Shown here: one piece after another, positions 1-64,000 of the stretch
How the letters are laid out: each line of letters opens with the position of its first letter
How positions within the stretch are numbered: position 1 is the stretch's first letter
NCBI GenBank assembly: GCA_024742605.1
Contig: JANSYC010000006.1
Span: 1-64,000 of the forward strand
Direction of reading: 5' to 3'
Source of the DNA: Alphaproteobacteria bacterium
GTDB taxonomy: Bacteria > Pseudomonadota > Alphaproteobacteria > Thalassobaculales > Thalassobaculaceae
Length of the DNA: 64,000 nt
Notes under the pieces: model-generated
Database searches by the model: none
Told to the model about the DNA's origin: nothing
Seen by the model: the letters and a program-made list of their open reading frames with translations, nothing else
Position numbers and translations under genes: made by a program

Positions 1-619
1 CCGTCAGATCCTCCAGAGAGGAGACCCCGCCCGAGGCGATCACCGGGGTGGTCAGCAGCCGGGCCAGCGCGCCGGTCGCCTCCAGATTGGGGCCCTGCAG
101 GGCCCCGTCCCGGTCGATATCGGTGAACACGATCGCGGCCACGCCCGCATCCTCGAAGGCCAGGGCCAGATCGGTCGCCATCATTTCCGAGGTCTCGGCC
201 CAGCCCTCGACCGCCACCTTGCCGCCGCGGGCGTCGATGCCGACCGCGATCCGCTCGGGATACCGGCGGCAGGCCGCCCGGACCAGGTCCGGATCCCGCA
301 AGGCCACCGTGCCCAGCACCACCCGTCGCACACCGGCCTCGAGCCAGCGGTCGATCGCCGCCATGTCGCGGATGCCGCCGCCCAGCTGCACCGGGACCGT
401 GACCGATTTCAGGATCGACTGGACCGCCGCCTGGTTCACCGCCCGGCCCGCGAAGGCGCCGTCCAGGTCGACCACATGCACCCAGCCGCAGCCGGCGGTC
501 TCGAAACTGGCGGCCTGGGCGCCCGGATCGTCGCCATAGACCGTGGCGGCGTCCATTTCCCCTCGCAGCAGGCGGACACACTGGCCGCCCTTCAGATCAA
601 TCGCGGGATACAGGATCAT
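1..619 (-). CDS. hisA: HisA, ProFAR isomerase (3' end missing)
   Basis: Fourth-step histidine enzyme that isomerises ProFAR to PRFAR, a cytoplasmic TIM barrel. The protein opens [12 protein letters not shown], with the catalytic Asp8 in the AIDL motif. A phosphate-binding GGGI motif and an FTDIDRDG motif near residue 170 carrying the second catalytic Asp follow. About 206 codons are present and the family is usually about 240, so the C-terminus lies beyond the window edge. The ATG overlaps the stop of the upstream GNAT gene by an ATGA, so it is translationally coupled to hisB-hisH-GNAT. hisF probably follows outside the window, but that is inference from usual order. Confidence 0.95.
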
Positions 620-1200
620 GCGCCATCCCCATTCTGCGTCTCATTGAGCAGCTTGTAATAGAACAGGCCCTTGATCGGCCGGTCGTTCGCCTTGGCATAG
701 AACGGGTGTTCGCCGAACTTCCGGTAGCCGAGGGTCTCGTACATCCGGATCGCCGCCCGCTGGGTCTCGCGCACATCCAGGTTCAGCACCTGAAACCCCG
801 CGCTGCGGGCGTGCTCCTCGCCGATCTCCATCAGCTTGCGCGCCAGACCGTGCCCCCGCGCCCAGGGGGCCACGAAGAAGGTGGTCTGGTTGCAGGCGAA
901 GCTCTGCGCCTCGTTGTTGCGCGGCGGGCGCTGGATCTGGCAGGACCCGGCGATCACCCCGTCCAGCCGGCCGACAAACAGATCCCGCTCCGGGATCAGC
1001 ACCACACCCCGCCAGAACTGCTCGAGGGTGTGGCGCGGCGGCGGCTTCAGCCAACCGAACCCGCCGCCGTCGATGATCGCCGCCTCGGCGGCGTCACAGA
1101 GATCGTGCATGTCCCCGGGATTGAGCTCCACAAGATGCTCGACGGTCACCGTCGGCGGGCTCGGCATGTTCAGGCCCCGGGGCCCGGTCTCGTCCGTCAT
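616..1200 (-). CDS. GNAT-family N-acetyltransferase
   Basis: Predicted acetyl-CoA-dependent acetyltransferase of 194 residues. The GNAT fold is recognised from the central beta strand followed by a pyrophosphate-binding loop ([11 protein letters not shown], near residue 120) and the C-terminal [15 protein letters not shown] segment typical of the superfamily. The substrate cannot be read from sequence. The chosen ATG forms an ATGA overlap with the stop of hisH; an ATG three codons upstream is also possible. Its own stop overlaps the hisA ATG in the same way, so it is locked inside the histidine operon. Whether it takes part in histidine synthesis or is a coupled passenger is unknown. Confidence 0.85.
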
Positions 1201-1856
1201 GGCCTCCACTCCAGGAAGTTCGAGATCAGCCGAAGGCCGGTCTTCTGGGATTTCTCCGGATGAAACTGCGTGCCCACCATGTTGTCGCGCCCGATCATCG
1301 CGGTGATCGGACCGCCGTAATCCACCGCCGCCAGACGGTCCCGCTCCCGCGCCACGGTCATCGCGTAGGAATGCACGAAATACGCATAATCGCCTCCACC
1401 GAGCCCGTCCAGGACCGGATGTGGAACGTCGGCGATCTCCAGCCGGTTCCAGCCCATATGCGGAATCTTGCGGGCGCGGCCATCGGTCTCCGGGGCCGGG
1501 TCGATCACCTCGACCACACCGGGCACCCAGCCGAAGCCGTCGGTGCGTCCATGCTCCAGTCCGGCATCGGCCATCAGCTGCATGCCGACGCAGATCCCGA
1601 GAAACGGCACGCCCGCGCCCCGCACCCGTTCGGTCAGCACCTGCATCATGCCGTCGACCGCCAGCACACCCGCCTTGCAGTCGGCATAGGCCCCGACGCC
1701 CGGCAACACGATCCGGTCGGCCCGGCGCACCACCTCGGCATCGCCGGTCACCGCGATCTGCCCGTGCAGCCCGAGCTCCGCCACGCAGCGCTCAAACGCT
1801 TTTGCGGCGGATCGCAGGTTGCCGGATCCGTAATCGATGATGGCGGTGGTGGTCAT
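1197..1856 (-). CDS. hisH: HisH, imidazole glycerol phosphate synthase glutaminase subunit
   Basis: Class I glutamine amidotransferase subunit that supplies ammonia to HisF for making imidazole glycerol phosphate and AICAR. The 219-residue protein begins [16 protein letters not shown], has the nucleophile Cys in GICVGMQ (around residue 88) and the His-Glu pair in TQFHPEKS near residue 198. Length matches the family. It lies 84 bases downstream of hisB on the same strand and overlaps the next gene by ATGA. HisF is not in the window. Confidence 0.97.
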
Positions 1857-1940
1857 GTCAGGTCCTCGCCCGCGCGCTCCGGCTGGTATCGATCCGGCCC
1901 GTGCCGAGACCGGAGGGTCGGAGACCGGCCGGAAGTGGGA

Positions 1941-2567
1941 TCAATCGGCGCGCAAGGCGCCCTTGGTCGACGGAATCGCATCGGCCTTGCGGGGATCGAT
2001 CTCCACCGCCTGGCGCAACGCCCGGGCCAGCCCCTTGAAGCTGGCCTCGATCATATGGTGGCTGTTCTCGCCGTGCAGAATCTCGACATGCAGGGTGGCG
2101 CCCGCCGCCTGGGCGAAGGCGCGGAACCATTCTTTGAACAGCTCGGTATCGAACTCGCCGATCTTCTGGGTCGGAAACGCCACGTCCCAATAGAGATAGG
2201 CCCGGCCGGACAGGTCGATCGCCACCCGGGCCAGTGTCTCGTCCATCGGCAGCAGGGCCGCGCCGTAGCGGGTGATGCCCTTGCGCTCGCCCAGGGCCTT
2301 GGCCACCGCCGCCCCGACCACGTAGCCGGAATCCTCGGTGGTGTGGTGAAAATCGATGTGCAGATCGCCCTTGGCGGTCAGATCCAGATCGATCAGCGAA
2401 TGGCGCGAGAGCTGTTCCAGCATATGGTCCAGGAACCCGATCCCGGTGGACACGGTATACGCACCGGTGCCGTCCAGGGCCACCGAACCGGTGATCTTGG
2501 TTTCATTGGTGTCGCGGGAAATGGTGGCCGTGCGCCCCGTCCCGCCCTTGCTGCCGGCTTCCGCCAT
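1941..2567 (-). CDS. hisB: HisB, imidazoleglycerol-phosphate dehydratase
   Basis: Manganese enzyme that dehydrates imidazole glycerol phosphate. This is the monofunctional form of 208 residues, as in most alphaproteobacteria, without the phosphatase domain fused in enterobacteria. The metal-binding repeats are visible: [12 protein letters not shown] near residue 45, [14 protein letters not shown] near 72, and the second-half counterparts including [10 protein letters not shown] near 168. It is the first recognised histidine gene of this minus-strand run. The 81 bases upstream separate it from a YtoQ-like gene and probably hold the promoter, although I see no strong -35/-10 pair. Confidence 0.97.
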
Positions 2568-2648
2568 GTTCGCCTCCGTCGTCGGACGGCCGGAGGTTTA
2601 CCAGGAAGTGCCGAGGGGGGCTAGTCCGCAGGTCCGGACGCCTCCAGC

Positions 2649-3107
2649 TCAGACCGGCAGCTCGCCGTTGACCACATAGAGCAGGATCTGGACCACCTGC
2701 TCGGGATGCTCGGCGACCGCGAGGGCCGCCCCGTCGACCTCCTTGAGCGGGTGGGTGTGCTCCGGCGCATGCACCACGATCAGCGGCGTGCCGAGGGCCG
2801 CCGCGTATCCGGCGTCGAAGGCCGCGTTCCACTGTTTGTATTTCTCGCCGAAGCGCACGACCACGATATCGGCCTGCTCGATCAGGGTGCGGGTGCGGAT
2901 GGCGTTGAGCTTGGCGCCCTTGTGATCCTTCCAGAAGCCCTTGTCCTCGGCCCCGAGGATCGCGACGCCACAGTCGTCGCTGGACTCGTGATCGGTCACC
3001 GGGCCGGTGAAGGCGATGTCCAGGCCGGCGGCCAGGGCGCCGTTGCGGATCACATCCCGCCAGTCGGTGTGGATCTCGCCTGAAAGGTAGACGGTCAGAT
3101 GTTCCAT
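2649..3107 (-). CDS. YtoQ-family protein
   Basis: 152-residue cytoplasmic protein resembling the YtoQ family named after Bacillus subtilis, whose function is not established. Features seen are the opening LTVYLSGEIHTDWR, the central acidic segment ending in FWKDHKGAK, and a nucleoside-2-deoxyribosyltransferase-like segment ADIVVVRFGEKYKQWNAAFD. The last resembles the fold of enzymes that act on nucleosides or nucleotide sugars. A catalytic role is inference. It sits between parB and hisB on the same strand, with 55 bases to the parB stop. Confidence 0.8.
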   Translation of the reverse strand: MEHLTVYLSGEIHTDWRDVIRNGALAAGLDIAFTGPVTDHESSDDCGVAILGAEDKGFWKDHKGAKLNAIRTRTLIEQADIVVVRFGEKYKQWNAAFDAGYAAALGTPLIVVHAPEHTHPLKEVDGAALAVAEHPEQVVQILLYVVNGELPV

Positions 3108-3162
3108 ATCGCGCTCCCGGTTGCGGTCTTGCCGGGACCATAAAGCCCACGCTCAGCGGAAA

Positions 3163-4278
3163 CTAGCCTTTCGGCGCCAAAGGATCGTCGTCATCGTCCT
3201 CGTCGTCGGCCGGCGCCAGGTCCATGTCCATCTCCAGGTCCGGGTCCATCTCCGGGTCCGCCTCCAGATTTCCGGCGAGATCCGCCGCCTTGCGCATGTT
3301 CTCGTCGAAATTATCGGCCAGTTCGGCGGAGAAATCCGGAGAGGAGAACGGTGCCCGCTCGGCCGAGCCGGTGGAGATGTTCGACAGCCGCTCGACGATC
3401 AGGTCGAGCTGGTCGAGGTCGCCGTAGCGGATGCTGACCGCGCCGGCACCGGTCTTGGAGTTGTGATCGATGGCGACGGTCAGACCCAGCCGCTCGGTCA
3501 GATCCTCCTCCAGCACCCTTGTGTCCGCGTCCTTCTGCCTGCCCGCCCCGGCGGTGCGTTTGCTGGCCGCAGGCGCGCCGCCCGCCTTCTCGTTCTGCAC
3601 CAGCCGCTCGGTCTCGCGCACGTTCAGCTTGCGGGTCACCACGATCCGGGCCAGGGCCGAGGGATCCTCGGCCGACAGCAGGGCGCGGGCGTGTCCCATG
3701 GTCAGCTGGCCGTCGTCCAGCAGGGCCCGCGCCTCGTCCGGCAGCAGCAGCAGCCGCATCATATTGGCCACATGGCTGCGGCTCTTCGCGACCGCACGGG
3801 CGATCGCCTCCTGGCTGTGGCCGTAATCCTCGGTCAGCCGCCGATAGCCCTCGGCCTCCTCGAGCGGGCCGAGATCCTTGCGCTGGACGTTTTCGACCAG
3901 GGCGATCTCCATCGCCGTGCGGTCGTCGAACTCGCGCACCAGGACCGGCACCTCGTGCAGCTGCGCCATCTGAGAGGCCCGCCAGCGCCGCTCCCCGGCG
4001 ATGATCTGATAGCCCTCGCCCTCCGGATCCCGCCGCACCAGGATCGGCTGCAGCACGCCGTTCTCCCGGATGCTCTCGGAAAGCTCGCGCAGTTCCTCCT
4101 CGTCGAACCGGCGGCGGGGCTGGAACGGGCCGGGCGCCAGCCGTTCGATCGGCAGGGAGCGGGTCTGGCGCAGCCGGTCGAGCTGAGCCTGATCCTCGTC
4201 CTCGTCCTCGCCCAGCAGGGCCGACAGCCCTCGGCCGAGCTTCTTGTTGGTCTTCTTCGGCGCGGGTTCGTCACTCAT
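3163..4278 (-). CDS. parB: ParB, chromosome-partitioning CTPase and parS-binding protein
   Basis: Binds parS, spreads as a CTP-dependent sliding clamp and loads SMC. With the ATG that opens MSDEPAPKKTNKK the protein is 371 residues; a longer upstream frame is rejected because it runs into parA and lacks family similarity. Motifs: the ParA-stimulating GRGLSALLGED box near residue 16, the CTP-binding GERRWRAS (about 100) and ENVQRKDL (about 130) motifs, a helix-turn-helix around HSQEAIARAVAKSRSHVANMM (about 150-170), and a C-terminal dimerisation region. The tail is unusually acidic, with repeated Asp/Glu. Five parS or parS-like sites lie 1.6-7.3 kb from this gene's start. Confidence 0.97.
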   Translation of the reverse strand: MSDEPAPKKTNKKLGRGLSALLGEDEDEDQAQLDRLRQTRSLPIERLAPGPFQPRRRFDEEELRELSESIRENGVLQPILVRRDPEGEGYQIIAGERRWRASQMAQLHEVPVLVREFDDRTAMEIALVENVQRKDLGPLEEAEGYRRLTEDYGHSQEAIARAVAKSRSHVANMMRLLLLPDEARALLDDGQLTMGHARALLSAEDPSALARIVVTRKLNVRETERLVQNEKAGGAPAASKRTAGAGRQKDADTRVLEEDLTERLGLTVAIDHNSKTGAGAVSIRYGDLDQLDLIVERLSNISTGSAERAPFSSPDFSAELADNFDENMRKAADLAGNLEADPEMDPDLEMDMDLAPADDEDDDDDPLAPKG

Positions 4279-4331
4279 GGGAGAATCTCTGCTGCTGGCA
4301 AATCGGTAGTCCGTCCGGTTTCCACTATCAT

Positions 4332-4355
4332 GGGTAATTTCGATGCTCATTACCC
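4332..4355. promoter_or_regulatory. Inverted repeat in the parA-parB gap
   Basis: A perfect seven-base inverted repeat, GGGTAAT and ATTACCC, separated by ten bases, lies in the 103-base gap between the parA stop and the parB start. It could be an operator, or a hairpin in the parAB transcript. The gap is more AT-rich than its surroundings and has TATA-rich sequence just beyond the repeat. A separate parB promoter is possible but not shown. Confidence 0.4.
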
Positions 4356-4381
4356 TATATACAGTGTGGTAGTGACGGCGT

Positions 4382-5224
4382 TCAGGCGGCCTCCGCCAGA
4401 TCCTTCTCGCGCCGAAGCACCTCCCGCGCCAGGTCCAGATAGGCGCGGGCGCCGGTGCAGGCCATATCGTAGAGCAGAACCGGCTTGCCGTAGGACGGGG
4501 CTTCCGAAACCCGCACATTGCGCGGGATCATCGTCCGGTAGACCGTGGTGCCGAAATGCTCCCGCACATCGGCCGCAACCTGTTCGGACAGGTTGTTGCG
4601 GCGGTCGAACATGGTCAGAACCACGCCCTGGATCTCCAGGGTCGGGTTCAGATGCTTGCGCACCCGCTCCACCGTCCGCACCAGCTGGGAAAGGCCCTCG
4701 AGGGCGTAAAACTCGCATTGCAGCGGCACCAGAACCGCGTCGGACGCCACCAGCGCGTTCAGGGTCAGCAGGCCCAGGGAGGGCGGGCAATCGATCAGAA
4801 TGTAGTCATAGGGCGAGGCCGCGGCATGACGGACCACCGCCTCCCGCAGGCGGAACTCCCGGTGCTCCATCTCCACCAGCTCGATCTCCGCCCCCGACAG
4901 GTTGTGGGACGCGGGCACCAGCTCCAGCCCGGGGATGCCGGATTCGATCGCCGCGTCGGCAATCGTGGCCTCGCCGATCAGCACCGCATAGGAATCCGCC
5001 TCCCGCTTGTTGCGGGCGACGCCGAAACCGGTGGACGCGTTGCCCTGGGGATCCAGATCGATCACCAGCACCCGCTTGTTGCAGGCCGCCATCGCGGTCG
5101 CCAGGTTCACCGCCGTGGTGGTTTTGCCCACCCCGCCCTTCTGATTCACGATCGCCAGGATCCGGGGGGCCACGCTGCCGCCGGCGGGCGGCATATCGGG
5201 CATCGAACGGGCTGCATCAGGCAT
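4382..5224 (-). CDS. parA: ParA, chromosome-partitioning ATPase
   Basis: Deviant Walker ATPase that binds DNA non-specifically and moves ParB-parS complexes. The 280-residue protein has a short N-terminal extension, then the deviant Walker A motif NQKGGVGKTTTAVNLA (about residues 28-43), Walker A' near VLVIDLDPQGNAS and Walker B in YILIDCPPSLG. It starts inside the end of rsmG (8-base overlap), giving the usual alphaproteobacterial order mnmG-rsmG-parA-parB. It acts on the nucleoid and works with the parS sites listed here. Confidence 0.98.
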   Translation of the reverse strand: MPDAARSMPDMPPAGGSVAPRILAIVNQKGGVGKTTTAVNLATAMAACNKRVLVIDLDPQGNASTGFGVARNKREADSYAVLIGEATIADAAIESGIPGLELVPASHNLSGAEIELVEMEHREFRLREAVVRHAAASPYDYILIDCPPSLGLLTLNALVASDAVLVPLQCEFYALEGLSQLVRTVERVRKHLNPTLEIQGVVLTMFDRRNNLSEQVAADVREHFGTTVYRTMIPRNVRVSEAPSYGKPVLLYDMACTGARAYLDLAREVLRREKDLAEAA

Positions 5225-5837
5225 GGGTCACACCCTCCAAAAGCACAATGGTCCCGCGCGAATCACTACGGCTAGGGACCTTGGTAACATTCATCTTCCA
5301 GTGCTTTTGGGCATCGGTCAACTCTTCCTCCACCCGCTCCCCCTTGAGGAACAGGTAGCGCGTTGAATCATCAGAGTATGACTTGGCGTATTCGAGCAGT
5401 TTAGAGACCGGTGCCAGGGCCCGCGCGGTGATCAAACCGGCCCGAATCGGCTTCAGGGACTCGATTCGGCAACACTCGACGGTCACCTGGGCGCCGGTGA
5501 CCCGCGCGGCCTCCGACAGGAACGCCGCCTTGCGCCGGTCCGATTCCACCAGCGTGATGTCGCCGCGCCCCAGGACCGCCAGAACCAGGCCCGGAAACCC
5601 GGCGCCGGAGCCAAGATCCAGAACCGGGCCGGGACTTTCGGCCATCAGCGGCAGAAGCTGCGCGGAATCGAGGATATGGCGGCGCCACACCTCGTCCAGG
5701 GTCTTCGGTGCGACCAGATTGATGCGCTTTTGCCATTTGATCAGCAGATCCACATAGGCGGACAGCCGCGCAAGGGCCTCCGCATCGATCTGCAGGGCGT
5801 CTTTGATCTGGGTCTTGGTGAGATCCGGGGCTGTCAT
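5217..5837 (-). CDS. rsmG: RsmG (GidB), 16S rRNA m7G527 methyltransferase
   Basis: SAM-dependent methyltransferase that modifies G527 of 16S rRNA in the cytoplasm. The 206-residue protein has RINLVAPKTLDEVWRRHILDS (about 39-58) and the SAM motif I, LDLGSGAGFPG (about 73-83). The conserved RALAPVSKLL follows, near residue 140. It lies 8 bases after mnmG, and its 3' end overlaps the parA start. Both arrangements are standard for the class. Confidence 0.96.
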   Translation of the reverse strand: MTAPDLTKTQIKDALQIDAEALARLSAYVDLLIKWQKRINLVAPKTLDEVWRRHILDSAQLLPLMAESPGPVLDLGSGAGFPGLVLAVLGRGDITLVESDRRKAAFLSEAARVTGAQVTVECCRIESLKPIRAGLITARALAPVSKLLEYAKSYSDDSTRYLFLKGERVEEELTDAQKHWKMNVTKVPSRSDSRGTIVLLEGVTHA

Positions 5838-5845
5838 GGGGCGGA

Positions 5846-7717
5846 TCAGGCCGCCGACCGGTTGGCGCCGCGTTTCACGTGACGCAAAAGCGCCAGGGTC
5901 GCTGCCGGCGTCATCCCCGGCAGCCGCGCCGCCTGGCCCAAAGTGGTCGGCCGCGCCCGCTTCAGAAGATCCCGCACCTCCGAGGACAGACTCCCGATCG
6001 CGTCCGGGTCGAGATCCTCCGGCAGGACCACCGCCTCGTCCCGGCGATAGGCCTTCACATCCAGATCCTGGCGCGCCAGATACCCGGAATAGAGCGCCTC
6101 GATCGAGAGCTGCTCGGCCAGATCCGGGCCGATTGCAGCCAGCTCCTCGGGCCAGGCCCGGACCAGCGCCGCCCAGTCGACCCCCGGATAGGACAGGAGA
6201 TCGGCCGCACTGCGCCGCTGTCCGTCCTGGTTGACGGAAAAGCCGCGCTTCGCCAACTGGGGCGGAGAGCCGCCGAGCCGGTCGAGTGTTTCACGTGAAA
6301 CATCGAGCCGCGCCATCCGGGTCTCAAAGGCGGCCTGACGGGCGGATCCCACCAGACCGGCGGCGAGTCCCAGGCCGGTGAGGCGCTGATCCGCGTTGTC
6401 GGCCCGCAGGTACAGCCGGTATTCGGCGCGGGAGGTGAACATCCGATAGGGTTCCGGCGCGCCGCGCGTGGTCAGATCGTCGATCATCACACCTATATAT
6501 CCTTGCGCCCGGTCAATGCTGAGGGTGACCCCCGCCGCATGGGTACCGGCCACCAGACCCTGGGCCGCCGCCTCCTCGTAGCCGGTGGTGCCGTTGATCT
6601 GCCCCGCCAGATAGAGTCCGGGCAGCCGGCGGCTCTGAAGATCGGCCGTCAGGTCCCGCGGATCGGCATAGTCATACTCGATCGCGTAGCCCGGCTGCAG
6701 GATTTCCGCGCACTCCAGCCCCGGGATGGTCTTGAGTAGCGAGTCCTGGACATCCCGCGGCAGAGAGGTCGAAATGCCGTTCGGATAGACCGTCGGATCG
6801 TCCAGGCCCTCCGGTTCCAGGAAGATCTGGTGGCTGGTCTTGTCGGCGAAGCGGACGATCTTGTCCTCGATCGACGGGCAATAGCGCGGGCCCCGCCCCT
6901 CGATATGGCCGCCATACATGGCCGAGCGGTGCAGATTGTCCCGGATGATCCGGTGCCCGGCCTCGGAGGTCGCGGTGATGTGGCAGGGAATCTGCGGCAC
7001 CGTGATCCGATCGGTCAGGGTGGAGAAGGGCACCGGCGGGTCGTCGCCGTGCTGCGCGTCCAACCCGGCCCAATCGATGGTGCGGCCGTCCAGCCGGGGC
7101 GGAGTCCCGGTCTTCAGACGTCCCAGCGGGAACCCCATCGCCTGCATCCGGGCGCCCAGGGCCGCGGCCGGACCGTCGCCGACCCGGCCGGCGGGCGTGC
7201 GCTCCTCGCCCATATGAATCATACCGCGCAGGAAGGTGCCGGTGGTCAGCACCACGGCCCCCGCCCGGAGCCGCCGGCCGTCCTGCAGCACCACGCCGCC
7301 GCAGCGTCCATCGGCTCCGACGATCAGATCGTCGACCCCGGCCTCTTCGATAGAGAGGGTTTCGTATTCCCGCAGGATCTCCTGAACCGCCTGGCGATAG
7401 AGCTTGCGGTCGGCCTGGGCGCGGGGGCCGCGCACCGCCGGGCCTTTCGACAGGTTGAGCACCCGGAACTGAATCCCCGACCGGTCGATGGCCCGGGCCA
7501 TGATCCCGTCCAGCGCATCGATCTCCCGCACCAGATGGCCCTTGCCCAATCCACCGATTGCCGGATTGCAGGACATCACCCCGATGGTGTCGCGCCGATG
7601 GGTCACCAGAACCGTGCGCGCGCCCAGACGGGCGGACGCCGCCGCAGCCTCGCAGCCGGCATGGCCGCCGCCCACGACGATCACGTCCCAGAGTATGGTG
7701 TCGGCCTGTGCGCTCAT
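5846..7717 (-). CDS. mnmG: MnmG (GidA), tRNA uridine-34 cmnm5 modification subunit
   Basis: FAD- and NADH-dependent subunit that, with MnmE, adds the carboxymethylaminomethyl group to wobble uridine in tRNAs. I start at the ATG opening [12 protein letters not shown] (623 residues); a start 48 bases upstream is possible but would run into the parS site. Visible motifs are the FAD-binding GGGHAG (about 14-19), [20 protein letters not shown], and the C-terminal tRNA-binding region. A perfect parS lies inside the coding sequence, where it is read as codons near the C-terminal third, and a degenerate one lies near the stop. Confidence 0.97.
5871..5886. promoter_or_regulatory. Degenerate parS-like site inside mnmG
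   Basis: Matches 13 of 16 positions of the parS palindrome TGTTTCACGTGAAACA, with the left half nearly intact (GTTTCACGTGA) and the right half altered. It lies close to the 3' end of mnmG. It may be a weak ParB site or a decayed one. Confidence 0.45.
6287..6302. promoter_or_regulatory. parS: parS site inside mnmG
   Basis: Perfect 16 of 16 match to the chromosomal parS consensus TGTTTCACGTGAAACA, embedded in the coding sequence of mnmG. ParB nucleates here and spreads. The site is about 12.6 kb from the predicted origin. Confidence 0.93.
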
Positions 7718-7764
7718 GGCTTGGTGATACGGAAACCCGAGCGCGCCGTCAAAGACTTCGCGCA

Positions 7765-7780
7765 TGTTTCACGTGAAACA
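7765..7780. promoter_or_regulatory. parS: parS site between mnmG and mnmE
   Basis: Perfect 16 of 16 parS match in the 69-base gap between mnmE and mnmG. The dyad extends three further bases on each side (7762-7783), making it the most symmetric site in the window. ParB binding here could also affect mnmG transcription, which is inference. Confidence 0.95.
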
Positions 7781-7786
7781 TGCACC

Positions 7787-9127
7787 TCATTTTCCCAGAC
7801 AGAAGCTGCTGAAGATCACATCGAGCAGATCGTCCACATCCACCCGCCCGGTGACGCGCCCGATCGCCTGGGCCGCGTGGCGCAGATCCTCGGCCACCAG
7901 CTCCAGCGGCAGACCGTCCGCCACTCCCGCCCGCGCCCGCTCCACCGCCTCCCGGGCGGCCCCGACCGCATGCCGATGCCGGGCCCGGGTCAGGCTCGGC
8001 GCCTCCCCAAGCCCCATCATCCGGTCGGCCTCCTCGGTCAGCCGGGCCAGAAGTGGCGCCAGCCCGGCCTCGGTCTTGACCGAAACCCCGATCCAGCCCG
8101 CCGGCACGGTCCCTCCCAGATCGGTCTTGCTGGCGACCCGGAGATCCCGCGCGCCGTCACGGCCCGGCAGATCGGCATCATAGGAGGTTCCGGCCACTGC
8201 CATATGGATCACCAGATCGGCCGCCCGGGCCCGGTCGAGCGCCCGGCGCACCCCTTCCCGCTCCACCGAATCGGCGGTTTCCCGCAGCCCGGCGGTGTCC
8301 CAGAGGGTCACCGGATAGCCGTTCAGATCGAGGCCGACCTCGAGGACATCCCGGGTCGTGCCCGCGGTCTCACTCACGATCGCAACATCGCGATTCGCCA
8401 AGGCGTTAAGCAGGGAAGACTTACCGGAATTCGGCGGTCCGACAATGGCCATACTCAGGCCGTCCCGCAGCCGTTCTCCCCGGGCCGACGAGTCCTCCAG
8501 GCCACTCAGGCGGGTCGCCAGCCCGGCCAGTTCCTCGCCGGTCTGGTCCAGCAGGTCCGGCGGGATCTCTTCGTCCGGAAAGTCGATCCAGGCCTCCAGC
8601 ATGGCCAGCGCGTGGATCAGCTCCTCCCGCAGCGGGTCGAGCACGGCGCCGATCCCGCCGCCCATCTGCCGCAGGGCCTGGGCGCGCTGAGCCGCGGTTT
8701 CCGCGTCGATCAGATCGGCCAGACCCTCCGCCTCGGCCAGATCCATCTTGCCGTTCAGGAACGCCCGGCGGGAGAACTCCCCCGGATCCGCCGGCCGCAG
8801 GCCCGGACACGCCTCCAGGGCGCGGAACATGCCGTCCAGCACTGCCCGGCCGCCGTGCAGATGGAGTTCCACCACATCCTCGCCGGTGAAGCTGGCCGGA
8901 CCCGGAAACAGCACCGCAAGCCCCCGGTCGAGGGTCGCCCGGTCGGACGGCGCCCGGAACGCCACCAACGTCATCTCGCGCGGGTTCAGATCCGCGGCGC
9001 CCAGCCGGGCCGCAGCCGCAGCCGCATGGGGACCGGAGATCCGGATCACGGCCACACCGGCCCGCCCGGGCGCGCTGGCCAGGGCGAAGATCGTCTCGCC
9101 CTGGGCGGTCGGCAAAAAGTCGGTCAT
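7787..9127 (-). CDS. mnmE: MnmE (TrmE), tRNA-modification GTPase
   Basis: Potassium-dependent GTPase partner of MnmG in wobble-uridine modification. The 446-residue protein starts MTDFLPTAQGETIFALASAP with a tetrahydrofolate-binding N-terminal domain. A helical domain with inserted G domain follows: G1 GPPNSGKSSLLNA near residue 225, G3 DTAG, G4 ASKTD. It ends in FCLGK, the family C-terminal CxGK motif with the catalytic Cys. I preferred the ATG to a TTG three codons upstream. It is transcribed toward mnmG. Confidence 0.97.
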   Translation of the reverse strand: MTDFLPTAQGETIFALASAPGRAGVAVIRISGPHAAAAAARLGAADLNPREMTLVAFRAPSDRATLDRGLAVLFPGPASFTGEDVVELHLHGGRAVLDGMFRALEACPGLRPADPGEFSRRAFLNGKMDLAEAEGLADLIDAETAAQRAQALRQMGGGIGAVLDPLREELIHALAMLEAWIDFPDEEIPPDLLDQTGEELAGLATRLSGLEDSSARGERLRDGLSMAIVGPPNSGKSSLLNALANRDVAIVSETAGTTRDVLEVGLDLNGYPVTLWDTAGLRETADSVEREGVRRALDRARAADLVIHMAVAGTSYDADLPGRDGARDLRVASKTDLGGTVPAGWIGVSVKTEAGLAPLLARLTEEADRMMGLGEAPSLTRARHRHAVGAAREAVERARAGVADGLPLELVAEDLRHAAQAIGRVTGRVDVDDLLDVIFSSFCLGK

Positions 9128-9206
9128 GGCAGGCAAACCTCGCTAGCGGACCCGTGCTGCGATCTGTAGCCTCTTGCCCGGTCCGGTTCAATTCGGAGAC
9201 ACGCTG

Positions 9207-9701
9207 ATGGCCACCGACACCGCCCTGCACGCAAGCCGCCTGGAGAGCCCCGTGGGAGACCTGGTTGCGCTGTCGGACGGCGCGCATCTGGTCCGGCTCA
9301 CCTGGAACGAGGAGCTGGACGAGGCGACCGCGCTTGTCGGGGAGGACGCCGTTTCACGTGAAACATCGAGGCAGATCAAGGCTTATTTCGCGCGCGAACT
9401 GACCGCCTTCGAGCTGCCGATCCGCTTCGCCCGCGGCACGGACTTCGAACAGGCGGTCTGGCGGGGCATGCTGGAGATCCCCCATGGCGAGACCAGAACC
9501 TATGGCGATCTGGCGCAGCTGACCGATGGGATCGCGCGGGCCGTCGGCACCGCCTGCGGCCGCAATCCGATCCCGATCGTGGTGCCCTGCCACCGGGTGG
9601 TCGGCGCCGACGGCAAACTGGTCGGGTTCTCCGGCGGCAAGGGGGTGGAGACCAAATCCTGGCTGCTGGATTTCGAGCGGGGCCAGAAACGGCTGTTTTA
9701 A
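9207..9701 (+). CDS. Methylated-DNA-[protein]-cysteine S-methyltransferase
   Basis: Suicide repair protein that removes alkyl groups from O6-alkylguanine or O4-alkylthymine. The 164-residue protein has the acceptor motif PCHRV with Cys128 and the upstream helix-turn-helix containing the Arg finger (RAVGTACGRNP). This matches the Ogt/MGMT single-domain form without an Ada regulatory domain. I begin at ATG MATDTAL; a TTG start 33 bases upstream is less likely. A parS site forms codons 48-53 (AVSRET), so the segregation signal is built into the protein sequence. It is divergent from mnmE. Confidence 0.92.
   Translation: MATDTALHASRLESPVGDLVALSDGAHLVRLTWNEELDEATALVGEDAVSRETSRQIKAYFARELTAFELPIRFARGTDFEQAVWRGMLEIPHGETRTYGDLAQLTDGIARAVGTACGRNPIPIVVPCHRVVGADGKLVGFSGGKGVETKSWLLDFERGQKRLF
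9350..9365. promoter_or_regulatory. parS: parS site inside the alkyltransferase gene
   Basis: Matches 15 of 16 positions of the parS palindrome (first T replaced by C). It lies within the coding sequence of the alkyltransferase, about 9.5 kb from the predicted origin. Confidence 0.88.
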
Positions 9702-9863
9702 CCCTCTCGAGGTCCTCCATCACCGGCCCTCCGTCACCAGTCTGTTGACCGGAGAGCCCGTGGACACGCCCCCCTCGCAATCGGTACCGTCCGGGTCCAT
9801 ATCCACGACGATGCAAACGGGCGCCGGATCAACTGCGCCCACAGGTCTCACGGGGAGGCAGAC

Positions 9864-10559
9864 ATGACGACAACCACCATCACCGCCGGTGACGGCGGCA
9901 GCTTCAGCGCCTATGTGGCGATGCCGACCAGGCTCACGGCACCGGCCGTGGTCGTGATCCAGGAGATTTTCGGCGTCAATCAGGTCATGCGGGATCTGAC
10001 GGATGCCTATGCCAGGGCCGGCCACATCGCGATCTGCCCGGATATCTTCTGGCGGATCGAGCCGGGGATCGACATCACCGACAAGACCGAGGCCGAATGG
10101 CAGAAGGCGTTCGAGCTGTTCGGGAAGTTCGACGTGGATGCCGGGATCGAGGATCTGAAGGCCACCCTGGCCCATGCCCGCGGCATCAGCGGATGCACCG
10201 GCAAGGCCGGGTCGGTCGGCTATTGCCTCGGCGGCAAGCTGGCCTACCTGATGGCCACCCGCTCGGACTCCGACGCCAATGTCAGTTTTTACGGCGTCGG
10301 TCTGGACGAGCTCCTGGACGAGGCCGCCAACATCACCAAACCCTATCTCTCCCATATCGCGGCGAAGGACGGATTCGTGCCGCCGGAGGCCCAGGCCAAG
10401 ATCCTGCCGGTCTTCGAGGGGCATGACCGGATCACGCCCTATGTCTATGCCGGACAGGACCACGCCTTCGCCCGCGAGGGCGGCGAGCATTATGACGCGG
10501 CCGCGGCGGACCTGGCCAATCGGCGAACCCAGGCTTTCTTCACAGAGCATCTCGGCTGA
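9864..10559 (+). CDS. Dienelactone hydrolase family protein
   Basis: Alpha/beta hydrolase of 231 residues with a Cys-His-Asp triad typical of carboxymethylenebutenolidase. Cys121 lies in GYCLGG, Asp169 in AAKDGFVP and His200 in GQDHAFA; Glu34 in QEIFGV matches the glutamate that primes the cysteine in that family. The substrate may be dienelactone or another ester, and no aromatic-degradation genes lie nearby to decide. The 162 bases upstream hold no other gene I can support. A ribosome-binding GGGGAGG lies just before the ATG, and qor follows 38 bases downstream. Confidence 0.88.
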   Translation: MTTTTITAGDGGSFSAYVAMPTRLTAPAVVVIQEIFGVNQVMRDLTDAYARAGHIAICPDIFWRIEPGIDITDKTEAEWQKAFELFGKFDVDAGIEDLKATLAHARGISGCTGKAGSVGYCLGGKLAYLMATRSDSDANVSFYGVGLDELLDEAANITKPYLSHIAAKDGFVPPEAQAKILPVFEGHDRITPYVYAGQDHAFAREGGEHYDAAAADLANRRTQAFFTEHLG

Positions 10560-10597
10560 GATTTCGGCTGACCAACACAGCATTTAAGGAGACGACC

Positions 10598-11572
10598 ATG
10601 GTGAAAGCCATTCGCATGCATGAGCAGGGCGGCCCTGAGGTCATGAAGTTGGAGGAGGTCGATCTGGCCGCTCCCGCCGCCGGCCAGATTCAGGTCAAGC
10701 ACACCGCTATCGGCCTCAACTACATCGACACCTACCACCGCAGCGGGCTGTACAAGCTCGACCTGCCCTCCGGGCTCGGCATGGAAGGCGCGGGGACCGT
10801 GGCCGCGATCGGCGACGGCGTGTCCGGCGTGAAGGTCGGCGACCGGATCGCCTATGCCGCTCCGCCGCCGGGCTCCTATGCCGAGGCCCGCAATATCGAA
10901 GAGACCAAGGTGGTCAAGATCCCGGACGGGGTCGACGACAAGACCGCCGCCGCCATGATGCTGCAGGGCCTGACCGTGCAGTACCTGATCCGTCAGATCT
11001 ACAAGGTCGGCAAGGGCGACACCATTCTGGTGCACGCGGCCGCCGGCGGTGTCGGCTCGATCCTGTGCCAGTGGGCCAGCCATCTGGGCGCCACCGTGAT
11101 CGGCACGGTCGGTTCCGATGAGAAGGCCGAACTGGCCAAGGCCAATGGCTGCGCCCATCCGATCGTCTACACCCGCGAGAACTTCGTGGACCGGGTGATG
11201 GAGATCACCGACGGCAAGAAAGTGCCCGTCGTCTACGACTCGATCGGCAAGGACACCTGGCCACTGTCGCTGGACTGTCTGGCGCCGACCGGACTGATGG
11301 TCAGCTTCGGCCAGGCCTCCGGGCCGATCCCGCCGGTGGATCTGGGGATCTTCGCGGCCAAGGGCTCGCTCAAGTTCACCCGCCCGACCCTGATGACCTA
11401 CACCGCCAAGAAGGCGGATCTGGACGTGATGGCGGCCGATCTGTTCGACGTGGTCGCCAAAGGGGTGGTCAAGATCGCGATCAACCAGACCTATGCGCTG
11501 GCCGATGTGGTGAAGGCCCACCAGGACCTGGAAGGCCGCAAGACCACCGGCTCGACCATCCTGATGCCGTAG
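10598..11572 (+). CDS. NADPH:quinone oxidoreductase (zeta-crystallin type)
   Basis: Medium-chain reductase of 324 residues in the QOR subgroup that lacks zinc ligands. It opens MVKAIRMHEQGGPEVMKLEE, has GLNYIDTYHRSGLY in the substrate region and the nucleotide-binding HAAAGGVGSILCQWA near residue 150. It probably reduces quinones by one or two electrons with NADPH. An AAGGAG ribosome-binding site precedes the ATG. A parS site and a strong terminator follow within 60 bases of the stop, and the gene may be co-transcribed with the upstream dienelactone hydrolase. Confidence 0.92.
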   Translation: MVKAIRMHEQGGPEVMKLEEVDLAAPAAGQIQVKHTAIGLNYIDTYHRSGLYKLDLPSGLGMEGAGTVAAIGDGVSGVKVGDRIAYAAPPPGSYAEARNIEETKVVKIPDGVDDKTAAAMMLQGLTVQYLIRQIYKVGKGDTILVHAAAGGVGSILCQWASHLGATVIGTVGSDEKAELAKANGCAHPIVYTRENFVDRVMEITDGKKVPVVYDSIGKDTWPLSLDCLAPTGLMVSFGQASGPIPPVDLGIFAAKGSLKFTRPTLMTYTAKKADLDVMAADLFDVVAKGVVKIAINQTYALADVVKAHQDLEGRKTTGSTILMP

Positions 11573-11580
11573 GACGGCAC

Positions 11581-11596
11581 CGTTTCACGTGAAACA
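11581..11596. promoter_or_regulatory. parS: parS site downstream of the quinone oxidoreductase
   Basis: Matches 15 of 16 positions of the parS palindrome (first T replaced by C). It is intergenic, directly before the terminator, and is the site nearest the predicted origin at about 7.2 kb. Confidence 0.9.
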
Positions 11597-11600
11597 CAGA

Positions 11601-11628
11601 GGGCGGCCCCGATCGGGCCGCCCTTTTT
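11601..11628 (+). terminator. Rho-independent terminator after the quinone oxidoreductase
   Basis: Nine-base perfect stem GGGCGGCCC / GGGCCGCCC with a five-base loop, followed by five Ts. It ends the plus-strand transcript; the minus-strand membrane-protein gene ends at its edge. Confidence 0.85.
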
Positions 11629-11629
11629 G

Positions 11630-11968
11630 TCAGACCGCCGTTCGGGCCGCCACGCTGACCGCCCAGTACAGCGCCAACCACAGCGAGGCGTAGGCGGTAA
11701 GCGCTGCCAGGCGCCCCTGCAGAGCGGCTTTGATGTTGCCGCGGGCCCCGGGGCCGGCGAACGCGACGGCCGCGACCACAGGGGCAAGAAACGCCCCGAA
11801 ACCGGTCAGCAGGAACAGCACGTCCGCCACCGCGAAGATCAGCGGTTTTCCCGGGCCCAGCAGGCCGGCAATCGGCAGGAAGGACACCAGCGCCCAGACC
11901 GACAGGATCGGGACCGCGCAAATACCGATGACGAGCTTGCCGATCTCTTTACGAGTCAACTGAGGCAT
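11630..11968 (-). CDS. Small membrane protein, function unknown
   Basis: 112-residue protein I do not recognise. It starts MPQLTRKEIGKLVIG. Three hydrophobic stretches, near residues 12-36, 43-70 and 88-107, predict an inner-membrane protein with three spanning helices; a glycine- and alanine-rich loop lies between the last two. The chosen ATG is the first in-frame ATG that leaves a plausible membrane protein; a start 51 bases upstream would add a charged tail. It converges on the quinone oxidoreductase terminator. Confidence 0.6.
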   Translation of the reverse strand: MPQLTRKEIGKLVIGICAVPILSVWALVSFLPIAGLLGPGKPLIFAVADVLFLLTGFGAFLAPVVAAVAFAGPGARGNIKAALQGRLAALTAYASLWLALYWAVSVAARTAV

Positions 11969-12134
11969 GTCTGAGGGCCTTTTCCGGCGTGACGCCACCG
12001 CGATGCGATGCTCCGCCAAGTGGATTGAGGAAAAACGATCGAGTCGTCACCGCCGGATTCCTGCGGTTCTTTTGATACCTAGGCGGAAGAGGCTCTGTTT
12101 CGAGTGCGGCATTATCGCACCCGTGGAACCGGCT

Positions 12135-13328
12135 CTAGCGCGACGGAACCCTTGGATCGACCCCGTTCGGCAGCAGGATCCAGTAGCGACCCTTGGCGGC
12201 CATCGGTCCGGCCAGCCGCTCGGCCGGGGCGCCCGCCCCCCAGAACATGTCGGCCCGGACCACACCGCGGATCGCCCCGCCGGTATCCTGGGCGATGACC
12301 AGCCGGTTCAGCGGCGCACCGGTCTCATCCGGATAGTCCACATCGATCATCATCGGCGCGCCCAGGGGCAGGAACCGGCGGTCGACCGCCAGGCTGCGGC
12401 CCGGGGTCAGGGCCACCGCCTGCGCCCCGATCGGCCCGTCGCCGGTCAGCTCCCGGAAGAAGATGTAGGACGGGTTCTTGTGCATCAGCTCCCGCATCCG
12501 GTCGGGATTCCGCGCCATCCATCTTCGGATCGCCTGCAGCGACATGTCCTCGCGCGTGACCTCGCCCCACTCGATCAGGGTGCGGCCCACGGCGTGGTAG
12601 ATATGGCCGTTATGGCCGTCATAGCCGACCCGGGTCCGGCTGCCGTCCGGCAGCTTGACCAGCCCGGAGCCCTGGATGTGCAGGAAGAAGGCGTCGACCG
12701 GGCTGTCCAGCCAGACGATGGGCCGGACCCCGTTCAAGGACCCGGCATCGATCTGGGCCCGGCTGTCATAGGGTTTCAGCCGGCCGTCCACCACCCGTCC
12801 GGCAATCCGCTCGCCCCGCATGGTGTCGCGCCAGTTCCCCAGATCCACCAGGACCAGATCCTCCGGGCGCGGGTACAGCGGCTCGATATAGGTTTCGGAG
12901 CGGGTGCGCGCGCCGTTCAGTTCCGGCTCGTAATAGCCGGTGAACAGATCGTCGGAGGGATCGTCGTCGGTGATCGCCCAGGGGGTCAGGGTCGCGGCAA
13001 AGGCCGAACGGATCGCATCCGCACCCTGTGCCGCCGCGACCGCCGCACAGACCGGCTTCCAAGACCCCACGGTACCGTAGCGGCCATCGGGGCCGATCTG
13101 TCTGCTGTCGGCCTGCCGGGCGAACCGGGCGCAAGACCGCTCGAAGGCAGCCGCCGCGGCGGTCGGGTCGTCGGACGCCCAGCCGGGCAGGTCCCCGTAA
13201 GCGGTGGGTGTGAAGGTCAGGACTGGCGGCGCATCGGCGGCCGTGTCGGCGGCTTTCTCGCCGGGAGGCGCGCATCCGGCCAGAACGGCCAACCCGCAGA
13301 CCACCCCCAGCCGCAGAAGATGTCGCAC
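12135..13328 (-). CDS. mltA: MltA, membrane-bound lytic murein transglycosylase A
   Basis: Outer-membrane lipoprotein that cleaves peptidoglycan glycan strands to 1,6-anhydro ends. I start at a GTG four bases after the timA stop, which gives a clean lipoprotein signal with lipobox LAGC and lipidated Cys19; the longer frame overlaps timA. Length is 397 residues. The MltA domain is followed by a C-terminal 3D domain with AQDTGGAIRG and RADMFWG, which hold the catalytic aspartates. It is coupled to timA, as is common in alphaproteobacteria. Confidence 0.93.
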   Translation of the reverse strand: MRHLLRLGVVCGLAVLAGCAPPGEKAADTAADAPPVLTFTPTAYGDLPGWASDDPTAAAAAFERSCARFARQADSRQIGPDGRYGTVGSWKPVCAAVAAAQGADAIRSAFAATLTPWAITDDDPSDDLFTGYYEPELNGARTRSETYIEPLYPRPEDLVLVDLGNWRDTMRGERIAGRVVDGRLKPYDSRAQIDAGSLNGVRPIVWLDSPVDAFFLHIQGSGLVKLPDGSRTRVGYDGHNGHIYHAVGRTLIEWGEVTREDMSLQAIRRWMARNPDRMRELMHKNPSYIFFRELTGDGPIGAQAVALTPGRSLAVDRRFLPLGAPMMIDVDYPDETGAPLNRLVIAQDTGGAIRGVVRADMFWGAGAPAERLAGPMAAKGRYWILLPNGVDPRVPSR

Positions 13329-13332
13329 CTGA

Positions 13333-14052
13333 TCAGACGTCGTCGGGAACACGGGTCGCAACCAGCGCCCAGTTCGGATCCCGCGAGCTGACATCCCGCT
13401 CGAAAGTCCAGAGATCGGTCAGGGTCTCGATCCGGTCCGGGTGACCGTCGACCACGTTGCCGTCCACATCGCGGGTCACCTTGACCTGATCGGTCACGAA
13501 CTCGACCGTCACCTTGGCGATGCTGCCGATCAGCGAGGCCTCGACGATGTCGGAGGACCGGATGGTGACGATATTGGTCTCCTGGGTCTCCCGCTCCTTC
13601 TCGCGCTCGTAGATCGCGTTGACGAAGCTGCGGTTCAGATCCTCGGTCAGAAGCGGCTTCAGGGCGTCCCGGTCGCCGGCGGCGAAGGCCTGCACGATCA
13701 TCTCGAACGCGCCGCGGGCGCCGCGCAGGAATTCCACCTCGTCGAACCCGTCATCGGCCAGCTTGATCCGCGTGATCCCCGCCGGAAGCGTATCGGCGTT
13801 CTGCACCAGCTCCTCGTCGGTCGCGGTATCGGCGGCGGCGACCGGCCCGTCCCGGTCCGCGCCGGGCAACGAGATCACATTGTCGTCGTCCCGGGCGCTG
13901 CCATCCTGATCGTTCGCGGCCGGCCCGTCGGCGAACGGGTCGCGTCGTTCCTCGTGGCCCGTGCGTTTGCCGAGCACGCTGCGCAGACGGAACAGGACGA
14001 ACGCCGCAAGCGCCGCGTAAAGAAGGATCTCGAAAAGGGAACCGTTGCTCAT
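13333..14052 (-). CDS. TimA/Tim44-domain inner-membrane protein
   Basis: Tim44-like protein of 239 residues. It has one N-terminal transmembrane helix (about 5-22), then a charged, low-complexity linker with many Asp, and a Tim44 domain (about 100-237) containing FEMIVQAFAAGDRDALKPLL. Bacterial homologues are annotated as TimA, related to the mitochondrial presequence import component; the bacterial role is not settled. The stop is four bases before the mltA GTG. It diverges from fxsA across 213 bases. Confidence 0.88.
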   Translation of the reverse strand: MSNGSLFEILLYAALAAFVLFRLRSVLGKRTGHEERRDPFADGPAANDQDGSARDDDNVISLPGADRDGPVAAADTATDEELVQNADTLPAGITRIKLADDGFDEVEFLRGARGAFEMIVQAFAAGDRDALKPLLTEDLNRSFVNAIYEREKERETQETNIVTIRSSDIVEASLIGSIAKVTVEFVTDQVKVTRDVDGNVVDGHPDRIETLTDLWTFERDVSSRDPNWALVATRVPDDV

Positions 14053-14265
14053 TCACACACCCGAATAATCGATGACGAGACGTTCTCAGCGGCCTGTCCG
14101 TAGCGCCGACCCGGGCACGACCGCAGCACGGTCGCCCAAGGTCACGCCCGATCGGTTGCCTGGACCGTTTCCCACCACATGTCTAAAGTGACGGCAATCC
14201 ACGCCGTCCGGGCCACTCCTTGGCCTCTGTCCAGTAGATAGGCCTTTGACCGTAGAAGGGCAAGA
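14053..14265. promoter_or_regulatory. Divergent region between timA and fxsA
   Basis: 213-base gap between divergent genes that must hold both promoters. I cannot identify a convincing -35/-10 pair on either strand. A stretch just before fxsA (AGAAGGGCAAGA) could be its ribosome-binding region. Confidence 0.4.
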
Positions 14266-14847
14266 ATGGGTTTCCTCATCTTTATTCTGATCCTGTTCGG
14301 AATTCCCGCACTCGAGATTTACGTGATGATCGAAGTGGGCACCGAAATCGGCGCCCTGTCGACGGTCGGGCTCATCCTTCTGACCGCCGCGATGGGGGGC
14401 GTGCTGTTCCGGGTTCAGGGCCTGAGCACGCTCCGGCGGGTCCAGGCGCATCTCGATGCCAAGGAAATGCCGGTCGGCGATCTGCTCTCCGGTGTCGGAA
14501 TCCTGCTGGCCGCACTGCTGCTGTTCATCCCGGGCTTCGTGACCGACACCCTGGGGTTTCTGCTGTTCATTCCGCCGCTGCGCAAGATCCTGATGATCAG
14601 TCTGTTGGCGCAGGCGATGAAGGGCGGGACCCGCATCAATGTCGGCGGCTTCGGCAGACGCGGCGGCCCACGGACCGACGGCATGCGACGCGGCCCGGAC
14701 GGAAGCCCGATCATCGACGGAGATTTCGAGGATCTGACCGACGGTCCGAACCCGCCGAAGGCCGGACCGTCGGGGCCCGGTGACTCCCCAGGTGACTCCC
14801 CTGCCGGGTCCCTGCCGCCGTCCGATAGCGCCCGCAAAACGCCTTAG
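14266..14847 (+). CDS. fxsA: FxsA-family membrane protein
   Basis: 193-residue integral membrane protein of the FxsA family, named for overexpression that relieves F exclusion of phage T7 in Escherichia coli; the cellular job is unknown. It opens MGFLIFILILFGIPALEIYVM and has hydrophobic helices near residues 1-25, 28-48 and 78-100, then a disordered Pro/Gly/Asp-rich tail after about residue 125. The location next to timA, mltA and secB fits an envelope role. A phosphatase-like gene follows 18 bases later. Confidence 0.88.
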   Translation: MGFLIFILILFGIPALEIYVMIEVGTEIGALSTVGLILLTAAMGGVLFRVQGLSTLRRVQAHLDAKEMPVGDLLSGVGILLAALLLFIPGFVTDTLGFLLFIPPLRKILMISLLAQAMKGGTRINVGGFGRRGGPRTDGMRRGPDGSPIIDGDFEDLTDGPNPPKAGPSGPGDSPGDSPAGSLPPSDSARKTP

Positions 14848-14865
14848 ACCAGGAAACGAACTCAC

Positions 14866-15420
14866 ATGTACGTGCTGCGCCATGGCCAGAGCGAATTCAA
14901 CGTGCGGTTTTCAGAAACCCGCGTGGATCCCGGCATCGAGGACCCCCGCCTCACCGAGCTGGGTCATGTTCAGGCGGAACAGGCCGCCGAGATCCTCGCC
15001 CGGCGCCCGATCGCGCGGATCGTCGCAAGCCCGTATACACGGGCCCTGCAGACCGCGACGCCGCTGGCAAAGGCGCTGGGACTGCCGATCGAAATCGATC
15101 CTCTGATCCGGGAGCGGGCACATTTCCGCTGCGATGTCGGCACGCCGACCCTGGATCTGCGGCGCGCCTGGCCGCATATCGATTTCGGCGATCTGCCCGA
15201 ACGCTGGTGGCCGGCCGGCAGCGAAAGCGACGCGCAGCTTCAGGCCCGCTGTGCCGCCTTCGCCCTGCGCCTGGACCGGGCCACCGACTGGGGCGAGGTG
15301 GTGTATGTGAGCCATTGGGCGTTCATCCGGGGTCTCACCGGACTGCGAGTCACCAACGGGACGGTGGTTGAACTGACGCCCGGGATACGGGCCACGGTTG
15401 TTCATTCCCCGGAGACGTGA
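14866..15420 (+). CDS. Histidine phosphatase family protein
   Basis: 184-residue member of the phosphoglycerate-mutase-like histidine phosphatases. The catalytic RHG box is at residues 5-7 (MYVLRHGQSEFN), SPYTRALQTA near 55 carries the second phosphate pocket Arg, and VSHWAF near 145 provides the second His. The physiological substrate cannot be read from sequence. It follows fxsA closely, suggesting co-transcription. The next gene, secB, is 102 bases away with its own leader. Confidence 0.87.
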   Translation: MYVLRHGQSEFNVRFSETRVDPGIEDPRLTELGHVQAEQAAEILARRPIARIVASPYTRALQTATPLAKALGLPIEIDPLIRERAHFRCDVGTPTLDLRRAWPHIDFGDLPERWWPAGSESDAQLQARCAAFALRLDRATDWGEVVYVSHWAFIRGLTGLRVTNGTVVELTPGIRATVVHSPET

Positions 15421-15522
15421 TAGCCGAGCCTCAGATTTAGATGACCCGGGATACCCGACACACCGAGGGTAGCCGAGAGATGGCCCGGCCATGGGCACCT
15501 GCAAGAACCGAGAGATCCGATC

Positions 15523-16032
15523 ATGAGCGACACGACCACCGCCCAAGCAACTCCCGTGGATCCGAACGGGATCCAGATCCAGATCAACGCCCAGTACACC
15601 AAGGATTTCTCCTTCGAGAACCCGAATGCGCCGGCCAGCCTCCAGCCCAAGGAGCAGCAGCCGAACATCGCCGTCAACGTGGATGTCAGCGCCAGCCGGG
15701 TGGCGGAGAGCGATCTCTACGAGGTGGTGCTGAAGATCAATGCGGACGCCAAGCGGGACACGGAGCAGCTGTTCCTGGCCGAGCTGACCTATGCCGGTCT
15801 GTTCACCATCAAGAACGTGCCCCAGGATCAGGTCACCCCGCTGCTCCTGATCGAGTGCCCGCGGCTGCTGTTCCCGTTCGCCCGGAACATCATGGCGGAA
15901 TCGACCCGCGACGGCGGCTTCCCGCCGCTCCTGATCCAGCCGGTGGATTTCGCGGCCATGTTCCGCCAGTCCACCGCCAACCAGGCCGCGGCAACCTCCG
16001 GGCCGGCGGCCATCGTTCCGCCCGAGGAATGA
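15523..16032 (+). CDS. secB: SecB, protein-export chaperone
   Basis: Cytoplasmic tetrameric chaperone that holds preproteins unfolded and delivers them to SecA. The 169-residue protein begins MSDTTTAQATPVDPNG and contains the SecB core: QYTKDFSFENPNAP near residue 25, LYEVVLKINADAK near 65 and the RLLFPFARNIMAE segment near 112. It converges on dnaQ. The ori-proximal location beside dnaQ-coaE-maf is usual in alphaproteobacteria. Confidence 0.97.
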   Translation: MSDTTTAQATPVDPNGIQIQINAQYTKDFSFENPNAPASLQPKEQQPNIAVNVDVSASRVAESDLYEVVLKINADAKRDTEQLFLAELTYAGLFTIKNVPQDQVTPLLLIECPRLLFPFARNIMAESTRDGGFPPLLIQPVDFAAMFRQSTANQAAATSGPAAIVPPEE

Positions 16033-16050
16033 ACCGGATCCAGACCGCGA

Positions 16051-16752
16051 TCAGGACTTCCAGATCGGCTCCTTGAGCTTCTCGAGGAACGCCGCATGCG
16101 CCGCCAACTCCTCGGGACTGGCGGCGTGCGGACGTGGGGGCCGAATGCCCTGCGCGCGGGCCCCCGCCACCGCCGCCTCTTCCGCGGCACTCCGCTCGGT
16201 GTCCACGGAGCCGCCCGGCCCGCCCATCTCCAGCCCCGGCTGGCGGCCGCCGATGAGCTCCAAGTAGACTTCCGCCAGCAGTTCGGAATCCAGCAGGGCC
16301 CCGTGCAGGGTCCGGTGCTCGTTGTTGATCTCGAAGCGGCGGCACAGGGCGTCCAGGCTGACCTGGGCACCGGGATATTTCCGCCGGGCCAGCCGCACCG
16401 TATCCAGCGCCTGACTCATCGGCAGGGGTGGCCGACCGCAGGCCTCGAACTCGAAATTCAGGAATTTCATATCGAAGCTGGCATTGTGGATGATCAGGGT
16501 CGAGTCCGCGAGAAAGCTCAGGATCTCGTCGGCGTGATCCCGGAACGGATTGTATTTGCTAAGGAATTCGGTCGACAGGCCGTGGATCTCGAAGGCGCCG
16601 GGGTCCATTTCCCGCTCTGGATTGATGTAGAGATGCAGTTTCTCGCCGGTCGGAACGTGGTTGATCAGCTCGAGACAGCCGATCTCGACAAGTTTGTGGC
16701 CCGCCTTGGGGTCAAGGCCCGTCGTCTCCGTGTCAAGGACGATTTCACGCAT
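16051..16752 (-). CDS. dnaQ: DnaQ, DNA polymerase III epsilon (3'-5' exonuclease)
   Basis: Proofreading subunit of the replicative polymerase. The 233-residue protein starts MREIVLDTETTGLDP, with Exo I residues Asp7 and Glu9. Exo II is HNASFDMKFL near 94-103, and the Exo III region has the catalytic His and Asp in EHRTLHGALLDSELLAE near 147-163. The C-terminal tail, rich in Ala and Glu, is the usual alpha-binding region. Its first 88 bases lie within the 3' end of coaE in another frame, so translational coupling is likely. Confidence 0.96.
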   Translation of the reverse strand: MREIVLDTETTGLDPKAGHKLVEIGCLELINHVPTGEKLHLYINPEREMDPGAFEIHGLSTEFLSKYNPFRDHADEILSFLADSTLIIHNASFDMKFLNFEFEACGRPPLPMSQALDTVRLARRKYPGAQVSLDALCRRFEINNEHRTLHGALLDSELLAEVYLELIGGRQPGLEMGGPGGSVDTERSAAEEAAVAGARAQGIRPPRPHAASPEELAAHAAFLEKLKEPIWKS

Positions 16753-17351
16753 GCGGAACTCCCTTCGCGACGCAGTCGATGGATGAGGCGCGCCAGACGG
16801 CGCCGGGTGAACGCACGGCCCAGCCCTGTGGGAATGACCACGTCGGCCCGGGCGCGCTTGTCCCGATCCGGCATCTGTTTCGACAGAATAGAGTCGAGCG
16901 TGGCCGCCGTCATCCCGGGCCGCGCCAGAACCCGTATACGTTGCAGAAATGCGGGCGCGCTGACCACCGCCACCAGGTCGCAGCGCAGATGCGAGCGGCC
17001 CTCCAGCAGCAGCGGCACGTCCAGCACGACCAGCGGCGTGCGTCGCCGCCGATGCAGCTTGAGGAAGCTCACGGTCCTGGCGGTCACCAGCGGATGCAGG
17101 ATCCCCTCCAGCCGTTTCAGCGCCGCCGCATCCCCGAACACCCGCTGTCCCAGGGCGCGACGGTCCACCGCCCGGTCCCGGGTCACACCTGGAAAGGCAG
17201 CCTCGACCGCGGCCACTGCTTCACCACCCTCTGTCATCAGAGAATGGACGGCCGCATCGGCGTCATGAACCGGAAGCCCCATCCGCCCCAGCATCGCAGC
17301 GGCGGTGGATTTTCCCATACCTATGGAACCGGTCAGCCCGAGGACGATCAT
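16665..17351 (-). CDS. coaE: CoaE, dephospho-CoA kinase
   Basis: Last step of coenzyme A synthesis, phosphorylating dephospho-CoA. The P-loop GLTGSIGMGKSTAA is at residues 5-18, the lid and DVPLLLEGRSH segment are near 110-120, and QMPDRDKRARADVVIPTG is near 160-177. The protein is 228 residues, about 25 longer than usual, with a basic tail (RRRRALTPRR) read in an alternative frame through the start of dnaQ. The start overlaps the maf stop by ATGA. Confidence 0.94.
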   Translation of the reverse strand: MIVLGLTGSIGMGKSTAAAMLGRMGLPVHDADAAVHSLMTEGGEAVAAVEAAFPGVTRDRAVDRRALGQRVFGDAAALKRLEGILHPLVTARTVSFLKLHRRRRTPLVVLDVPLLLEGRSHLRCDLVAVVSAPAFLQRIRVLARPGMTAATLDSILSKQMPDRDKRARADVVIPTGLGRAFTRRRLARLIHRLRREGSSACVKSSLTRRRRALTPRRATNLSRSAVSS

Positions 17352-17980
17352 CGCATCAGCAGCCCATGGGTCCGGATGAACTCCAGCAGCGGCAGCAGCG
17401 GCAGGCCGAGCACCGAAAAATAATCCCCCTCGACCGCGTGAAACAGCTGCGCGCCGAGGCCTTCGAGCTGATAGGCGCCGACCGAGTTCTGCACCTCCGG
17501 TCCGGCCGCATCCAGATAGGCCTGGATGTAGTCCGGCGTCAGCGGCCGCATCTTCATGGTCACGGATTGAGTGCTGTGCCAGATCCGCGAGCCGCCCTTG
17601 GCGACCACCGCCGCCGAGATCAGCTTGTGGGTGCGGCCCGACAGCGCCTGCAGGGTCGCCGCCGCATGATCCCGGTCGACCGGCTTCTCAAACCAGACCC
17701 CGTTGCATTCCAGCATCTGGTCGGCGCCGATCACGAAGGCCTCCGGCCGCTTGCGCGACACCGACAGGGCTTTCAGCTCGGCCAGGGCGATCGCCACCTC
17801 TTCGGTATCGGCCCCCTCGGCCCCGAGACTGTCGCGGACCGACCCCTCGTCTACACCCGCGGTCCTGATCTCGATCTCGACCCCCGCCGCGCGCAGCATC
17901 TCGGCCCGGAACCGGCTGCCGGAGGCAAGCACGATGGGGATCTCGGCGGGTCCCTTCAGCAGCGCTTTCGGATCAGACAT
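17348..17980 (-). CDS. maf: Maf-family nucleotide pyrophosphatase
   Basis: House-cleaning enzyme that hydrolyses modified or canonical nucleoside triphosphates. The 210-residue protein has the Maf signature LASGSRFRAEML near residue 18, the nucleotide-site VIGADQML near 83, and the C-terminal EGDYFSVLGLPLLPLL. Subfamily assignment (dTTP/UTP or m7GTP) is not settled here. It overlaps ppsR by 8 bases upstream and coaE by 4 bases downstream, forming a ppsR-maf-coaE-dnaQ operon. Confidence 0.93.
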   Translation of the reverse strand: MSDPKALLKGPAEIPIVLASGSRFRAEMLRAAGVEIEIRTAGVDEGSVRDSLGAEGADTEEVAIALAELKALSVSRKRPEAFVIGADQMLECNGVWFEKPVDRDHAAATLQALSGRTHKLISAAVVAKGGSRIWHSTQSVTMKMRPLTPDYIQAYLDAAGPEVQNSVGAYQLEGLGAQLFHAVEGDYFSVLGLPLLPLLEFIRTHGLLMR

Positions 17981-18800
17981 GTCCCTCTCTCCGGGTTTCC
18001 AGCAGTTGCAGGACCGCAGCCGAGGTCTCCTCGATCGACCGGCGGGTCACGTCGATCACCGGCCAGCCGTGCTGGGAGGCGAGCCGGCGCGCGTCCGCCA
18101 CCTCCTTGCGCACCCGATCCAGGGTCACGTAGTCGGTCTCCTCGGTCTGCTTCAGCATAAGCACCCGGTTGCGCCGGACCTGGATCAGCCGGTTCGGATC
18201 GGTGGTGAAGGCGACGACCAGCGGGTGAGTCAATTTGAAGATCTCCGGCGGCGTCGGGATATCGGGAACCAGGGGCACGTTCGCGGTCTTGAACCCGCGA
18301 TTGGCCAGGTAGAGCGAGGTCGGGGTCTTCGAGGTGCGCGAGACCCCGACGATCACGATGTCCGCCTCCTCCAGATTGTCCACATGCTGGCCGTCGTCAT
18401 GGGCCAGGGTGTAGTCCATCGCCTCGATCCGGTTGAAATAGGCCGCGTCCATCTCGTGCTGGCGGCCGATGCGGCCATGCCGTTCGATCCCCAGATAGGA
18501 GCCCAGCGCCGCCAGGACCGGGTCCAGCACCGGAATGCAGGGCACCTCCATCCGGCGGCAGGCGTCTTCCAGATTCATCCTCAGGGTGGCGTCCACCAGG
18601 GTGAACAGAACCGGGCCCGGATTGGCCTCGATCCCGGCGATCACCTTGTTGAGATAGCTCTGGGTACGGACCAGGGACCAGACATGCTCCTTGGCGCGCA
18701 CCGCATCGAACTGCACCATACAGGCGCGCACGAGCTGATGATTGGTCTCGCCGGTCGCGTCGGAGATCAGATGCAGATGCAGGGTCACCGGAGCCGTCAT
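17973..18800 (-). CDS. ppsR: Bifunctional kinase/phosphorylase regulating a dikinase (DUF299)
   Basis: DUF299-family regulator that phosphorylates and dephosphorylates PEP synthetase or pyruvate phosphate dikinase. The 275-residue protein has the ADP-binding P-loop GVSRTSKTPTSLYLA near residue 151 and the N-terminal LHLHLISDATGETNH. The gene symbol is given for the family; which dikinase it controls is not known. It directly borders the predicted origin, as its homologue RP001 does in Rickettsia and the DUF299 gene does in Caulobacter. Confidence 0.92.
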   Translation of the reverse strand: MTAPVTLHLHLISDATGETNHQLVRACMVQFDAVRAKEHVWSLVRTQSYLNKVIAGIEANPGPVLFTLVDATLRMNLEDACRRMEVPCIPVLDPVLAALGSYLGIERHGRIGRQHEMDAAYFNRIEAMDYTLAHDDGQHVDNLEEADIVIVGVSRTSKTPTSLYLANRGFKTANVPLVPDIPTPPEIFKLTHPLVVAFTTDPNRLIQVRRNRVLMLKQTEETDYVTLDRVRKEVADARRLASQHGWPVIDVTRRSIEETSAAVLQLLETRREGHV

Positions 18801-18816
18801 TTATCCACCGCAGGCT

Positions 18817-19079
18817 GGGGATGAAGTCTGAGGATTTCGGGATAACAGACCCCTCTCGTCCTGTCGCGGTTTTCCATGCACGGAGCGCCGTACCGCGACC
18901 GGTCGACTGTCAGAATGTGGAGCGGTTCGGCCGGATTTCCTGAATCCCGGGGATGAAATATCTCCGGACGAGATATCCCCGACTCTCCTCCTCTCCATGG
19001 GAGCCGGGAAATCCGGGCCGGGACAGGGGTCCGGGAGGGATATCCCAAGACTTCTTCACGATCGGCGTCTGGGGATGAA
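18817..19079 (+). repeat. Three GGGGATGAA direct repeats in the origin segment
   Basis: The nonamer GGGGATGAA occurs at 18817, 18949 and 19071, all on the plus strand and spaced about 132 and 122 bases apart. A fourth related copy, GGGGATATC, is at 19086. They overlap the DnaA-box-like sites, so they may be weak DnaA sites or iterons for another initiator protein. Palindromes centred on GATATC occur at 18972, 19037 (GGGATATCCC) and 19088. Confidence 0.55.
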
Positions 19080-19152
19080 CCGGCTGGGGATATCCGGATA
19101 GGATGGTGGGGCGAATTTAATCCCCCGGTTTCCACCCCCCAACTGCATCTCC

Positions 19153-19187
19153 TCTATATATTTAATATTTAAATAAGTTAGTTATGG
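19153..19187. other. AT-rich tract, candidate DNA unwinding element
   Basis: About 35 bases made almost wholly of A and T, including TTTAATATTTAAATAA, in a strongly GC-rich region and just upstream of hemE. It may serve as the origin unwinding element, as a hemE promoter region, or both. Confidence 0.6.
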
Positions 19188-19209
19188 TTGGACAGATGGA
19201 GGACATGCG

Positions 19210-20238
19210 ATGACAGGATTCCCGCTTCTCGACGCGCTCGCGGGCAAGACGACCGACCGACCGCCGCTCTGGCTGATGCGCCAGGCCGGACGGTATCTGC
19301 CCGAATACCGCAAGGTGCGCGCGGGGGCCGGAACCTTCGTCGATCTCTGTCTCAATCCCGAACTGGCCGCCGAGGTCACGGTGCAGCCGATCCGCCGCTA
19401 CGGCATGGACGGCGCAATCCTGTTCTCCGATATCCTGATGGTGCCCTACGGTCTGGGCCAGGATCTGAGATTCGCCGAGGGCGAGGGTCCGAAACTGCCG
19501 CCGATCCGCACGATGGATCAGGTCCCGGTATTCGATGCCGACGCCTTCCACAAGCGGGTCGGACCGATCTACGAGACCGTGTCCCGCACCCGCGCCATGC
19601 TGCCCGAAGGCGTGACCATGATCGGGTTCGCCGGCAGCCCCTGGACGGTGGCCTCCTACATGGTCGAAGGCGGCACCAGCCGCGACTTCGCGACCCTGAA
19701 GAAGATGGCGTTCCGGGACCCGGCCCTGATCGAGGCCCTGGTCGACGCCATCGTGGCGGCCACGGTGGTCTATCTGGACCGGCAGATCCAGGCGGGCGCC
19801 CAGGTGGTCAAGCTGTTCGACAGCTGGGCGGGCGCGGCGCCGGAGACCCTGTTCAACCGGCTGGTGATCGATCCCACCATCCGGATCGTGGCCGGGGTGA
19901 AGGCCCTGCACCCGACCACCCCGATCATCGGCTTTCCGCGCGGTGCCGGCACCCGCTACCTGGAATACGCCCAGGCCACCAAGATCGACGCGGTCGCCAC
20001 CGACAGCGCCACCCCGATCGCCGAGGTGAAGCGGCTGCAGGCGCATCTGCCGGTGCAGGGCAATCTGGATCCGATGGCGCTGGTGATCGGCGGGGCCGCG
20101 CTCGATTTCGAGATCGACCGGATCGTGGCGCTGCTGAAGGACGGCCCGTTCATCTTCAACCTGGGCCACGGGATCGTGCCGGAAACCCCGCTCGATCATG
20201 TGGAGCGCCTGGTCAGGCGGGTGCGCGGCCAGGTCTGA
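19210..20238 (+). CDS. hemE: HemE, uroporphyrinogen decarboxylase
   Basis: Decarboxylates uroporphyrinogen III to coproporphyrinogen III in haem synthesis. The 342-residue protein begins MTGFPLLDALAGK. It has the family signature LMRQAGRYLPEYR (about 22-34), the second signature GFAGSPWTVASYMVEG near 138-153, and the NLGHGIVPETP C-terminal motif. A GGAGGA ribosome-binding site precedes the ATG. It flanks the predicted origin and forms a unit with hemJ 31 bases downstream. Confidence 0.97.
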   Translation: MTGFPLLDALAGKTTDRPPLWLMRQAGRYLPEYRKVRAGAGTFVDLCLNPELAAEVTVQPIRRYGMDGAILFSDILMVPYGLGQDLRFAEGEGPKLPPIRTMDQVPVFDADAFHKRVGPIYETVSRTRAMLPEGVTMIGFAGSPWTVASYMVEGGTSRDFATLKKMAFRDPALIEALVDAIVAATVVYLDRQIQAGAQVVKLFDSWAGAAPETLFNRLVIDPTIRIVAGVKALHPTTPIIGFPRGAGTRYLEYAQATKIDAVATDSATPIAEVKRLQAHLPVQGNLDPMALVIGGAALDFEIDRIVALLKDGPFIFNLGHGIVPETPLDHVERLVRRVRGQV

Positions 20239-20269
20239 GCGCGGGATATCTGAACGGGAGGTCGGAGCG

Positions 20270-20701
20270 ATGGATTGGTACGGCATCGTCAAAGCGCTGC
20301 ATGTGATCAGCGTGATCGCCTGGATGGCGGGGCTGCTCTATCTGCCGCGGCTCTACGTCTACCATTGCGGGGTCGCCGCCGGCTCCGAGACCTCCGAAAC
20401 CTTCAAGATCATGGAGCGCCGCCTGTTGCGGGCGATCATGAACCCGGCGATGATCGCGACCTGGCTCTTTGGGCTCGGCCTGATCGCGCTCAACCCCGGC
20501 TGGATGGAGCAGGGCTGGCTGCACGCCAAGCTGCTGCTGGTGGTTGGGATGACCGTGGCGCACATGGCGATGGCGCGCTGGCGGCGGGCCTTCGCCGAGG
20601 ACCGGAACACCCATTCCCACAAGTATTTCAGGATTATGAACGAGGTTCCGACGCTGTTGCTGATCGTCGTCGTTTTCCTGGTGATCCTGAAACCGTTCTG
20701 A
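20270..20701 (+). CDS. hemJ: HemJ, protoporphyrinogen IX oxidase
   Basis: Membrane haem-dependent oxidase converting protoporphyrinogen IX to protoporphyrin IX. I start at MDWYGIVKALHVISVIAWMAG, giving 143 residues and four predicted membrane helices; a longer frame upstream overlaps hemE and is not needed. Conserved His are in ALHVIS (helix 1) and YVYHCG, and a conserved segment MNEVPTLLL lies near the C-terminus. A GGGAGG ribosome-binding site is present. The hemE-hemJ-rho order is typical. Confidence 0.93.
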   Translation: MDWYGIVKALHVISVIAWMAGLLYLPRLYVYHCGVAAGSETSETFKIMERRLLRAIMNPAMIATWLFGLGLIALNPGWMEQGWLHAKLLLVVGMTVAHMAMARWRRAFAEDRNTHSHKYFRIMNEVPTLLLIVVVFLVILKPF

Positions 20702-20732
20702 TGAATAATGGTCACCCCGGCCCGATATCCGG

Positions 20733-20761
20733 TTGACAGGGATAATCGGTTCCGGTAACCG
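20733..20761 (+). promoter_or_regulatory. Possible sigma-70-type promoter for rho
   Basis: TTGACA at 20733 and TAACCG at 20756, separated by 17 bases. The -35 is perfect; the -10 is weak. It would give a leader of roughly 130 bases before rho. Confidence 0.35.
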
Positions 20762-20769
20762 CTAGTCAG

Positions 20770-20854
20770 GGTCCCGATGAGCGGGACCGCACCTCCCCCA
20801 GGAACACACGCGCATTTCAGGTGGCCAGGCCACCGAGGCCGTACGCAAGGTACG
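20770..20854 (+). promoter_or_regulatory. Three consecutive hairpins in the rho leader
   Basis: Perfect inverted repeats GGTCCCG / CGGGACC (20770-20776 with 20782-20788), GGTGGCC / GGCCACC (20820-20826 with 20828-20834) and CGTAC / GTACG (20840-20844 with 20850-20854) stand between the putative promoter and the rho ATG. Rho is known to autoregulate by attenuation in some bacteria, so a structured leader is plausible. The middle stem has a one-base gap and would need to open slightly to fold. Confidence 0.4.
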
Positions 20855-20897
20855 TCTCATCCCCCGCCCGTTCCGCGCGCATGACACGAAAATCCGG

Positions 20898-22157
<1,260 letters not shown>

Positions 22158-22175
22158 CGGCTTATGTGAGAGACC

Positions 22176-22198
22176 GGGCGCGCCCGCCGCGCGCCCCC
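22176..22198 (+). terminator. Possible terminator after rho
   Basis: Seven-base GC stem GGGCGCG / CGCGCCC with a seven-base loop, nested in a weaker GTGAGA/TCTCAC pairing. There is no T run, so it may need Rho or simply mark the transcript end. The converging yjbR-like gene ends nearby. Confidence 0.35.
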
Positions 22199-22219
22199 TA
22201 TCTCACGTCATTCCCGCCC

Positions 22220-22597
22220 CTACCCCTCCAGCCCCAGCTCCCGCCGGACTTTCCTGCTCAGGCCCTCGGCTACGATCCGGTGGCTTTCGGCCAGGTAGTC
22301 GCGCAGGGCGTCGTCGTCCAGGCCGGGCTCGGCGTGGTGCTGGACCCAGGTGAAGCCGCGGGAGGCCAGATAGGGGGCCGGGCGGAGGCCGGGCTGCTCG
22401 ACCAGGATCTCGAAGGAGAGGGGCGAGACCTTGAAGGTGATGCCCAGCACCGCGCCGCCCGCGTTCCAGCCGCCGATCGCGAACACTTTTGCTCCCTTGG
22501 CTCCCCCAACCTTCCAGACCTCCGAGCCGCCCCACTGCACCACATGGCTGGTGGCGGGGAGACTGCCGCAGAAGCTGTTGAATTCGTCCCGGGTCAT
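22220..22597 (-). CDS. MmcQ/YjbR-family protein
   Basis: 125-residue cytoplasmic protein of the MmcQ/YjbR family, a fold sometimes annotated as DNA-binding, with no established function. It opens MTRDEFNSFCGSLPATSHVVQ and contains WGGSEVWKVGGAKGAKVFA and FEILVEQPGLRPAPYLASRG, which match the family outline. It converges on rho and diverges from the lactate-oxidation genes over 143 bases. Confidence 0.82.
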   Translation of the reverse strand: MTRDEFNSFCGSLPATSHVVQWGGSEVWKVGGAKGAKVFAIGGWNAGGAVLGITFKVSPLSFEILVEQPGLRPAPYLASRGFTWVQHHAEPGLDDDALRDYLAESHRIVAEGLSRKVRRELGLEG

Positions 22598-22740
22598 GCT
22601 CTGATCTCCCGATGTCCTTTATCGCCTTGGGCCCATCGAATCCCGCGGTGTCAATTGGGCGCGACCATGACGCATCTTGCCGCTGCGCGTTCCCGCGTGC
22701 TACCGCCATGGGGGAGTTTTCAGCGGAAGGCGCGGCGTTC

Positions 22741-23517
22741 ATGGCATCCAATACCAAGACAAATCCCAAAGTCGGGCTGTTCGTCACCTGTCTCGTGGAT
22801 CTGTACCGGCCCAGCGTCGGGTTTGCGGCGATCAAGCTGCTGGAGGATGCGGGCTGCACGGTCGAGGTGCCCGACGCGCAGACCTGCTGCGGCCAGCCGG
22901 CCTTCAACTCCGGCGACCTGCCCGACACCCGCGCGATCGCCCGCCAGGTGATCGACGCCTTCGAGGGGTTCGACTACGTGGTCGCCCCGTCGGGGTCCTG
23001 CGCCGGTATGATTCACGAGCACTACCCGGCCCTGTTCGCCGACGAGCCGGAGACCGCCCAGCGTGCCCAGCACCTGTCGAAACGGACCCACGAGCTGGTC
23101 TCGTTCCTGGTCGACGTGATGGGGGTCGAGGGGGTGGACGCAAAACTCGACGGCTCGGTGACCTACCATGACAGCTGCTCGGGCCTGCGGGAGCTGGGGG
23201 TCAAGGCGCAGCCGCGCAAGCTGCTGTCGACGGTGAAGGGGTTGAGCCTGACCGAGCTGCCCAGCGCCGAGATCTGCTGCGGGTTCGGCGGCACCTTCTG
23301 CATCAAATACCCCGACATCTCGGACAAGATGGTGACCGACAAGGTCACCGACGTGGCCGCCACCGGGGCCGCCACCCTGCTGGCGGGGGATCTGGGCTGC
23401 CTGCTGAACATGGCGGGCAAGATCAAGCGCCTGGGCCACACGACCAAAGTGCGCCATGTGGCCGAGGTGCTGGCGGATATGGCGGATCAGCCCGGAATCG
23501 GCGACGGCAAGGCCTAG
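22741..23517 (+). CDS. lutA: LutA-type (Fe-S) lactate-oxidation protein
   Basis: First subunit of the LutABC (YkgEFG-like) L-lactate oxidation system. The 258-residue protein has two CCG domains: TCCGQPAFNSGD near residue 47 and ICCGFGGTFCIKYPD near 180, each able to hold an iron-sulfur or haterodisulfide-type cofactor. I use the ATG opening MASNTKTNPKVGLF; an upstream frame with a poor sequence is rejected. lutB begins ten bases after the stop. Confidence 0.9.
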   Translation: MASNTKTNPKVGLFVTCLVDLYRPSVGFAAIKLLEDAGCTVEVPDAQTCCGQPAFNSGDLPDTRAIARQVIDAFEGFDYVVAPSGSCAGMIHEHYPALFADEPETAQRAQHLSKRTHELVSFLVDVMGVEGVDAKLDGSVTYHDSCSGLRELGVKAQPRKLLSTVKGLSLTELPSAEICCGFGGTFCIKYPDISDKMVTDKVTDVAATGAATLLAGDLGCLLNMAGKIKRLGHTTKVRHVAEVLADMADQPGIGDGKA

Positions 23518-23527
23518 GAGAGCGCGC

Positions 23528-24949
23528 ATGGACTCGACCTCGAAGAACTTCAAAGCCAATTCCCGCCGCGCGCTGGACGACAGCACGCTGCAGCGGGCGC
23601 TGGGCAACATCAAGACCGGGTTCCAGGAGAAGCGCCGTCAGGTGACCTCGGAGCTTCCGGAGTTCGAGGCCCTGCGCGACCAGGGCCGGGACATCAAGAA
23701 CCACGTGCTGGCCAATCTGGATTTCTACCTGGAGCGGTTCGAGGAGAAGGTGGTGGAGAACGGCGGCGTGGTGCACTGGTGCCGCACGCCGGAGGAGGCC
23801 CGCAAGACCATCCTGGACATCGCCAAGACCCGGAACGCCCAGACCGTCACCAAGGGCAAGTCGATGGTGGCCGAGGAGATCGGCCTGAACGACTATCTCG
23901 AGGAGAACGGGATCGAGCCGGTCGAGACCGATCTGGGCGAATACATCATCCAGCTCCGGCACGAGCCGCCGAGCCACATCATCGCCCCCGCCATCCACGT
24001 GACCCGGGAGCAGATCGCCGAGGACTTCCGCAAACACCACACCGATCTGGATCCGGAGCGGCGGCTGGAGACCCCGCAGGACTTCACCGACGAGGCGCGG
24101 GCCAAACTTCGGGACCGGTATTTCGCCGCCGATGTGGGGGTGACCGGGGCGAACTTCCTGATCGCCGAGACCGGCTCCACGGTGATCGTCACCAATGAGG
24201 GCAACGGGGACATGACCCAGCTGCTCGGCAAGTGCCATGTGGTGATCGCCAGCCTGGAGAAGATCGTCCCCACCCTGGAGGACGCCTCGACCATCCTGCG
24301 GCTGCTGGCGCGCTCGGCCACCGGTCAGGAGATGTCGGTCTACACCACCTTCTCCACCGGGCCGCGCCGGGCGAAGGATCTGGACGGGCCGGAAGAATTC
24401 CACGTGGTGCTGCTGGACAACGGCCGCAGCGCGATGCTGGGCACCGAGTTCCAGGACATGCTGCGCTGCATCCGCTGTGCCGCCTGCATGAACCACTGCC
24501 CGGTCTACGCGGCGGTCGGCGGTCACGCCTATGGCTGGGTCTATCCCGGACCGATGGGGGCGGTGCTGACCCCGTCCCTGATCGGGGTCGAGGAGGCCGG
24601 GCACCTGCCGAACGCGTCGACCTTCTGCGGCCGCTGCGAGAGCGTCTGTCCGATGCGGATCCCGCTGCCCAAGATGATGCGCCATTACCGGACCCGGGAG
24701 TTCGAGCGGGACCTGGGCTCGCCCCGGGTGAAATCGGCGCTCAAGCTCTGGGCCGGGCTGGCAACCCGTCCGAAGCTCTATCGTTTCGCAACCGGAATAG
24801 TCATGCGGGTGCTCGGCGCACTGGGCGGAAAAGCCGGGAAATTCAAATCCTTGCCGCTGGCCGGCGGCTGGACCAAGGTCCGCGACATGCCGGCCCCCCA
24901 GGGCAAGACCTTTCACCAGCTCTACGCTGAGAAGAAGAGGGTGGCATGA
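23528..24949 (+). CDS. lutB: LutB-type iron-sulfur lactate-oxidation protein
   Basis: Second LutABC subunit, 473 residues, with two 4Fe-4S motifs near residues 315-330 and 370-380: CIRCAACMNHCP and CGRCESVCP. The N-terminal LUD domain contains NAQTVTKGKSMVAEEIG. The start MDSTSKNFKANS is preceded by AGGAGAG. It overlaps lutC by an ATGA. It likely passes electrons from lactate to the membrane quinone pool through partners not in the window. Confidence 0.93.
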   Translation: MDSTSKNFKANSRRALDDSTLQRALGNIKTGFQEKRRQVTSELPEFEALRDQGRDIKNHVLANLDFYLERFEEKVVENGGVVHWCRTPEEARKTILDIAKTRNAQTVTKGKSMVAEEIGLNDYLEENGIEPVETDLGEYIIQLRHEPPSHIIAPAIHVTREQIAEDFRKHHTDLDPERRLETPQDFTDEARAKLRDRYFAADVGVTGANFLIAETGSTVIVTNEGNGDMTQLLGKCHVVIASLEKIVPTLEDASTILRLLARSATGQEMSVYTTFSTGPRRAKDLDGPEEFHVVLLDNGRSAMLGTEFQDMLRCIRCAACMNHCPVYAAVGGHAYGWVYPGPMGAVLTPSLIGVEEAGHLPNASTFCGRCESVCPMRIPLPKMMRHYRTREFERDLGSPRVKSALKLWAGLATRPKLYRFATGIVMRVLGALGGKAGKFKSLPLAGGWTKVRDMPAPQGKTFHQLYAEKKRVA

Positions 24950-25629
24950 GTTCCGCACGCGATCAGATCCTCGGCTCGATCCGGAAATCCCTCGGCCGGG
25001 AGGCGCTGGCCGGGGAGGACGCGGCCAAGCTGCACGAGAAGCTGGCCCGCCCGCCCCGCAACCTGATTCCGGACCGGACCGACCTGGACCATGACGGACA
25101 GGTGGGCCTGTTCAAGGACAAGCTTGTGGCGGCAGCCTGTTCGGTGTCCGAAGTGTCCGGCATGGACCAGGTGCCCAAGGCCCTGTCCGAGTGGCTGGGA
25201 CGGGAGAACCTGGCGGCAAGGGTGATCCAGTCCCCGGCCCTGGCCGCCGATCTCGACTGGTCCGACACCCCGACCCTCGAGGTCAAGACCGGGATGAGCG
25301 ACGGCACCGACGAGACCAGCATCACCCCGATCTTCGCGGGCGTGGCCGAGACCGGCACCCTGATGCTGCAATCCGACGCCAGCCTGCCGACCAGCCTGAA
25401 CTTCCTGCCGGAGAATCATGTGGTGATCGTGCGGGAGAACCAGATCGTCGGCCCGCTGGAGGATGCCTGGGCCCGGCTGCGCACCGCCCGGGCAGCGGAA
25501 TCCGGCGAGACCATGCCGCGGACGGTCAATCTGATCACCGGCCCCTCGCGCACCGGCGATATCGAGCAGAAGATCCAGATGGGCGCCCACGGGCCGCGCC
25601 GTCTCCACGTGATTCTGGTCCGAGACTGA
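24946..25629 (+). CDS. lutC: LutC-type LUD-domain protein
   Basis: Third LutABC subunit, 227 residues, a LUD-domain protein. It starts MSSARDQILGSIRKSLGREA and has the conserved SITPIFAGVAETGTLML stretch near residue 125 and PRTVNLITGPSRTGDIEQ near 188. The ATGA overlap with lutB shows coupled translation. No lactate permease or LutR-type regulator lies next to the operon. The Smr gene follows after 18 bases and may share the transcript. Confidence 0.92.
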   Translation: MSSARDQILGSIRKSLGREALAGEDAAKLHEKLARPPRNLIPDRTDLDHDGQVGLFKDKLVAAACSVSEVSGMDQVPKALSEWLGRENLAARVIQSPALAADLDWSDTPTLEVKTGMSDGTDETSITPIFAGVAETGTLMLQSDASLPTSLNFLPENHVVIVRENQIVGPLEDAWARLRTARAAESGETMPRTVNLITGPSRTGDIEQKIQMGAHGPRRLHVILVRD

Positions 25630-25647
25630 GCGCGGGGGCGGCCGGAG

Positions 25648-26295
25648 ATGTCACGCCGGCGCCCGACGCCCGAGGAACTGGAGCTGTTCAACCGGGTGCT
25701 GGCCGATGCCAAGCGTCCGGATGAGAAGCGCCCCCGCAAACGCCGGGTGATCCCGGCGCTCGAGGAACTGGTCGAGCCGCCCGCTCCAAGACCGGAGCCG
25801 AAACGCGGCGCCACCGGCATCAAGACCGGTAAGAAAAAGCAACCGCAGCCGCCTGCCCCGCCGCCACCTGCGCCGAAACCCAAAATCCAGCCGGCCGCCC
25901 TGGGCGACCATGCCCACGGCCTGGCGCCCGGGGTCGACCGCCGGCTGCAGGTGCGGCTCAAGCGCGGTCAGGTGCCGATCGAAGGCCGGATGGATCTGCA
26001 CGGGATGGGCCGGGACCAGGCCCAGGACGTGCTGAACGGGTTTCTCGCCCGCTCGGAGGCGATGGGCCATCGCTGCGTGCTGGTGATCACCGGCAAGGGC
26101 CGTCCGGACTGGCAGAAGACCCGGGAGCCGTTCGGCGAGGGCCGCGAGATCGGCGTGATCCGCCGCCTGCTGCCGGGCTGGCTGCGCGAGGGGTCGAATG
26201 CGGGCCGGGTGCTGGCGTTCTCCGCCGCCCAACCCAGGGACGGCGGGGCGGGTGCCTGGTACGTGCTGCTGCGCCGCAGGCGGGACCCGTCATGA
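25648..26295 (+). CDS. Smr-domain endonuclease-like protein
   Basis: 215 residues. The N-terminal half is Pro/Lys-rich and disordered (about 25-90). The C-terminal Smr domain has DLHGMGRDQAQD near 116-127, the conserved VLVITGKG near 144, and a C-terminal VLAFSAAQPRDGGAGAWYVLLRR. Smr domains are known for RNA cleavage in plants and MutS2-linked DNA or ribosome rescue in bacteria; the role of this stand-alone form is not established. It overlaps the XRE gene by ATGA. Confidence 0.88.
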   Translation: MSRRRPTPEELELFNRVLADAKRPDEKRPRKRRVIPALEELVEPPAPRPEPKRGATGIKTGKKKQPQPPAPPPPAPKPKIQPAALGDHAHGLAPGVDRRLQVRLKRGQVPIEGRMDLHGMGRDQAQDVLNGFLARSEAMGHRCVLVITGKGRPDWQKTREPFGEGREIGVIRRLLPGWLREGSNAGRVLAFSAAQPRDGGAGAWYVLLRRRRDPS

Positions 26296-26645
26296 CCCCG
26301 CTCGGCGCCCGGATCCGGGTCCTGCGGTCGGAGCGGGGGCTGACCCTGGCCCAGATGGCGGCGGCCCTGCAGATCTCGACCGCCTATCTCTCGGCGCTGG
26401 AGCACGGCAAGCGCGGCGTGCCGACCTCGGGGTTTCTCGAGCTGGTGACGGCCTTCTTCGGCCTGGACTGGGACGAGGCGGAGGAGCTGAGGCGGCTGGC
26501 CGAGATCTCCCGCCCCAAGGTCGTCCTCGACACCTCCGGTCTCAGCCCGAAGGCGACCGAATTCGCCAACCGGCTCGGCAAGCGCATCCGGCATCTGGAC
26601 GACAGCCGCCTGGATGCCCTGCTGGGGGACTTGGCGGACGAGTAG
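26292..26645 (+). CDS. XRE-family transcriptional regulator
   Basis: 117 residues. An N-terminal Cro/C1-type helix-turn-helix spans about residues 4-60, including TLAQMAAALQISTAYLSALE and HGKRGVPTSGFLELV. The C-terminus has no recognised domain. It is coupled to the Smr gene by an ATGA overlap, a pairing common in Rhodospirillales genomes. Its target is unknown; no palindromic operator is obvious near the operon start. Confidence 0.87.
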   Translation: MTPLGARIRVLRSERGLTLAQMAAALQISTAYLSALEHGKRGVPTSGFLELVTAFFGLDWDEAEELRRLAEISRPKVVLDTSGLSPKATEFANRLGKRIRHLDDSRLDALLGDLADE

Positions 26646-26648
26646 CGG

Positions 26649-27299
26649 TCAGTCCAGCTCGGAGGTGTAGGCCTCGACGGGCCGGACGATCTCGCCGTCC
26701 AGGATGGGGACGCAGTCGGGGGGAAAATCCGCGCGGAACCGGGCACCGAGCGCCTCCGCCGTGTCGAGAAATGCGTCCAGAAGGTCCATCGCACCGGTCG
26801 GCAGGTCGTGCAGCACCATCAGCGACCAGGGCTGGCTCCGACACTAGTCCAGGGCGGTCTCGACCCAGCCCTCGGGATCTGCCCAGTCGCGCGGAATCGA
26901 ATTCCACAGCACGCAGGAATACCGCTCGGCCACCAGGTGATCGACCACCGAGCGTTTGAGCAGCCGCCGGTCCAGATTGCCGCCGCCGCCGAAGGGGCGG
27001 AACAGGCGCGTGGGCGTCCCGATCTCCTCCAGCAGCCGGTCGGTCGCGACGATCTCGGTCTCGACCACGTCGAGGGCCGGATTCTCGCCGAGCGGGACCG
27101 CGTGGGTGAAGGTGTGGTTCGCGATCCCGTGACCTTCGGCCCGGATCCGCCGCGCCAGGTCCTGCCCCACCGGATCGCCCAGCTTTCTGCCGAGAACGAA
27201 GAAGGTGCTGCGCAGCGACCGGGCCCGCAGGACGTCCAGCACCCTCGGCGTGACCTCCGGGTCGGGTCCGTTGTCGAAGGTCAGGGTCAGATCGAACAT
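26649..27299 (-). pseudogene. NodB-type polysaccharide deacetylase interrupted by an amber codon
   Basis: Reading through one stop gives a 216-residue polysaccharide deacetylase homologue, starting MFDLTLTFDNGPDP. The open part carries motif 1 (TFDNGP), motif 2 (NHTFTH, two metal His) and motif 3 (RPFGGGG). Codon 152 is TAG at 26844-26846. The same frame continues for 64 codons with the LHD motif of motif 5 (VLHDLPTG) and a coherent C-terminus ending TSELD. The truncated product would lack the catalytic His of that motif. CAG (Gln) to TAG is the simplest change, though other codons are possible. It lies 35 bases after holA. Confidence 0.75.
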
Positions 27300-27334
27300 G
27301 GCGGAAACCTGCTGTTCTGGCGAAGAGGCGCGGT

Positions 27335-28375
27335 CTAGCGGCGCCGGGCGCATTGGGCGAGGGCGGCGATGCGGGCGACGTCGATCAGAGCCTGTCCGCA
27401 TTCGGCCTCGGCCGGGTAGCCGGTGGTCTTGCAGAGCACCTCGGATCGGCCGAGCCGAGCCAGGGCGCGGGCCAGATCTTCGGAGCTCCAGATTCCGAGA
27501 TGGCGGGTCATCGGCTCGGCGGCCTTCCAGAACACCGGCGGCCGCAGGGATTTCACCGCATCGCCGGGCGAGCGGCCGTCGGCGACCCGGCCGGAGGCCA
27601 GATGCAGGCGCTGGAAATAGCCCTGGGCGATCCGCAGAATGCGGACCGGGCTCTCGCCCTGGCTGAAGGCGCGGTCGAGCGCGTTGAGGATGCCGGAGGG
27701 CCGGCCGTCGGCGGCGGCGGAAACCAGCGCATCGACCGCCAAGGCGGCCCCGTCGCCGATCGCCTCGACCACCGTGTCCAGGTCGATCGACCCGCCCGGC
27801 CCGGCCATCAGCGCCAGTTTCTCGAGCTCGTTGCGGGAGGCGATCCGGTCGCTGCCCAGGCGTTCGGCCAGGTATTGCTCGGCATCCCGGTCGAGCCGGA
27901 CCTGACCGGCCGTCATCGCCTCGCGGATCAGATTCAGCACATCCCGCGCCTCGTCGGCATAGCAGGCGATGGTGGCGAGGTCGCTGCGGCTGCCCTCGAA
28001 CAGTTTGCGCAGCCCGGCGGGCTTCAGATCCCCGGCCTCGACCACGATCAGGCTGTCGCCGGTCGGGGCCTCCAGGGCGGCCTCCACCGCTTTCGCGGTT
28101 TTCTCGGACGCGCCCCGCACCCGCACGAGCCGGCGGCCGCCCATCAGGGATTGGGCCGAGGCCTCCGCCGCGATGCGGGCGTCGTCGCCGTCCAGATCCT
28201 CCGGCATCAGGGTGGAAACGTTGAACGGGTCGGACAGATCCGGAACCACCGTCTTGCAGATCCGCTCGGAGAGTTCCCGCACTTTGCCTTCGTCGGGGCC
28301 GTAGAGCAGCACGGCGCGGAGGCTCGGCGGCGGGGTCTTGACGAACCGCTCGACCTCGCCGGCCTTCAGCTTCAT
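27335..28375 (-). CDS. holA: HolA, DNA polymerase III delta subunit
   Basis: Clamp-loader wrench that opens the sliding clamp. The 346-residue protein begins MKLKAGEVERFVKTPPPSLR, has the N-terminal LLYGPDEGKVRELS and a degenerate AAA+ fold with GGRRLVRVRGASEKTA near residue 87. Its C-terminal helical segment contains FSQGESPVRILRIAQGYFQRL. I reject the longer frame that starts in the lptE coding region. It lies 25 bases after lptE and before the deacetylase relic. Confidence 0.92.
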   Translation of the reverse strand: MKLKAGEVERFVKTPPPSLRAVLLYGPDEGKVRELSERICKTVVPDLSDPFNVSTLMPEDLDGDDARIAAEASAQSLMGGRRLVRVRGASEKTAKAVEAALEAPTGDSLIVVEAGDLKPAGLRKLFEGSRSDLATIACYADEARDVLNLIREAMTAGQVRLDRDAEQYLAERLGSDRIASRNELEKLALMAGPGGSIDLDTVVEAIGDGAALAVDALVSAAADGRPSGILNALDRAFSQGESPVRILRIAQGYFQRLHLASGRVADGRSPGDAVKSLRPPVFWKAAEPMTRHLGIWSSEDLARALARLGRSEVLCKTTGYPAEAECGQALIDVARIAALAQCARRR

Positions 28376-28400
28376 CGGTCGGCCCGGAGTCGGGAGGCCA

Positions 28401-28913
28401 TCAGGACCCGCGCTCGAAGAACAAGGCCAGGCGCAGACGGACATCCTCCGCCAGCAGGACCATCGCCCGCTCGCGCGCATCCTTCTCGGCCTCGAGGGAG
28501 GCGAATTCGGATTCCGCGATCGGGAAACTGGTGATCCGCCGATTGTCGCCGCGCAGAACCGGCGCGTCGGTGGCCAGGTCGGTCAGGACCCATTTTATGT
28601 CCGCGGTATAGCGGCTGAAGGTAGACGTGGCATCCTTCAGGATCGCCAGATCGGCCTGGGTTTCCGTCAATGCAACGTCCAGACGGTACGCCGCCCGCGC
28701 CGCCCGGCCCCGTGGCAGCAGCTGATCGCGCAGCTCGTTCCGCAGGATCTGGCCCGACCGGTCTCGGATCGGCGGGATGTCGATGGCGGCCATCCTTTGG
28801 ACGGACACCGCCTGTTTCGCGCCGGACGGCGCCTTGTAGAGCGGCTGGAATCCGCAGGCGGCCAGAACGCCGCCCAGAACCGCAAGAACCAGAATTCGCC
28901 GGATCATGGCCAT
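28401..28913 (-). CDS. lptE: LptE-family LPS-assembly lipoprotein
   Basis: Outer-membrane lipoprotein that plugs LptD during lipopolysaccharide insertion. The 170-residue protein has an N-terminal lipoprotein signal with lipobox LAAC and lipidated Cys20 followed by GFQPLYK, a sequence common to alphaproteobacterial LptE proteins. The rest, including VLTDLATDAPVLRGDN, fits the fold. The start could be the second Met, two codons later. The gene lies between leuS and holA, the usual place in this class. Confidence 0.9.
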   Translation of the reverse strand: MAMIRRILVLAVLGGVLAACGFQPLYKAPSGAKQAVSVQRMAAIDIPPIRDRSGQILRNELRDQLLPRGRAARAAYRLDVALTETQADLAILKDATSTFSRYTADIKWVLTDLATDAPVLRGDNRRITSFPIAESEFASLEAEKDARERAMVLLAEDVRLRLALFFERGS

Positions 28914-28928
28914 GGCTCCCGCTGTCTC

Positions 28929-31496
28929 CTACGCGACGACGTTGACGATTTTGTCGGGAATGGCGATCACCTTGCGCGGCGGCTTGCCATCCAGGATACG
29001 CTGGACGTTCGGCAGGTCCATCGCCTGGGCGATCAGCGCGTCCTTGTCGGTCCCCTTGGCCACCTCGATGGTGCCGCGCAGTTTGCCGTTCACCTGCACG
29101 CCGACCGTGACGACCGTGTTCAGCGCCAGCGACGGATCGGCGTCCGGCCAGGGCGCGCCCGCCAGCAGGCCGTCCCGTCCGAGCTCGACCCAAAGCTGCT
29201 CCGCGATATGCGGGGTCATCGGGGACAGCAGGCGCACGGCGGTCTCCCAGCCGAAGCGCCGCACCCAGGCCTCGTCGTCGCCCGCCCCGTCCAGGGTCAG
29301 CAGCGTGTTGGTCAGCTCCCGGATCTGGGCCACGGCCGAATTGAACCGGAACCGCTCGACCGATTCCGTGACTCCCAGGATCGCCTTGTGGCAGGCCCGA
29401 TGGGTGGCATCGGCCGCCACGGACATGTGCGAGGGTTTCGGCGCCTGGGGATCCGCGAGCGGGGCCGCCGGTTCGGTCACCGCCCGCCAGATCCGGTTGA
29501 GATAGCGCCAGGCGCCGTCCACGCCCGACTCCGTCCACTCCAGATCCCGCTCAGGCGGGCTGTCGGAGAGCATGAACAGCCGTGCGGTGTCGGCGCCGTA
29601 GGCCGCGATGATGCCGGCCGGATCAATCACGTTCCGCTTCGATTTCGACATCTTCTCGATCCGGCCGCCGGTGACCGGCAGCCCGCCCTCGACCGTGACC
29701 AGCGCGCCGTCCTCGGTGCGGGTCACCTCCTCGGGGAACAGCCATTTGCCGTCGGGACCCTTGAAGGTCTCATGGCAGACCATGCCCTGGGTGATCAGGC
29801 CGGCGAACGGCTCGCTGACGCCAAGATACCCGCAGTGCTTGAGGGCGCGGGTGAAGAACCGGGCATAGAGCAGATGCAGAACCGCATGCTCGACCCCCCC
29901 GATATACTGATCGACCTGCATCCAGTAATCGACCGCCTCGCGCCCGAAGGCCGTGTCCGCCTTGGGATCGCAGAAGCGCAGGAAATACCAGGAGGATTCG
30001 AAGAAGGTGTCGAAGGTGTCGGTTTCCCGCGTGGCGGCCCCGCCGCAGCCCGGACAGGTGGTGTCCTTCCAGGTCGGATGGCGGGCGATCGGGTTGCCGG
30101 GTTCGTCGAAATCGATGTCCTCCGGCAATTGCACCGGCAGCTGATCCTCCGGAACCGGCATCGGCCCGCAGCTCGGGCAATGGATCACCGGGATCGGACA
30201 GCCCCAATAGCGCTGGCGGGAGACGCCCCAGTCCCGCAGCCGGTAGGTGGTGGTGCGCTCGCCCAGACCCTGATCCTGCAGCCGGCCCGCGACCTCGGAT
30301 TTCGCCGCCTCGATCTCCATGCCGTCCAGGAAATCGGAATTGAAGATGGTGCCGGGGCCGGTATAGGCCTCGGTGCCGATCTCGACGCCCGCCGGATCGG
30401 CCTTCGGCGGCAGCACCACCGGCAGCACCGGAAGATTCATCTTGCGCGCGAAGTCCAGATCCCGCTGGTCATGGGCCGGACAGCCGAACACCGCGCCGGT
30501 GCCGTAATCCATCAGCACGAAGTTGGCGACGTAGATCGGCAGGGTCAGGCCCGCGACGAAGGGATGCCTGACCGACAGGTCGGTCCGGAAGCCCTTCTTC
30601 TCGGCGGTCTCGATGGCGGCCTCGCTGGTGCCGCTGCGGTTGCAGTCGGCGATGAAGGCGGTGAGGTCGGGATTGCCGTCCGCCAGTTCGGCGGCCAGCG
30701 GATGGTTCGGCGAGATCGCGCAGAAGCTGGCGCCGAAGATGGTGTCCGGTCGGGTTGTGAAGACCTCGAGCCGGTCGGCGCGCCCCTCGATCTCGAAGCG
30801 GATATGGGCGCCTTCCGACTTGCCGATCCAGTTCCGCTGCATCAGGCGGACCTTGTCCGGCCAGCGGTCCAGATCGGTCTCGATGGCGTCGAGCAGCTCT
30901 TCGGCGAAATCGGTGATCTTCAGGAACCACTGGGACAGCTTGCGCTTCTCGACCAGGGCGCCGGAGCGCCAGCCGCGGCCGTCGATCACCTGCTCGTTCG
31001 CGAGCACGGTGTTCTCGACCGGATCCCAGTTGACCCAGCTCTCCTTGCGGTAGGCGAGCCCCGCCTTCAGGAAATCCAGAAAAATCTTCTGTTCGTGGCG
31101 GTAATAGGAGGGGTCGCAGGTCGCGACTTCCCGGCGCCAATCGTAGCTGAGTCCGATCGACTTCAGCTGGACCTTCATCGCCTCGACGTTCTCGTGAGTC
31201 CATTTATGGGGGTGGACCTTGCGTTCGATCGCGGCGTTCTCCGCCGGCAGGCCGAAGGCGTCCCAGCCCATCGGATGCAGCACATTGAACCCCTGCGCCG
31301 CCTTGTAGCGCGCCACCACGTCGCCCAGCGTGTAGTTCCGCACGTGACCCATGTGAATCCGCCCCGAGGGGTACGGGAACATCTCCAGCACGTAGTACTT
31401 CTTCTTCGTGGGGTCGACATCGACCTCGAAGCTGCCGGCCTCCGCCCAGGCGGATTGCCACCGGGCTTCGCTTTCCTTCACGTTATATCTCGACAT
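28929..31496 (-). CDS. leuS: LeuS, leucyl-tRNA synthetase
   Basis: Class I synthetase that charges tRNA-Leu in the cytoplasm. The 855-residue protein has the HIGH-type HMGHVRNY near residue 48, the CP1 editing domain with [12 protein letters not shown] near 248, the zinc-like CPSCG and CPGCG pairs, and KMSKSKRN near 619. Length and order match bacterial LeuS. The 15-base gap to lptE and the 63-base gap from the DUF3576 gene suggest an operon. Confidence 0.98.
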
Positions 31497-31559
31497 GGCC
31501 GTTTCGCCGCCGCTTCCGTCCTGAGTGTTGTGCTTGAACCCGGCACCCGGCCGGATCGA

Positions 31560-32126
31560 CTACTGACCCGAGGTCTGCTGTATCCGGATCTGTCGGGCCC
31601 GCGTCAGGATCACGTCCTCGAGATCCTTGCCCATGGCCTCGTCGGCGCGCGCATCGACCCAGCCATCCGTCCCCGTCTTCTGCTGCCGGAACACGTTTGC
31701 CCGGATGCCGTCGGAGCGCAGCGCCCGGTCCAGGATATAGACCGTGATCTTGAAGCGCTCATTCGGGCTTTCCGACGGATTGTACCAGTCGGTGATGATC
31801 ACCCCGCCGAACGGATCCGCCGACGCCAGCGGCATGAAGGCCAGCGTGTCGAGCGAGGCCCGCCACAGGAAGGCGTTCACGGCGATGCCCGACCCCTGAC
31901 CCGGATTGCTCGGCTCTCCCAGGGAGAACAGCTCGAAGCCGTCATCGCCCAGCAGGCTCTCCTGCTTCTCGTAGGTCGGCAGCCCGCCCGGTCCCGAGGT
32001 CGGATATTCGTATTCAACCGGAAGGTCCGACCCGCAGCCGGCGAGGCCGACCGTGGCGAGCAGCATCAGGCCCGCCGCCGGTCCGCGCCGAATCCGCGCC
32101 CAAGAGGTATCCGTGATCTGAGTCAT
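31560..32126 (-). CDS. DUF3576 lipoprotein
   Basis: 188-residue exported lipoprotein of the DUF3576 family; function unknown. A signal sequence with lipobox LAGC ends near residue 30, then a 150-residue mature domain follows with GIAVNAFLWRASLDTLAFMP near 82-101 and a C-terminal ALRSDGIRANVFRQQ. I use the ATG preceded by AAAGGTGGTGG. The gene usually sits before leuS in alphaproteobacteria and does so here. Confidence 0.87.
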   Translation of the reverse strand: MTQITDTSWARIRRGPAAGLMLLATVGLAGCGSDLPVEYEYPTSGPGGLPTYEKQESLLGDDGFELFSLGEPSNPGQGSGIAVNAFLWRASLDTLAFMPLASADPFGGVIITDWYNPSESPNERFKITVYILDRALRSDGIRANVFRQQKTGTDGWVDARADEAMGKDLEDVILTRARQIRIQQTSGQ

Positions 32127-32500
32127 TGACGCACCACCACCTTTTAATAGAGCCCTTGTATTAACTGCGGCGCGGAGCCTGCGCAATCATCGAAGCAGGT
32201 CCGCAGCCGGAGGCGCGCGCCACTGTCGGGGATTTCAGACCGTCCGCCCGGGGTGGAACGGCAGGCCCGCGGCCCGGTCCGGAGTCCAAATCGAGATCTC
32301 AAAACGGGCCGCCCTGCCTTGTTGTGGCATTTTCGTCACATTGAGACAGTTTTGCACCGAACATCGGCTTGGTTTTGTTGACGCGTCAGACCGGTAGGCA
32401 TAGCAATACCGCCGACGCGATGGTCAAGACACTTCGGCAAGACGTCGTTTCTCGGGCCACGCGTGCCCGGATAACACCTCGAACTCGGGAGAATGGGGAA
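32127..32500. promoter_or_regulatory. Intergenic region and putative porin promoter
   Basis: 374 bases between the divergent DUF3576 lipoprotein gene and the porin. A candidate promoter has TTGACG at 32378 and TAGCAA at 32401 with a 17-base spacer, which would give a leader of about 90 bases. An imperfect GC-rich inverted repeat (GGCAGGCCCG near 32260 and the complement near 32309) may be a terminator or attenuator. I see no gene here. Confidence 0.4.
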
Positions 32501-33604
32501 ATGAAGAAGGTTCTTCTCGGCTCGACGGCCCTCGTGGCCGCGGGCGTGATGGCAACCGCACCTGCTTCGGCCGCTGAGAAGCTGTCGGCTAAGGTTGGCG
32601 GTTACATGGAGCAGTGGGTTGGTTACACCTCTGTTGACGACGACAACGCAGCTGCTGGCGATACCAGCGGTTTCGACGTCAAGTCCGACTCCGAAATTCA
32701 CTTCAAGGGCGCGACTGTTCTCGATAACGGCATCGAGTTCGGTATCAACGTTCAGCTTGAAGCCAACAGCAACAGCGGCGATCAGATCGACGAATCCTAC
32801 CTGATCGTTAAGGGTTCCTTCGGTGAGATCAACATCGGTTCCGAGAACTCGGCGATGTACAAGATGCACTATGCACCGAGCGAGTTCGGCATCGGCATCA
32901 ACTCCGGTGACCAGTCCGACTGGACCCTGGGTTCGGGTTCCTCGATCTCGTCCTCGGGCACGTTCCGCGGTCCGTTCGGTTCGACCTATGTTGAGCCGGC
33001 TCGTGCCAACGACAGCGAAAAGATCACCTACTACACCCCGCGCGTCGCTGGGTTCCAGGTCGGTGCATCCTACTCGCCCGACACCAATCAGGACAGCAAC
33101 TCGCTGACCGACAGCGATTCCGCTCTGACCAGCGGTGTCATGTTCGGTGCTAACTACGTCAACAACTTCGGTGGTTTCGACGTGGCACTGTCCGGTGGCT
33201 ACGGTACCTTCTTGGACTCCCCGTCGGGTTCCAACGAGCCGGAAGCCTACTCGGCAGGCATCAAACTGGGTTACGCTGGCTTCGGCATCGGCGCATCCTG
33301 GGCTCGCTTCGATGACTCGGGCGCCAACGATGGCGACGCCTACAACCTGGGTGTGTCTTACTCGACCGGCCCGTTCGGTGTCAGCCTGAGCTACCTCAAC
33401 GGCGAGCGTGAAGGCTCCGGTGCAGCCACTGCCAGTGGTTCGCAGGCCGAGCAGGACACGTTCATGCTGTCCGGCAAGTACGCGCTGGGCCCGGGTGTGA
33501 CCGCTGCTGCTACTCTGGGTCACTCCGAGTACACCAGCTCGACCGCCGGCGTGTCCGACGTGGAAGCTACCTACTTCGTGACCGGTATTCGCCTGAGCTT
33601 CTAA
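32501..33604 (+). CDS. Outer-membrane porin
   Basis: Trimeric-type general porin, 367 residues, with signal peptide about 1-23 ending APASA. The mature protein is a beta barrel of alternating hydrophobic strands with many Ser/Gly loops and ends in a C-terminal Phe (RLSF), as expected for BAM-dependent insertion. Codons such as GGT, GCT and GTT, rare in neighbours, are frequent here, suggesting very high expression. A GGGGAA ribosome-binding site precedes the ATG; an upstream frame is rejected. A strong terminator follows. Confidence 0.9.
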   Translation: MKKVLLGSTALVAAGVMATAPASAAEKLSAKVGGYMEQWVGYTSVDDDNAAAGDTSGFDVKSDSEIHFKGATVLDNGIEFGINVQLEANSNSGDQIDESYLIVKGSFGEINIGSENSAMYKMHYAPSEFGIGINSGDQSDWTLGSGSSISSSGTFRGPFGSTYVEPARANDSEKITYYTPRVAGFQVGASYSPDTNQDSNSLTDSDSALTSGVMFGANYVNNFGGFDVALSGGYGTFLDSPSGSNEPEAYSAGIKLGYAGFGIGASWARFDDSGANDGDAYNLGVSYSTGPFGVSLSYLNGEREGSGAATASGSQAEQDTFMLSGKYALGPGVTAAATLGHSEYTSSTAGVSDVEATYFVTGIRLSF

Positions 33605-33637
33605 GCTCGGACGGTTTCCGATCCGACTATCGGGGAA

Positions 33638-33665
33638 GGGGCTGCCCATTCGGGCGGCCCCTTTT
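33638..33665 (+). terminator. Rho-independent terminator after the porin
   Basis: Ten-base stem GGGGCTGCCC / GGGCGGCCCC (one T-G mispair) with an ATTC loop, then four Ts. It separates the porin from the downstream operon. Confidence 0.85.
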
Positions 33666-33796
33666 CCTGTTGCGGGCCCGGTTTTCCATGGGCGGCCCGG
33701 AGGTCTTCCGTGGGCCCGCTCCGCGGCCCTTTTCTTTCGACGGACAGGCTGCTACTCCAGCTTTCAGAACATGCGGACCTATCATGGGAGCACAGG

Positions 33797-34990
33797 ATGG
33801 AAGTCGGCTTCGAGGCGCTGGCGAAAAAGATCGACCGGGCGACCTTTCTGCGGGACCATTTCGATAAGGCGCCCTATGTCGAGCAGGGCGCGGTCTCGAA
33901 CGTGGAGGCGCTGTTCTCCTGGGCCAAGATGAACGATCTGCTGGAGCGTCCCAAGCTTTGGGACGGCCGGTCGATGGAAATGGCCCTCAATCACAAGATG
34001 CTGCGTCCGGCCGACTACATGCGGCCGGGGATCGGGCGCACAGGCGACCAGATCATGCGGCCGGATCGCGGCAAGATCACCCATTTCCTGCGGCAAGGGG
34101 CGACGATCGTCCTGGACTTCCTGGAAGGCATCGATCCCGAGATCGCCGCCCTGACCCGCTGCATCGAGCGCCTGACCGGCACCAACACCTCCTGCAACGT
34201 GTTCTGTTCGTGGAAGGCGGTGCCGGGCTACGGCAGCCATTTCGACACGATGGACGTGTTCGCCGTCCAGATCGAAGGCGAGAAGACCTGGAATCTCTAC
34301 GACGGCCGGTTTCCCGAAGCCACCTCCGTTCCCGGCCTGCGCAGCAATGACTTCAGCCCCGAGAAGCTCAACGAGATGCGCGGTTCGGTGGTCCGGACGG
34401 TGACCATGCGCCCCGGCGATCTGCTGTACATCCCCCGGGGCGTGTTTCACGACGCCTTGGCGACGGATCAGGCGTCTCTGCACCTGTCCTTCGGCGCCAC
34501 CCATTCGGTCGGGTTCACGGTTGTGCAGATGCTGGGGGCCGAACTGCAGCGCGATCCCTATTTCCGGCGGAAGATCCCGCATTTCGAGGACCGCGCCGAG
34601 CTGGACGTCTATCTCAAGGGGATCGGGCAGGCGCTCAACGCGGCCCTGGCGGACCCGAAATTCGGCGACTTCCTGGTCGGCTACCTGAAGGACCGGGCGT
34701 TCGAGAAGGTGATGGGCTATCGGTTCCCGGACCGCAGTTCCGACCAGTACTTCTTCGTCACCCGGCATATGCCGACCCTGTCCGAGGAGGGTGGGAGGCT
34801 TGTCGTCGCGGCCCGCGACGGGCGGATTCCCCTGGATCCCGCCGATGCGGCGATGGTCTCCTGGATCCTGGAGCGCGAGGCCTTCTGGCTGTCCGAGCTG
34901 TCGGCGGCCCATGGCGGGCGCGGTCCGGCGGGCGAGGCGGCGCTGAAGGCGCTGGTCGCCGGGCACGTTCTGTACCCGGTTCAGGTCTGA
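33797..34990 (+). CDS. JmjC/cupin-type Fe(II)/2-oxoglutarate oxygenase
   Basis: 397-residue protein with the JmjC-like facial triad: His148-Phe-Asp150 in GYGSHFDTMDVF and His218 in YIPRGVFHDA, with Lys163 in GEKTW placed to hold 2-oxoglutarate. Bacterial members such as YcfD hydroxylate ribosomal protein arginine; this protein has an extra C-terminal half (about 240-397) that resembles the winged-helix-like domain of those proteins. The substrate is not known. I choose the ATG preceded by GGGAGCACAGG. It heads a tight operon with two sulfotransferases. Confidence 0.82.
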   Translation: MEVGFEALAKKIDRATFLRDHFDKAPYVEQGAVSNVEALFSWAKMNDLLERPKLWDGRSMEMALNHKMLRPADYMRPGIGRTGDQIMRPDRGKITHFLRQGATIVLDFLEGIDPEIAALTRCIERLTGTNTSCNVFCSWKAVPGYGSHFDTMDVFAVQIEGEKTWNLYDGRFPEATSVPGLRSNDFSPEKLNEMRGSVVRTVTMRPGDLLYIPRGVFHDALATDQASLHLSFGATHSVGFTVVQMLGAELQRDPYFRRKIPHFEDRAELDVYLKGIGQALNAALADPKFGDFLVGYLKDRAFEKVMGYRFPDRSSDQYFFVTRHMPTLSEEGGRLVVAARDGRIPLDPADAAMVSWILEREAFWLSELSAAHGGRGPAGEAALKALVAGHVLYPVQV

Positions 34991-35007
34991 GGGATGGCCG
35001 GCGGCTC

Positions 35008-35874
35008 ATGATGACACCCGACGCAGATATCAGAGGCGGCATCATGTGGCTCGCCTCCTACCCGAAATCCGGCAACACCTGGATGCGGGTGTTTCTGGAA
35101 AATCTGTTTCGGAACGAGCCGGAGCCGATCTCCATCAACGATTTCCGGGTCGCGCGCTATGGCGATGTGGAAGTGGCCATGTACGAGCACGTGACCGGCC
35201 GGCCGTTCTCCGAGCTGACCGACGACGATATCCACAGCCTGCGCTACGACTGCCAGAAGCTGCTGGCGCAGCGGCCCGAAAGCAGTTTCGTGAAGACCCA
35301 CAACTGTATCGGCGACTACAACGACAAGCCCTTGATCTATCTGAACCTGACCGTCGGCGCGATCTACGTGGTGCGGAACGTCTTCGATGTGGCGGTCTCG
35401 GCCGCCCGGCATTTCGATGCCAGCATCGACGACACGGTCGAAGGCCTGTGCCGGGAGGGCATGAACACCCCGACCACGGCAATGGCGGCCTTCCAGGTGC
35501 TGAACTCCTGGTCGACCCATTACCGGAGCTGGAATGAGGTTCCGGGTTTCGAGCCGTTGCTGGTGCGCTATGAGGACCTGCGGGCGAAGCCGCTGAAGAC
35601 CTTCGGGAAGGTCACCAGATATCTCGGTCTGAACACTGCCCCGGAGCGGATCAAGAGGGCGATCCGGTTCTCGAGCATCTCCGAGCTTCAGAAGCAGGAA
35701 TCCAGGACCGGCTTCAAGGAGCGGGTGCGCGAGAACCAGAAATTCTTCCATTCCGGCGATGTGGGCGGCTGGCGCAAACATCTTGAGGCGCGGCATGTGG
35801 CCCGGCTGATCGAGGCGAACGGCGAGGTCCTGACAAAGCTCGGCTATCTCAAGTCCGGCAAACCGGTCTTCTGA
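35008..35874 (+). CDS. Sulfotransferase-family protein
   Basis: 288-residue PAPS-dependent sulfotransferase homologue. The 5'-phosphosulfate-binding loop SYPKSGNTWMR is at residues 17-27 and the 3'-phosphate-binding RNVFDVAVSAARH is near 124-136. The C-terminal GDVGGWRKHL matches the cytosolic-type family signature. An internal ATG (M13) with better spacing to a GAGG sequence is an alternative start. It lies 17 bases after the oxygenase and three bases before a second sulfotransferase. The acceptor could be a sugar, lipid or protein; the sequence does not decide. Confidence 0.86.
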   Translation: MMTPDADIRGGIMWLASYPKSGNTWMRVFLENLFRNEPEPISINDFRVARYGDVEVAMYEHVTGRPFSELTDDDIHSLRYDCQKLLAQRPESSFVKTHNCIGDYNDKPLIYLNLTVGAIYVVRNVFDVAVSAARHFDASIDDTVEGLCREGMNTPTTAMAAFQVLNSWSTHYRSWNEVPGFEPLLVRYEDLRAKPLKTFGKVTRYLGLNTAPERIKRAIRFSSISELQKQESRTGFKERVRENQKFFHSGDVGGWRKHLEARHVARLIEANGEVLTKLGYLKSGKPVF

Positions 35875-35877
35875 TCC

Positions 35878-37848
35878 ATGGCCCGTTCCCCCGGCCCGAA
35901 CGCGCGCGCCGTCCTGCAGCGGGCAGAACGCGCGGTTTCCGATCGGGATCCGCTGCCGGTGCGGGCCGACCACCGGATCTTGATCGGCTCCCGGGCGACG
36001 CCGGCACCGCTCCTCTACCGTCTGGGCATTCTGGAGGCCGAGGCGGGCCGTGCCGACCTGGCAGTATCCTTGATCGAGGCGGCCCGGCTGCGTGCGCCGG
36101 GCGATCCGAACATCCTCATCAATCTGGCCCAGATCACCCTGGCGACCGGCGACGCGGCCCGCGCCATCGCGCTCCTGACCCCGCTTCCGGAGGAGCTGCG
36201 CCGGAACCCGGCGGTGGCGCGGATCGAGGGAATCGCGCATGCGTCGGTCGGCGACCATGAGGCGGCGGTTCCCCGTCTGGATCTGGCCAGACGCGCCGCG
36301 CCCGACGATCCGGTTCTGCTGAACAATCTCGGGGTCTGTCTGCGCGCGCTCGGCCGCATGCGGGAGGCGGTCGCGGCCTTCGAGCGGGTGCGTGCCCCGG
36401 GCGTGGAGCTGCGGATCAACCTGTCGGGTCTGCTGATGCAGCTTGACCAGGCGGAACGGGCCCGGGCCGTTCTCGCGGACGGCCTGAGCGAGACGCCGGA
36501 GGCGGCCGCCCTGCACCGGCAGTTGGCGCTGGCGGCGCGGGCCCTGTCCCAACCGGTCCCGGCGGAGCGGGCGGCCCGCAGAGCGGTCCTTCTGGAGCCG
36601 GGGGTGGCGGCGCATGCCGCCGTGGTGGCCGACCTGGCGGAGAACCGGGCCGATCTGGAACGCGCTCGGTCCTGGGTCGAGCGCGCGCTGAGTCTCGATC
36701 CAAGCACTACCTCTGGGCGTCTTCTAAAAGCCCGAATACTAAGGCGCTTGAAGAAGTCCGAGCAGGCGGTAGTGTTGGCGCGAAACTGGTTGGAGACGGA
36801 GTCGGAACCGGCCCGTCGGTACCCGTTGCTGTTCGAGCTGGGGCAGGCTCTGGACACGCTCAACCGACCGGCGGAGGCCTATGCAAGCTTTGCCGCGGCA
36901 AATGTGGCACAACGGGATGCCACGCCCGCGCGGATCGGAGACGCCGACCGGATCCTGGACCAGATCCGCGCCCTGGACGCCCTGCTCGACGGCGGCTGGC
37001 GGGCGCAACCGGACGGCATCGGCGAGAGACTGGTCGGTGCCGACGCGCCGGTCTTCCTCGTGGGCTTCCCGAGATCGGGCACCACCCTGCTGGATCAGGT
37101 CCTGGACGCCCATCCGGACATCACGGTGATCGAGGAGCGCCCGCTCATCCCCGAAACCATCGCGCGACTGGGGGAGTTCGGCAAGCACTACCCTGAGGGA
37201 TTAGAGAGCCTTACGGGATCCGAGATCAAAAACCTGCGGGATCATTACCTGGCGGCGCGGAACCGGCTGATCGATCCGTCCCCCGGGACCATCGTGATCG
37301 ACAAGATGCCGTTGAATCTGGCGCATGCCGCGCTGATCAGACAGGTCTTCCCGGAAGCCCGGTTCATCCTGTCGCTGAGGGATCCCTGCGATGTGGTCCT
37401 GTCGTGTTTCATGCAGGCCTTCCAGCTGAACGACTGGATGGCCGCCTTCCTCAGCCTGGACCGGGCGGCGGAGCTGTACGCAGCGGTTTTCGGCCATTGG
37501 GAGCGGGCCTGCGAAACCCTGACTCTGCCGCATGTCCGGATTCGCTACGAGGATATGGTGGCCGATCTGGAAGCCGCGGTGACGCCGGTCCTCGGCTTTC
37601 TGGGCCTGCAGTGGCGCGTGGACCTGGCCCGGTTTCACGACCACGCCCGCACCAGGACCCGCCTGGCGACCCCCAGCGCCGGCCAGGTGACCCGCCCGAT
37701 CTACACCGATGCGTTGGCGCGGTGGCGGCGGTATGCTGAGATCGAGGGCGCGCCGATGCGGGCCGTTGCCGGGCGGCTGGCCGAGGAACGGCGCCGCTAC
37801 GGATATCTTGAGGGACCGGACACATCACCGAACGGGAGCGACGGATGA
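35878..37848 (+). CDS. TPR-sulfotransferase fusion protein
   Basis: 656 residues. Residues about 20-340 are tetratricopeptide repeats, for instance GVCLRALGRMREAVAAFERV. The C-terminal third is a sulfotransferase domain with the PAPS loop VGFPRSGTTLLDQVL near 394, the core FILSLRDPCDVVLSCFMQ near 498 and a C-terminal Lys/Arg-rich helix. TPR-sulfotransferase fusions resemble the tyrosylprotein-type and RaxST families. It overlaps yggS by ATGA and directly follows the other sulfotransferase, so the two very likely work on one product. Confidence 0.86.
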   Translation: MARSPGPNARAVLQRAERAVSDRDPLPVRADHRILIGSRATPAPLLYRLGILEAEAGRADLAVSLIEAARLRAPGDPNILINLAQITLATGDAARAIALLTPLPEELRRNPAVARIEGIAHASVGDHEAAVPRLDLARRAAPDDPVLLNNLGVCLRALGRMREAVAAFERVRAPGVELRINLSGLLMQLDQAERARAVLADGLSETPEAAALHRQLALAARALSQPVPAERAARRAVLLEPGVAAHAAVVADLAENRADLERARSWVERALSLDPSTTSGRLLKARILRRLKKSEQAVVLARNWLETESEPARRYPLLFELGQALDTLNRPAEAYASFAAANVAQRDATPARIGDADRILDQIRALDALLDGGWRAQPDGIGERLVGADAPVFLVGFPRSGTTLLDQVLDAHPDITVIEERPLIPETIARLGEFGKHYPEGLESLTGSEIKNLRDHYLAARNRLIDPSPGTIVIDKMPLNLAHAALIRQVFPEARFILSLRDPCDVVLSCFMQAFQLNDWMAAFLSLDRAAELYAAVFGHWERACETLTLPHVRIRYEDMVADLEAAVTPVLGFLGLQWRVDLARFHDHARTRTRLATPSAGQVTRPIYTDALARWRRYAEIEGAPMRAVAGRLAEERRRYGYLEGPDTSPNGSDG

Positions 37849-38528
37849 GCGACCAGATGCCTGATATCGCGCGGAATCTTGCGGATGTGAAGGCCCGCAT
37901 CGCGGCCGCCGCGGAACGGGTGGGGCGGCACGCCCGGGAGGTCGAGCTGATCGCCGTCGGCAAGGTGCAGCCCGACGAGCGGGTGGAGGCGGCGCTGCTG
38001 GCGGGGCAGCGGGTGTTCGGTGAGAACCGGGTGCAGGAGGCCAAGGGCAAGTGGCCCGGTTTCCGGGAGACGTTCGACGGGATCGAGCTGCATCTGATCG
38101 GGCCGCTGCAGACCAACAAGGTCGCCGAAGCGGTGGCGCTGTTCGACATCATCCAAACCGTGGACCGGCCGAAGCTGGCCCAGGCCCTGGCCAAGGAAAT
38201 GGAGAAAACCGGTCGCCGGCCGGGCTGCCTGATTCAGGTGAACACCGGCGAGGAAGACCAGAAAGCCGGCATTCTTCCGGCCGACGCGGACGCATTCATC
38301 CAAGAATGCCGAGCCGAATTTAATTTACCAATCAGAGGGTTGATGTGTATTCCACCGGTCGATGACGAGCCGTCGCCGCATTTTGCGCTGCTCCGGGAGA
38401 TGGCCCGGCGCCACGACCTTCCGGTTCTGAGCATGGGCATGAGCGGGGATTACGAACTGGCCGTGGAACTGGGCGCGACCCATGTGCGGGTGGGGACCGC
38501 GATCTTCGGGGCGCGGGATTACGGCTGA
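37845..38528 (+). CDS. YggS-family PLP homeostasis protein
   Basis: Binds pyridoxal phosphate through Lys40 (ELIAVGKVQPDE) in a TIM barrel and helps keep free PLP low. The 227-residue protein has ENRVQEAKGKWP near 64, HLIGPLQTNKV near 84 and SMGMSGDYELAVELGAT near 193. Its ATGA overlap with the TPR-sulfotransferase ties it to that operon, which is unusual for this housekeeping gene. A functional link is not shown. Confidence 0.92.
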   Translation: MSDQMPDIARNLADVKARIAAAAERVGRHAREVELIAVGKVQPDERVEAALLAGQRVFGENRVQEAKGKWPGFRETFDGIELHLIGPLQTNKVAEAVALFDIIQTVDRPKLAQALAKEMEKTGRRPGCLIQVNTGEEDQKAGILPADADAFIQECRAEFNLPIRGLMCIPPVDDEPSPHFALLREMARRHDLPVLSMGMSGDYELAVELGATHVRVGTAIFGARDYG

Positions 38529-38556
38529 CCGAGCGCTCGGAGGTTCGGTGCCGAGG

Positions 38557-39078
38557 TCACGGGATTTCCCGGATCTCCATCGGCGTTTCCGGTCCGATGC
38601 GGTCGAGTAGTGCCAGCAGGTCGGACCGCGCCAGGGCGACGCAGCCCTCCGTCGGCGTCAGACCCGGGCGGGCCAGATGCAGGAAGATGGCGCTGCCGCG
38701 ACCCGGGATCGGGGGGGCGTCGTTGTAGCCGATGACGAGGATCAGATCGTAGATCTCGTCCTCGCGCCACAGAACCTCATGGCCGCTGGCCGCCGGAAGC
38801 AGGATCAGCCGGTTGTAGGTTTCCGGGTGGTTGCAGTCGTCGCCCCATCCGTAGTCGCGCTGCAGGGGGATCGGATGCAACCGGCCGGGCGGCGGCGGGG
38901 CGCGGTCCGGACGGTAGAACAGCGATCGGAGCGGATAGCGGCCCGGCGGCGTGCCGCCATCGCCTTCGCGCTTGGCCTCGGTGATGCCGGAGCGGCCCAA
39001 GGCGCACGGGAAGACCAGGTCTTCAAAGCGCAGCAGGCCCTTCGTCTCTCCAGCCTTGGCTTCAACCGAAATGCACAT
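38557..39078 (-). CDS. L,D-transpeptidase (YkuD) domain protein
   Basis: 173 residues with the YkuD catalytic motif IFLHLARPGLTPTEGCVAL: His134 and nucleophile Cys146. Such enzymes make 3-3 crosslinks or attach proteins to peptidoglycan. No signal peptide is visible at this start (MCISVEAKAGETKG), which is odd for a periplasmic enzyme. The first ORF Met may not be the true start, or export may be unconventional. It is on the opposite strand from yggS. Confidence 0.82.
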   Translation of the reverse strand: MCISVEAKAGETKGLLRFEDLVFPCALGRSGITEAKREGDGGTPPGRYPLRSLFYRPDRAPPPPGRLHPIPLQRDYGWGDDCNHPETYNRLILLPAASGHEVLWREDEIYDLILVIGYNDAPPIPGRGSAIFLHLARPGLTPTEGCVALARSDLLALLDRIGPETPMEIREIP

Positions 39079-39162
39079 CTGGATCCCCCTTCCGTCGTGC
39101 GGTCTGCGTCCGAAGTCTTGTCATCTATCCGTCAGTCGGGGTTTCGCTCCCCCGGCATGTGG

Positions 39163-40122
39163 TCATGTTCTGCCGACGGCCGGTTCCGGGGCCGGGTCGG
39201 CCTTCATCGTATCGTACTGATCCAACGCCTGGGTCATCCAGCTGCCCACCGAACCGGGGGCGGTGGCCGGGCCGGACACCGGGGTCCGGTTGGCGAGTGT
39301 GGGCGCGTCCGACGGCGCGCGCCGCGCGGTCCCGGCATCGCGCAGATCGGCGGTATCGATGTCCAGCCGCAGGCTCTGCCGGATCGCCATGGCGTCCATG
39401 GCGGCGGGTGACAGTGCGCCCGGCGCAGTATTGCGCACGGTGTTCTGGGCGGCGGTCTGAGGGTTGCCGTTGGCGCGAATGAAGGCGTCCAGGCGGTTTG
39501 CCGCGGCCCCGCGGAAATCGTTCGGATCGGACTCGGCGGCGGCCGTGGCGGTCATGGTGGTCTGAGCAGTCTGGGCAGTCTGGTCGGTCTCGGCCTTCTG
39601 CTGGCCGTTGGCGGCGGTGATTCCGGCAGCATCGGTCACCGTGCCGAGCTCCGATCCCGGCGGCAGATCGGCCGGGCTGTCGCCTTCGAGCCAGGCCAAC
39701 ATGGTGCCCATCATATCCTTGCCGGTCTCTTCTTCCATTGCCCCGTTCATGGCGCCGGCCAGAAGGCTGAGCGGCCCGCCCCACAGAAACCCGCCGGCCG
39801 CGTGCGCCGCCGGGGACATCTGATCGCCGGTGATCTGGCGGTAAATTCCGCCGACGACCGGCAAATGTTGCAGGGGGTTGATCACGTCGAGAAGGTCGAA
39901 GAACCCCAGATCCTGCTCTTCGCCATTGGGCTGACGGAAACCATGGGCGTCGGCTTCACCGGCCGCCATCTGCTCCCGCATCCAAGCCGGTTCCTCGGGT
40001 TGTGCGGGACGCGGCGCGGCGGCGACCGGCGCGGATTTGCCGGCCTCGCTGCCGGAAACGGATCCGCGCGCCGGCGGAAGGGCCGGCCGGGGATGGACCA
40101 TGATATCGGGGGCAATGCTCAT
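39163..40122 (-). CDS. Hypothetical protein, function unknown
   Basis: 319 residues I cannot assign. Residues about 70-130 hold the best-conserved-looking segment, with FFDLLDVINPLQHLPVVGGI, YRQITGDQM and a hydrophobic GGFLWGGPLSLLAGAMNGAM that could associate with membrane. The rest is Ala/Thr/Pro-rich and low in complexity, including a run of TAQTAQ repeats. No signal peptide or catalytic motif is seen. It lies between the L,D-transpeptidase gene and ribA, same strand, without tight coupling. Confidence 0.55.
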   Translation of the reverse strand: MSIAPDIMVHPRPALPPARGSVSGSEAGKSAPVAAAPRPAQPEEPAWMREQMAAGEADAHGFRQPNGEEQDLGFFDLLDVINPLQHLPVVGGIYRQITGDQMSPAAHAAGGFLWGGPLSLLAGAMNGAMEEETGKDMMGTMLAWLEGDSPADLPPGSELGTVTDAAGITAANGQQKAETDQTAQTAQTTMTATAAAESDPNDFRGAAANRLDAFIRANGNPQTAAQNTVRNTAPGALSPAAMDAMAIRQSLRLDIDTADLRDAGTARRAPSDAPTLANRTPVSGPATAPGSVGSWMTQALDQYDTMKADPAPEPAVGRT

Positions 40123-40191
40123 CTCGCGCTCCTCTCAGGGGGAGATCACGCAATCACCATGCCAACCGAGGCGGCAGATCGTGCCCAGCCC

Positions 40192-41394
40192 TCAGAGCAG
40201 ATGCCCCGACCGCTCCGCCTTGGTCCGAAGGTAGCCTTCATTATGCGGGTTCGCCGGGAAAACGTGGGACACCCGCTCCACCACCTGAACCCCGCAGGCC
40301 GCCAGGTGGTCGATCTTGCGCGGATTGTTGGTCAGCAGCCGCACTTTGTCGACGCCCAGCTGCCGCAGCATCTCGGCCGCCTCGAAATAGACCCGCTCGT
40401 CATCGTCGAATCCCAGGGCGGTGTTCGCATCGACCGTGTCCGCTCCCAGATCCTGCAGGGCATAGGCCTTCAGCTTGTTGATCAGCCCGATGCCGCGCCC
40501 CTCCTGGGCGAGATAGAGCAGAATCCCGCCGCCGGCCGCCGCGATCATGCGGATGGCACCGCGCAACTGATCGCCGCAATCGCAGCGCAGGCTGCCCAGC
40601 AGATCGCCGGTCACGCATTGCGAATGCAGCCGGACCAGCACCGGCGCGTCCGGGTCGACGGGCGTGGGTTCGGAAGCGCCGTCGGGGCCGATCTGAATGG
40701 CGATATGCTCGGTGCCGCCGTCCAGGGGCCGGAACGCGATCAGCTGTGTGTTCTCGGCATCGGCCAACGGGACCCGGACATCGCCCGCCCGCACCAGCCG
40801 TGCCGCGGTCTCCGGGCGATGGGCGTCGACCGCCGGCCGTTCGACCACCAGCAGGGAGCGTTCGAAGGCCCAGGCCTCCAGTCCGGCCGGTATCACCGCC
40901 GGCACCGTGGCGATCATCACGCAGGGCAGCAGCCGGGCCAGCTTGGCCAGCCGGAGGCCGACCGCCGCCGGATCGTCCTCCCGTTCCGGCAGGACCGGGA
41001 GCCCGGCCAGCGCCGGCGGCAGGTTCGAGCCGGGCGCCACGGTGGGATCGGCCAGGGCCAGGATCTCGTCGACACCGGTGCTGGGCGACAGGGCGAGGGT
41101 GAGGGTCTGGGCCCGGGTGGTCATCCCCAGGGCGGTGGCGCGGTTGCCGGTGATCGCCAGCGACGGCTCCGAGCCGGCCAGGCCGGAGAGCCGCGCCCGG
41201 CTGCCCTCGATGGTCATCTCGGCGGCGGTGACGAGGGCGATCCGGTCCAGCTCCCGTCCGGCCCGCACCACCACCACGCCGCCCCGCCGCAGCTCGGCGA
41301 TGGCGCGGTCGACGGCCAGTTGGTCACGGGCGCGGCCGCTCGGATGGGTGGCGCCTTCGGCGATCGGGGGCGGGCTGGTCGGGACTGTTGTCAT
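40192..41394 (-). CDS. ribA: RibA-type GTP cyclohydrolase II with degenerate N-terminal domain
   Basis: First riboflavin pathway enzyme, opening GTP to the diaminopyrimidine. The C-terminal half (about 200-400) has the zinc site in SQCVTGDLLGSLRCDCGDQ near 257-275, the catalytic LAQEGRGIGL near 300 and TNNPRKIDHLAA near 360. The N-terminal 190 residues resemble the RibB dihydroxybutanone-phosphate synthase fold but lack the acidic DDEDRENEGD-type site, so it is probably inactive for that step. Start is at ATG MTTVPTSP. Confidence 0.9.
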   Translation of the reverse strand: MTTVPTSPPPIAEGATHPSGRARDQLAVDRAIAELRRGGVVVVRAGRELDRIALVTAAEMTIEGSRARLSGLAGSEPSLAITGNRATALGMTTRAQTLTLALSPSTGVDEILALADPTVAPGSNLPPALAGLPVLPEREDDPAAVGLRLAKLARLLPCVMIATVPAVIPAGLEAWAFERSLLVVERPAVDAHRPETAARLVRAGDVRVPLADAENTQLIAFRPLDGGTEHIAIQIGPDGASEPTPVDPDAPVLVRLHSQCVTGDLLGSLRCDCGDQLRGAIRMIAAAGGGILLYLAQEGRGIGLINKLKAYALQDLGADTVDANTALGFDDDERVYFEAAEMLRQLGVDKVRLLTNNPRKIDHLAACGVQVVERVSHVFPANPHNEGYLRTKAERSGHLL

Positions 41395-41517
41395 GGACCG
41401 GATATCTGCGACAGGTCCCGGCGGGTCAAGCCATAATCGGTCCACGGGTCTTGCACGGCCCGCGCGCCCCGGCCAAAGTCCGCCGATGTTCCGCTCGGTT
41501 TATTGGAGGCGTTCCGC

Positions 41518-42396
41518 ATGTCGACACCCGCTCCGCCGGTCTTCGGGGCCTACGATCAGGCCGCCCTCGACCGGGAATACAACAACCGGGACAAGGTGGT
41601 CGACGCCGCCGGGATCGGCGCCCGCTGGACCGAGACGGGGGCCGAGGTGCGGCGGCTGATGTCCTGTGAGACCGACGTGGATTACGGGCCCCACCCCAGG
41701 CAACGCTACGATGTGTTTCCGGCCGAGGGGCGTGAGCGTCCGATCCTGGCCTTCATCCACGGCGGCTACTGGCACAGCCGGGAGAAGGATCTGGTCCATT
41801 TCCTGGCCCCGCCCTATGTGGCGTCGGATGTGACCTTCATCTCGATCGACTACCGGCTTTGCCCGGAGGTGGGGATCGGCGACGTGGTGGCCGATGTCGC
41901 CGAGGCCCTGCGCCATATCCATGCCAATGCCCGGACCTATAACGGCGATCCGCGCCGGATCCACGTGGCCGGACATTCGGCGGGCGGGCATCTGACCGCG
42001 ATGATGTGCGGGCCGCGCGGGGTGCCCGAGCTGCTGAAGGGCGGCTGCTCGATCTCCGGCCTGCACGATCTGGAGCCGATCCGGCTGAGCTATCTGAACG
42101 AACAGCTCAATCTCGCGCCCGGCGACGTGCCGGGGTTGAGCCCGATCGCCCTGACCGAGGAGATCGCGGCGGGGACCAGGCTGCCGCCGCTGATCGCCAC
42201 CGTTGGCGGCGACGAGGGCCCGGAATACCTGCGGCAGCGGGATCAGCTGGTGGCCGCCCTGCACGCGAAGAAGCAGCCGGCGCTGGCGGTCGAGGTGCCC
42301 GGTGGCAACCATTTCACCGCCCTGGAAGCGTTCGGCGATCCGCATCACGAGCTGTGTCTGGCCATGCTGCGCCAGATCCACGCCCCGTCGCTGTAA
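41518..42396 (+). CDS. Alpha/beta hydrolase (arylformamidase-like)
   Basis: 292-residue serine hydrolase with oxyanion-hole HGGYW at 81-85, nucleophile Ser154 in GHSAGG and a C-terminal His in GGNHFTALEAF near 264. The HGGYW motif resembles kynurenine formamidases, but no tryptophan-catabolic genes are near. The substrate is open. I start at MSTPAPPVFG; a TTG 15 bases upstream is unlikely. A DUF427 gene follows 12 bases later. Confidence 0.85.
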   Translation: MSTPAPPVFGAYDQAALDREYNNRDKVVDAAGIGARWTETGAEVRRLMSCETDVDYGPHPRQRYDVFPAEGRERPILAFIHGGYWHSREKDLVHFLAPPYVASDVTFISIDYRLCPEVGIGDVVADVAEALRHIHANARTYNGDPRRIHVAGHSAGGHLTAMMCGPRGVPELLKGGCSISGLHDLEPIRLSYLNEQLNLAPGDVPGLSPIALTEEIAAGTRLPPLIATVGGDEGPEYLRQRDQLVAALHAKKQPALAVEVPGGNHFTALEAFGDPHHELCLAMLRQIHAPSL

Positions 42397-42408
42397 GAGG
42401 GCCGACGG

Positions 42409-42693
42409 ATGGCGCGGGCGATCTTCAACGGCGTGGTACTGGCCGAGAGCGACGAGACGATCTCGATCGAAGGGGTCGAGTACTTTCCGCCCGACACCGT
42501 CAAGCACGAGCATCTGGAGGCGACCCGGACCCGCACCGCCTGCCCCTGGCGCGGGGTCGCGACCTACTACACCGTGCGGGTCGGCGACAGGGAGGATCGC
42601 GACGCCGCCTTCGCCTACACGAGAACGAAACGCAAGGCCCGCCGGATGGAGGGCTATGTGGCGTTCTGGAAAAGTGTGGACGTGGAAGCGTGA
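42409..42693 (+). CDS. DUF427 protein
   Basis: 94-residue small cytoplasmic protein of the DUF427 family, function unknown. Typical features are RAIFNGVVLAESDETI, the central VEYFPPD, and CPWRGVATYYTVRV. It is tightly linked to the upstream hydrolase. The next gene encodes a response regulator after 69 bases and may have its own promoter. Confidence 0.9.
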   Translation: MARAIFNGVVLAESDETISIEGVEYFPPDTVKHEHLEATRTRTACPWRGVATYYTVRVGDREDRDAAFAYTRTKRKARRMEGYVAFWKSVDVEA

Positions 42694-42762
42694 GAGACCA
42701 TTTAAGGCTATAGTCGCTTCGGGTACGAAACGAATCACGCGCAAAAAACAGCGGACGGGATG

Positions 42763-43452
42763 ATGACCACACGACGGAAGATCCTGCTTGTCGACGACGA
42801 CGAACCCCTGCGGACCACCCTGTCCGAGCAACTGCAGCTCCACGAGGAATTCCTCACCATCGAGGCCGGTGACGGCGCCGGCGGCCTGCACGCGGTCAAG
42901 GACGGGCATTTCGACCTGATCCTGCTCGATGTCGGCCTGCCGGACATGGACGGCCGCGACCTGTGCCGGCTGATGCGCAAACAGGGGGTCAAGGCGCCGA
43001 TCATCATGCTGACCGCCCAGGACAGCGATTCCGACACCATTCTCGGACTGGACGCCGGGGCCAACGATTACGTGCCGAAACCGTTCAAGGTGGCGGTGCT
43101 GCTGGCCCGCATCCGCGCCCAGCTGCGCCAGCACGAGCAGAGCGACGACGCGGTCTTCACCATCGGCCCCTACAGCTTCAAGCCGGCCGCCAAGATCCTG
43201 CACGACGAGGCCCGCAACAAGAAGGTGCGGCTGACCGAGAAGGAAACCGCCATCCTGAAATACCTGTACCGGGCCGGCGACCGGATGGTGAAGCGGGACA
43301 CCCTGCTGAACGAGGTCTGGGGCTACAATGCGGGCGTCACCACCCACACCCTCGAGACCCATGTCTACCGGCTGCGGCAGAAGATCGAACCGGACCCGGC
43401 CCGCACCAGCATCCTGGTGACCGACAGCGGCGGGTACCGGCTGATCCCTTAG
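42763..43452 (+). CDS. OmpR-family response regulator
   Basis: 229-residue two-component regulator. The receiver has acidic pocket Asp11-13 (VDDDEP), the phosphoacceptor Asp56 in LILLDVGLPDMDG and the Lys of YVPKPF near 106. The C-terminal winged helix has TLETHVYRLRQKIE and SGGYRLIP. No histidine kinase is adjacent, so it is an orphan; partners are unknown. The start is the ATG that opens MTTRRKILLV, one codon after another ATG. Confidence 0.93.
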   Translation: MTTRRKILLVDDDEPLRTTLSEQLQLHEEFLTIEAGDGAGGLHAVKDGHFDLILLDVGLPDMDGRDLCRLMRKQGVKAPIIMLTAQDSDSDTILGLDAGANDYVPKPFKVAVLLARIRAQLRQHEQSDDAVFTIGPYSFKPAAKILHDEARNKKVRLTEKETAILKYLYRAGDRMVKRDTLLNEVWGYNAGVTTHTLETHVYRLRQKIEPDPARTSILVTDSGGYRLIP

Positions 43453-43475
43453 CGGTCCGACTCCTCGTCACGTCT

Positions 43476-44708
43476 TCAGTCCGGGCGGCTGCGGCCCAGC
43501 TTCAGCAGGATCAGCCCCAGCACCACGGCGCCGCCCGCGGCGAGCGCGGTGATGCTGCCGAACACCACCCCGCTCATCTCCCATTGGCCGGTCCAGAGCA
43601 GCACCTGCGGCAGCAGCATCGGGCCGATCAGCACACCCATATTGCGGCCGGTCATCAGCACCGCGAAGGCGTTCGGCCCGGCCCGTTTCGAGCCCAGGAT
43701 GGTGCTGGGCAGGGCGAACAGGCAGACCGGCGTGAAGCCGATGCCGATTCCGTAGAGCACCAGCGAGACCGCCCCGAGCGTGATCGTGTCGGTCACCGGC
43801 AGCGCGAACCAGACTGCGGCCTGCAGGCATATTGAGGTGATCAGCATCAGGGCCACCGGCACCCCCCGGCGCAGCGCCCAGGAGGTCAGGATCGCGAACA
43901 CCAGCAGGATCGCCACCGGCACCGAATAGGCCAGGGTGGCGAGGTTGGGGCTCAGCCCGTGCCGGTCCACCAGGAATTTCGGCAGCCAGGTCATGTAGGC
44001 GAAATACTGCGCCGACCACAGGGTGAACAGGGCCGCCCCCAGGCTCAGTGCCGCCCATTCCAGCCCGCTGATCCGCACCGGGGTGGCGCCTGCGGCACTG
44101 GCCGGCGGCTTGAGGTCGAGCGAGGCGCGGCCGCCGGTCTGAATCGAGATCGCCCAGAACCCGAGGGAGAGGGTCGCCCCGGCCGTGGCCAGCCACAGCA
44201 GCCGCCAGCCGATGGTGATCTCCGCCAGCGGCACCAGCGCGCTCGCCGCCAGCTGGCCGACCGGAATCCACATGGCCGAGAGGGCGATCGCCAGCGGCAG
44301 ATGCTTCGGTGCCGCGTTCCGGCTGGTGTAGACCGGGCCCGCCACCGCGAACACGGCGAAGGCCAGACCTTCCAGCGCCCGGGCCCCCAGCATGACATAG
44401 CCGTCGCCTGGGATGGCGAGGGCCAGCGCGTTCCCGGACAGCGCCAGGCCGAACCCGGCGGCCAGCAGCAGGATGGCGCCGTAGCGCTGCATCAGGCGGC
44501 CGATCAGCAGGGTCGCGACCAGCCCGATCGCCGCGTAGATCGACATGAAACCGCCGGCCAGGGTCGGCTGGTAGTCGTAGGTCGCCAGCATTTCCGGCAG
44601 CATCGGCGGCAGCTTGAACTGCTGGAAGGCCGCCAGCGATGCCAGCAGAAATCCGAACATCACGCCGGTCCAATTGGTCCGCATGTCTGTTTGGGTCGAG
44701 GAGGGCAT
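43476..44708 (-). CDS. MFS transporter
   Basis: 410-residue major-facilitator protein with about 12 hydrophobic segments. A conserved acidic/basic loop is visible in GLVATLLIGRLMQRYGAILL (loop 2-3). The substrate cannot be inferred. The N-terminal Met of MPSSTQTDMRTNWTGVM gives the natural start. It diverges from the metallo-beta-lactamase gene across 185 bases. Confidence 0.85.
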   Translation of the reverse strand: MPSSTQTDMRTNWTGVMFGFLLASLAAFQQFKLPPMLPEMLATYDYQPTLAGGFMSIYAAIGLVATLLIGRLMQRYGAILLLAAGFGLALSGNALALAIPGDGYVMLGARALEGLAFAVFAVAGPVYTSRNAAPKHLPLAIALSAMWIPVGQLAASALVPLAEITIGWRLLWLATAGATLSLGFWAISIQTGGRASLDLKPPASAAGATPVRISGLEWAALSLGAALFTLWSAQYFAYMTWLPKFLVDRHGLSPNLATLAYSVPVAILLVFAILTSWALRRGVPVALMLITSICLQAAVWFALPVTDTITLGAVSLVLYGIGIGFTPVCLFALPSTILGSKRAGPNAFAVLMTGRNMGVLIGPMLLPQVLLWTGQWEMSGVVFGSITALAAGGAVVLGLILLKLGRSRPD

Positions 44709-44893
44709 GGGGAATTCCGCTGTCGGACAGGGGCTGTGGACCTCGGCAGGGGGCCGGGGATGGCGGCACGGTCGCCGGCATAGGGTGGTAAGGCCTTTGT
44801 ATCTCAGTGGCCCCGTTTGGACATGGGCCGCAGTCTGCGCGACAGCCTCGGCCGCTGCAAGCGGTGACGTTCCAGGCCGGGGAGCAATGTGTT

Positions 44894-45769
44894 ATGACGA
44901 ATTCGAAAGGCTGTCAGGCGGATTTTCTGGAGGACGGGGTGAGCGGGAACGATGTCGAACTCCGTATCTGGGGCGCGCGCGGCAGCCTGCCGTGCCCGGG
45001 GCCCTCGACCGTGCGCTATGGCGGTAACACCTCCTGTGTCGAAGTTCGAATGGGCGGTCGCCTGGTCATCCTCGACGGCGGCAGCGGCATCCGCGGGCTC
45101 AGCGCCAAGATGCGCCACGAGGCGCCGATCGAGGCGGACGTGCTGCTCAGCCACTATCACCTGGATCACATCATGGGGCTGCCGTTCTTCTCGGCCGCCT
45201 TCAAGCGGGAGAACACCCTGCGGTTCCGGGGCGCCCGGCTCGACACCAATATCACCTTGCGTCAGATCCTCGCGAAGATGATGTCGCCGCCGCTGTTTCC
45301 GGTGCCGATCGAGGTCTATCAGGCCACCACCAGCTTCGAGGAATTCGATCCCGGCGACAGCTTCGAGCTGCCGGGCGGCATCCGGGTCGAGACCCGGGGG
45401 CTCAACCATCCCGGCGGCGCCTGCGGCTACCGGCTCAGCTTCGGCGGGATCGTGATCGCCTATGTGACCGATACCGAGCATGTGCCGGGCGAGGACAGCG
45501 AAAGCGCGCTGGCCCTGATGCAGGGTGCGGACGCGGTGATCTACGACGCCACCTATACCGACGAGGAATTCGAGACCTATCGCGGCTGGGGACATTCCAC
45601 CTGGCGCGAGGCCAATCGGCTGGCCGAACTGGCCGGGGCCGAGACCATGATCCTGTTTCACCACGACCCGACCCATGATGACGCGGTTATGGATCGGATC
45701 GCCGTCGAGGCGGCGGAGGATCGGGCGAAGACGATTGTTGCCCGTGAGGGGCTGATACTCACGTGGTAG
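44894..45769 (+). CDS. Metallo-beta-lactamase-fold hydrolase
   Basis: 291 residues. The binuclear metal motif HYHLDH is at 87-92 (SHYHLDHIMG), with later ligands in GLNHPGGACGY, YVTDTEHVPG and LFHHDPTHDD. This resembles RNase Z-like or phosphodiesterase-like MBL proteins rather than beta-lactamases. I use the ATG opening MTNSKGCQADFL, since the upstream stretch has poor codon use. It is followed 10 bases later by a methyltransferase-like gene. Confidence 0.84.
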   Translation: MTNSKGCQADFLEDGVSGNDVELRIWGARGSLPCPGPSTVRYGGNTSCVEVRMGGRLVILDGGSGIRGLSAKMRHEAPIEADVLLSHYHLDHIMGLPFFSAAFKRENTLRFRGARLDTNITLRQILAKMMSPPLFPVPIEVYQATTSFEEFDPGDSFELPGGIRVETRGLNHPGGACGYRLSFGGIVIAYVTDTEHVPGEDSESALALMQGADAVIYDATYTDEEFETYRGWGHSTWREANRLAELAGAETMILFHHDPTHDDAVMDRIAVEAAEDRAKTIVAREGLILTW

Positions 45770-45779
45770 GCCTGTCCGC

Positions 45780-46634
45780 ATGATTCCTAAGTCTCTGAAA
45801 CGCAAGATCAATGCCGTTTCAACCGCACTGGGTATGACCCGGCGTGGCGTGTTCGTGCCGCATCGGTATGCCCACTCCCTTCTGCCCGATCTGCCGGTCC
45901 CGGAACTGGAGCCGCTGTTCCGCGCGGCGCAGCCCGGCATGGTCGACCTGCTGGCCGAAATGGACGGCTACCGGGAGCGCTGGGAGGCCTTTTCGGGGGC
46001 CGAACCGCCGGATCCCCGCTGGGAGCAGTCCTGGTTCCCCGGATTGGACGGGGCCGCGGCCTATTCCATGGTCCGAAAGCACCGGCCCCGCCGGATTCTG
46101 GAGATCGGCTCTGGCCATTCGACCCGGTTCCTGGCCCGGGCGATCCTGGACGGCGGATCGGACACCGAACTGTTCTGTATCGACCCGGCGCCCAGGGCGT
46201 CCATCGCCGCACTGGAAGCGCAGTTTTTCAGCAGGACCCTGCAGGAAACCGAGCTGTCGGCACTACCGGAACTGGCGGCGGGCGATGTGCTCTTCGTCGA
46301 CTCCAGCCATCTCGCCCTGCCGGGCTCGGATGTGGACCTGATCTTCAGTCGGCTGCTGCCGCGACTGCCGGCGGGGGTTCTGGTCCATGTCCACGACATC
46401 CTGCTGCCGGATCCCTATCCGGAGACCTGGCGCTGGCGGGTCTACGGCGAGCATCTGCCGGTGGCGTCCTGGCTCGCGGCCGGCGGGCTGCGTGTGGTGT
46501 TCTCCAGCGCCTGGGCCCGGTCCAGGATGGCGGACCTGCTGCCGCCGGCGGTGGCCGCGATCCCGAGGCCTGTGGAGGCGATCGAGACCAGTCTCTGGAC
46601 CGTCAAAACAGTGCCCGCGATCACGGAGAACTGA
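45780..46634 (+). CDS. Class I SAM methyltransferase-like protein
   Basis: 284-residue protein with a Methyltransferase_24-like core. The SAM motif ILEIGSGHSTRFLARAIL is near 106-123 and the acidic loop LFCIDPAPRAS near 131. VLFVDSSHLALPGSDVDLIF and VHVHDILLPDPYPE near 173-212 fit the catalytic face. The substrate is unknown. It may be in one transcript with the metallo-hydrolase upstream and the cyclase downstream. Confidence 0.82.
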   Translation: MIPKSLKRKINAVSTALGMTRRGVFVPHRYAHSLLPDLPVPELEPLFRAAQPGMVDLLAEMDGYRERWEAFSGAEPPDPRWEQSWFPGLDGAAAYSMVRKHRPRRILEIGSGHSTRFLARAILDGGSDTELFCIDPAPRASIAALEAQFFSRTLQETELSALPELAAGDVLFVDSSHLALPGSDVDLIFSRLLPRLPAGVLVHVHDILLPDPYPETWRWRVYGEHLPVASWLAAGGLRVVFSSAWARSRMADLLPPAVAAIPRPVEAIETSLWTVKTVPAITEN

Positions 46635-46670
46635 GGCGATGTGTAGGCCCGGGCGGAGTAGAGTGCGGCC

Positions 46671-48065
46671 GTGAGCACCGACACCCGACCCTCCGCCGCC
46701 CTCGAGGCGCCGCCGGAACCGCCGCAGGCGGAGATTCCGTCGATTGCGCCCCTGCAGGGTATGCGCCTGCCGCCGCGGGTCCAGGACGCGCTCAGACGGC
46801 AGCAGCGTTCCAGCGAAATCCTGATCGGATGGGTGCAGCTTGCCGTTGTGGCCGCCTTCGGCACCCTGTACTGGCTGTCCCCCAAGACCTTCCCCGCGGA
46901 GGCTGAATTCGTGCCGATTCCGTGGGTTCTGGGCGCCTATGCCGCCTTCACCCTGCTGCGGCTGATCCTCGCTTATCGGATCGAACTGCCCAACGGGGTG
47001 CTGGCCCTGTCGGTGATCGTCGACATGGCGCTGCTGATGGGCACGATCTGGAGCTTCCATCAGCAGTACATGCAGCCGGCGGGTTTCTATCTGAAGGCCC
47101 CGACCCTGCTCTACGTGTTCATTTTCATTGCCTTGCGGACCCTGCGGTTCGAGCCGGTCTTCGTCGCCCTGTCCGGCGGCGTGGCGGCCCTGGGGTGGAT
47201 CGGGATGGTGGTCTACGCGATCCATTTCGACCCCGCCGCCGCCCCGGTGACCCGGGATTACGTGTTCTATCTGACCTCGAACGCGATCCTGATCGGCGCC
47301 GAATTCGACAAGGTGATCTCGATCCTGATGGTCACCGGCATTCTGGTCTGGGCGATCGTGCGGGCCCGGCGGCTGCTGGTGCGCTCGGTCACCGACCAGC
47401 TGGCGACAGAGGAACTGTCGCGGTTCATGGATCGGGACGTGGCCGCCCGGATCGCCGATATGCGCAGCGACATGGCGATCGGCCACGGGGAGATCCGCGA
47501 CGCCGCGGTCGTGCAGGTCGATATCCGCGGCTTCTCGGCGCTGTCGAACCGGATCGAACCCCATGAGGTGCTGACGATCCTGTCCGAGTATCAGGCCCTG
47601 GTGGTGCCGATCCTGCGCCGGTACGGCGGCAGCATCGACAAGTTCCTGGGCGACGGCATTCTGGCCAGTTTCGGGGCGACCAATCCCAGCGGGACGGCGG
47701 CGGCGGATGCGGTGCGGGCGGTCGAGGCGGTGGCGGAGGCCCTGTCGCACTGGCAGTCGGCCCGGGCGGCGCGCGGTGCGCCGGCACCCGGCTACGGTCT
47801 GGCGGCGGCGTCCGGACGGGTGGTGTTCGGGGCGGTGGGGGATGCCGACCGGCGCGAGATCACCGTGATCGGGCGCGCGGTCAACCTGTCCGCCCGGCTG
47901 GAGAAGCACACCAAGATCGAACAGGTCAAAGCGCTCTGCGATCACGAGACCTACGACCGGGCGAAATCCCAGGGCTACCGGACGGGCCGTCCGCACCGGA
48001 TCCTGTGGTCCCGTGCGGTCGAGGGTGTGGATACTCCCATGGACCTGGTGGTCCTGGCGTCCTGA
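46671..48065 (+). CDS. Membrane-bound class III adenylate/guanylate cyclase
   Basis: 464 residues from a GTG start. The N-terminal half has about six membrane helices (about 48-230), then a class III cyclase domain (about 270-440). Metal-binding Asp residues lie in VDIRGFS and LGDGILASFG, the nearby Lys is in SIDKFLGDG and the transition-state Asn/Arg pair is in AVNLSARLE. The position that is Asp in GDAVN-type enzymes is Arg here (VIGRAVN), so base preference may differ. It makes cAMP or cGMP in response to an unknown membrane signal. Confidence 0.86.
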   Translation: MSTDTRPSAALEAPPEPPQAEIPSIAPLQGMRLPPRVQDALRRQQRSSEILIGWVQLAVVAAFGTLYWLSPKTFPAEAEFVPIPWVLGAYAAFTLLRLILAYRIELPNGVLALSVIVDMALLMGTIWSFHQQYMQPAGFYLKAPTLLYVFIFIALRTLRFEPVFVALSGGVAALGWIGMVVYAIHFDPAAAPVTRDYVFYLTSNAILIGAEFDKVISILMVTGILVWAIVRARRLLVRSVTDQLATEELSRFMDRDVAARIADMRSDMAIGHGEIRDAAVVQVDIRGFSALSNRIEPHEVLTILSEYQALVVPILRRYGGSIDKFLGDGILASFGATNPSGTAAADAVRAVEAVAEALSHWQSARAARGAPAPGYGLAAASGRVVFGAVGDADRREITVIGRAVNLSARLEKHTKIEQVKALCDHETYDRAKSQGYRTGRPHRILWSRAVEGVDTPMDLVVLAS

Positions 48066-48069
48066 GCCC

Positions 48070-48735
48070 TCAATCCTCGAACACCACCGAATCCGGCTGG
48101 GCCCCCAGCGCCTCGAGATCCGCGGAGACGCTCTCCACCATCTTGGGCGGGCCGCAGACGTAGAAGGACTGGCCGAAATCGGTCACATGCTTTTTGAGGA
48201 AGTCCCGGTCGACGAGACCGCGGGCGAGCGCGCTGTCCGGCTGATCGGTGACGGTGAACAGGCAGTCCAGCCCCTCCATCGCCTCGAATTCCTCGCGCAT
48301 GATGATGTCGCGCTCGGTCTTGTTGGAAAAGATCAGCCGGTTGCCGGCGAGATCGCCCTTCGCGGCCAGATCGCGCAGGATGGCGATGAACGGGGTGACT
48401 CCGGCGCCACCGGCGATGAAGGTGCCCGGTCCCGTGTACTTGATCGCGCCCCAGGGCTCGTCGATCAGCAGCCGGTCGCCTTCGCGCAGGCCGCCGATCT
48501 GCTGCGTCACCCCGCCATGGTCGTCATAGACCTTGATGACGAACTGGAGATGATCGGCGTCGGCCAGGGCCGTGAAGGTGAACGGCCGGGTCTCTTCGCG
48601 CCATCCGTTCCTGTCCAGCGCCACATCTGTCGCCTGGCCCGGCGTGAAGCGATAGCCGTCGGGTTTTTCGACGGTCAGCCGAACCACATCATGGGTCACG
48701 GCCTCGGTCTTGGTGATAGCGATAGGGGTAGGCAT
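48070..48735 (-). CDS. Ferredoxin/flavodoxin-NADP-type flavin reductase
   Basis: 221-residue FAD/NAD(P)-binding oxidoreductase. The FAD-binding RPFTFT is near residue 56 and GGAGVTPFIAIL near 108, and the C-terminal YVCGPPKMVES near 190 binds NAD(P)H. No iron-sulfur domain is attached. The electron acceptor is unknown. The start is the ATG MPTPIAITKTEAV. It converges with the cyclase gene and is downstream of the histidine kinase by 83 bases. Confidence 0.86.
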   Translation of the reverse strand: MPTPIAITKTEAVTHDVVRLTVEKPDGYRFTPGQATDVALDRNGWREETRPFTFTALADADHLQFVIKVYDDHGGVTQQIGGLREGDRLLIDEPWGAIKYTGPGTFIAGGAGVTPFIAILRDLAAKGDLAGNRLIFSNKTERDIIMREEFEAMEGLDCLFTVTDQPDSALARGLVDRDFLKKHVTDFGQSFYVCGPPKMVESVSADLEALGAQPDSVVFED

Positions 48736-48818
48736 CTCAGCGTTTTCCTCTTTCCGGTTGTGCTTTTCACCTAAGCGCGTCCGGGCAGATGACAAGGCAT
48801 GAGCTGGCGTTCCGCGCG

Positions 48819-50618
48819 CTATGCGGATGTCGCGGGACGATCTCGGCTGAGAGCCGGTGCCGCCTGTCCCTCCCACAGAACGCGCTCAGTCGGAAAGTGC
48901 ACGCGGACCGTGGTGCCGACGTTCAGCTCGCTCTCGATGGTCAAAGTGCCGTCATGCAGGGCCATCAGGGAGGAACAGATCGGCAGACCCAGTCCGACTC
49001 CTCCGTGGTCTCTGCTGTGGGCATCGGCGACCTGTCCGAACGGCTCGAGGATGCGTGGGATGTCCTTCTGCCCAATTCCAATTCCGGTATCGCTCACCGA
49101 AATCACCATGCCGACATCCGTCTGCGCCGCACAGTCCAGCCGAACCGCGCCGTTCGCCGCGGTGAACTTGATCGCGTTGTTCAGGAGATTGAGCAGCACC
49201 TGCTTGATCCGCCGCCGATCGCCAAAAAGCGGGGGCAGGGTCTCGGGCACCCGGGTTGTGATCTGAATGCGATGGTCCGATACGCTCTGCCGGACCAGGG
49301 CAATCACCTCATCGACCAGGGCCCGGACGTCCAGAGTCTCTTCTTCGATTTCCAAGGCGCCGATCTCGATCCGCGAAACATCGAGAATATCACTGATCAG
49401 CCCTGTCAGATGGCTGCCCGCTTGGTGGATCATCTCGACAGCCGCAATGTTCTTCTTGCCCCCAAGCGAGCCCAGCATCTCGCTCGACAACATCTCCGAA
49501 TAGCCAAGGATCGCATTCAACGGGGTGCGGAGCTCATGGCTCATATTGGCGAGAAACTGGGATTTCGCCGCGTTTGCCCGCTCGGCTTCTTCTTTGAGCG
49601 CGATCAGTTGCGCAGCGAGCTCCCGCTGTTCCGTGATTTCCGATCCGGTTCCGCGATACCCCCGAAACCTGCCGTTCTCAAAGACCGGGGTGCCGTTGAT
49701 CGACAGCCAGACAACCGATCCATTCGGCTTGACCCTCGGATGCACGAAATTCCGGAACGGACGGCGGGCCTCCAGATTTTCGAGATGGTCGCGCCAGTCC
49801 GCGTCCGTGGCGCCGGGATTGCCGTTCTCAGCCCGTGTAATCCCTAGAAGCGCGGTCTGGGGAACCCCGGTCACTTCCGTGAACCGGTGGGAAAAGTACG
49901 AGAAACGCAGGTTCTCGTCCATTTCCCAGAACCAATCGGAAGACGACGTGGCAAAATCGACAAACCGGGCGCGCTCGAAGGCCACTTCATCGTAGCGGCG
50001 TCGCACGAACCGATGCGCGATCAGGGCAATGACGATCGAACCGAGGACCGCGATCGCAAGAAACGTCCACAGTTTGTGGAAGACGAAATCGATGATGAAG
50101 GGGCCGGAGTCCGGTGTCGGAAGAAACAGAAGCCATCCTGACGGGTCACGGCCGAACGGCGCGGATTGAAGGACCGACCCCTGATCGGTGAGGCCGCGCT
50201 GAAGCGCGCCGGCGCTCGCTCCCTCCACCCGCTGAACCCAATCTTCCGCTTCGGCCTCGGAATAGCCCCGATAGAAGACATGGACCCGGTCCTGGTACCG
50301 GCTGACGATGAGGACACGCCTTGTGTGAAGCGTCGCGGCATCGAAGATCTGGGTCAGGGATGTTTCGTCGCGACCGAGGGGGATGACCGAGGTCGGGAAG
50401 TCGGAGGACGCGCCCAGCTGCTCCGGCCGCTCGTCGGCGAGGCTGACCAGCTTACTGAACGTTTCGGCAAGTCGAATGTTCTGAGTGTGTTTCTCGTATT
50501 CGCTCGCCACATGGATGGAGAAAATGAACCCGACGAGCATAACACCCAGCAATCCCAATAGGATCGGGAGTAGAGAATATTGCCAGCCGCCTCCATGTCT
50601 GTCTGTCCAGCGTGCCAC
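48819..50618 (-). CDS. Orphan sensor histidine kinase with PAS domain
   Basis: Membrane kinase of about 599 residues. TM1 lies near 15-36, a periplasmic sensor near 37-180 and TM2 near 182-201, then PAS (WFWEMDENLRFSYFS near 229), HisKA with His361 in SHELRTPLNAIL and a HATPase with NLLNNAIKF, DTGIGIG and GVGLGLPI. I use the GTG preceded by AGAGG; a GTG 39 bases upstream is a weaker alternative. No response regulator lies beside it, and a small exported protein gene is upstream on the same strand. Confidence 0.88.
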   Translation of the reverse strand: MARWTDRHGGGWQYSLLPILLGLLGVMLVGFIFSIHVASEYEKHTQNIRLAETFSKLVSLADERPEQLGASSDFPTSVIPLGRDETSLTQIFDAATLHTRRVLIVSRYQDRVHVFYRGYSEAEAEDWVQRVEGASAGALQRGLTDQGSVLQSAPFGRDPSGWLLFLPTPDSGPFIIDFVFHKLWTFLAIAVLGSIVIALIAHRFVRRRYDEVAFERARFVDFATSSSDWFWEMDENLRFSYFSHRFTEVTGVPQTALLGITRAENGNPGATDADWRDHLENLEARRPFRNFVHPRVKPNGSVVWLSINGTPVFENGRFRGYRGTGSEITEQRELAAQLIALKEEAERANAAKSQFLANMSHELRTPLNAILGYSEMLSSEMLGSLGGKKNIAAVEMIHQAGSHLTGLISDILDVSRIEIGALEIEEETLDVRALVDEVIALVRQSVSDHRIQITTRVPETLPPLFGDRRRIKQVLLNLLNNAIKFTAANGAVRLDCAAQTDVGMVISVSDTGIGIGQKDIPRILEPFGQVADAHSRDHGGVGLGLPICSSLMALHDGTLTIESELNVGTTVRVHFPTERVLWEGQAAPALSRDRPATSA

Positions 50619-50741
50619 GATCGAGCCTCTGCGTTTTCCTCGGCGACCCCCCGCCACTTGAGAAGATGTCGGTTAGATTGAATCGCCGCAAAAATCACGG
50701 CTCGATATGTTGTGCAGCTAGCGAACTCGGAAGATATTTAT

Positions 50742-51167
50742 TTAATTGAGACTGAATTTCTCGGCTAATTTCATGAGGAGGGACCGCTTTCCCTCCACCG
50801 AGGATAATACGACATACCGATTCCCGATCTTGCGCAGGTAATAGTCGACGAGAAATTTTTCACCCTGCAAATCCTCAAAATCCGCGCAAAGAACGAACAT
50901 TCCATCCGGGTGTTCGAAAACGACCGGATGCATTGCAACGAATGTAAGCGTATGAAGTTTCACATCTTCTTGATCAACAAAGAAGTAGGTGTCTCCGTCC
51001 GAATGGGCCTGGATGTGCTGGATGACTTCGGTTTTCAGAGCCAGCTTCTCGCGATCTGTCGGTTCTGCAGACGCGCTGCTCATCAATACTGCAGCTATGA
51101 GTCCGAAGAACCCGAATATTGCAGCCGATGAAAATGCAAGTCTTTGTAGCACGGAACGTATTGTCAC
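50742..51167 (-). CDS. Small exported protein of unknown function
   Basis: 141 residues from a GTG preceded by GGAG; a TTG 18 bases earlier is possible. A signal peptide (about 1-29, ending SSASA) is followed by a compact domain with a Tyr/Phe-rich TYFFVDQEDVKLHTL and a basic tail. It is not recognised. Base composition is visibly richer in A+T than the neighbours, which hints at acquisition. It lies directly upstream of the histidine kinase with 123 bases between. Confidence 0.6.
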   Translation of the reverse strand: MTIRSVLQRLAFSSAAIFGFFGLIAAVLMSSASAEPTDREKLALKTEVIQHIQAHSDGDTYFFVDQEDVKLHTLTFVAMHPVVFEHPDGMFVLCADFEDLQGEKFLVDYYLRKIGNRYVVLSSVEGKRSLLMKLAEKFSLN

Positions 51168-51457
51168 TCTGAGCTCCAAGTTCAATAATCAGTTATCCGC
51201 TATGGCGGCCGGTTTGAGGATTCGACATGTTCCGGCCGCCCTGGTGAAAATGACTTATAATTCTTTAATAAGCGTTAAAACCAATCGGGTTTTGATTGCT
51301 CCGTCATCTGCAGGAAATTACTCCGCCGCTTCCATTGATTGGCGACAGATCGGGCCGGCGCTGGGCGGCCTTTCCTGAACCACAGAGGAACTCACTGAGG
51401 TCGGGGCGGGCCCTGTTGCGCTCGATTTCAGAGGTGAGAGCGAAAGGATCCGAGATC
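51168..51457. other. Intergenic stretch without a supported gene
   Basis: 290 bases, AT-richer near 51180-51310 with a run containing TTTAATAAGCGTTAAAA. I see no start with a ribosome-binding site and no reading frame that looks coding. It may hold the promoter of the exported-protein gene. Confidence 0.5.
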
Positions 51458-51869
51458 CTATCGGGGAAATCTGTCGGCGATCATTTTCTTCATGGCGTTC
51501 ACCGTCACGGTGTCGAAGATGCCGGAAGCAGCCAGGTTGTTTCGGCGTTGAAGCTCCTCTACGGCTTGGCGGGTCTCCGGGCGGGCCTTGCCATCGGCTT
51601 CGCCCGGCCAGATGCCGAGAAGCTGCAGGGACCGCTGCCGGATCAGGTCTTGGGGCGTGTTGACGACGCTTTGTAGTCGCTCTGGCCACCGGCGAGATCC
51701 CCCGTCGGGACCCGGTTGATCCCACGCTTCCCATAGGCGATCGCCGACGGACTGACGGAGACCCATTTCGCCGCGACGGCAAGGGCCTGCGGAACCGTCG
51801 GTTTTCCCCTAGGAGCCCTGCCAGCACTCCGAAGCCCAGCGTGATCGCGGTCACGATCGATCCCCGCAT
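51458..51869 (-). pseudogene. Frameshifted peptidoglycan-binding-like protein
   Basis: Three coherent pieces lie in three successive reading frames on one strand. The first is a hydrophobic start (MRGSIVTAITLGFGVLAGLL), then VPQALAVAAKWVSVSPSA, then a PG_binding_1-like end with LQLLGIWPGEADGKARPETR, AVEELQRR and FDTVTVNAMKKM. Reading them as one protein needs two frameshifts, near 51805 and 51665. The intact product would be an exported or membrane-anchored protein of about 135 residues. Sequencing error is an alternative explanation. Confidence 0.55.
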
Positions 51870-51998
51870 CGTCTTCCGTCTTGCTTTCCTGGCCCCGGGC
51901 TCGTGTCATGAGCCTGGCTGGATATCTGATGGAAACACCCGCACAACTCCACGGTCGCCCGAAGACGTTGCGTTGAGATCGTCGTGTTCGAAGAGGAG

Positions 51999-52072
51999 TG
52001 GCTGGGGCACCTGGATTCGAACCAGGGATGCCGATACCAAAAACCGGTGCCTTACCGCTTGGCTATGCCCCA
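51999..52072 (-). tRNA. tRNA-Gln (anticodon TTG)
   Basis: 74-base tRNA on the minus strand, including an encoded CCA end. It starts TGGGGCATAGCCAAGCGGTA, has the anticodon loop TTTTGGT with anticodon TTG, and the T-arm GGTTCGAATCC. The TGGGG start and sequence overall match alphaproteobacterial tRNA-Gln. It lies between the frameshifted PG-binding relic and the WSVKGI cluster, a plausible insertion point for mobile DNA, although no integrase is seen. Confidence 0.93.
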
Positions 52073-52210
52073 ACATGTCAAAGGACATAGCCAAATCACT
52101 CGGCGCGGGCAAGCCCCTCCCTGCGCCCGCTGGGTTGAGGGTTCTATCCCGCCCGGTCCTTCGCTAAACTTCCCGAGTCGCAGGATATCGGACGGCAACG
52201 GGAGCAAGCC

Positions 52211-52714
52211 ATGGTGAGATCATCGGGGGGTGGCAAGGCCAGTCTGCCCTGGAGTGTCAAAGGCGTGACCCCTACGGCCCGCGACCTGGCCAAGGATCAG
52301 GCCGGTGAGGCCGGGGCCACGATGGGCCAATGGCTGAGCGGCGTGGTCCGCCGGATCGGCGCCGCCGAGGCCTCGGGCAAGGCGCTGGTGCCGGCCGAGA
52401 CCCCACCACCCTCCACCGAGGTTGCGTCGGGCGGTGGCGACGGCCGGGATGCGGCCGAGCCGATCGACGAGCGCGAAATGATTGAGATGGTCTCCGAACG
52501 GATCCTCGCGACCGAGGAGCGTCTGGTCGGACTGCTGGGCAATCTGGAGGACATCATCGTCTCGCTCGGCGATCGTCTCGAGCGGCTGGAACGCCGGACC
52601 GAGACCGGAGCCGCCCTGCCGGATGATCGCCGCCGGGATCCCGACCTGGAGGGACCGCGCGGCGAGGGCTCGGCCCGGTCGGATGAGACCGGCACGCCCA
52701 CGCTTCTGAACTGA
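52211..52714 (+). CDS. WSVKGI-module protein A (coiled-coil)
   Basis: 167 residues with an N-terminal box PWSVKGVTPTARDLAK at 13-28, then GATMGQWLSGVVRR. A predicted coiled coil follows near 95-140 (MVSERILATEERLVGLLGNL), then an acidic, disordered end. It has no signal peptide or membrane helix. The N-terminal box matches that of the next two genes and the N-terminus of PodJ-type polarity proteins. It may be a soluble partner of the membrane-bound PodJ-like protein. Function is inference. Confidence 0.7.
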   Translation: MVRSSGGGKASLPWSVKGVTPTARDLAKDQAGEAGATMGQWLSGVVRRIGAAEASGKALVPAETPPPSTEVASGGGDGRDAAEPIDEREMIEMVSERILATEERLVGLLGNLEDIIVSLGDRLERLERRTETGAALPDDRRRDPDLEGPRGEGSARSDETGTPTLLN

Positions 52715-52842
52715 CCGGCGATCCGAAATCCCGGGCCCACCGTCCGGGGTCCGCTTCCCTACCACCAAATGTATGGCCCCTACCTAACCGAGTATCAATT
52801 GGTTGAGTGGACCTAGATAAGCAGGAAAACCCCGCAAGCCGC

Positions 52843-52870
52843 TTGTTTTTCTGCGGAATTACCGTATATT
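52843..52870 (+). promoter_or_regulatory. Possible promoter for WSVKGI gene B
   Basis: TTGTTT at 52843 and TATATT at 52865 with a 16-base spacer in an AT-rich part of the 260-base gap. A perfect DnaA box begins 9 bases after the -10. Confidence 0.45.
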
Positions 52871-52878
52871 GCTCAAAT

Positions 52879-52887
52879 TGTGGATAA
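52879..52887 (-). promoter_or_regulatory. Perfect DnaA box upstream of WSVKGI gene B
   Basis: TGTGGATAA on the plus strand, that is TTATCCACA on the minus strand, a 9 of 9 match to the DnaA box. It would fall near the transcription start of the putative promoter, placing DnaA where it could control this gene. Confidence 0.7.
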
Positions 52888-52974
52888 CTTGGTCGGACCT
52901 CGGGTCTGACGGTGGGTATGCCCCAGGTCCACATGTCCGTATGTGCAATAGCGACCCAAGGCAGCCCAGGCAGC

Positions 52975-53826
52975 ATGGCCGGAAACTCACCCTGGAGCGT
53001 CAAGGGCATTTCGCCCGAGGAGCGCGAGCTCGCCAAGCTGGCGGCGCGGCGGGCCGGTGTGCCGATCGGCCGCTGGTTGTCGGAACAGATCCGCTCGGCC
53101 GCAAACGGCGACGGCCGGACGCCGGACCGAGCTCCCAGCCAAACGGTCAGCCCCAATCCCCCACCGTCGGACTCCGCCGGCCCCGGATCTCAAGCGGCAC
53201 CTCCCACGCCAGCCCAGCCGGAGGCACGCGAGCGCCGGTTCGGGTTCGGCGGCTTCGCCCAGCCGGCCGGTGAGCCGCCGGTCCCCTGGCGGGCTCCGTC
53301 GCGTCCGGCGTCGCGGGACGCGGCCGACAGCGCCCCGTCCGGTGGTCCGCACCCGGCGCCCCGGGTCCTGCCGGAGATCGATCCGGCCCGGGTCTCCAAG
53401 CTCGAACGCGATATCCGCCATCTTCGGGATCTCGAGGGACGGGTCGAAGCGCTGCAGGGCGTGGAGCGGCGTCTGGGCGGGCTGTCCCAGCGTCTGCAGC
53501 AACTCGCCGAGCGCGTGGATGACGTGGAAGTCCGGATGGCGTCGCGGCCTGAGATCCGCCGGGAGTCCGATGCCGACCGTCCGGCGCCGAAACCGGAGAT
53601 CCCGAAGGAGCTGCTGGATCGGGTGTCCGGGATCGAAGGCGACGTCAAGGAGCTGATGGCCCGCCCGGACGGCGGCGGCGCGGAGCCGGTCACCCCCGTG
53701 ACGGCGCCGATCGAGCGCGCGGTCATGCGGCTGTCGGAACGGCTTCAGCGGGTAGAGGAAACCACCCTGACCGAGGATCGCCCGCGGCGGTCGCTGATGG
53801 CCCGTCTGTTCCGGCGGCGGCGTTAG
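52975..53826 (+). CDS. WSVKGI-module protein B (coiled-coil, basic tail)
   Basis: 283 residues with PWSVKGISPEERELAK at 6-21 and RAGVPIGRWLSEQIR. A long Pro-rich linker leads to a coiled coil near 140-190 (LERDIRHLRDLEGRVEAL and following) and a C-terminal helix (TAPIERAVMRLSERLQRVEE). It ends in a strongly basic RSLMARLFRRRR, which may bind membrane or nucleic acid. The ATG MAGNSPWSVKG gives a start comparable to its neighbours. No domain with known catalytic activity is seen. Confidence 0.7.
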   Translation: MAGNSPWSVKGISPEERELAKLAARRAGVPIGRWLSEQIRSAANGDGRTPDRAPSQTVSPNPPPSDSAGPGSQAAPPTPAQPEARERRFGFGGFAQPAGEPPVPWRAPSRPASRDAADSAPSGGPHPAPRVLPEIDPARVSKLERDIRHLRDLEGRVEALQGVERRLGGLSQRLQQLAERVDDVEVRMASRPEIRRESDADRPAPKPEIPKELLDRVSGIEGDVKELMARPDGGGAEPVTPVTAPIERAVMRLSERLQRVEETTLTEDRPRRSLMARLFRRRR

Positions 53827-53946
53827 CACCGGTAGCGCTACCCCGCGATCCGGCTTTCAATTTTGGCGCTACTCCTATAAAGTTCTGTTACTTAGTAAGT
53901 CTGATACGCGCGCGGCCTGCAGGCGCGCCAGCCCGAGGAACAGCGA

Positions 53947-56616
53947 TTGGCCCGATCCGGCGGAGCGTGGAGCGTCAAGGGGATCGATCAGGCGACCCGC
54001 GACATCGCGAAGCGGGCCGCACAAGCCTCCGGTCTGACCATCGGCGAGTGGATCGATCGCGCGATCCTGCAGGATGCCCGCAGCAAGGGCCTGTCGGTCG
54101 CACCCGACCCGACCGCGGCGCGGACGGGCCCGGCCACCGGTGACCGCCGCGGGGTTGGCGGGGTCTCGTCCGATGTGATGGCCGAGCTGCATCGGCGGCT
54201 GGACGAGTCCGACGCCCGAATGGATGCCGCCCTGCGTCCGATCGCCTACAGCCTGCACGATCTGGCGGTTCGCTTGGTGGAAGCCGAGCGCGCGGCCCAT
54301 GCCGCTCCCCCGCAGGAACTCGCAGGCCCCCTGCAGGACGAACCCGCAGCAGCCGACCCCGATACGGACCCTCTTGGAGCGGAGGAGCCGGCCGCCGAGC
54401 GGGCGGTGCTCGCAGGTCCGGAAGAGGCCGCGCCGGCCGCCGACGCGCCGGGTATCGGCATAGAGAGCCCTGATTTGGAGGGCCCTGACGTCCAGGGGGC
54501 CGATCCGGACTTGTTGGAGTCGGACACGACGCCCGAGGTGGAGCCTGAGAGCGGTCCTGACCTTTCGGCGGACACCGGTCCCGCCGCGCCGGACCCCAAG
54601 GACCTCGAGATTTCCATTCCGGCGGTTCCGGCGCCCCCGGCACCAAAACTCAAGGCCCGTCCGGCTCCGCAGCCGCCCCGATACGACTTTCCGCTTGCGA
54701 CGGAGGGGCTGCCGGATCCGGGCGCCGACACCGTCGGCCGCCACGCGCGGACAGAGGAGACCCCCGCGGACGCGGCCCCGGCCGCGCTCGAAACCGGCCT
54801 GCGACCCGATCCGGTTCCGCCGCGCGGCGACCTGACGCCCGACGACCTGCTCGGGGGTCTGCAGGTTGGGGATCTGCAGGGGGCCGAGAGGCCGGATCCG
54901 CTGCCGGTCCTGCCCGAGGAGGGCATCGCGCCCGAGGTGGCCGATACGGCGGTCTCGGACGCGTCCGAAAGACCCCGCCGGTCCGGGGCGCGGACCGCCG
55001 CCATGCTGCTGGCGGCGGCCGTCCTCCTGCTGGGAACCGTCTTCGGTGCCTGGTGGTTTGGCGGCGGCGGGCGCATCACCGATCCGGATCGGATGATGGC
55101 GGCGCTCGGTGAACGGCTGGCGCAGGCCCAGCGTTCGGTCACCGATGCGGCCGCGGAGGCCTGGCATCAGGCGCAGGACGGGGTCTCCGGATTGTTCCCG
55201 CCGGACATCGCGTCGGAGAGCGGCCCGGACACTGGGCCCGCGCCTGTCGATCCCGTGGAGAGCGCGGAGCCGCCGAAAGCCGACCTGCCGGTGCTCGAGA
55301 CGGCGGAGACCCCGGCGGCGCCCGCACCTGGACAGCCGCCCGTGCCGGACGTCGTCGGCGAGGCGATCCCGCCGCAACCGACCGCTCCGCAACCGACCGC
55401 CCCGCAACCGACCGCCCCGCAACCGACCGTTGCCCCGGGGTCCGAGATGCAGCCCCAGGAGCCGGCCGCGGTCGCACCCGAGGTGGCCGAGACCCCGCCT
55501 GCCGGCACGCTCGCGGAGGCTCCGGCCGAACCGGCCGCCGAAGTTCCGGCGCCGGAGGCTGAAGCTGCACAGGTCGAGACCGCACGGGCACCGGCCCCGG
55601 GACAGGATCCGGCCGATGTGATGCCGCCTCCGGCCCCGGCACCCGCGCCGGTGGTCGAGGAGCTGGCCCAGGTCCCGCCGCCGCCTGCCCCGGCGGTCGG
55701 TCCAGCCTCCGCCGCCCCGTCCGGCACGACGCCGGAGCCGGCAGCGGACCAGAGCGTTCCGGCGGCGCCGGTGGCCGCCTCCGGCAGCCCGGAGCAGGCC
55801 CCGGTGCGGGACGTGACCTCGGCGCTTCAGGACAGGACCGCCGCACTGCCGCCGGAGGCCCCCGCGCTGCCGATCGCGGAGCTGCGGGCGCGGGCGATCG
55901 CGGGCGATCCACGGGCGCAGAACGATCTTGCGTCCCGGCTGATCGGGCAGGACCCGCCCGATGTGGAAGAGGCCGCCAACTGGTTCCGGGAAGCCGCGAT
56001 CCAGGGGGTTCCGGGCGCCCAGTACAATCTCGGGGTTCTCTACGAGCGCGGGCTCGGCGTGCGGCAGGACGAGACCCGCGCCCTGCTCTGGTACCACAGC
56101 GCGGCCGAGCAGGGGCACCCGCTGGCGCAGTACAATCTCGGCATCCTCTACGCGGCCGGGCGGGCGGTGCCGCTCTCCTATGCCGAGGCGGCGGTCTGGT
56201 TCGAGCGGGCGGCGGCCCGCGGGGTTCCGGCGGCGGCCTACAATCTGGCGGTGCTGCTGGAGGGCGGGCTCGGCCGCACCCGCGATATGGAACAGGCGAT
56301 GGCCTATTACGCGCGAGCGAAGGAGTTGGGCCACAGGGGAGCCGCCCAGCGGCTTGCCGGAGAGACGCCGACCTCCGCCGGCGACGGGCTGCTGGACCTG
56401 GCCGAGACCACCTCGAACACCGGCACGGTCGGCGTCCGCGAGATCGCCGCGATCCAGGAGCGTCTGAGCGAGATCGGGTTCTACACCGGAGCGGTCGACG
56501 GCATCGCCGGCCCGCAGACCCGCGCGGCCATCGGGCGTTACCAGGCGAGCGAGGACCTGCCGGTCACCGGGCTCCCGTCAACAGGGCTTCTGCGCCATCT
56601 GCAGGGTCATACCTGA
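53947..56616 (+). CDS. PodJ-like WSVKGI protein C: membrane-spanning with SEL1 and PG-binding domains
   Basis: 889 residues. The N-terminal box (AWSVKGIDQATRDIAK, residues 7-22) is followed by a disordered cytoplasmic part rich in Pro/Ala/Asp, a transmembrane helix near 349-371, a Pro-rich periplasmic linker, SEL1 repeats about 645-800 and a PG_binding_1 domain about 830-886 (ERLSEIGFYTGAVDGIAG). The order matches PodJ-type localisation factors. The start is TTG with a GAGGA site seven bases away. Four PQPTA repeats lie at residues 476-495. Confidence 0.82.
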   Translation: MARSGGAWSVKGIDQATRDIAKRAAQASGLTIGEWIDRAILQDARSKGLSVAPDPTAARTGPATGDRRGVGGVSSDVMAELHRRLDESDARMDAALRPIAYSLHDLAVRLVEAERAAHAAPPQELAGPLQDEPAAADPDTDPLGAEEPAAERAVLAGPEEAAPAADAPGIGIESPDLEGPDVQGADPDLLESDTTPEVEPESGPDLSADTGPAAPDPKDLEISIPAVPAPPAPKLKARPAPQPPRYDFPLATEGLPDPGADTVGRHARTEETPADAAPAALETGLRPDPVPPRGDLTPDDLLGGLQVGDLQGAERPDPLPVLPEEGIAPEVADTAVSDASERPRRSGARTAAMLLAAAVLLLGTVFGAWWFGGGGRITDPDRMMAALGERLAQAQRSVTDAAAEAWHQAQDGVSGLFPPDIASESGPDTGPAPVDPVESAEPPKADLPVLETAETPAAPAPGQPPVPDVVGEAIPPQPTAPQPTAPQPTAPQPTVAPGSEMQPQEPAAVAPEVAETPPAGTLAEAPAEPAAEVPAPEAEAAQVETARAPAPGQDPADVMPPPAPAPAPVVEELAQVPPPPAPAVGPASAAPSGTTPEPAADQSVPAAPVAASGSPEQAPVRDVTSALQDRTAALPPEAPALPIAELRARAIAGDPRAQNDLASRLIGQDPPDVEEAANWFREAAIQGVPGAQYNLGVLYERGLGVRQDETRALLWYHSAAEQGHPLAQYNLGILYAAGRAVPLSYAEAAVWFERAAARGVPAAAYNLAVLLEGGLGRTRDMEQAMAYYARAKELGHRGAAQRLAGETPTSAGDGLLDLAETTSNTGTVGVREIAAIQERLSEIGFYTGAVDGIAGPQTRAAIGRYQASEDLPVTGLPSTGLLRHLQGHT
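55372..55431 (+). repeat. Four 15-base direct repeats in WSVKGI gene C
   Basis: CCGCAACCGACCGCT-type units repeated four times in frame, coding PQPTA (the last unit ends V). They sit in the Pro-rich periplasmic linker and could vary in copy number. Confidence 0.8.
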
Positions 56617-56651
56617 AAGTATGACCGGTCGTGAACCGGCCGGTGGCCGGG

Positions 56652-57542
56652 TCATCCGCCCAGGCGGGTGGCCCGCACCCACCAGTCCGGTTGGGCGGCC
56701 CGCAGGCGATCGGCGGCGGCGTCGGCCTCGCCGCCGGTCTCGAACAGTCCGAAGACCGCCGAGCCGCTGCCGCTCATCCGCGCCAGTCGGCATGTCTTCA
56801 GGTTTTCCAAGGCTTTAAGGGCGTCCGCAATGCGCGGCTCCAGGGAGATCGCCGCTTCGGTAAGCCCGTTGTGAAGCGCCGCCAGCCCGGCAATCGGATC
56901 GGACAGGACCCGGTTCAGCTCGGCCTCGGTCAAAGCCCGGTCGAAACCGCCGCCTCGGCGGCTGAAAACCTTGGGGGTGGAGACCGGCGCACCGGGCCAG
57001 ATCAGCACGGCGGGGAGCGGCGGCAGGGTCAGGGCCGGGCTCAGAACATCGCCGATTCCCTGCACGCGCCTGCAGGACCCGGCGAGGCAAACCGGCACGT
57101 CCGCACCGAGCGTCAGCCCGATTTCCGCGAGTTGCGTCGGCCCGACTGGCCGGCCGAGCGCGTCGTTGACCAGATTCAGGGCGGCGGCGGCATCGGCGGA
57201 GCCGCCGCCCAGGCCGGCTCCGCTGGGAATGATCTTTTCGATGGAGAGGGTTAGAGACCCGTTCGGCACTTCGGGGCGTGTCCCTTGGGCCAGGGCGTCG
57301 CGGTGCACCGCGGCCAGGGCCCGCCAGGCCAGATTGCCGGTATCGGTGGGCACTACCTCCGAGCCCGGCGGCAGATCCCTGCAGGACACCTGCAGGAACG
57401 CCCCGCTTCCGGTCCGCTCGAGCGAGACATGGTCGCCCAGGGCCGCAAAGGTGGTGAGGCCGTCGAGCAGGTGGTAGCCGTCCGGCCGGCGGCCGACCAC
57501 GTGGAGGCACAGGTTGATCTTGGCCCGTGCGATGCGCCGCAT
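56652..57542 (-). CDS. ispE: IspE, 4-diphosphocytidyl-2-C-methyl-D-erythritol kinase
   Basis: Fourth step of the MEP isoprenoid pathway. I start at ATG MRRIARAKINLCLHVVG (296 residues), since the longer frame overlaps the neighbouring TPR gene and has unlikely sequence. The GHMP-kinase motifs are AKINLCLHVVGRRPDGYH at 7-24 and PSGAGLGGGSADAAAAL near 95-111, and RMSGSGSAVFGLF is near the C-terminus. It lies 38 bases downstream of the TPR gene. Confidence 0.95.
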   Translation of the reverse strand: MRRIARAKINLCLHVVGRRPDGYHLLDGLTTFAALGDHVSLERTGSGAFLQVSCRDLPPGSEVVPTDTGNLAWRALAAVHRDALAQGTRPEVPNGSLTLSIEKIIPSGAGLGGGSADAAAALNLVNDALGRPVGPTQLAEIGLTLGADVPVCLAGSCRRVQGIGDVLSPALTLPPLPAVLIWPGAPVSTPKVFSRRGGGFDRALTEAELNRVLSDPIAGLAALHNGLTEAAISLEPRIADALKALENLKTCRLARMSGSGSAVFGLFETGGEADAAADRLRAAQPDWWVRATRLGG

Positions 57543-57580
57543 GCCCTGCTCTCCGCTTGCTGGAGGTCCGGGGACCCCGG

Positions 57581-59404
57581 TCAGCCCTTTTTGGGCGGCG
57601 CGGTGCCGGCCGGCTCGGCCTGCACGTCCTCCGGCATGCCGTCGGCCAGCTTGCGCTCGATGGTGACGGCCAATTCGGCGTCCGGGTCGAAGGTCAGTGC
57701 GCGGGTCCACTGAAACCGGGCTTCGCGGGTGCGGCCGACCCGCCAATAGGCGTCGCCGAGATGATCGTTGATGGTGGGGTCGGTCGGTTTCAGCTCGACC
57801 GCCCGTTCCAGATGGGAGACCGCCGCCTTGAAATCCCCCAGCCGGTAGTAGGCCCAGCCCAGACTGTCGACGATGTAGCCGTCCCGCGGCCGCAGCTCGA
57901 CCGCCCGCTCGATCATTTCCAGCGCCTCGTCCAGGTTCTCGCCGCGATCGACCCAGGAATATCCCAGGTAATTCAGCACGAAGGGCTGTTCCGGGCGCAG
58001 TTCCAGCGCTTTCTTGAAGGCGGTTTCGGCTTCCGGCCAGCGTTTCGAGCGTTCCAGCGCGATGCCGCGCGTGTAGCTGACCGCCCAATCCTCGCGACCG
58101 AGCTTCGACAGACGCTCCTGCGCCCGGTCATAGGCGGCGATCGAGGCGTCCCAGGCTTCCCGGCCCCGTTCCAGATCTCCGAGCCGGATCAGCGGGCTGG
58201 CCAGATCCGGCCGTTCCGCGGCCAGGGTCTCCAGAACCGCGACGGCCTCTTCCTCGCGGTCCAGATCCTCGAGGCTGTCGGCGGAGCGCAGGGTCGCCAT
58301 GGTATGGAACGGCGAGTCCGGTCCGATGGTTTGCGACAGGGCCAGGGCGGCGGCGGGGCGTTTCCGGTCATCCTGGATTTCGGAGGCCAGAAGGATCGCC
58401 AGGTCGAATTGCGGCGAGAGTTCCGTCGCCAGCCGGGCAAACACCATCGCGGTTTCCGACCCGCGGTCCTGCTGCAAGGCGCTCGCCAGGTCGAAGAAGG
58501 CCTCCGCCATCCCGCGCGCCGGCTCCGGCTTGGTGGGGTCCTCGCCCTCGGACCGGGTCGCGGCGGCGTGCACCCGTTCCAGATGGCGGATCATCGCCGT
58601 CAGATCCGACGTCTCGGGCGCGAACTGCTCGACCATCGCGAGCGCGGTGTCCAGATGCCCGGCGCGCGCCTGCTGGCGGGCGGCCAGCAGTACCATGCGC
58701 TGGGAGTCCCGCTGCTGGGAGCGCAGAAGGCTTGCGAAGGCGCTGGCCGCCTCGGTCTGATTGCCGACCGCTTCCAGCAGCATGGCGTCATGCAGGATGT
58801 GGAAGGCCTGGAACCCGTCCATATCCGCCAGCACGTCGAGCCGCCTCTTGGCGTCCGCCACATCGCCGGCCCCCAGAGCGGCCCAGGCGCCCAGAAGCGG
58901 GGCCAGCACCGCGTTCAGCCGGCTGTCCGGCAGGGCGTCGGTCAAGGCGAGAGCGGCGGCGAAGTCGGCACGCTTGGTGGCGTCCACGATCAGGGCGAGA
59001 CGGGCAAACGGAGCATCGGCGTCATCGTCGGCGGTCAGCGTCGGGGCCAACTGCAGAGCGGATGCGAACCGCCCGTCCTCGAGCCGCAGCAGAAAGGCGC
59101 GGCGGATCAGCGCCGGATTGGTCGGGTCGGCGGCCAGCACCAGATCGAAGAACCGGCTGGCCGAGCGGATATCCCGGCTTTGCAGGGCGTGCCGTCCCGA
59201 CAGATAGGCTCCGGAGACCGAGGTGATATCGACGGACCCGTCACCGGCCCCGTCAGGGACCTGGGAGGCCATGGCCCGGTCCGGCAGCAGCGAGATCCCG
59301 GCCAGCAGGGTTCCCGCCAGCAGGCACCCCAGGAACCGTTTGCGGGCGCCGGTCGAGCGCGCCGGCGTCGGGAGCACCGGAGTCGCGGAAGATGCAGATG
59401 TCAC
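57581..59404 (-). CDS. TPR-repeat exported protein
   Basis: 607 residues from a GTG preceded by GAGG. A signal-like hydrophobic segment (about 24-42, FLGCLLAGTLLAGISLL) is followed by alpha-helical repeats across the rest of the protein. The best-formed TPRs are near residues 450-560 (ETAFKKALELRPEQPFVLNY). Such proteins scaffold complexes at the envelope. Function is unknown. It separates ETF-QO from ispE, with 25 bases to the former. Confidence 0.8.
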   Translation of the reverse strand: MTSASSATPVLPTPARSTGARKRFLGCLLAGTLLAGISLLPDRAMASQVPDGAGDGSVDITSVSGAYLSGRHALQSRDIRSASRFFDLVLAADPTNPALIRRAFLLRLEDGRFASALQLAPTLTADDDADAPFARLALIVDATKRADFAAALALTDALPDSRLNAVLAPLLGAWAALGAGDVADAKRRLDVLADMDGFQAFHILHDAMLLEAVGNQTEAASAFASLLRSQQRDSQRMVLLAARQQARAGHLDTALAMVEQFAPETSDLTAMIRHLERVHAAATRSEGEDPTKPEPARGMAEAFFDLASALQQDRGSETAMVFARLATELSPQFDLAILLASEIQDDRKRPAAALALSQTIGPDSPFHTMATLRSADSLEDLDREEEAVAVLETLAAERPDLASPLIRLGDLERGREAWDASIAAYDRAQERLSKLGREDWAVSYTRGIALERSKRWPEAETAFKKALELRPEQPFVLNYLGYSWVDRGENLDEALEMIERAVELRPRDGYIVDSLGWAYYRLGDFKAAVSHLERAVELKPTDPTINDHLGDAYWRVGRTREARFQWTRALTFDPDAELAVTIERKLADGMPEDVQAEPAGTAPPKKG

Positions 59405-59429
59405 CAAGACGGCCTCGCGCAAATAGGGG

Positions 59430-61070
59430 TTACATGTTCGGGTAGTTCGGACCGCCCCCGCCTTCCGGCACCACCCAGTTGATATTCTGGCTTGGATCCT
59501 TGATGTCGCAGGTCTTGCAGTGCACACAGTTTTGGGCGTTGATCTGCAGACGCGGATTGTCGCCATCATCGTCCCGGACGATCTCATAGACTCCGACCGG
59601 GCAATAGCGCTGCTCCGGGGCGTCGAACATCGACAGATTATAGGACACCGGAACCGAACCGTCCCGCAAGGTCAGGTGAACCGGCTGATTCTCCTCATGA
59701 TTGGTGTTCGACAGGAACACCGAGGAGGGCTTGTCGAAGCTGATCACCCCGTCCGGCTTGGGATAGTCGATCGGAATGCAGTGGTCGGCGGGCTTCAACG
59801 CCTCGTGATCGGGATGGTGGTGCAGGGTCCAGGGGGCCTTGCCCTTGAACAGATAGGTGTCGATCGCGGAATACGCCAGCCCGGCCCACATGCCGGCCCG
59901 GAAGGCGGGCCGGATGTTCCGCACCTTGTGCAGTTCTTCCCAGATCCAGGTTTTCTTCAGCCGCTCCGGATAGTCGACCAGATTGAGTCCCCGCGGCGCG
60001 TCGCCGGTCTTCAGCGCGTCGAACGCGGCCTCGGCGGCGGTCATGCCCGACTTCATCGCATTGTGGGTGCCCTTGATCTTGGGCACGTTCAGGAACCCGG
60101 CCGAACAGCCGATCATCGCCCCACCCGGAAAGGTCAGTTCCGGGATCGACTGAATTCCGCCTTCGTTCAGCGCCCGCGCGCCGTAGCTGATCCGGCGGCC
60201 GCCCTCGAAGATCGGGCGGATGTCCGGATGCTGCTTGAAGCGCTGGAACTCGTCGAACGGCGAAAGATGCGGGTTCGGGTAGTCGAGCCCGATCACAAAC
60301 CCCACCGCCACCTGATTCCCCTCCAGGTGATACAGAAACGAGCCGCCATAGGTGTCCTGGGACAGGGGCCAGCCGATGCTGTGGACGATCTTTCCCTCGT
60401 GATGCTTTTCGGGCGCGATCTCCCAGAGTTCCTTGATGCCGAGCGCATAGGTCTGAGGGTCACAGTCCTCGCGCAGTCCGAACCGCTCGAACAGCTGCTT
60501 GGCCAGCGACCCGCGGCAGCCTTCGCCGAACAGGGTCAGCTTGGCGTGCAGTTCCATGCCCGGAGTGTAGTTGGCGGTGTGTTCGCCGTTCTTGCCGACC
60601 CCCATGTCGCCGGTGGCGACACCTTTCACGCTGCCGTCCTCGTGATGCAGGATCTCGGCGGCGGCGAAACCGGGAAAGATCTCGACGCCCAGCGCTTCCG
60701 CCTGCTCGCCCAGCCAGCGGCAGAGATTCCCCAGGCTGACGATATAATTGCCGTGATTGTTCATCTGCGGCGGCGTCGGCAGCTTGTAGGAGCCCCCCTT
60801 GGTCAGGAACAGGAAAGTATCGTCCTGCGCCGGGGTGTTGAGCGGCGCACCCTTGTCCTTCCAGTCCGGAATCAGCTCGTCCAGGGCGCGCGGTTCGATC
60901 ACCGCACCCGACAGGATATGCGCGCCGACCTCCGAGCCTTTCTCGAGCACGACCACCGACAGGTCGGTTCCGGTCTCGGCACAGAGCTGTTTGAGGCGGA
61001 TCGCCGCGGACAAACCGGCCGGGCCGGCGCCCACGATCACCACATCGCACTCCATCGACTCGCGTTCCAT
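59430..61070 (-). CDS. Electron transfer flavoprotein-ubiquinone oxidoreductase
   Basis: Inner-membrane FAD/4Fe-4S protein that moves electrons from ETF to ubiquinone during fatty-acid and amino-acid oxidation. The 546-residue protein has [10 protein letters not shown] near 13-22 for FAD, a C-terminal ferredoxin-like part with CPVGVYEIV and [19 protein letters not shown], and the family ending [10 protein letters not shown] start at the ATG after GGAGAAGG. It diverges from udg across 207 bases. Confidence 0.95.
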
Positions 61071-61277
61071 CACCTTCTCCCGTTCCTCGTCACCGCCTGC
61101 CGATCAGGATATCGGGTCGTCTGCGGTGTCACTCTCTTGGTCCAAATAGGTTTTATCTGTCATATATCACCCCAGGGCACCAATCCAGGGGGGCGCGGTC
61201 AACCGCCGCTCATCCCGGATGGTGCGCCGCGAGCGAGGACGGACCCCCGGCATGGAAGCCTCAGCAAGGACCCTGGC

Positions 61278-62210
61278 GTGAGCGACCCGACATCATCCGG
61301 ACCCGGCGATCCCAGCGCAGCACCGCCGCTTGACCGGGCGGTCGCGCGGGCGCTGTTGGCCTGGTATGTGGATGCGGGGGTGACCGAAGCGGTTCTGGAC
61401 TCGCCGGTCGACCGGCTGCGGCCGCCGCCCGAGCGGGCCGCTCCGCCCGCCGCCGCCCGTCCGGCAACACCCCGCCCCGCAACACCCCGCCCCGAGACAC
61501 CCCGTCCCGAGACACCCCGCCCCGCCGCCCCCCGCCCGGTCACGCCGATGGCGCCCGAGGCTCAGATCGGGGACGCCCCGCGCGCGGCCCGGGATGCGGC
61601 GCAGGCCGCCCCGACCCTGGAGGCGCTGAAAGCCGCCATCGAGGCCTTCGAGGGCTGTCCGCTCAAGATCACGGCCACCAATACCGTGTTCGCCGATGGG
61701 GTGGTCGGCGCGCCGCTGATGTTCGTCGGCGAAGCGCCGGGCGCCGACGAGGACCGGGAGGGCAAGCCCTTCGTCGGTGTGAGCGGCCAATTGCTCGACC
61801 GCATGCTGGCCAGCATCGGGGTGAGCCGGACCGAGAATGCCTATATCTCCAACATCCTGCCCTGGCGCCCGCCCGGCAACAGACCGCCGACAACGGCGGA
61901 AATGGCGACCTGCCTGCCCTTCATCCAGCGCCATATCGAACTGGCGGCGCCCAGGATCCTGATTCTGGTCGGCGGAACCTCGGCCAAAGCCCTGCTCGAC
62001 CGGAAGGAAGGAATCACCCGATTGCGCGGAAAATGGCTCGACTGGCACACCCCGTCGGGCGGGGTGATTCCGGCCCTCGCCACCTACCATCCGGCGTTTC
62101 TGCTCCGCTCGCCCTCCCAGAAAGCGAATGCGTGGAAGGATTTGCTGGCGCTAAAGCAGATGGCGGGTGAAGTTGCGGCCGGCATGTCGGCCGGTTCGGA
62201 CGCATCGTGA
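61278..62210 (+). CDS. Uracil-DNA glycosylase (family 4/5-like)
   Basis: 310 residues from GTG (AAGGA ribosome-binding site). After a Pro/Thr/Ala-rich N-terminal linker (about 35-100, with repeats RPATPRPET), a UDG domain begins at about 115: EGCPLK, then [17 protein letters not shown] as the water-activating motif near 155-171, [13 protein letters not shown] near 197 and the leucine-loop-like HPAFLLRSP near 278. The linker is longer than in typical family-4 enzymes. Removes uracil from DNA to begin repair. Confidence 0.87.
61458..61545 (+). repeat. Tandem 15-base repeats in the UDG linker
   Basis: About six in-frame copies of a CGTCCCGAGACACCC / CGCCCCGCAACACCC type unit, coding PRPETP or PRPATP. 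They lie in the linker and are likely to vary in number. Confidence 0.75.
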
Positions 62211-62438
62211 CAGTGTGGAAATTTTACAAAACAAGGATCTATATTTTTATATATAAATAATAAAATGCGGTGGTTTTGCGAAATATCTGAACAATTGTTA
62301 ATAATTCGTCTGGAAATCTGAATTTTATCCACAGATATCCGGTCTGGTCAGAGGGCCGATGGCTTGCCGGGCTTTACCTAATCGCTTAACTGTTTTTGCA
62401 TGATCCCGCCACAATCCAGCCACAATTCGTTCGCCCTC
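62211..62438. other. AT-rich intergenic region with a DnaA box
   Basis: 228 bases between udg and slt. Bases 62217-62325 are unusually AT-rich (TATATTTTTATATATAAATA among them). A perfect DnaA box, TTATCCACA, is at 62325-62333. No gene is supported. It may carry the slt promoter, or act as a DnaA-titrating or replication-related site. Confidence 0.6.
62325..62333 (+). promoter_or_regulatory. Perfect DnaA box upstream of slt
   Basis: TTATCCACA, 9 of 9 to the DnaA box consensus, in an AT-rich tract 106 bases before the slt start. The flanking sequence contains GATATCC, as in the origin segment. Confidence 0.65.
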
Positions 62439-64000
62439 GTGCGATCGGTCAGGCGCTTTCCAACGCCGTGCACGAACCGCAGCCGGGCGACCTCCCGGGC
62501 GACTTCGAGGATATTGGCTTTGTCGGCCGCGACCGGGCTGATTGCGGCGCTTCTGCTTGCCCCGGCGATGTCGGGCGCGCAGGCCCAGACCCCGAGCGAG
62601 CGGGTCGGGCCGACCGCGGTGCTTCCGGTGGACGTGCTGGGGGATGAGCGGGACCAGGTCCAGGACCTCCCGAAGGTCCTCTCCGACTCGGACATCAAGA
62701 CCTACCGCAAGCTGTTCGCGCACCAGGAGGCCGGCGACTGGAAGACCGCCGACCGGCTGATCCGACGGTTGGACGACAAACTGCTGATCGGTCACGTGAT
62801 GGCGCTACGCTATCTGCATCCGACCGCCTACCGATCGAGCTGGAAGGAATTGAAAGCCTGGTTGCGGGCCTATGCCGATCAGCCGGATGCCGAGCGGATC
62901 TTCAAGCTCGCCAACGGGCGCAAGCCGAATGCCGCGGCCTCGGTGCGGGCGCCGGTCAAGGGCTATCTGGGCGGCAATGGCGCCGATGCGGTCATCGATG
63001 TGAAGTTCTACGTCTCGCCGCGCAAACGGTCGAATTCCGAACTGGCGCAGGTACGCGAATTCAAGCGCGGCATCCGCCGGCTGATCGGCAAGGGCCGGAT
63101 GAGCGCGGCGGTGGACAAGCTCGGCACCGGCTACGCGCGGGATCTGCTGGACAAGGTGGAATACGCCCAGGCGCGCGCGACCATCGCCAAGGGGTACTTC
63201 ATCTTCGGCGAGAACAAGCGGGCCTTGGAGCTTGCAGCCCTGAGCGCCGAGCAGGCCGGGGAAGAGGCGCCGCTGGCGCATTGGATCGCCGGGCTGGCGG
63301 CCTGGCGTCTGGGCCAGGTCGACGTGGCGACCCAGCATTTCGAGAAACTGTCCCTGTCCGAACGCTCGCCCCGCGCCCAGCGCTCCGCCGGCGCCTTCTG
63401 GGCCTCGCGCGGCCATCTGCGGGAGCGCCGCCCGGCCGAGGCCACCCGCTGGCTGGCGCGGGCCGCGCAGTATCCTCTGACCTTCTACGGGCTGCTCGGC
63501 CGCCGCGCGCTCGGTGTCGAGGTTCCGTTCGACTGGTCGCTGCCGCGGGTGACCGATGCGAAGATCGCACGGCTGATGAAATTCGACGGCGGGCGCAGGG
63601 CGCTGGCGCTGATGCAGATCGGCGAGAGCGAGCGGGCCGAGCAGGAATGGCGCAAGCTGTTCCCGCGTCTGGACGCGGATCTGCGCGAGCCGCTCGTCAC
63701 CCTGGCCACCACCCACAACATGCCGGGCCTGGCGGTGCGGCTTGCGGGGATCCTGCGGGTCACCACCGGCCGGACCTATCACGCGGCCCTGTATCCGGTG
63801 CCCTCCTGGGCGCCGGAGGACGGCTTCAAGGTCGACCGCGCGGTGCTGTTCGGCATCGTCCGGCAGGAATCCGGCTTCGATCCGCGAGCCAAATCCGGCA
63901 TGGGCGCGCGCGGTCTGATGCAGCTGATGCCGAAGACCGCCAACTATATCGATCACGACGACGATCTGGCCGGCCGCCACGCGCTGTATCATCCGGAGCT
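62439..64000 (+). CDS. Soluble lytic murein transglycosylase (3' end missing)
   Basis: Cleaves peptidoglycan at the MurNAc-GlcNAc bond in the periplasm. From a GTG start the signal peptide runs about 1-50 with an Ala-rich hydrophobic core (ILALSAATGLIAALLLAP) and signal-peptidase site near SGAQAQ. The superhelical alpha domain follows, then the SLT domain with catalytic Glu in IVRQESGFDPRAKSG and MGARGLMQLMPKTA. The C-terminal end lies outside the window. The start is uncertain because no strong ribosome-binding site is visible. Confidence 0.85.
   Translation, partial: MRSVRRFPTPCTNRSRATSRATSRILALSAATGLIAALLLAPAMSGAQAQTPSERVGPTAVLPVDVLGDERDQVQDLPKVLSDSDIKTYRKLFAHQEAGDWKTADRLIRRLDDKLLIGHVMALRYLHPTAYRSSWKELKAWLRAYADQPDAERIFKLANGRKPNAAASVRAPVKGYLGGNGADAVIDVKFYVSPRKRSNSELAQVREFKRGIRRLIGKGRMSAAVDKLGTGYARDLLDKVEYAQARATIAKGYFIFGENKRALELAALSAEQAGEEAPLAHWIAGLAAWRLGQVDVATQHFEKLSLSERSPRAQRSAGAFWASRGHLRERRPAEATRWLARAAQYPLTFYGLLGRRALGVEVPFDWSLPRVTDAKIARLMKFDGGRRALALMQIGESERAEQEWRKLFPRLDADLREPLVTLATTHNMPGLAVRLAGILRVTTGRTYHAALYPVPSWAPEDGFKVDRAVLFGIVRQESGFDPRAKSGMGARGLMQLMPKTANYIDHDDDLAGRHALYHPE

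Follow-up and report, generated by a model that had tools for sequence, protein, structure and literature searches.

A common N-terminal module of predicted RHH fold in a PodJ-like protein and its two soluble neighbours suggests a system tying the chromosome origin to the cell envelope in Alphaproteobacteria

The locus described here raises the question of why three consecutive genes should open with the same short domain, what that domain is and whether their products act together. The genes lie in the window, the 64,000-nucleotide stretch of alphaproteobacterial DNA that was analysed, and are referred to as P1, P2 and P3 (M1, M2 and M3 across relatives). Their features are as follows.

52211..52714, + strand: P1 (M1), 167 aa; N-terminal module, linker and C-terminal amphipathic helix (residues ~88-128)
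52244..52369, + strand: module of P1 (LPWSVKGVTPTARDLAKDQAGEAGATMGQWLSGVVRRI...)
52975..53826, + strand: P2 (M2), 283 aa; N-terminal module, disordered linker, coiled-coil-like region and conserved C-terminal motif
52984..53109, + strand: module of P2 (SPWSVKGISPEERELAKLAARRAGVPIGRWLSEQIRSAA)
53701..53823, + strand: M2 C-terminal signature, TAPIERAVMRLSERLQRVEE followed by the basic tail RSLMARLFRRRR
53947..56616, + strand: P3 (M3), 889 aa; PodJ-like, bitopic, TTG start
53965..54087, + strand: module of P3 (GAWSVKGIDQATRDIAKRAAQASGLTIGEWIDRAILQDA)
54994..55050, + strand: predicted membrane helix of P3 (residues ~350-368; hydropathy scan)
56017..56334, + strand: three Sel1 repeats of P3, with an extra, weaker fourth stretch
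56440..56598, + strand: PG_binding_1 of P3 (residues 832-884, E 4.9e-12)

The first-pass annotation had placed a common box at the start of all three proteins, and this was borne out at the coordinates given. The module occupies ~40 residues at the N-terminus of P1, P2 and P3, so the likeness reaches well beyond a few residues. Thirteen alignment columns are identical in all three copies, among them W-S-V-K-G, R, A-K, A, G and G-x-W, and the pairwise module scores of 86-103 stand far above the maximum of 45-49 reached in 1000 shuffles. Outside the module, pairwise comparison gave no convincing similarity of the three proteins to one another. A profile search of the 4.47 Mb genome returned P1, P2 and P3 at E ~1e-25, with the next best match at E 0.1, and the module is unique to these three within this genome. 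No Pfam or NCBIfam model covers it, and its consensus gave no match to plasmids. For P2, an alternative GTG start lies at 52912; the ATG at 52975 is the better match to relatives.

The first-pass annotation had further held that P3 alone carries a membrane helix, Sel1 repeats and a peptidoglycan-binding domain, and this too was found to be the case. By hydropathy, P1 has no membrane helix and only P3 of the three has one, while neither P1 nor P2 contains a Pfam family above cut-off. In P3 the helix, which is the hydropathy maximum, is followed by the Sel1 repeats and PG_binding_1. The sequence RPRRSGAR stands just before the helix, so that by the positive-inside rule the N-terminus is predicted to lie inside. 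The cytoplasmic part of ~350 aa, as read from the translation, is mainly Pro/Ala-rich with one coil-like stretch.

By computational evidence, the module very probably has a ribbon-helix-helix (RHH) fold, built of a strand, a helix, a turn and a second helix. In a Pfam scan of 105 modules the matches were mainly to RHH families (TacA1 12, HicB 10, NikA-like 10, FitA-like 5 and PSK_trans_fac 4), all scores being below the gathering cut-offs; no RHH family was matched by 60 column-permuted modules in Pfam. Comparison by hhalign with a profile of 14 FitA-like RHH domains from related genomes gave P 84.9% and E 6.4e-6 over 40 columns, and 100 permuted profiles reached a P of at most 2.3%. The predicted structure of the module (pLDDT 83.9) contains helices at 14-27 and 31-43; no strand is formed in this monomer model. 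The top 13 PDB matches in Foldseek are all RHH proteins (VapB12, Arc, TacA2, CopG and ParG), with TM up to 0.78 and single E-values of at least 1, as expected for a 50-residue query. VIA-align of the model ranked CopG first (Z 5.8), followed by further RHH chains. Searching PDB sequences with the module profile yielded nothing significant, the best E being 0.12 and VapB26 and MazE7 appearing weakly among unrelated proteins. When a natural module tandem (L225) was modelled with AF2, both helix pairs were formed and the pairing was not convincing (pTM 0.39). To our knowledge, the RHH fold works as an intertwined dimer in all well-studied cases.

The nearest members of the RHH superfamily are FitA/VapB, TacA, CopG and Arc, which share with the module a strand-helix-helix of ~40 residues in equal register. 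The module differs from them in the conserved Trp of its strand and second helix, and in being borne by scaffold proteins and not by repressors or antitoxins, DNA binding being only putative. An ordinary RHH toxin-antitoxin system was rejected as an explanation, as there is no toxin neighbour and the module is common to three scaffold-like proteins. The module could instead be a working DNA binder that acts on operators or bulk DNA, with M3 tying the nucleoid directly to the envelope or M1/M2 repressing their own operon, a reading considered unlikely. Known DNA binders have this fold and, because W-S-V-K-G-I aligns with the FitA-type I-T-I-R-N-L, K10 falls on the conserved Arg position. This position is K or R in 86/105 copies, and S8 is present in 83/105; however, position 10 is acidic in 13/105, which leaves room for DNA binding by the majority of copies, though not by every one. 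The strand face is also near-identical in the three paralogues and the PodJ-like proteins, unlike that of operator-specific repressors.

The three-gene order, whose recurrence the first-pass annotation had proposed as a check, was found in many families of the class. A comparison of 61 relatives showed a single cluster of matches per genome in almost every genome of the family of the window (f1), which has Nisaea, Thalassobaculum and strain BAL199 among its named members. In a sample of the class the module was present in 94 of 387 genomes, with three or more copies in 21, two in 15 and one in 58. Scattered, independent occurrence, named beforehand as the outcome that would speak against a joint system, was looked for but did not turn up: in genomes with at least two listed copies, these were always on one contig within ~3.4 kb, and modules at two distinct sites were found in none of the genomes sampled. 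In the 60 loci compared for gene order, M1-M2-M3 is fixed, the three-copy form occurring in at least nine families. M3 is always last and convergent with ispE, the gene for a TPR protein, ETF-QO and a uracil-DNA-glycosylase-like gene. The arrangement beside ispE-TPR-ETF-QO is found in f1 and, among others, in f121, f94, f109, f88, f101, f77 and f92. In some lineages only M1 and M3 are present, or M2 stands with an M3 whose module is no longer recognisable. The synteny of the trio is well supported.

Each member has its own conserved features, which makes these three conserved proteins with one common domain and not recent copies. Across families, M2 ends in S-T-A-P-(I/V)-E-R-A-x-x-R-(L/I)-x-E-R-L-x-x-(V/M/L)-E and a short basic tail, G-F-F-x-R-L-F, and this signature is found in orthologues from distant families. 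The C-terminal amphipathic helix of M1 is present in f1, f121, f51 and f109, and M3 has Sel1 repeats and usually also PG_binding_1. Neutral tandem duplication from one ancestor, with the genes kept together by conserved gene order and having no joint function, is very unlikely. The whole block is stable, since the ispE, TPR and ETF-QO neighbours are conserved too, as this explanation would expect. It was set aside because the distinct C-terminal signatures are retained across families, the copies were never seen apart, the fusion to ParB described below has arisen without leaving the locus, and M2 accompanies a PodJ-like gene at another locus in f73, where an M2 with the C-terminal motif follows that gene.

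The first-pass annotation had pointed to a resemblance to PodJ-type N-termini, and PodJ-like proteins of other lineages do begin with the module. These are single proteins of 900-1200 aa with a module N-terminus, a membrane helix, Sel1 repeats and mostly PG_binding_1, which are PodJ-like in architecture and presumably correspond to PodJ, the polar organelle development protein of Caulobacter and relatives. P3 resembles them in the module, the single membrane helix, the Sel1 repeats and PG_binding_1. The neighbours of the single-gene locus are a TSUP-like permease, a small exported protein, a metallophosphatase and an Lhr-type helicase, whereas P3 is not at that locus, the trio adjoining ispE-TPR-ETF-QO. 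P3 also differs in its shorter, mostly Pro/Ala-rich cytoplasmic part and in being accompanied by two soluble proteins bearing the same module. No sampled genome had both the trio locus and the single-gene locus, and for this reason the trio may be the counterpart of PodJ.

In the publications consulted, the N-terminus of PodJ is described only as a coiled coil (PMC8980812, PMC9684454). Truncations that lack the first 249 residues as a unit lose polar accumulation (PMC8980812), and deletions such as PodJ(250-635) would take out the module and CC1-3 together (PMC8980812, PMC9684454). The truncation phenotype is consistent with the module having a function, without isolating it. No description of an RHH domain in PodJ was found in the literature, the coverage of which was incomplete; the RHH assignment of the module is new here, as are the ParB fusions described below.

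It has been reported that PodJ binds PopZ and that loss of podJ impairs PopZ-dependent segregation (PMC10127582), which favours the scaffold reading set out below. As an alternative to that reading, the module might dock to one outside partner (PopZ, ParA or a division/pole protein), the trio being co-recruited clients with no mutual pairing, which is judged improbable. The same surface residues are strongly conserved in all copies (W7, G11, R17, A20, A24, G32 and W34 across the 105), as docking would lead one to expect, and nearly all genomes with the module also have PopZ. However, PopZ is equally common in genomes of the class without the module, so that in the class sample its co-occurrence does not discriminate. 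The binding of PopZ by PodJ maps to CC4-6, away from the extreme N-terminus (PMC10127582), and the module fold is a dimer fold. A separate PopZ gene is present in this genome. PopZ, ZitP and MipZ are known alphaproteobacterial means of holding ParB-parS at a pole (PMC10127582); their likeness to the trio would lie in such holding, and they have no sequence relation to it.

A possible client of the trio is indicated by the first gene of the locus in five families (f17, f102, f55, f70 and f8), which encodes the module followed by ParB_N and HTH_ParB, with ParB_C in four. The fusions are found in G051 (f17), G397 and G090 (f55), G105 (f70) and G042 (f8); in f102, a module-ParB first gene or the contig edge was found in all five sampled genomes. 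In G298 module copies at a contig edge were all that was seen, so that a ParB part is only putative there. By alignment, the module occupies the place of LGRGLSALLG, the ParA-binding motif of canonical ParB, whose LG-R/K-GL motif binds ParA (PMC12704722). The fusions are like chromosomal ParB (Spo0J family) in having ParB_N and HTH_ParB, but are without the ParA-binding LGRGL peptide and adjoin M2/M3 instead of parA. The fusions of f17 and f102 have kept the parS-reading helix GKSRSH(I/V)(A/S)N, which is degraded in f55, f70 and f8. A canonical ParB near parS is also present in most fusion genomes; in G051, with a completeness of 93%, the fusion is the only ParB found. P1 itself was rejected as a ParB, because it has no Pfam family, ParB_N and HTH_ParB not being found in it by the Pfam scan.

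The fusions also argue against DNA binding by the module. Its strand part is degenerate in f102 and some other fusions, where ParB brings its own DNA binding, and those copies therefore may not form a normal RHH dimer. The ParB of G773 contains about four helical repeats of the module, and f102 multiplies the helical part alone four-fold, without the strand.

The window also contains a complete parABS locus, with gidB, mnmG and mnmE.

3163..4278, - strand: canonical parB; LGRGLSALLG present, no module
4382..5224, - strand: parA (reading of the translation)
6287..6302, unstranded: parS, perfect palindrome TGTTTCACGTGAAACA
7765..7780, unstranded: parS, perfect
9350..9365, unstranded: parS-like, 1 mismatch
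11581..11596, unstranded: parS-like, 1 mismatch

The parS search of the window gave two perfect sites and two with one mismatch, with 0.01 expected. The trio lies ~48 kb from this locus, and within the window no parS is nearer to it than ~40 kb. In most f1 genomes (among them G002, G003, G014, G006, G007, G021, G026, G027, G034 and G035) and in four f121 genomes, all that were tested, the trio is ~16-22 kb from parB and on the same strand. Linkage is lost in f94, where 1.17 Mb separate the two. The linkage is suggestive but may reflect inherited gene order only, and a functional link between trio and parB is putative.

The first-pass annotation had proposed that the three proteins form one localisation complex with the module as a shared interaction or targeting domain, and this is supported in part, namely in the reality of the domain, the recurring gene order and the PodJ-like N-termini. 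The preferred reading, which could equally well prove right or wrong, is that the trio forms a PodJ-like scaffold system whose subunits pair through their RHH modules, with P3 as the anchor and the origin region as the client. The modules would pair with themselves and with each other, and the soluble M1 and M2 would be held on M3 through this pairing. M3 would span the membrane and bind peptidoglycan through its outer Sel1 and PG-binding part. The cytoplasmic client would be the chromosome origin region, or ParB-parS centromere, since the locus opens, in five families, with a module-ParB in which the module has taken the place of the ParA-binding peptide. In these fusion families, ParB bound to parS would be brought to the envelope scaffold by its module. 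As M1 of the window is without a ParB part, its link to parABS would have to be made via the M1 module, the M1 C-terminal helix or PopZ. It is in this sense that we infer module pairing and origin tethering. A more detailed arrangement is put forward tentatively and is somewhat doubtful: a centromere-envelope linkage in which RHH modules connect the proteins, module-ParB or M1 sits at parS, M2 is the adaptor and M3 the anchor in membrane and peptidoglycan. It would be an alternative to anchoring of the PopZ type, with PodJ itself bearing the same hitherto unrecognised RHH connector.

PodJ is a central polarity scaffold, and an RHH domain in its N-terminus would make the role of that region testable. 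The trio and the ParB fusions are a concrete candidate for a link from an envelope scaffold to the centromere, in alphaproteobacterial lineages in which polarity has hardly been studied and for which cultured hosts exist (Nisaea and Thalassobaculum). Together, the trio and the module-ParB fusions suggest a system tying the chromosome origin to the cell envelope.

A local rearrangement has occurred in the window genome (window 3163-56616), since the trio of module-bearing genes is reversed relative to parB, unlike in relatives, and the two are separated by 48 kb instead of the 16-22 kb found in those relatives. Immediately upstream of the trio, on the opposite strand, is the gene for a small protein, followed by a tRNA gene:

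window 51458-51766, (-): small PG_binding_1 protein, 102 aa (PG_binding_1 E 1.5e-11)
window 51999-52072: tRNA-Gln, between the PG_binding_1 gene and the trio

The module, of about 40 residues with a computed RHH fold, is also found twice within natural single chains:

L225 2466-4646, (+): M3 with two modules
L092 8159-8944, (-): M2 with two modules
L231 6902-8149, (+): ParB fusion with two modules

At locus L255 (1025-2638, +), ParB carries the module in about four tandem helical copies, N-terminal to ParB_N. The PodJ-like M3 is apparently carried in two frames at L086, L088 and L094, in several genomes of two genera: a membrane part of ~350-365 aa bearing the module and, downstream, a separate Sel1 frame. 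This may be either a genuine split or a frameshift.

A diverged module, RYWKLDGVSPSTRAAVKAAAHHAGENVGAWVDQVL, forms the C-terminal end of three open frames of 429-474 aa:

L217 4807-6147, (-): frame with diverged module and TniQ domain
L218 4972-6393, (-): frame with diverged module
L219 4988-6274, (-): frame with diverged module

This is a transposon-related protein with an RHH-like module at its C-terminus, outside the trio.

Short proteins of 110-160 aa, in which the module reads RPWTIRDIDDETRKLVIRAAKREGMTISQWVNRVL and is accompanied by a short coil, are encoded at L186-L191 in genomes (G436, G439, G442, G464, G478 and G492) sharing the phylum of the window but not its class. These look closer to ordinary RHH proteins, and may stand close to where the module originated.
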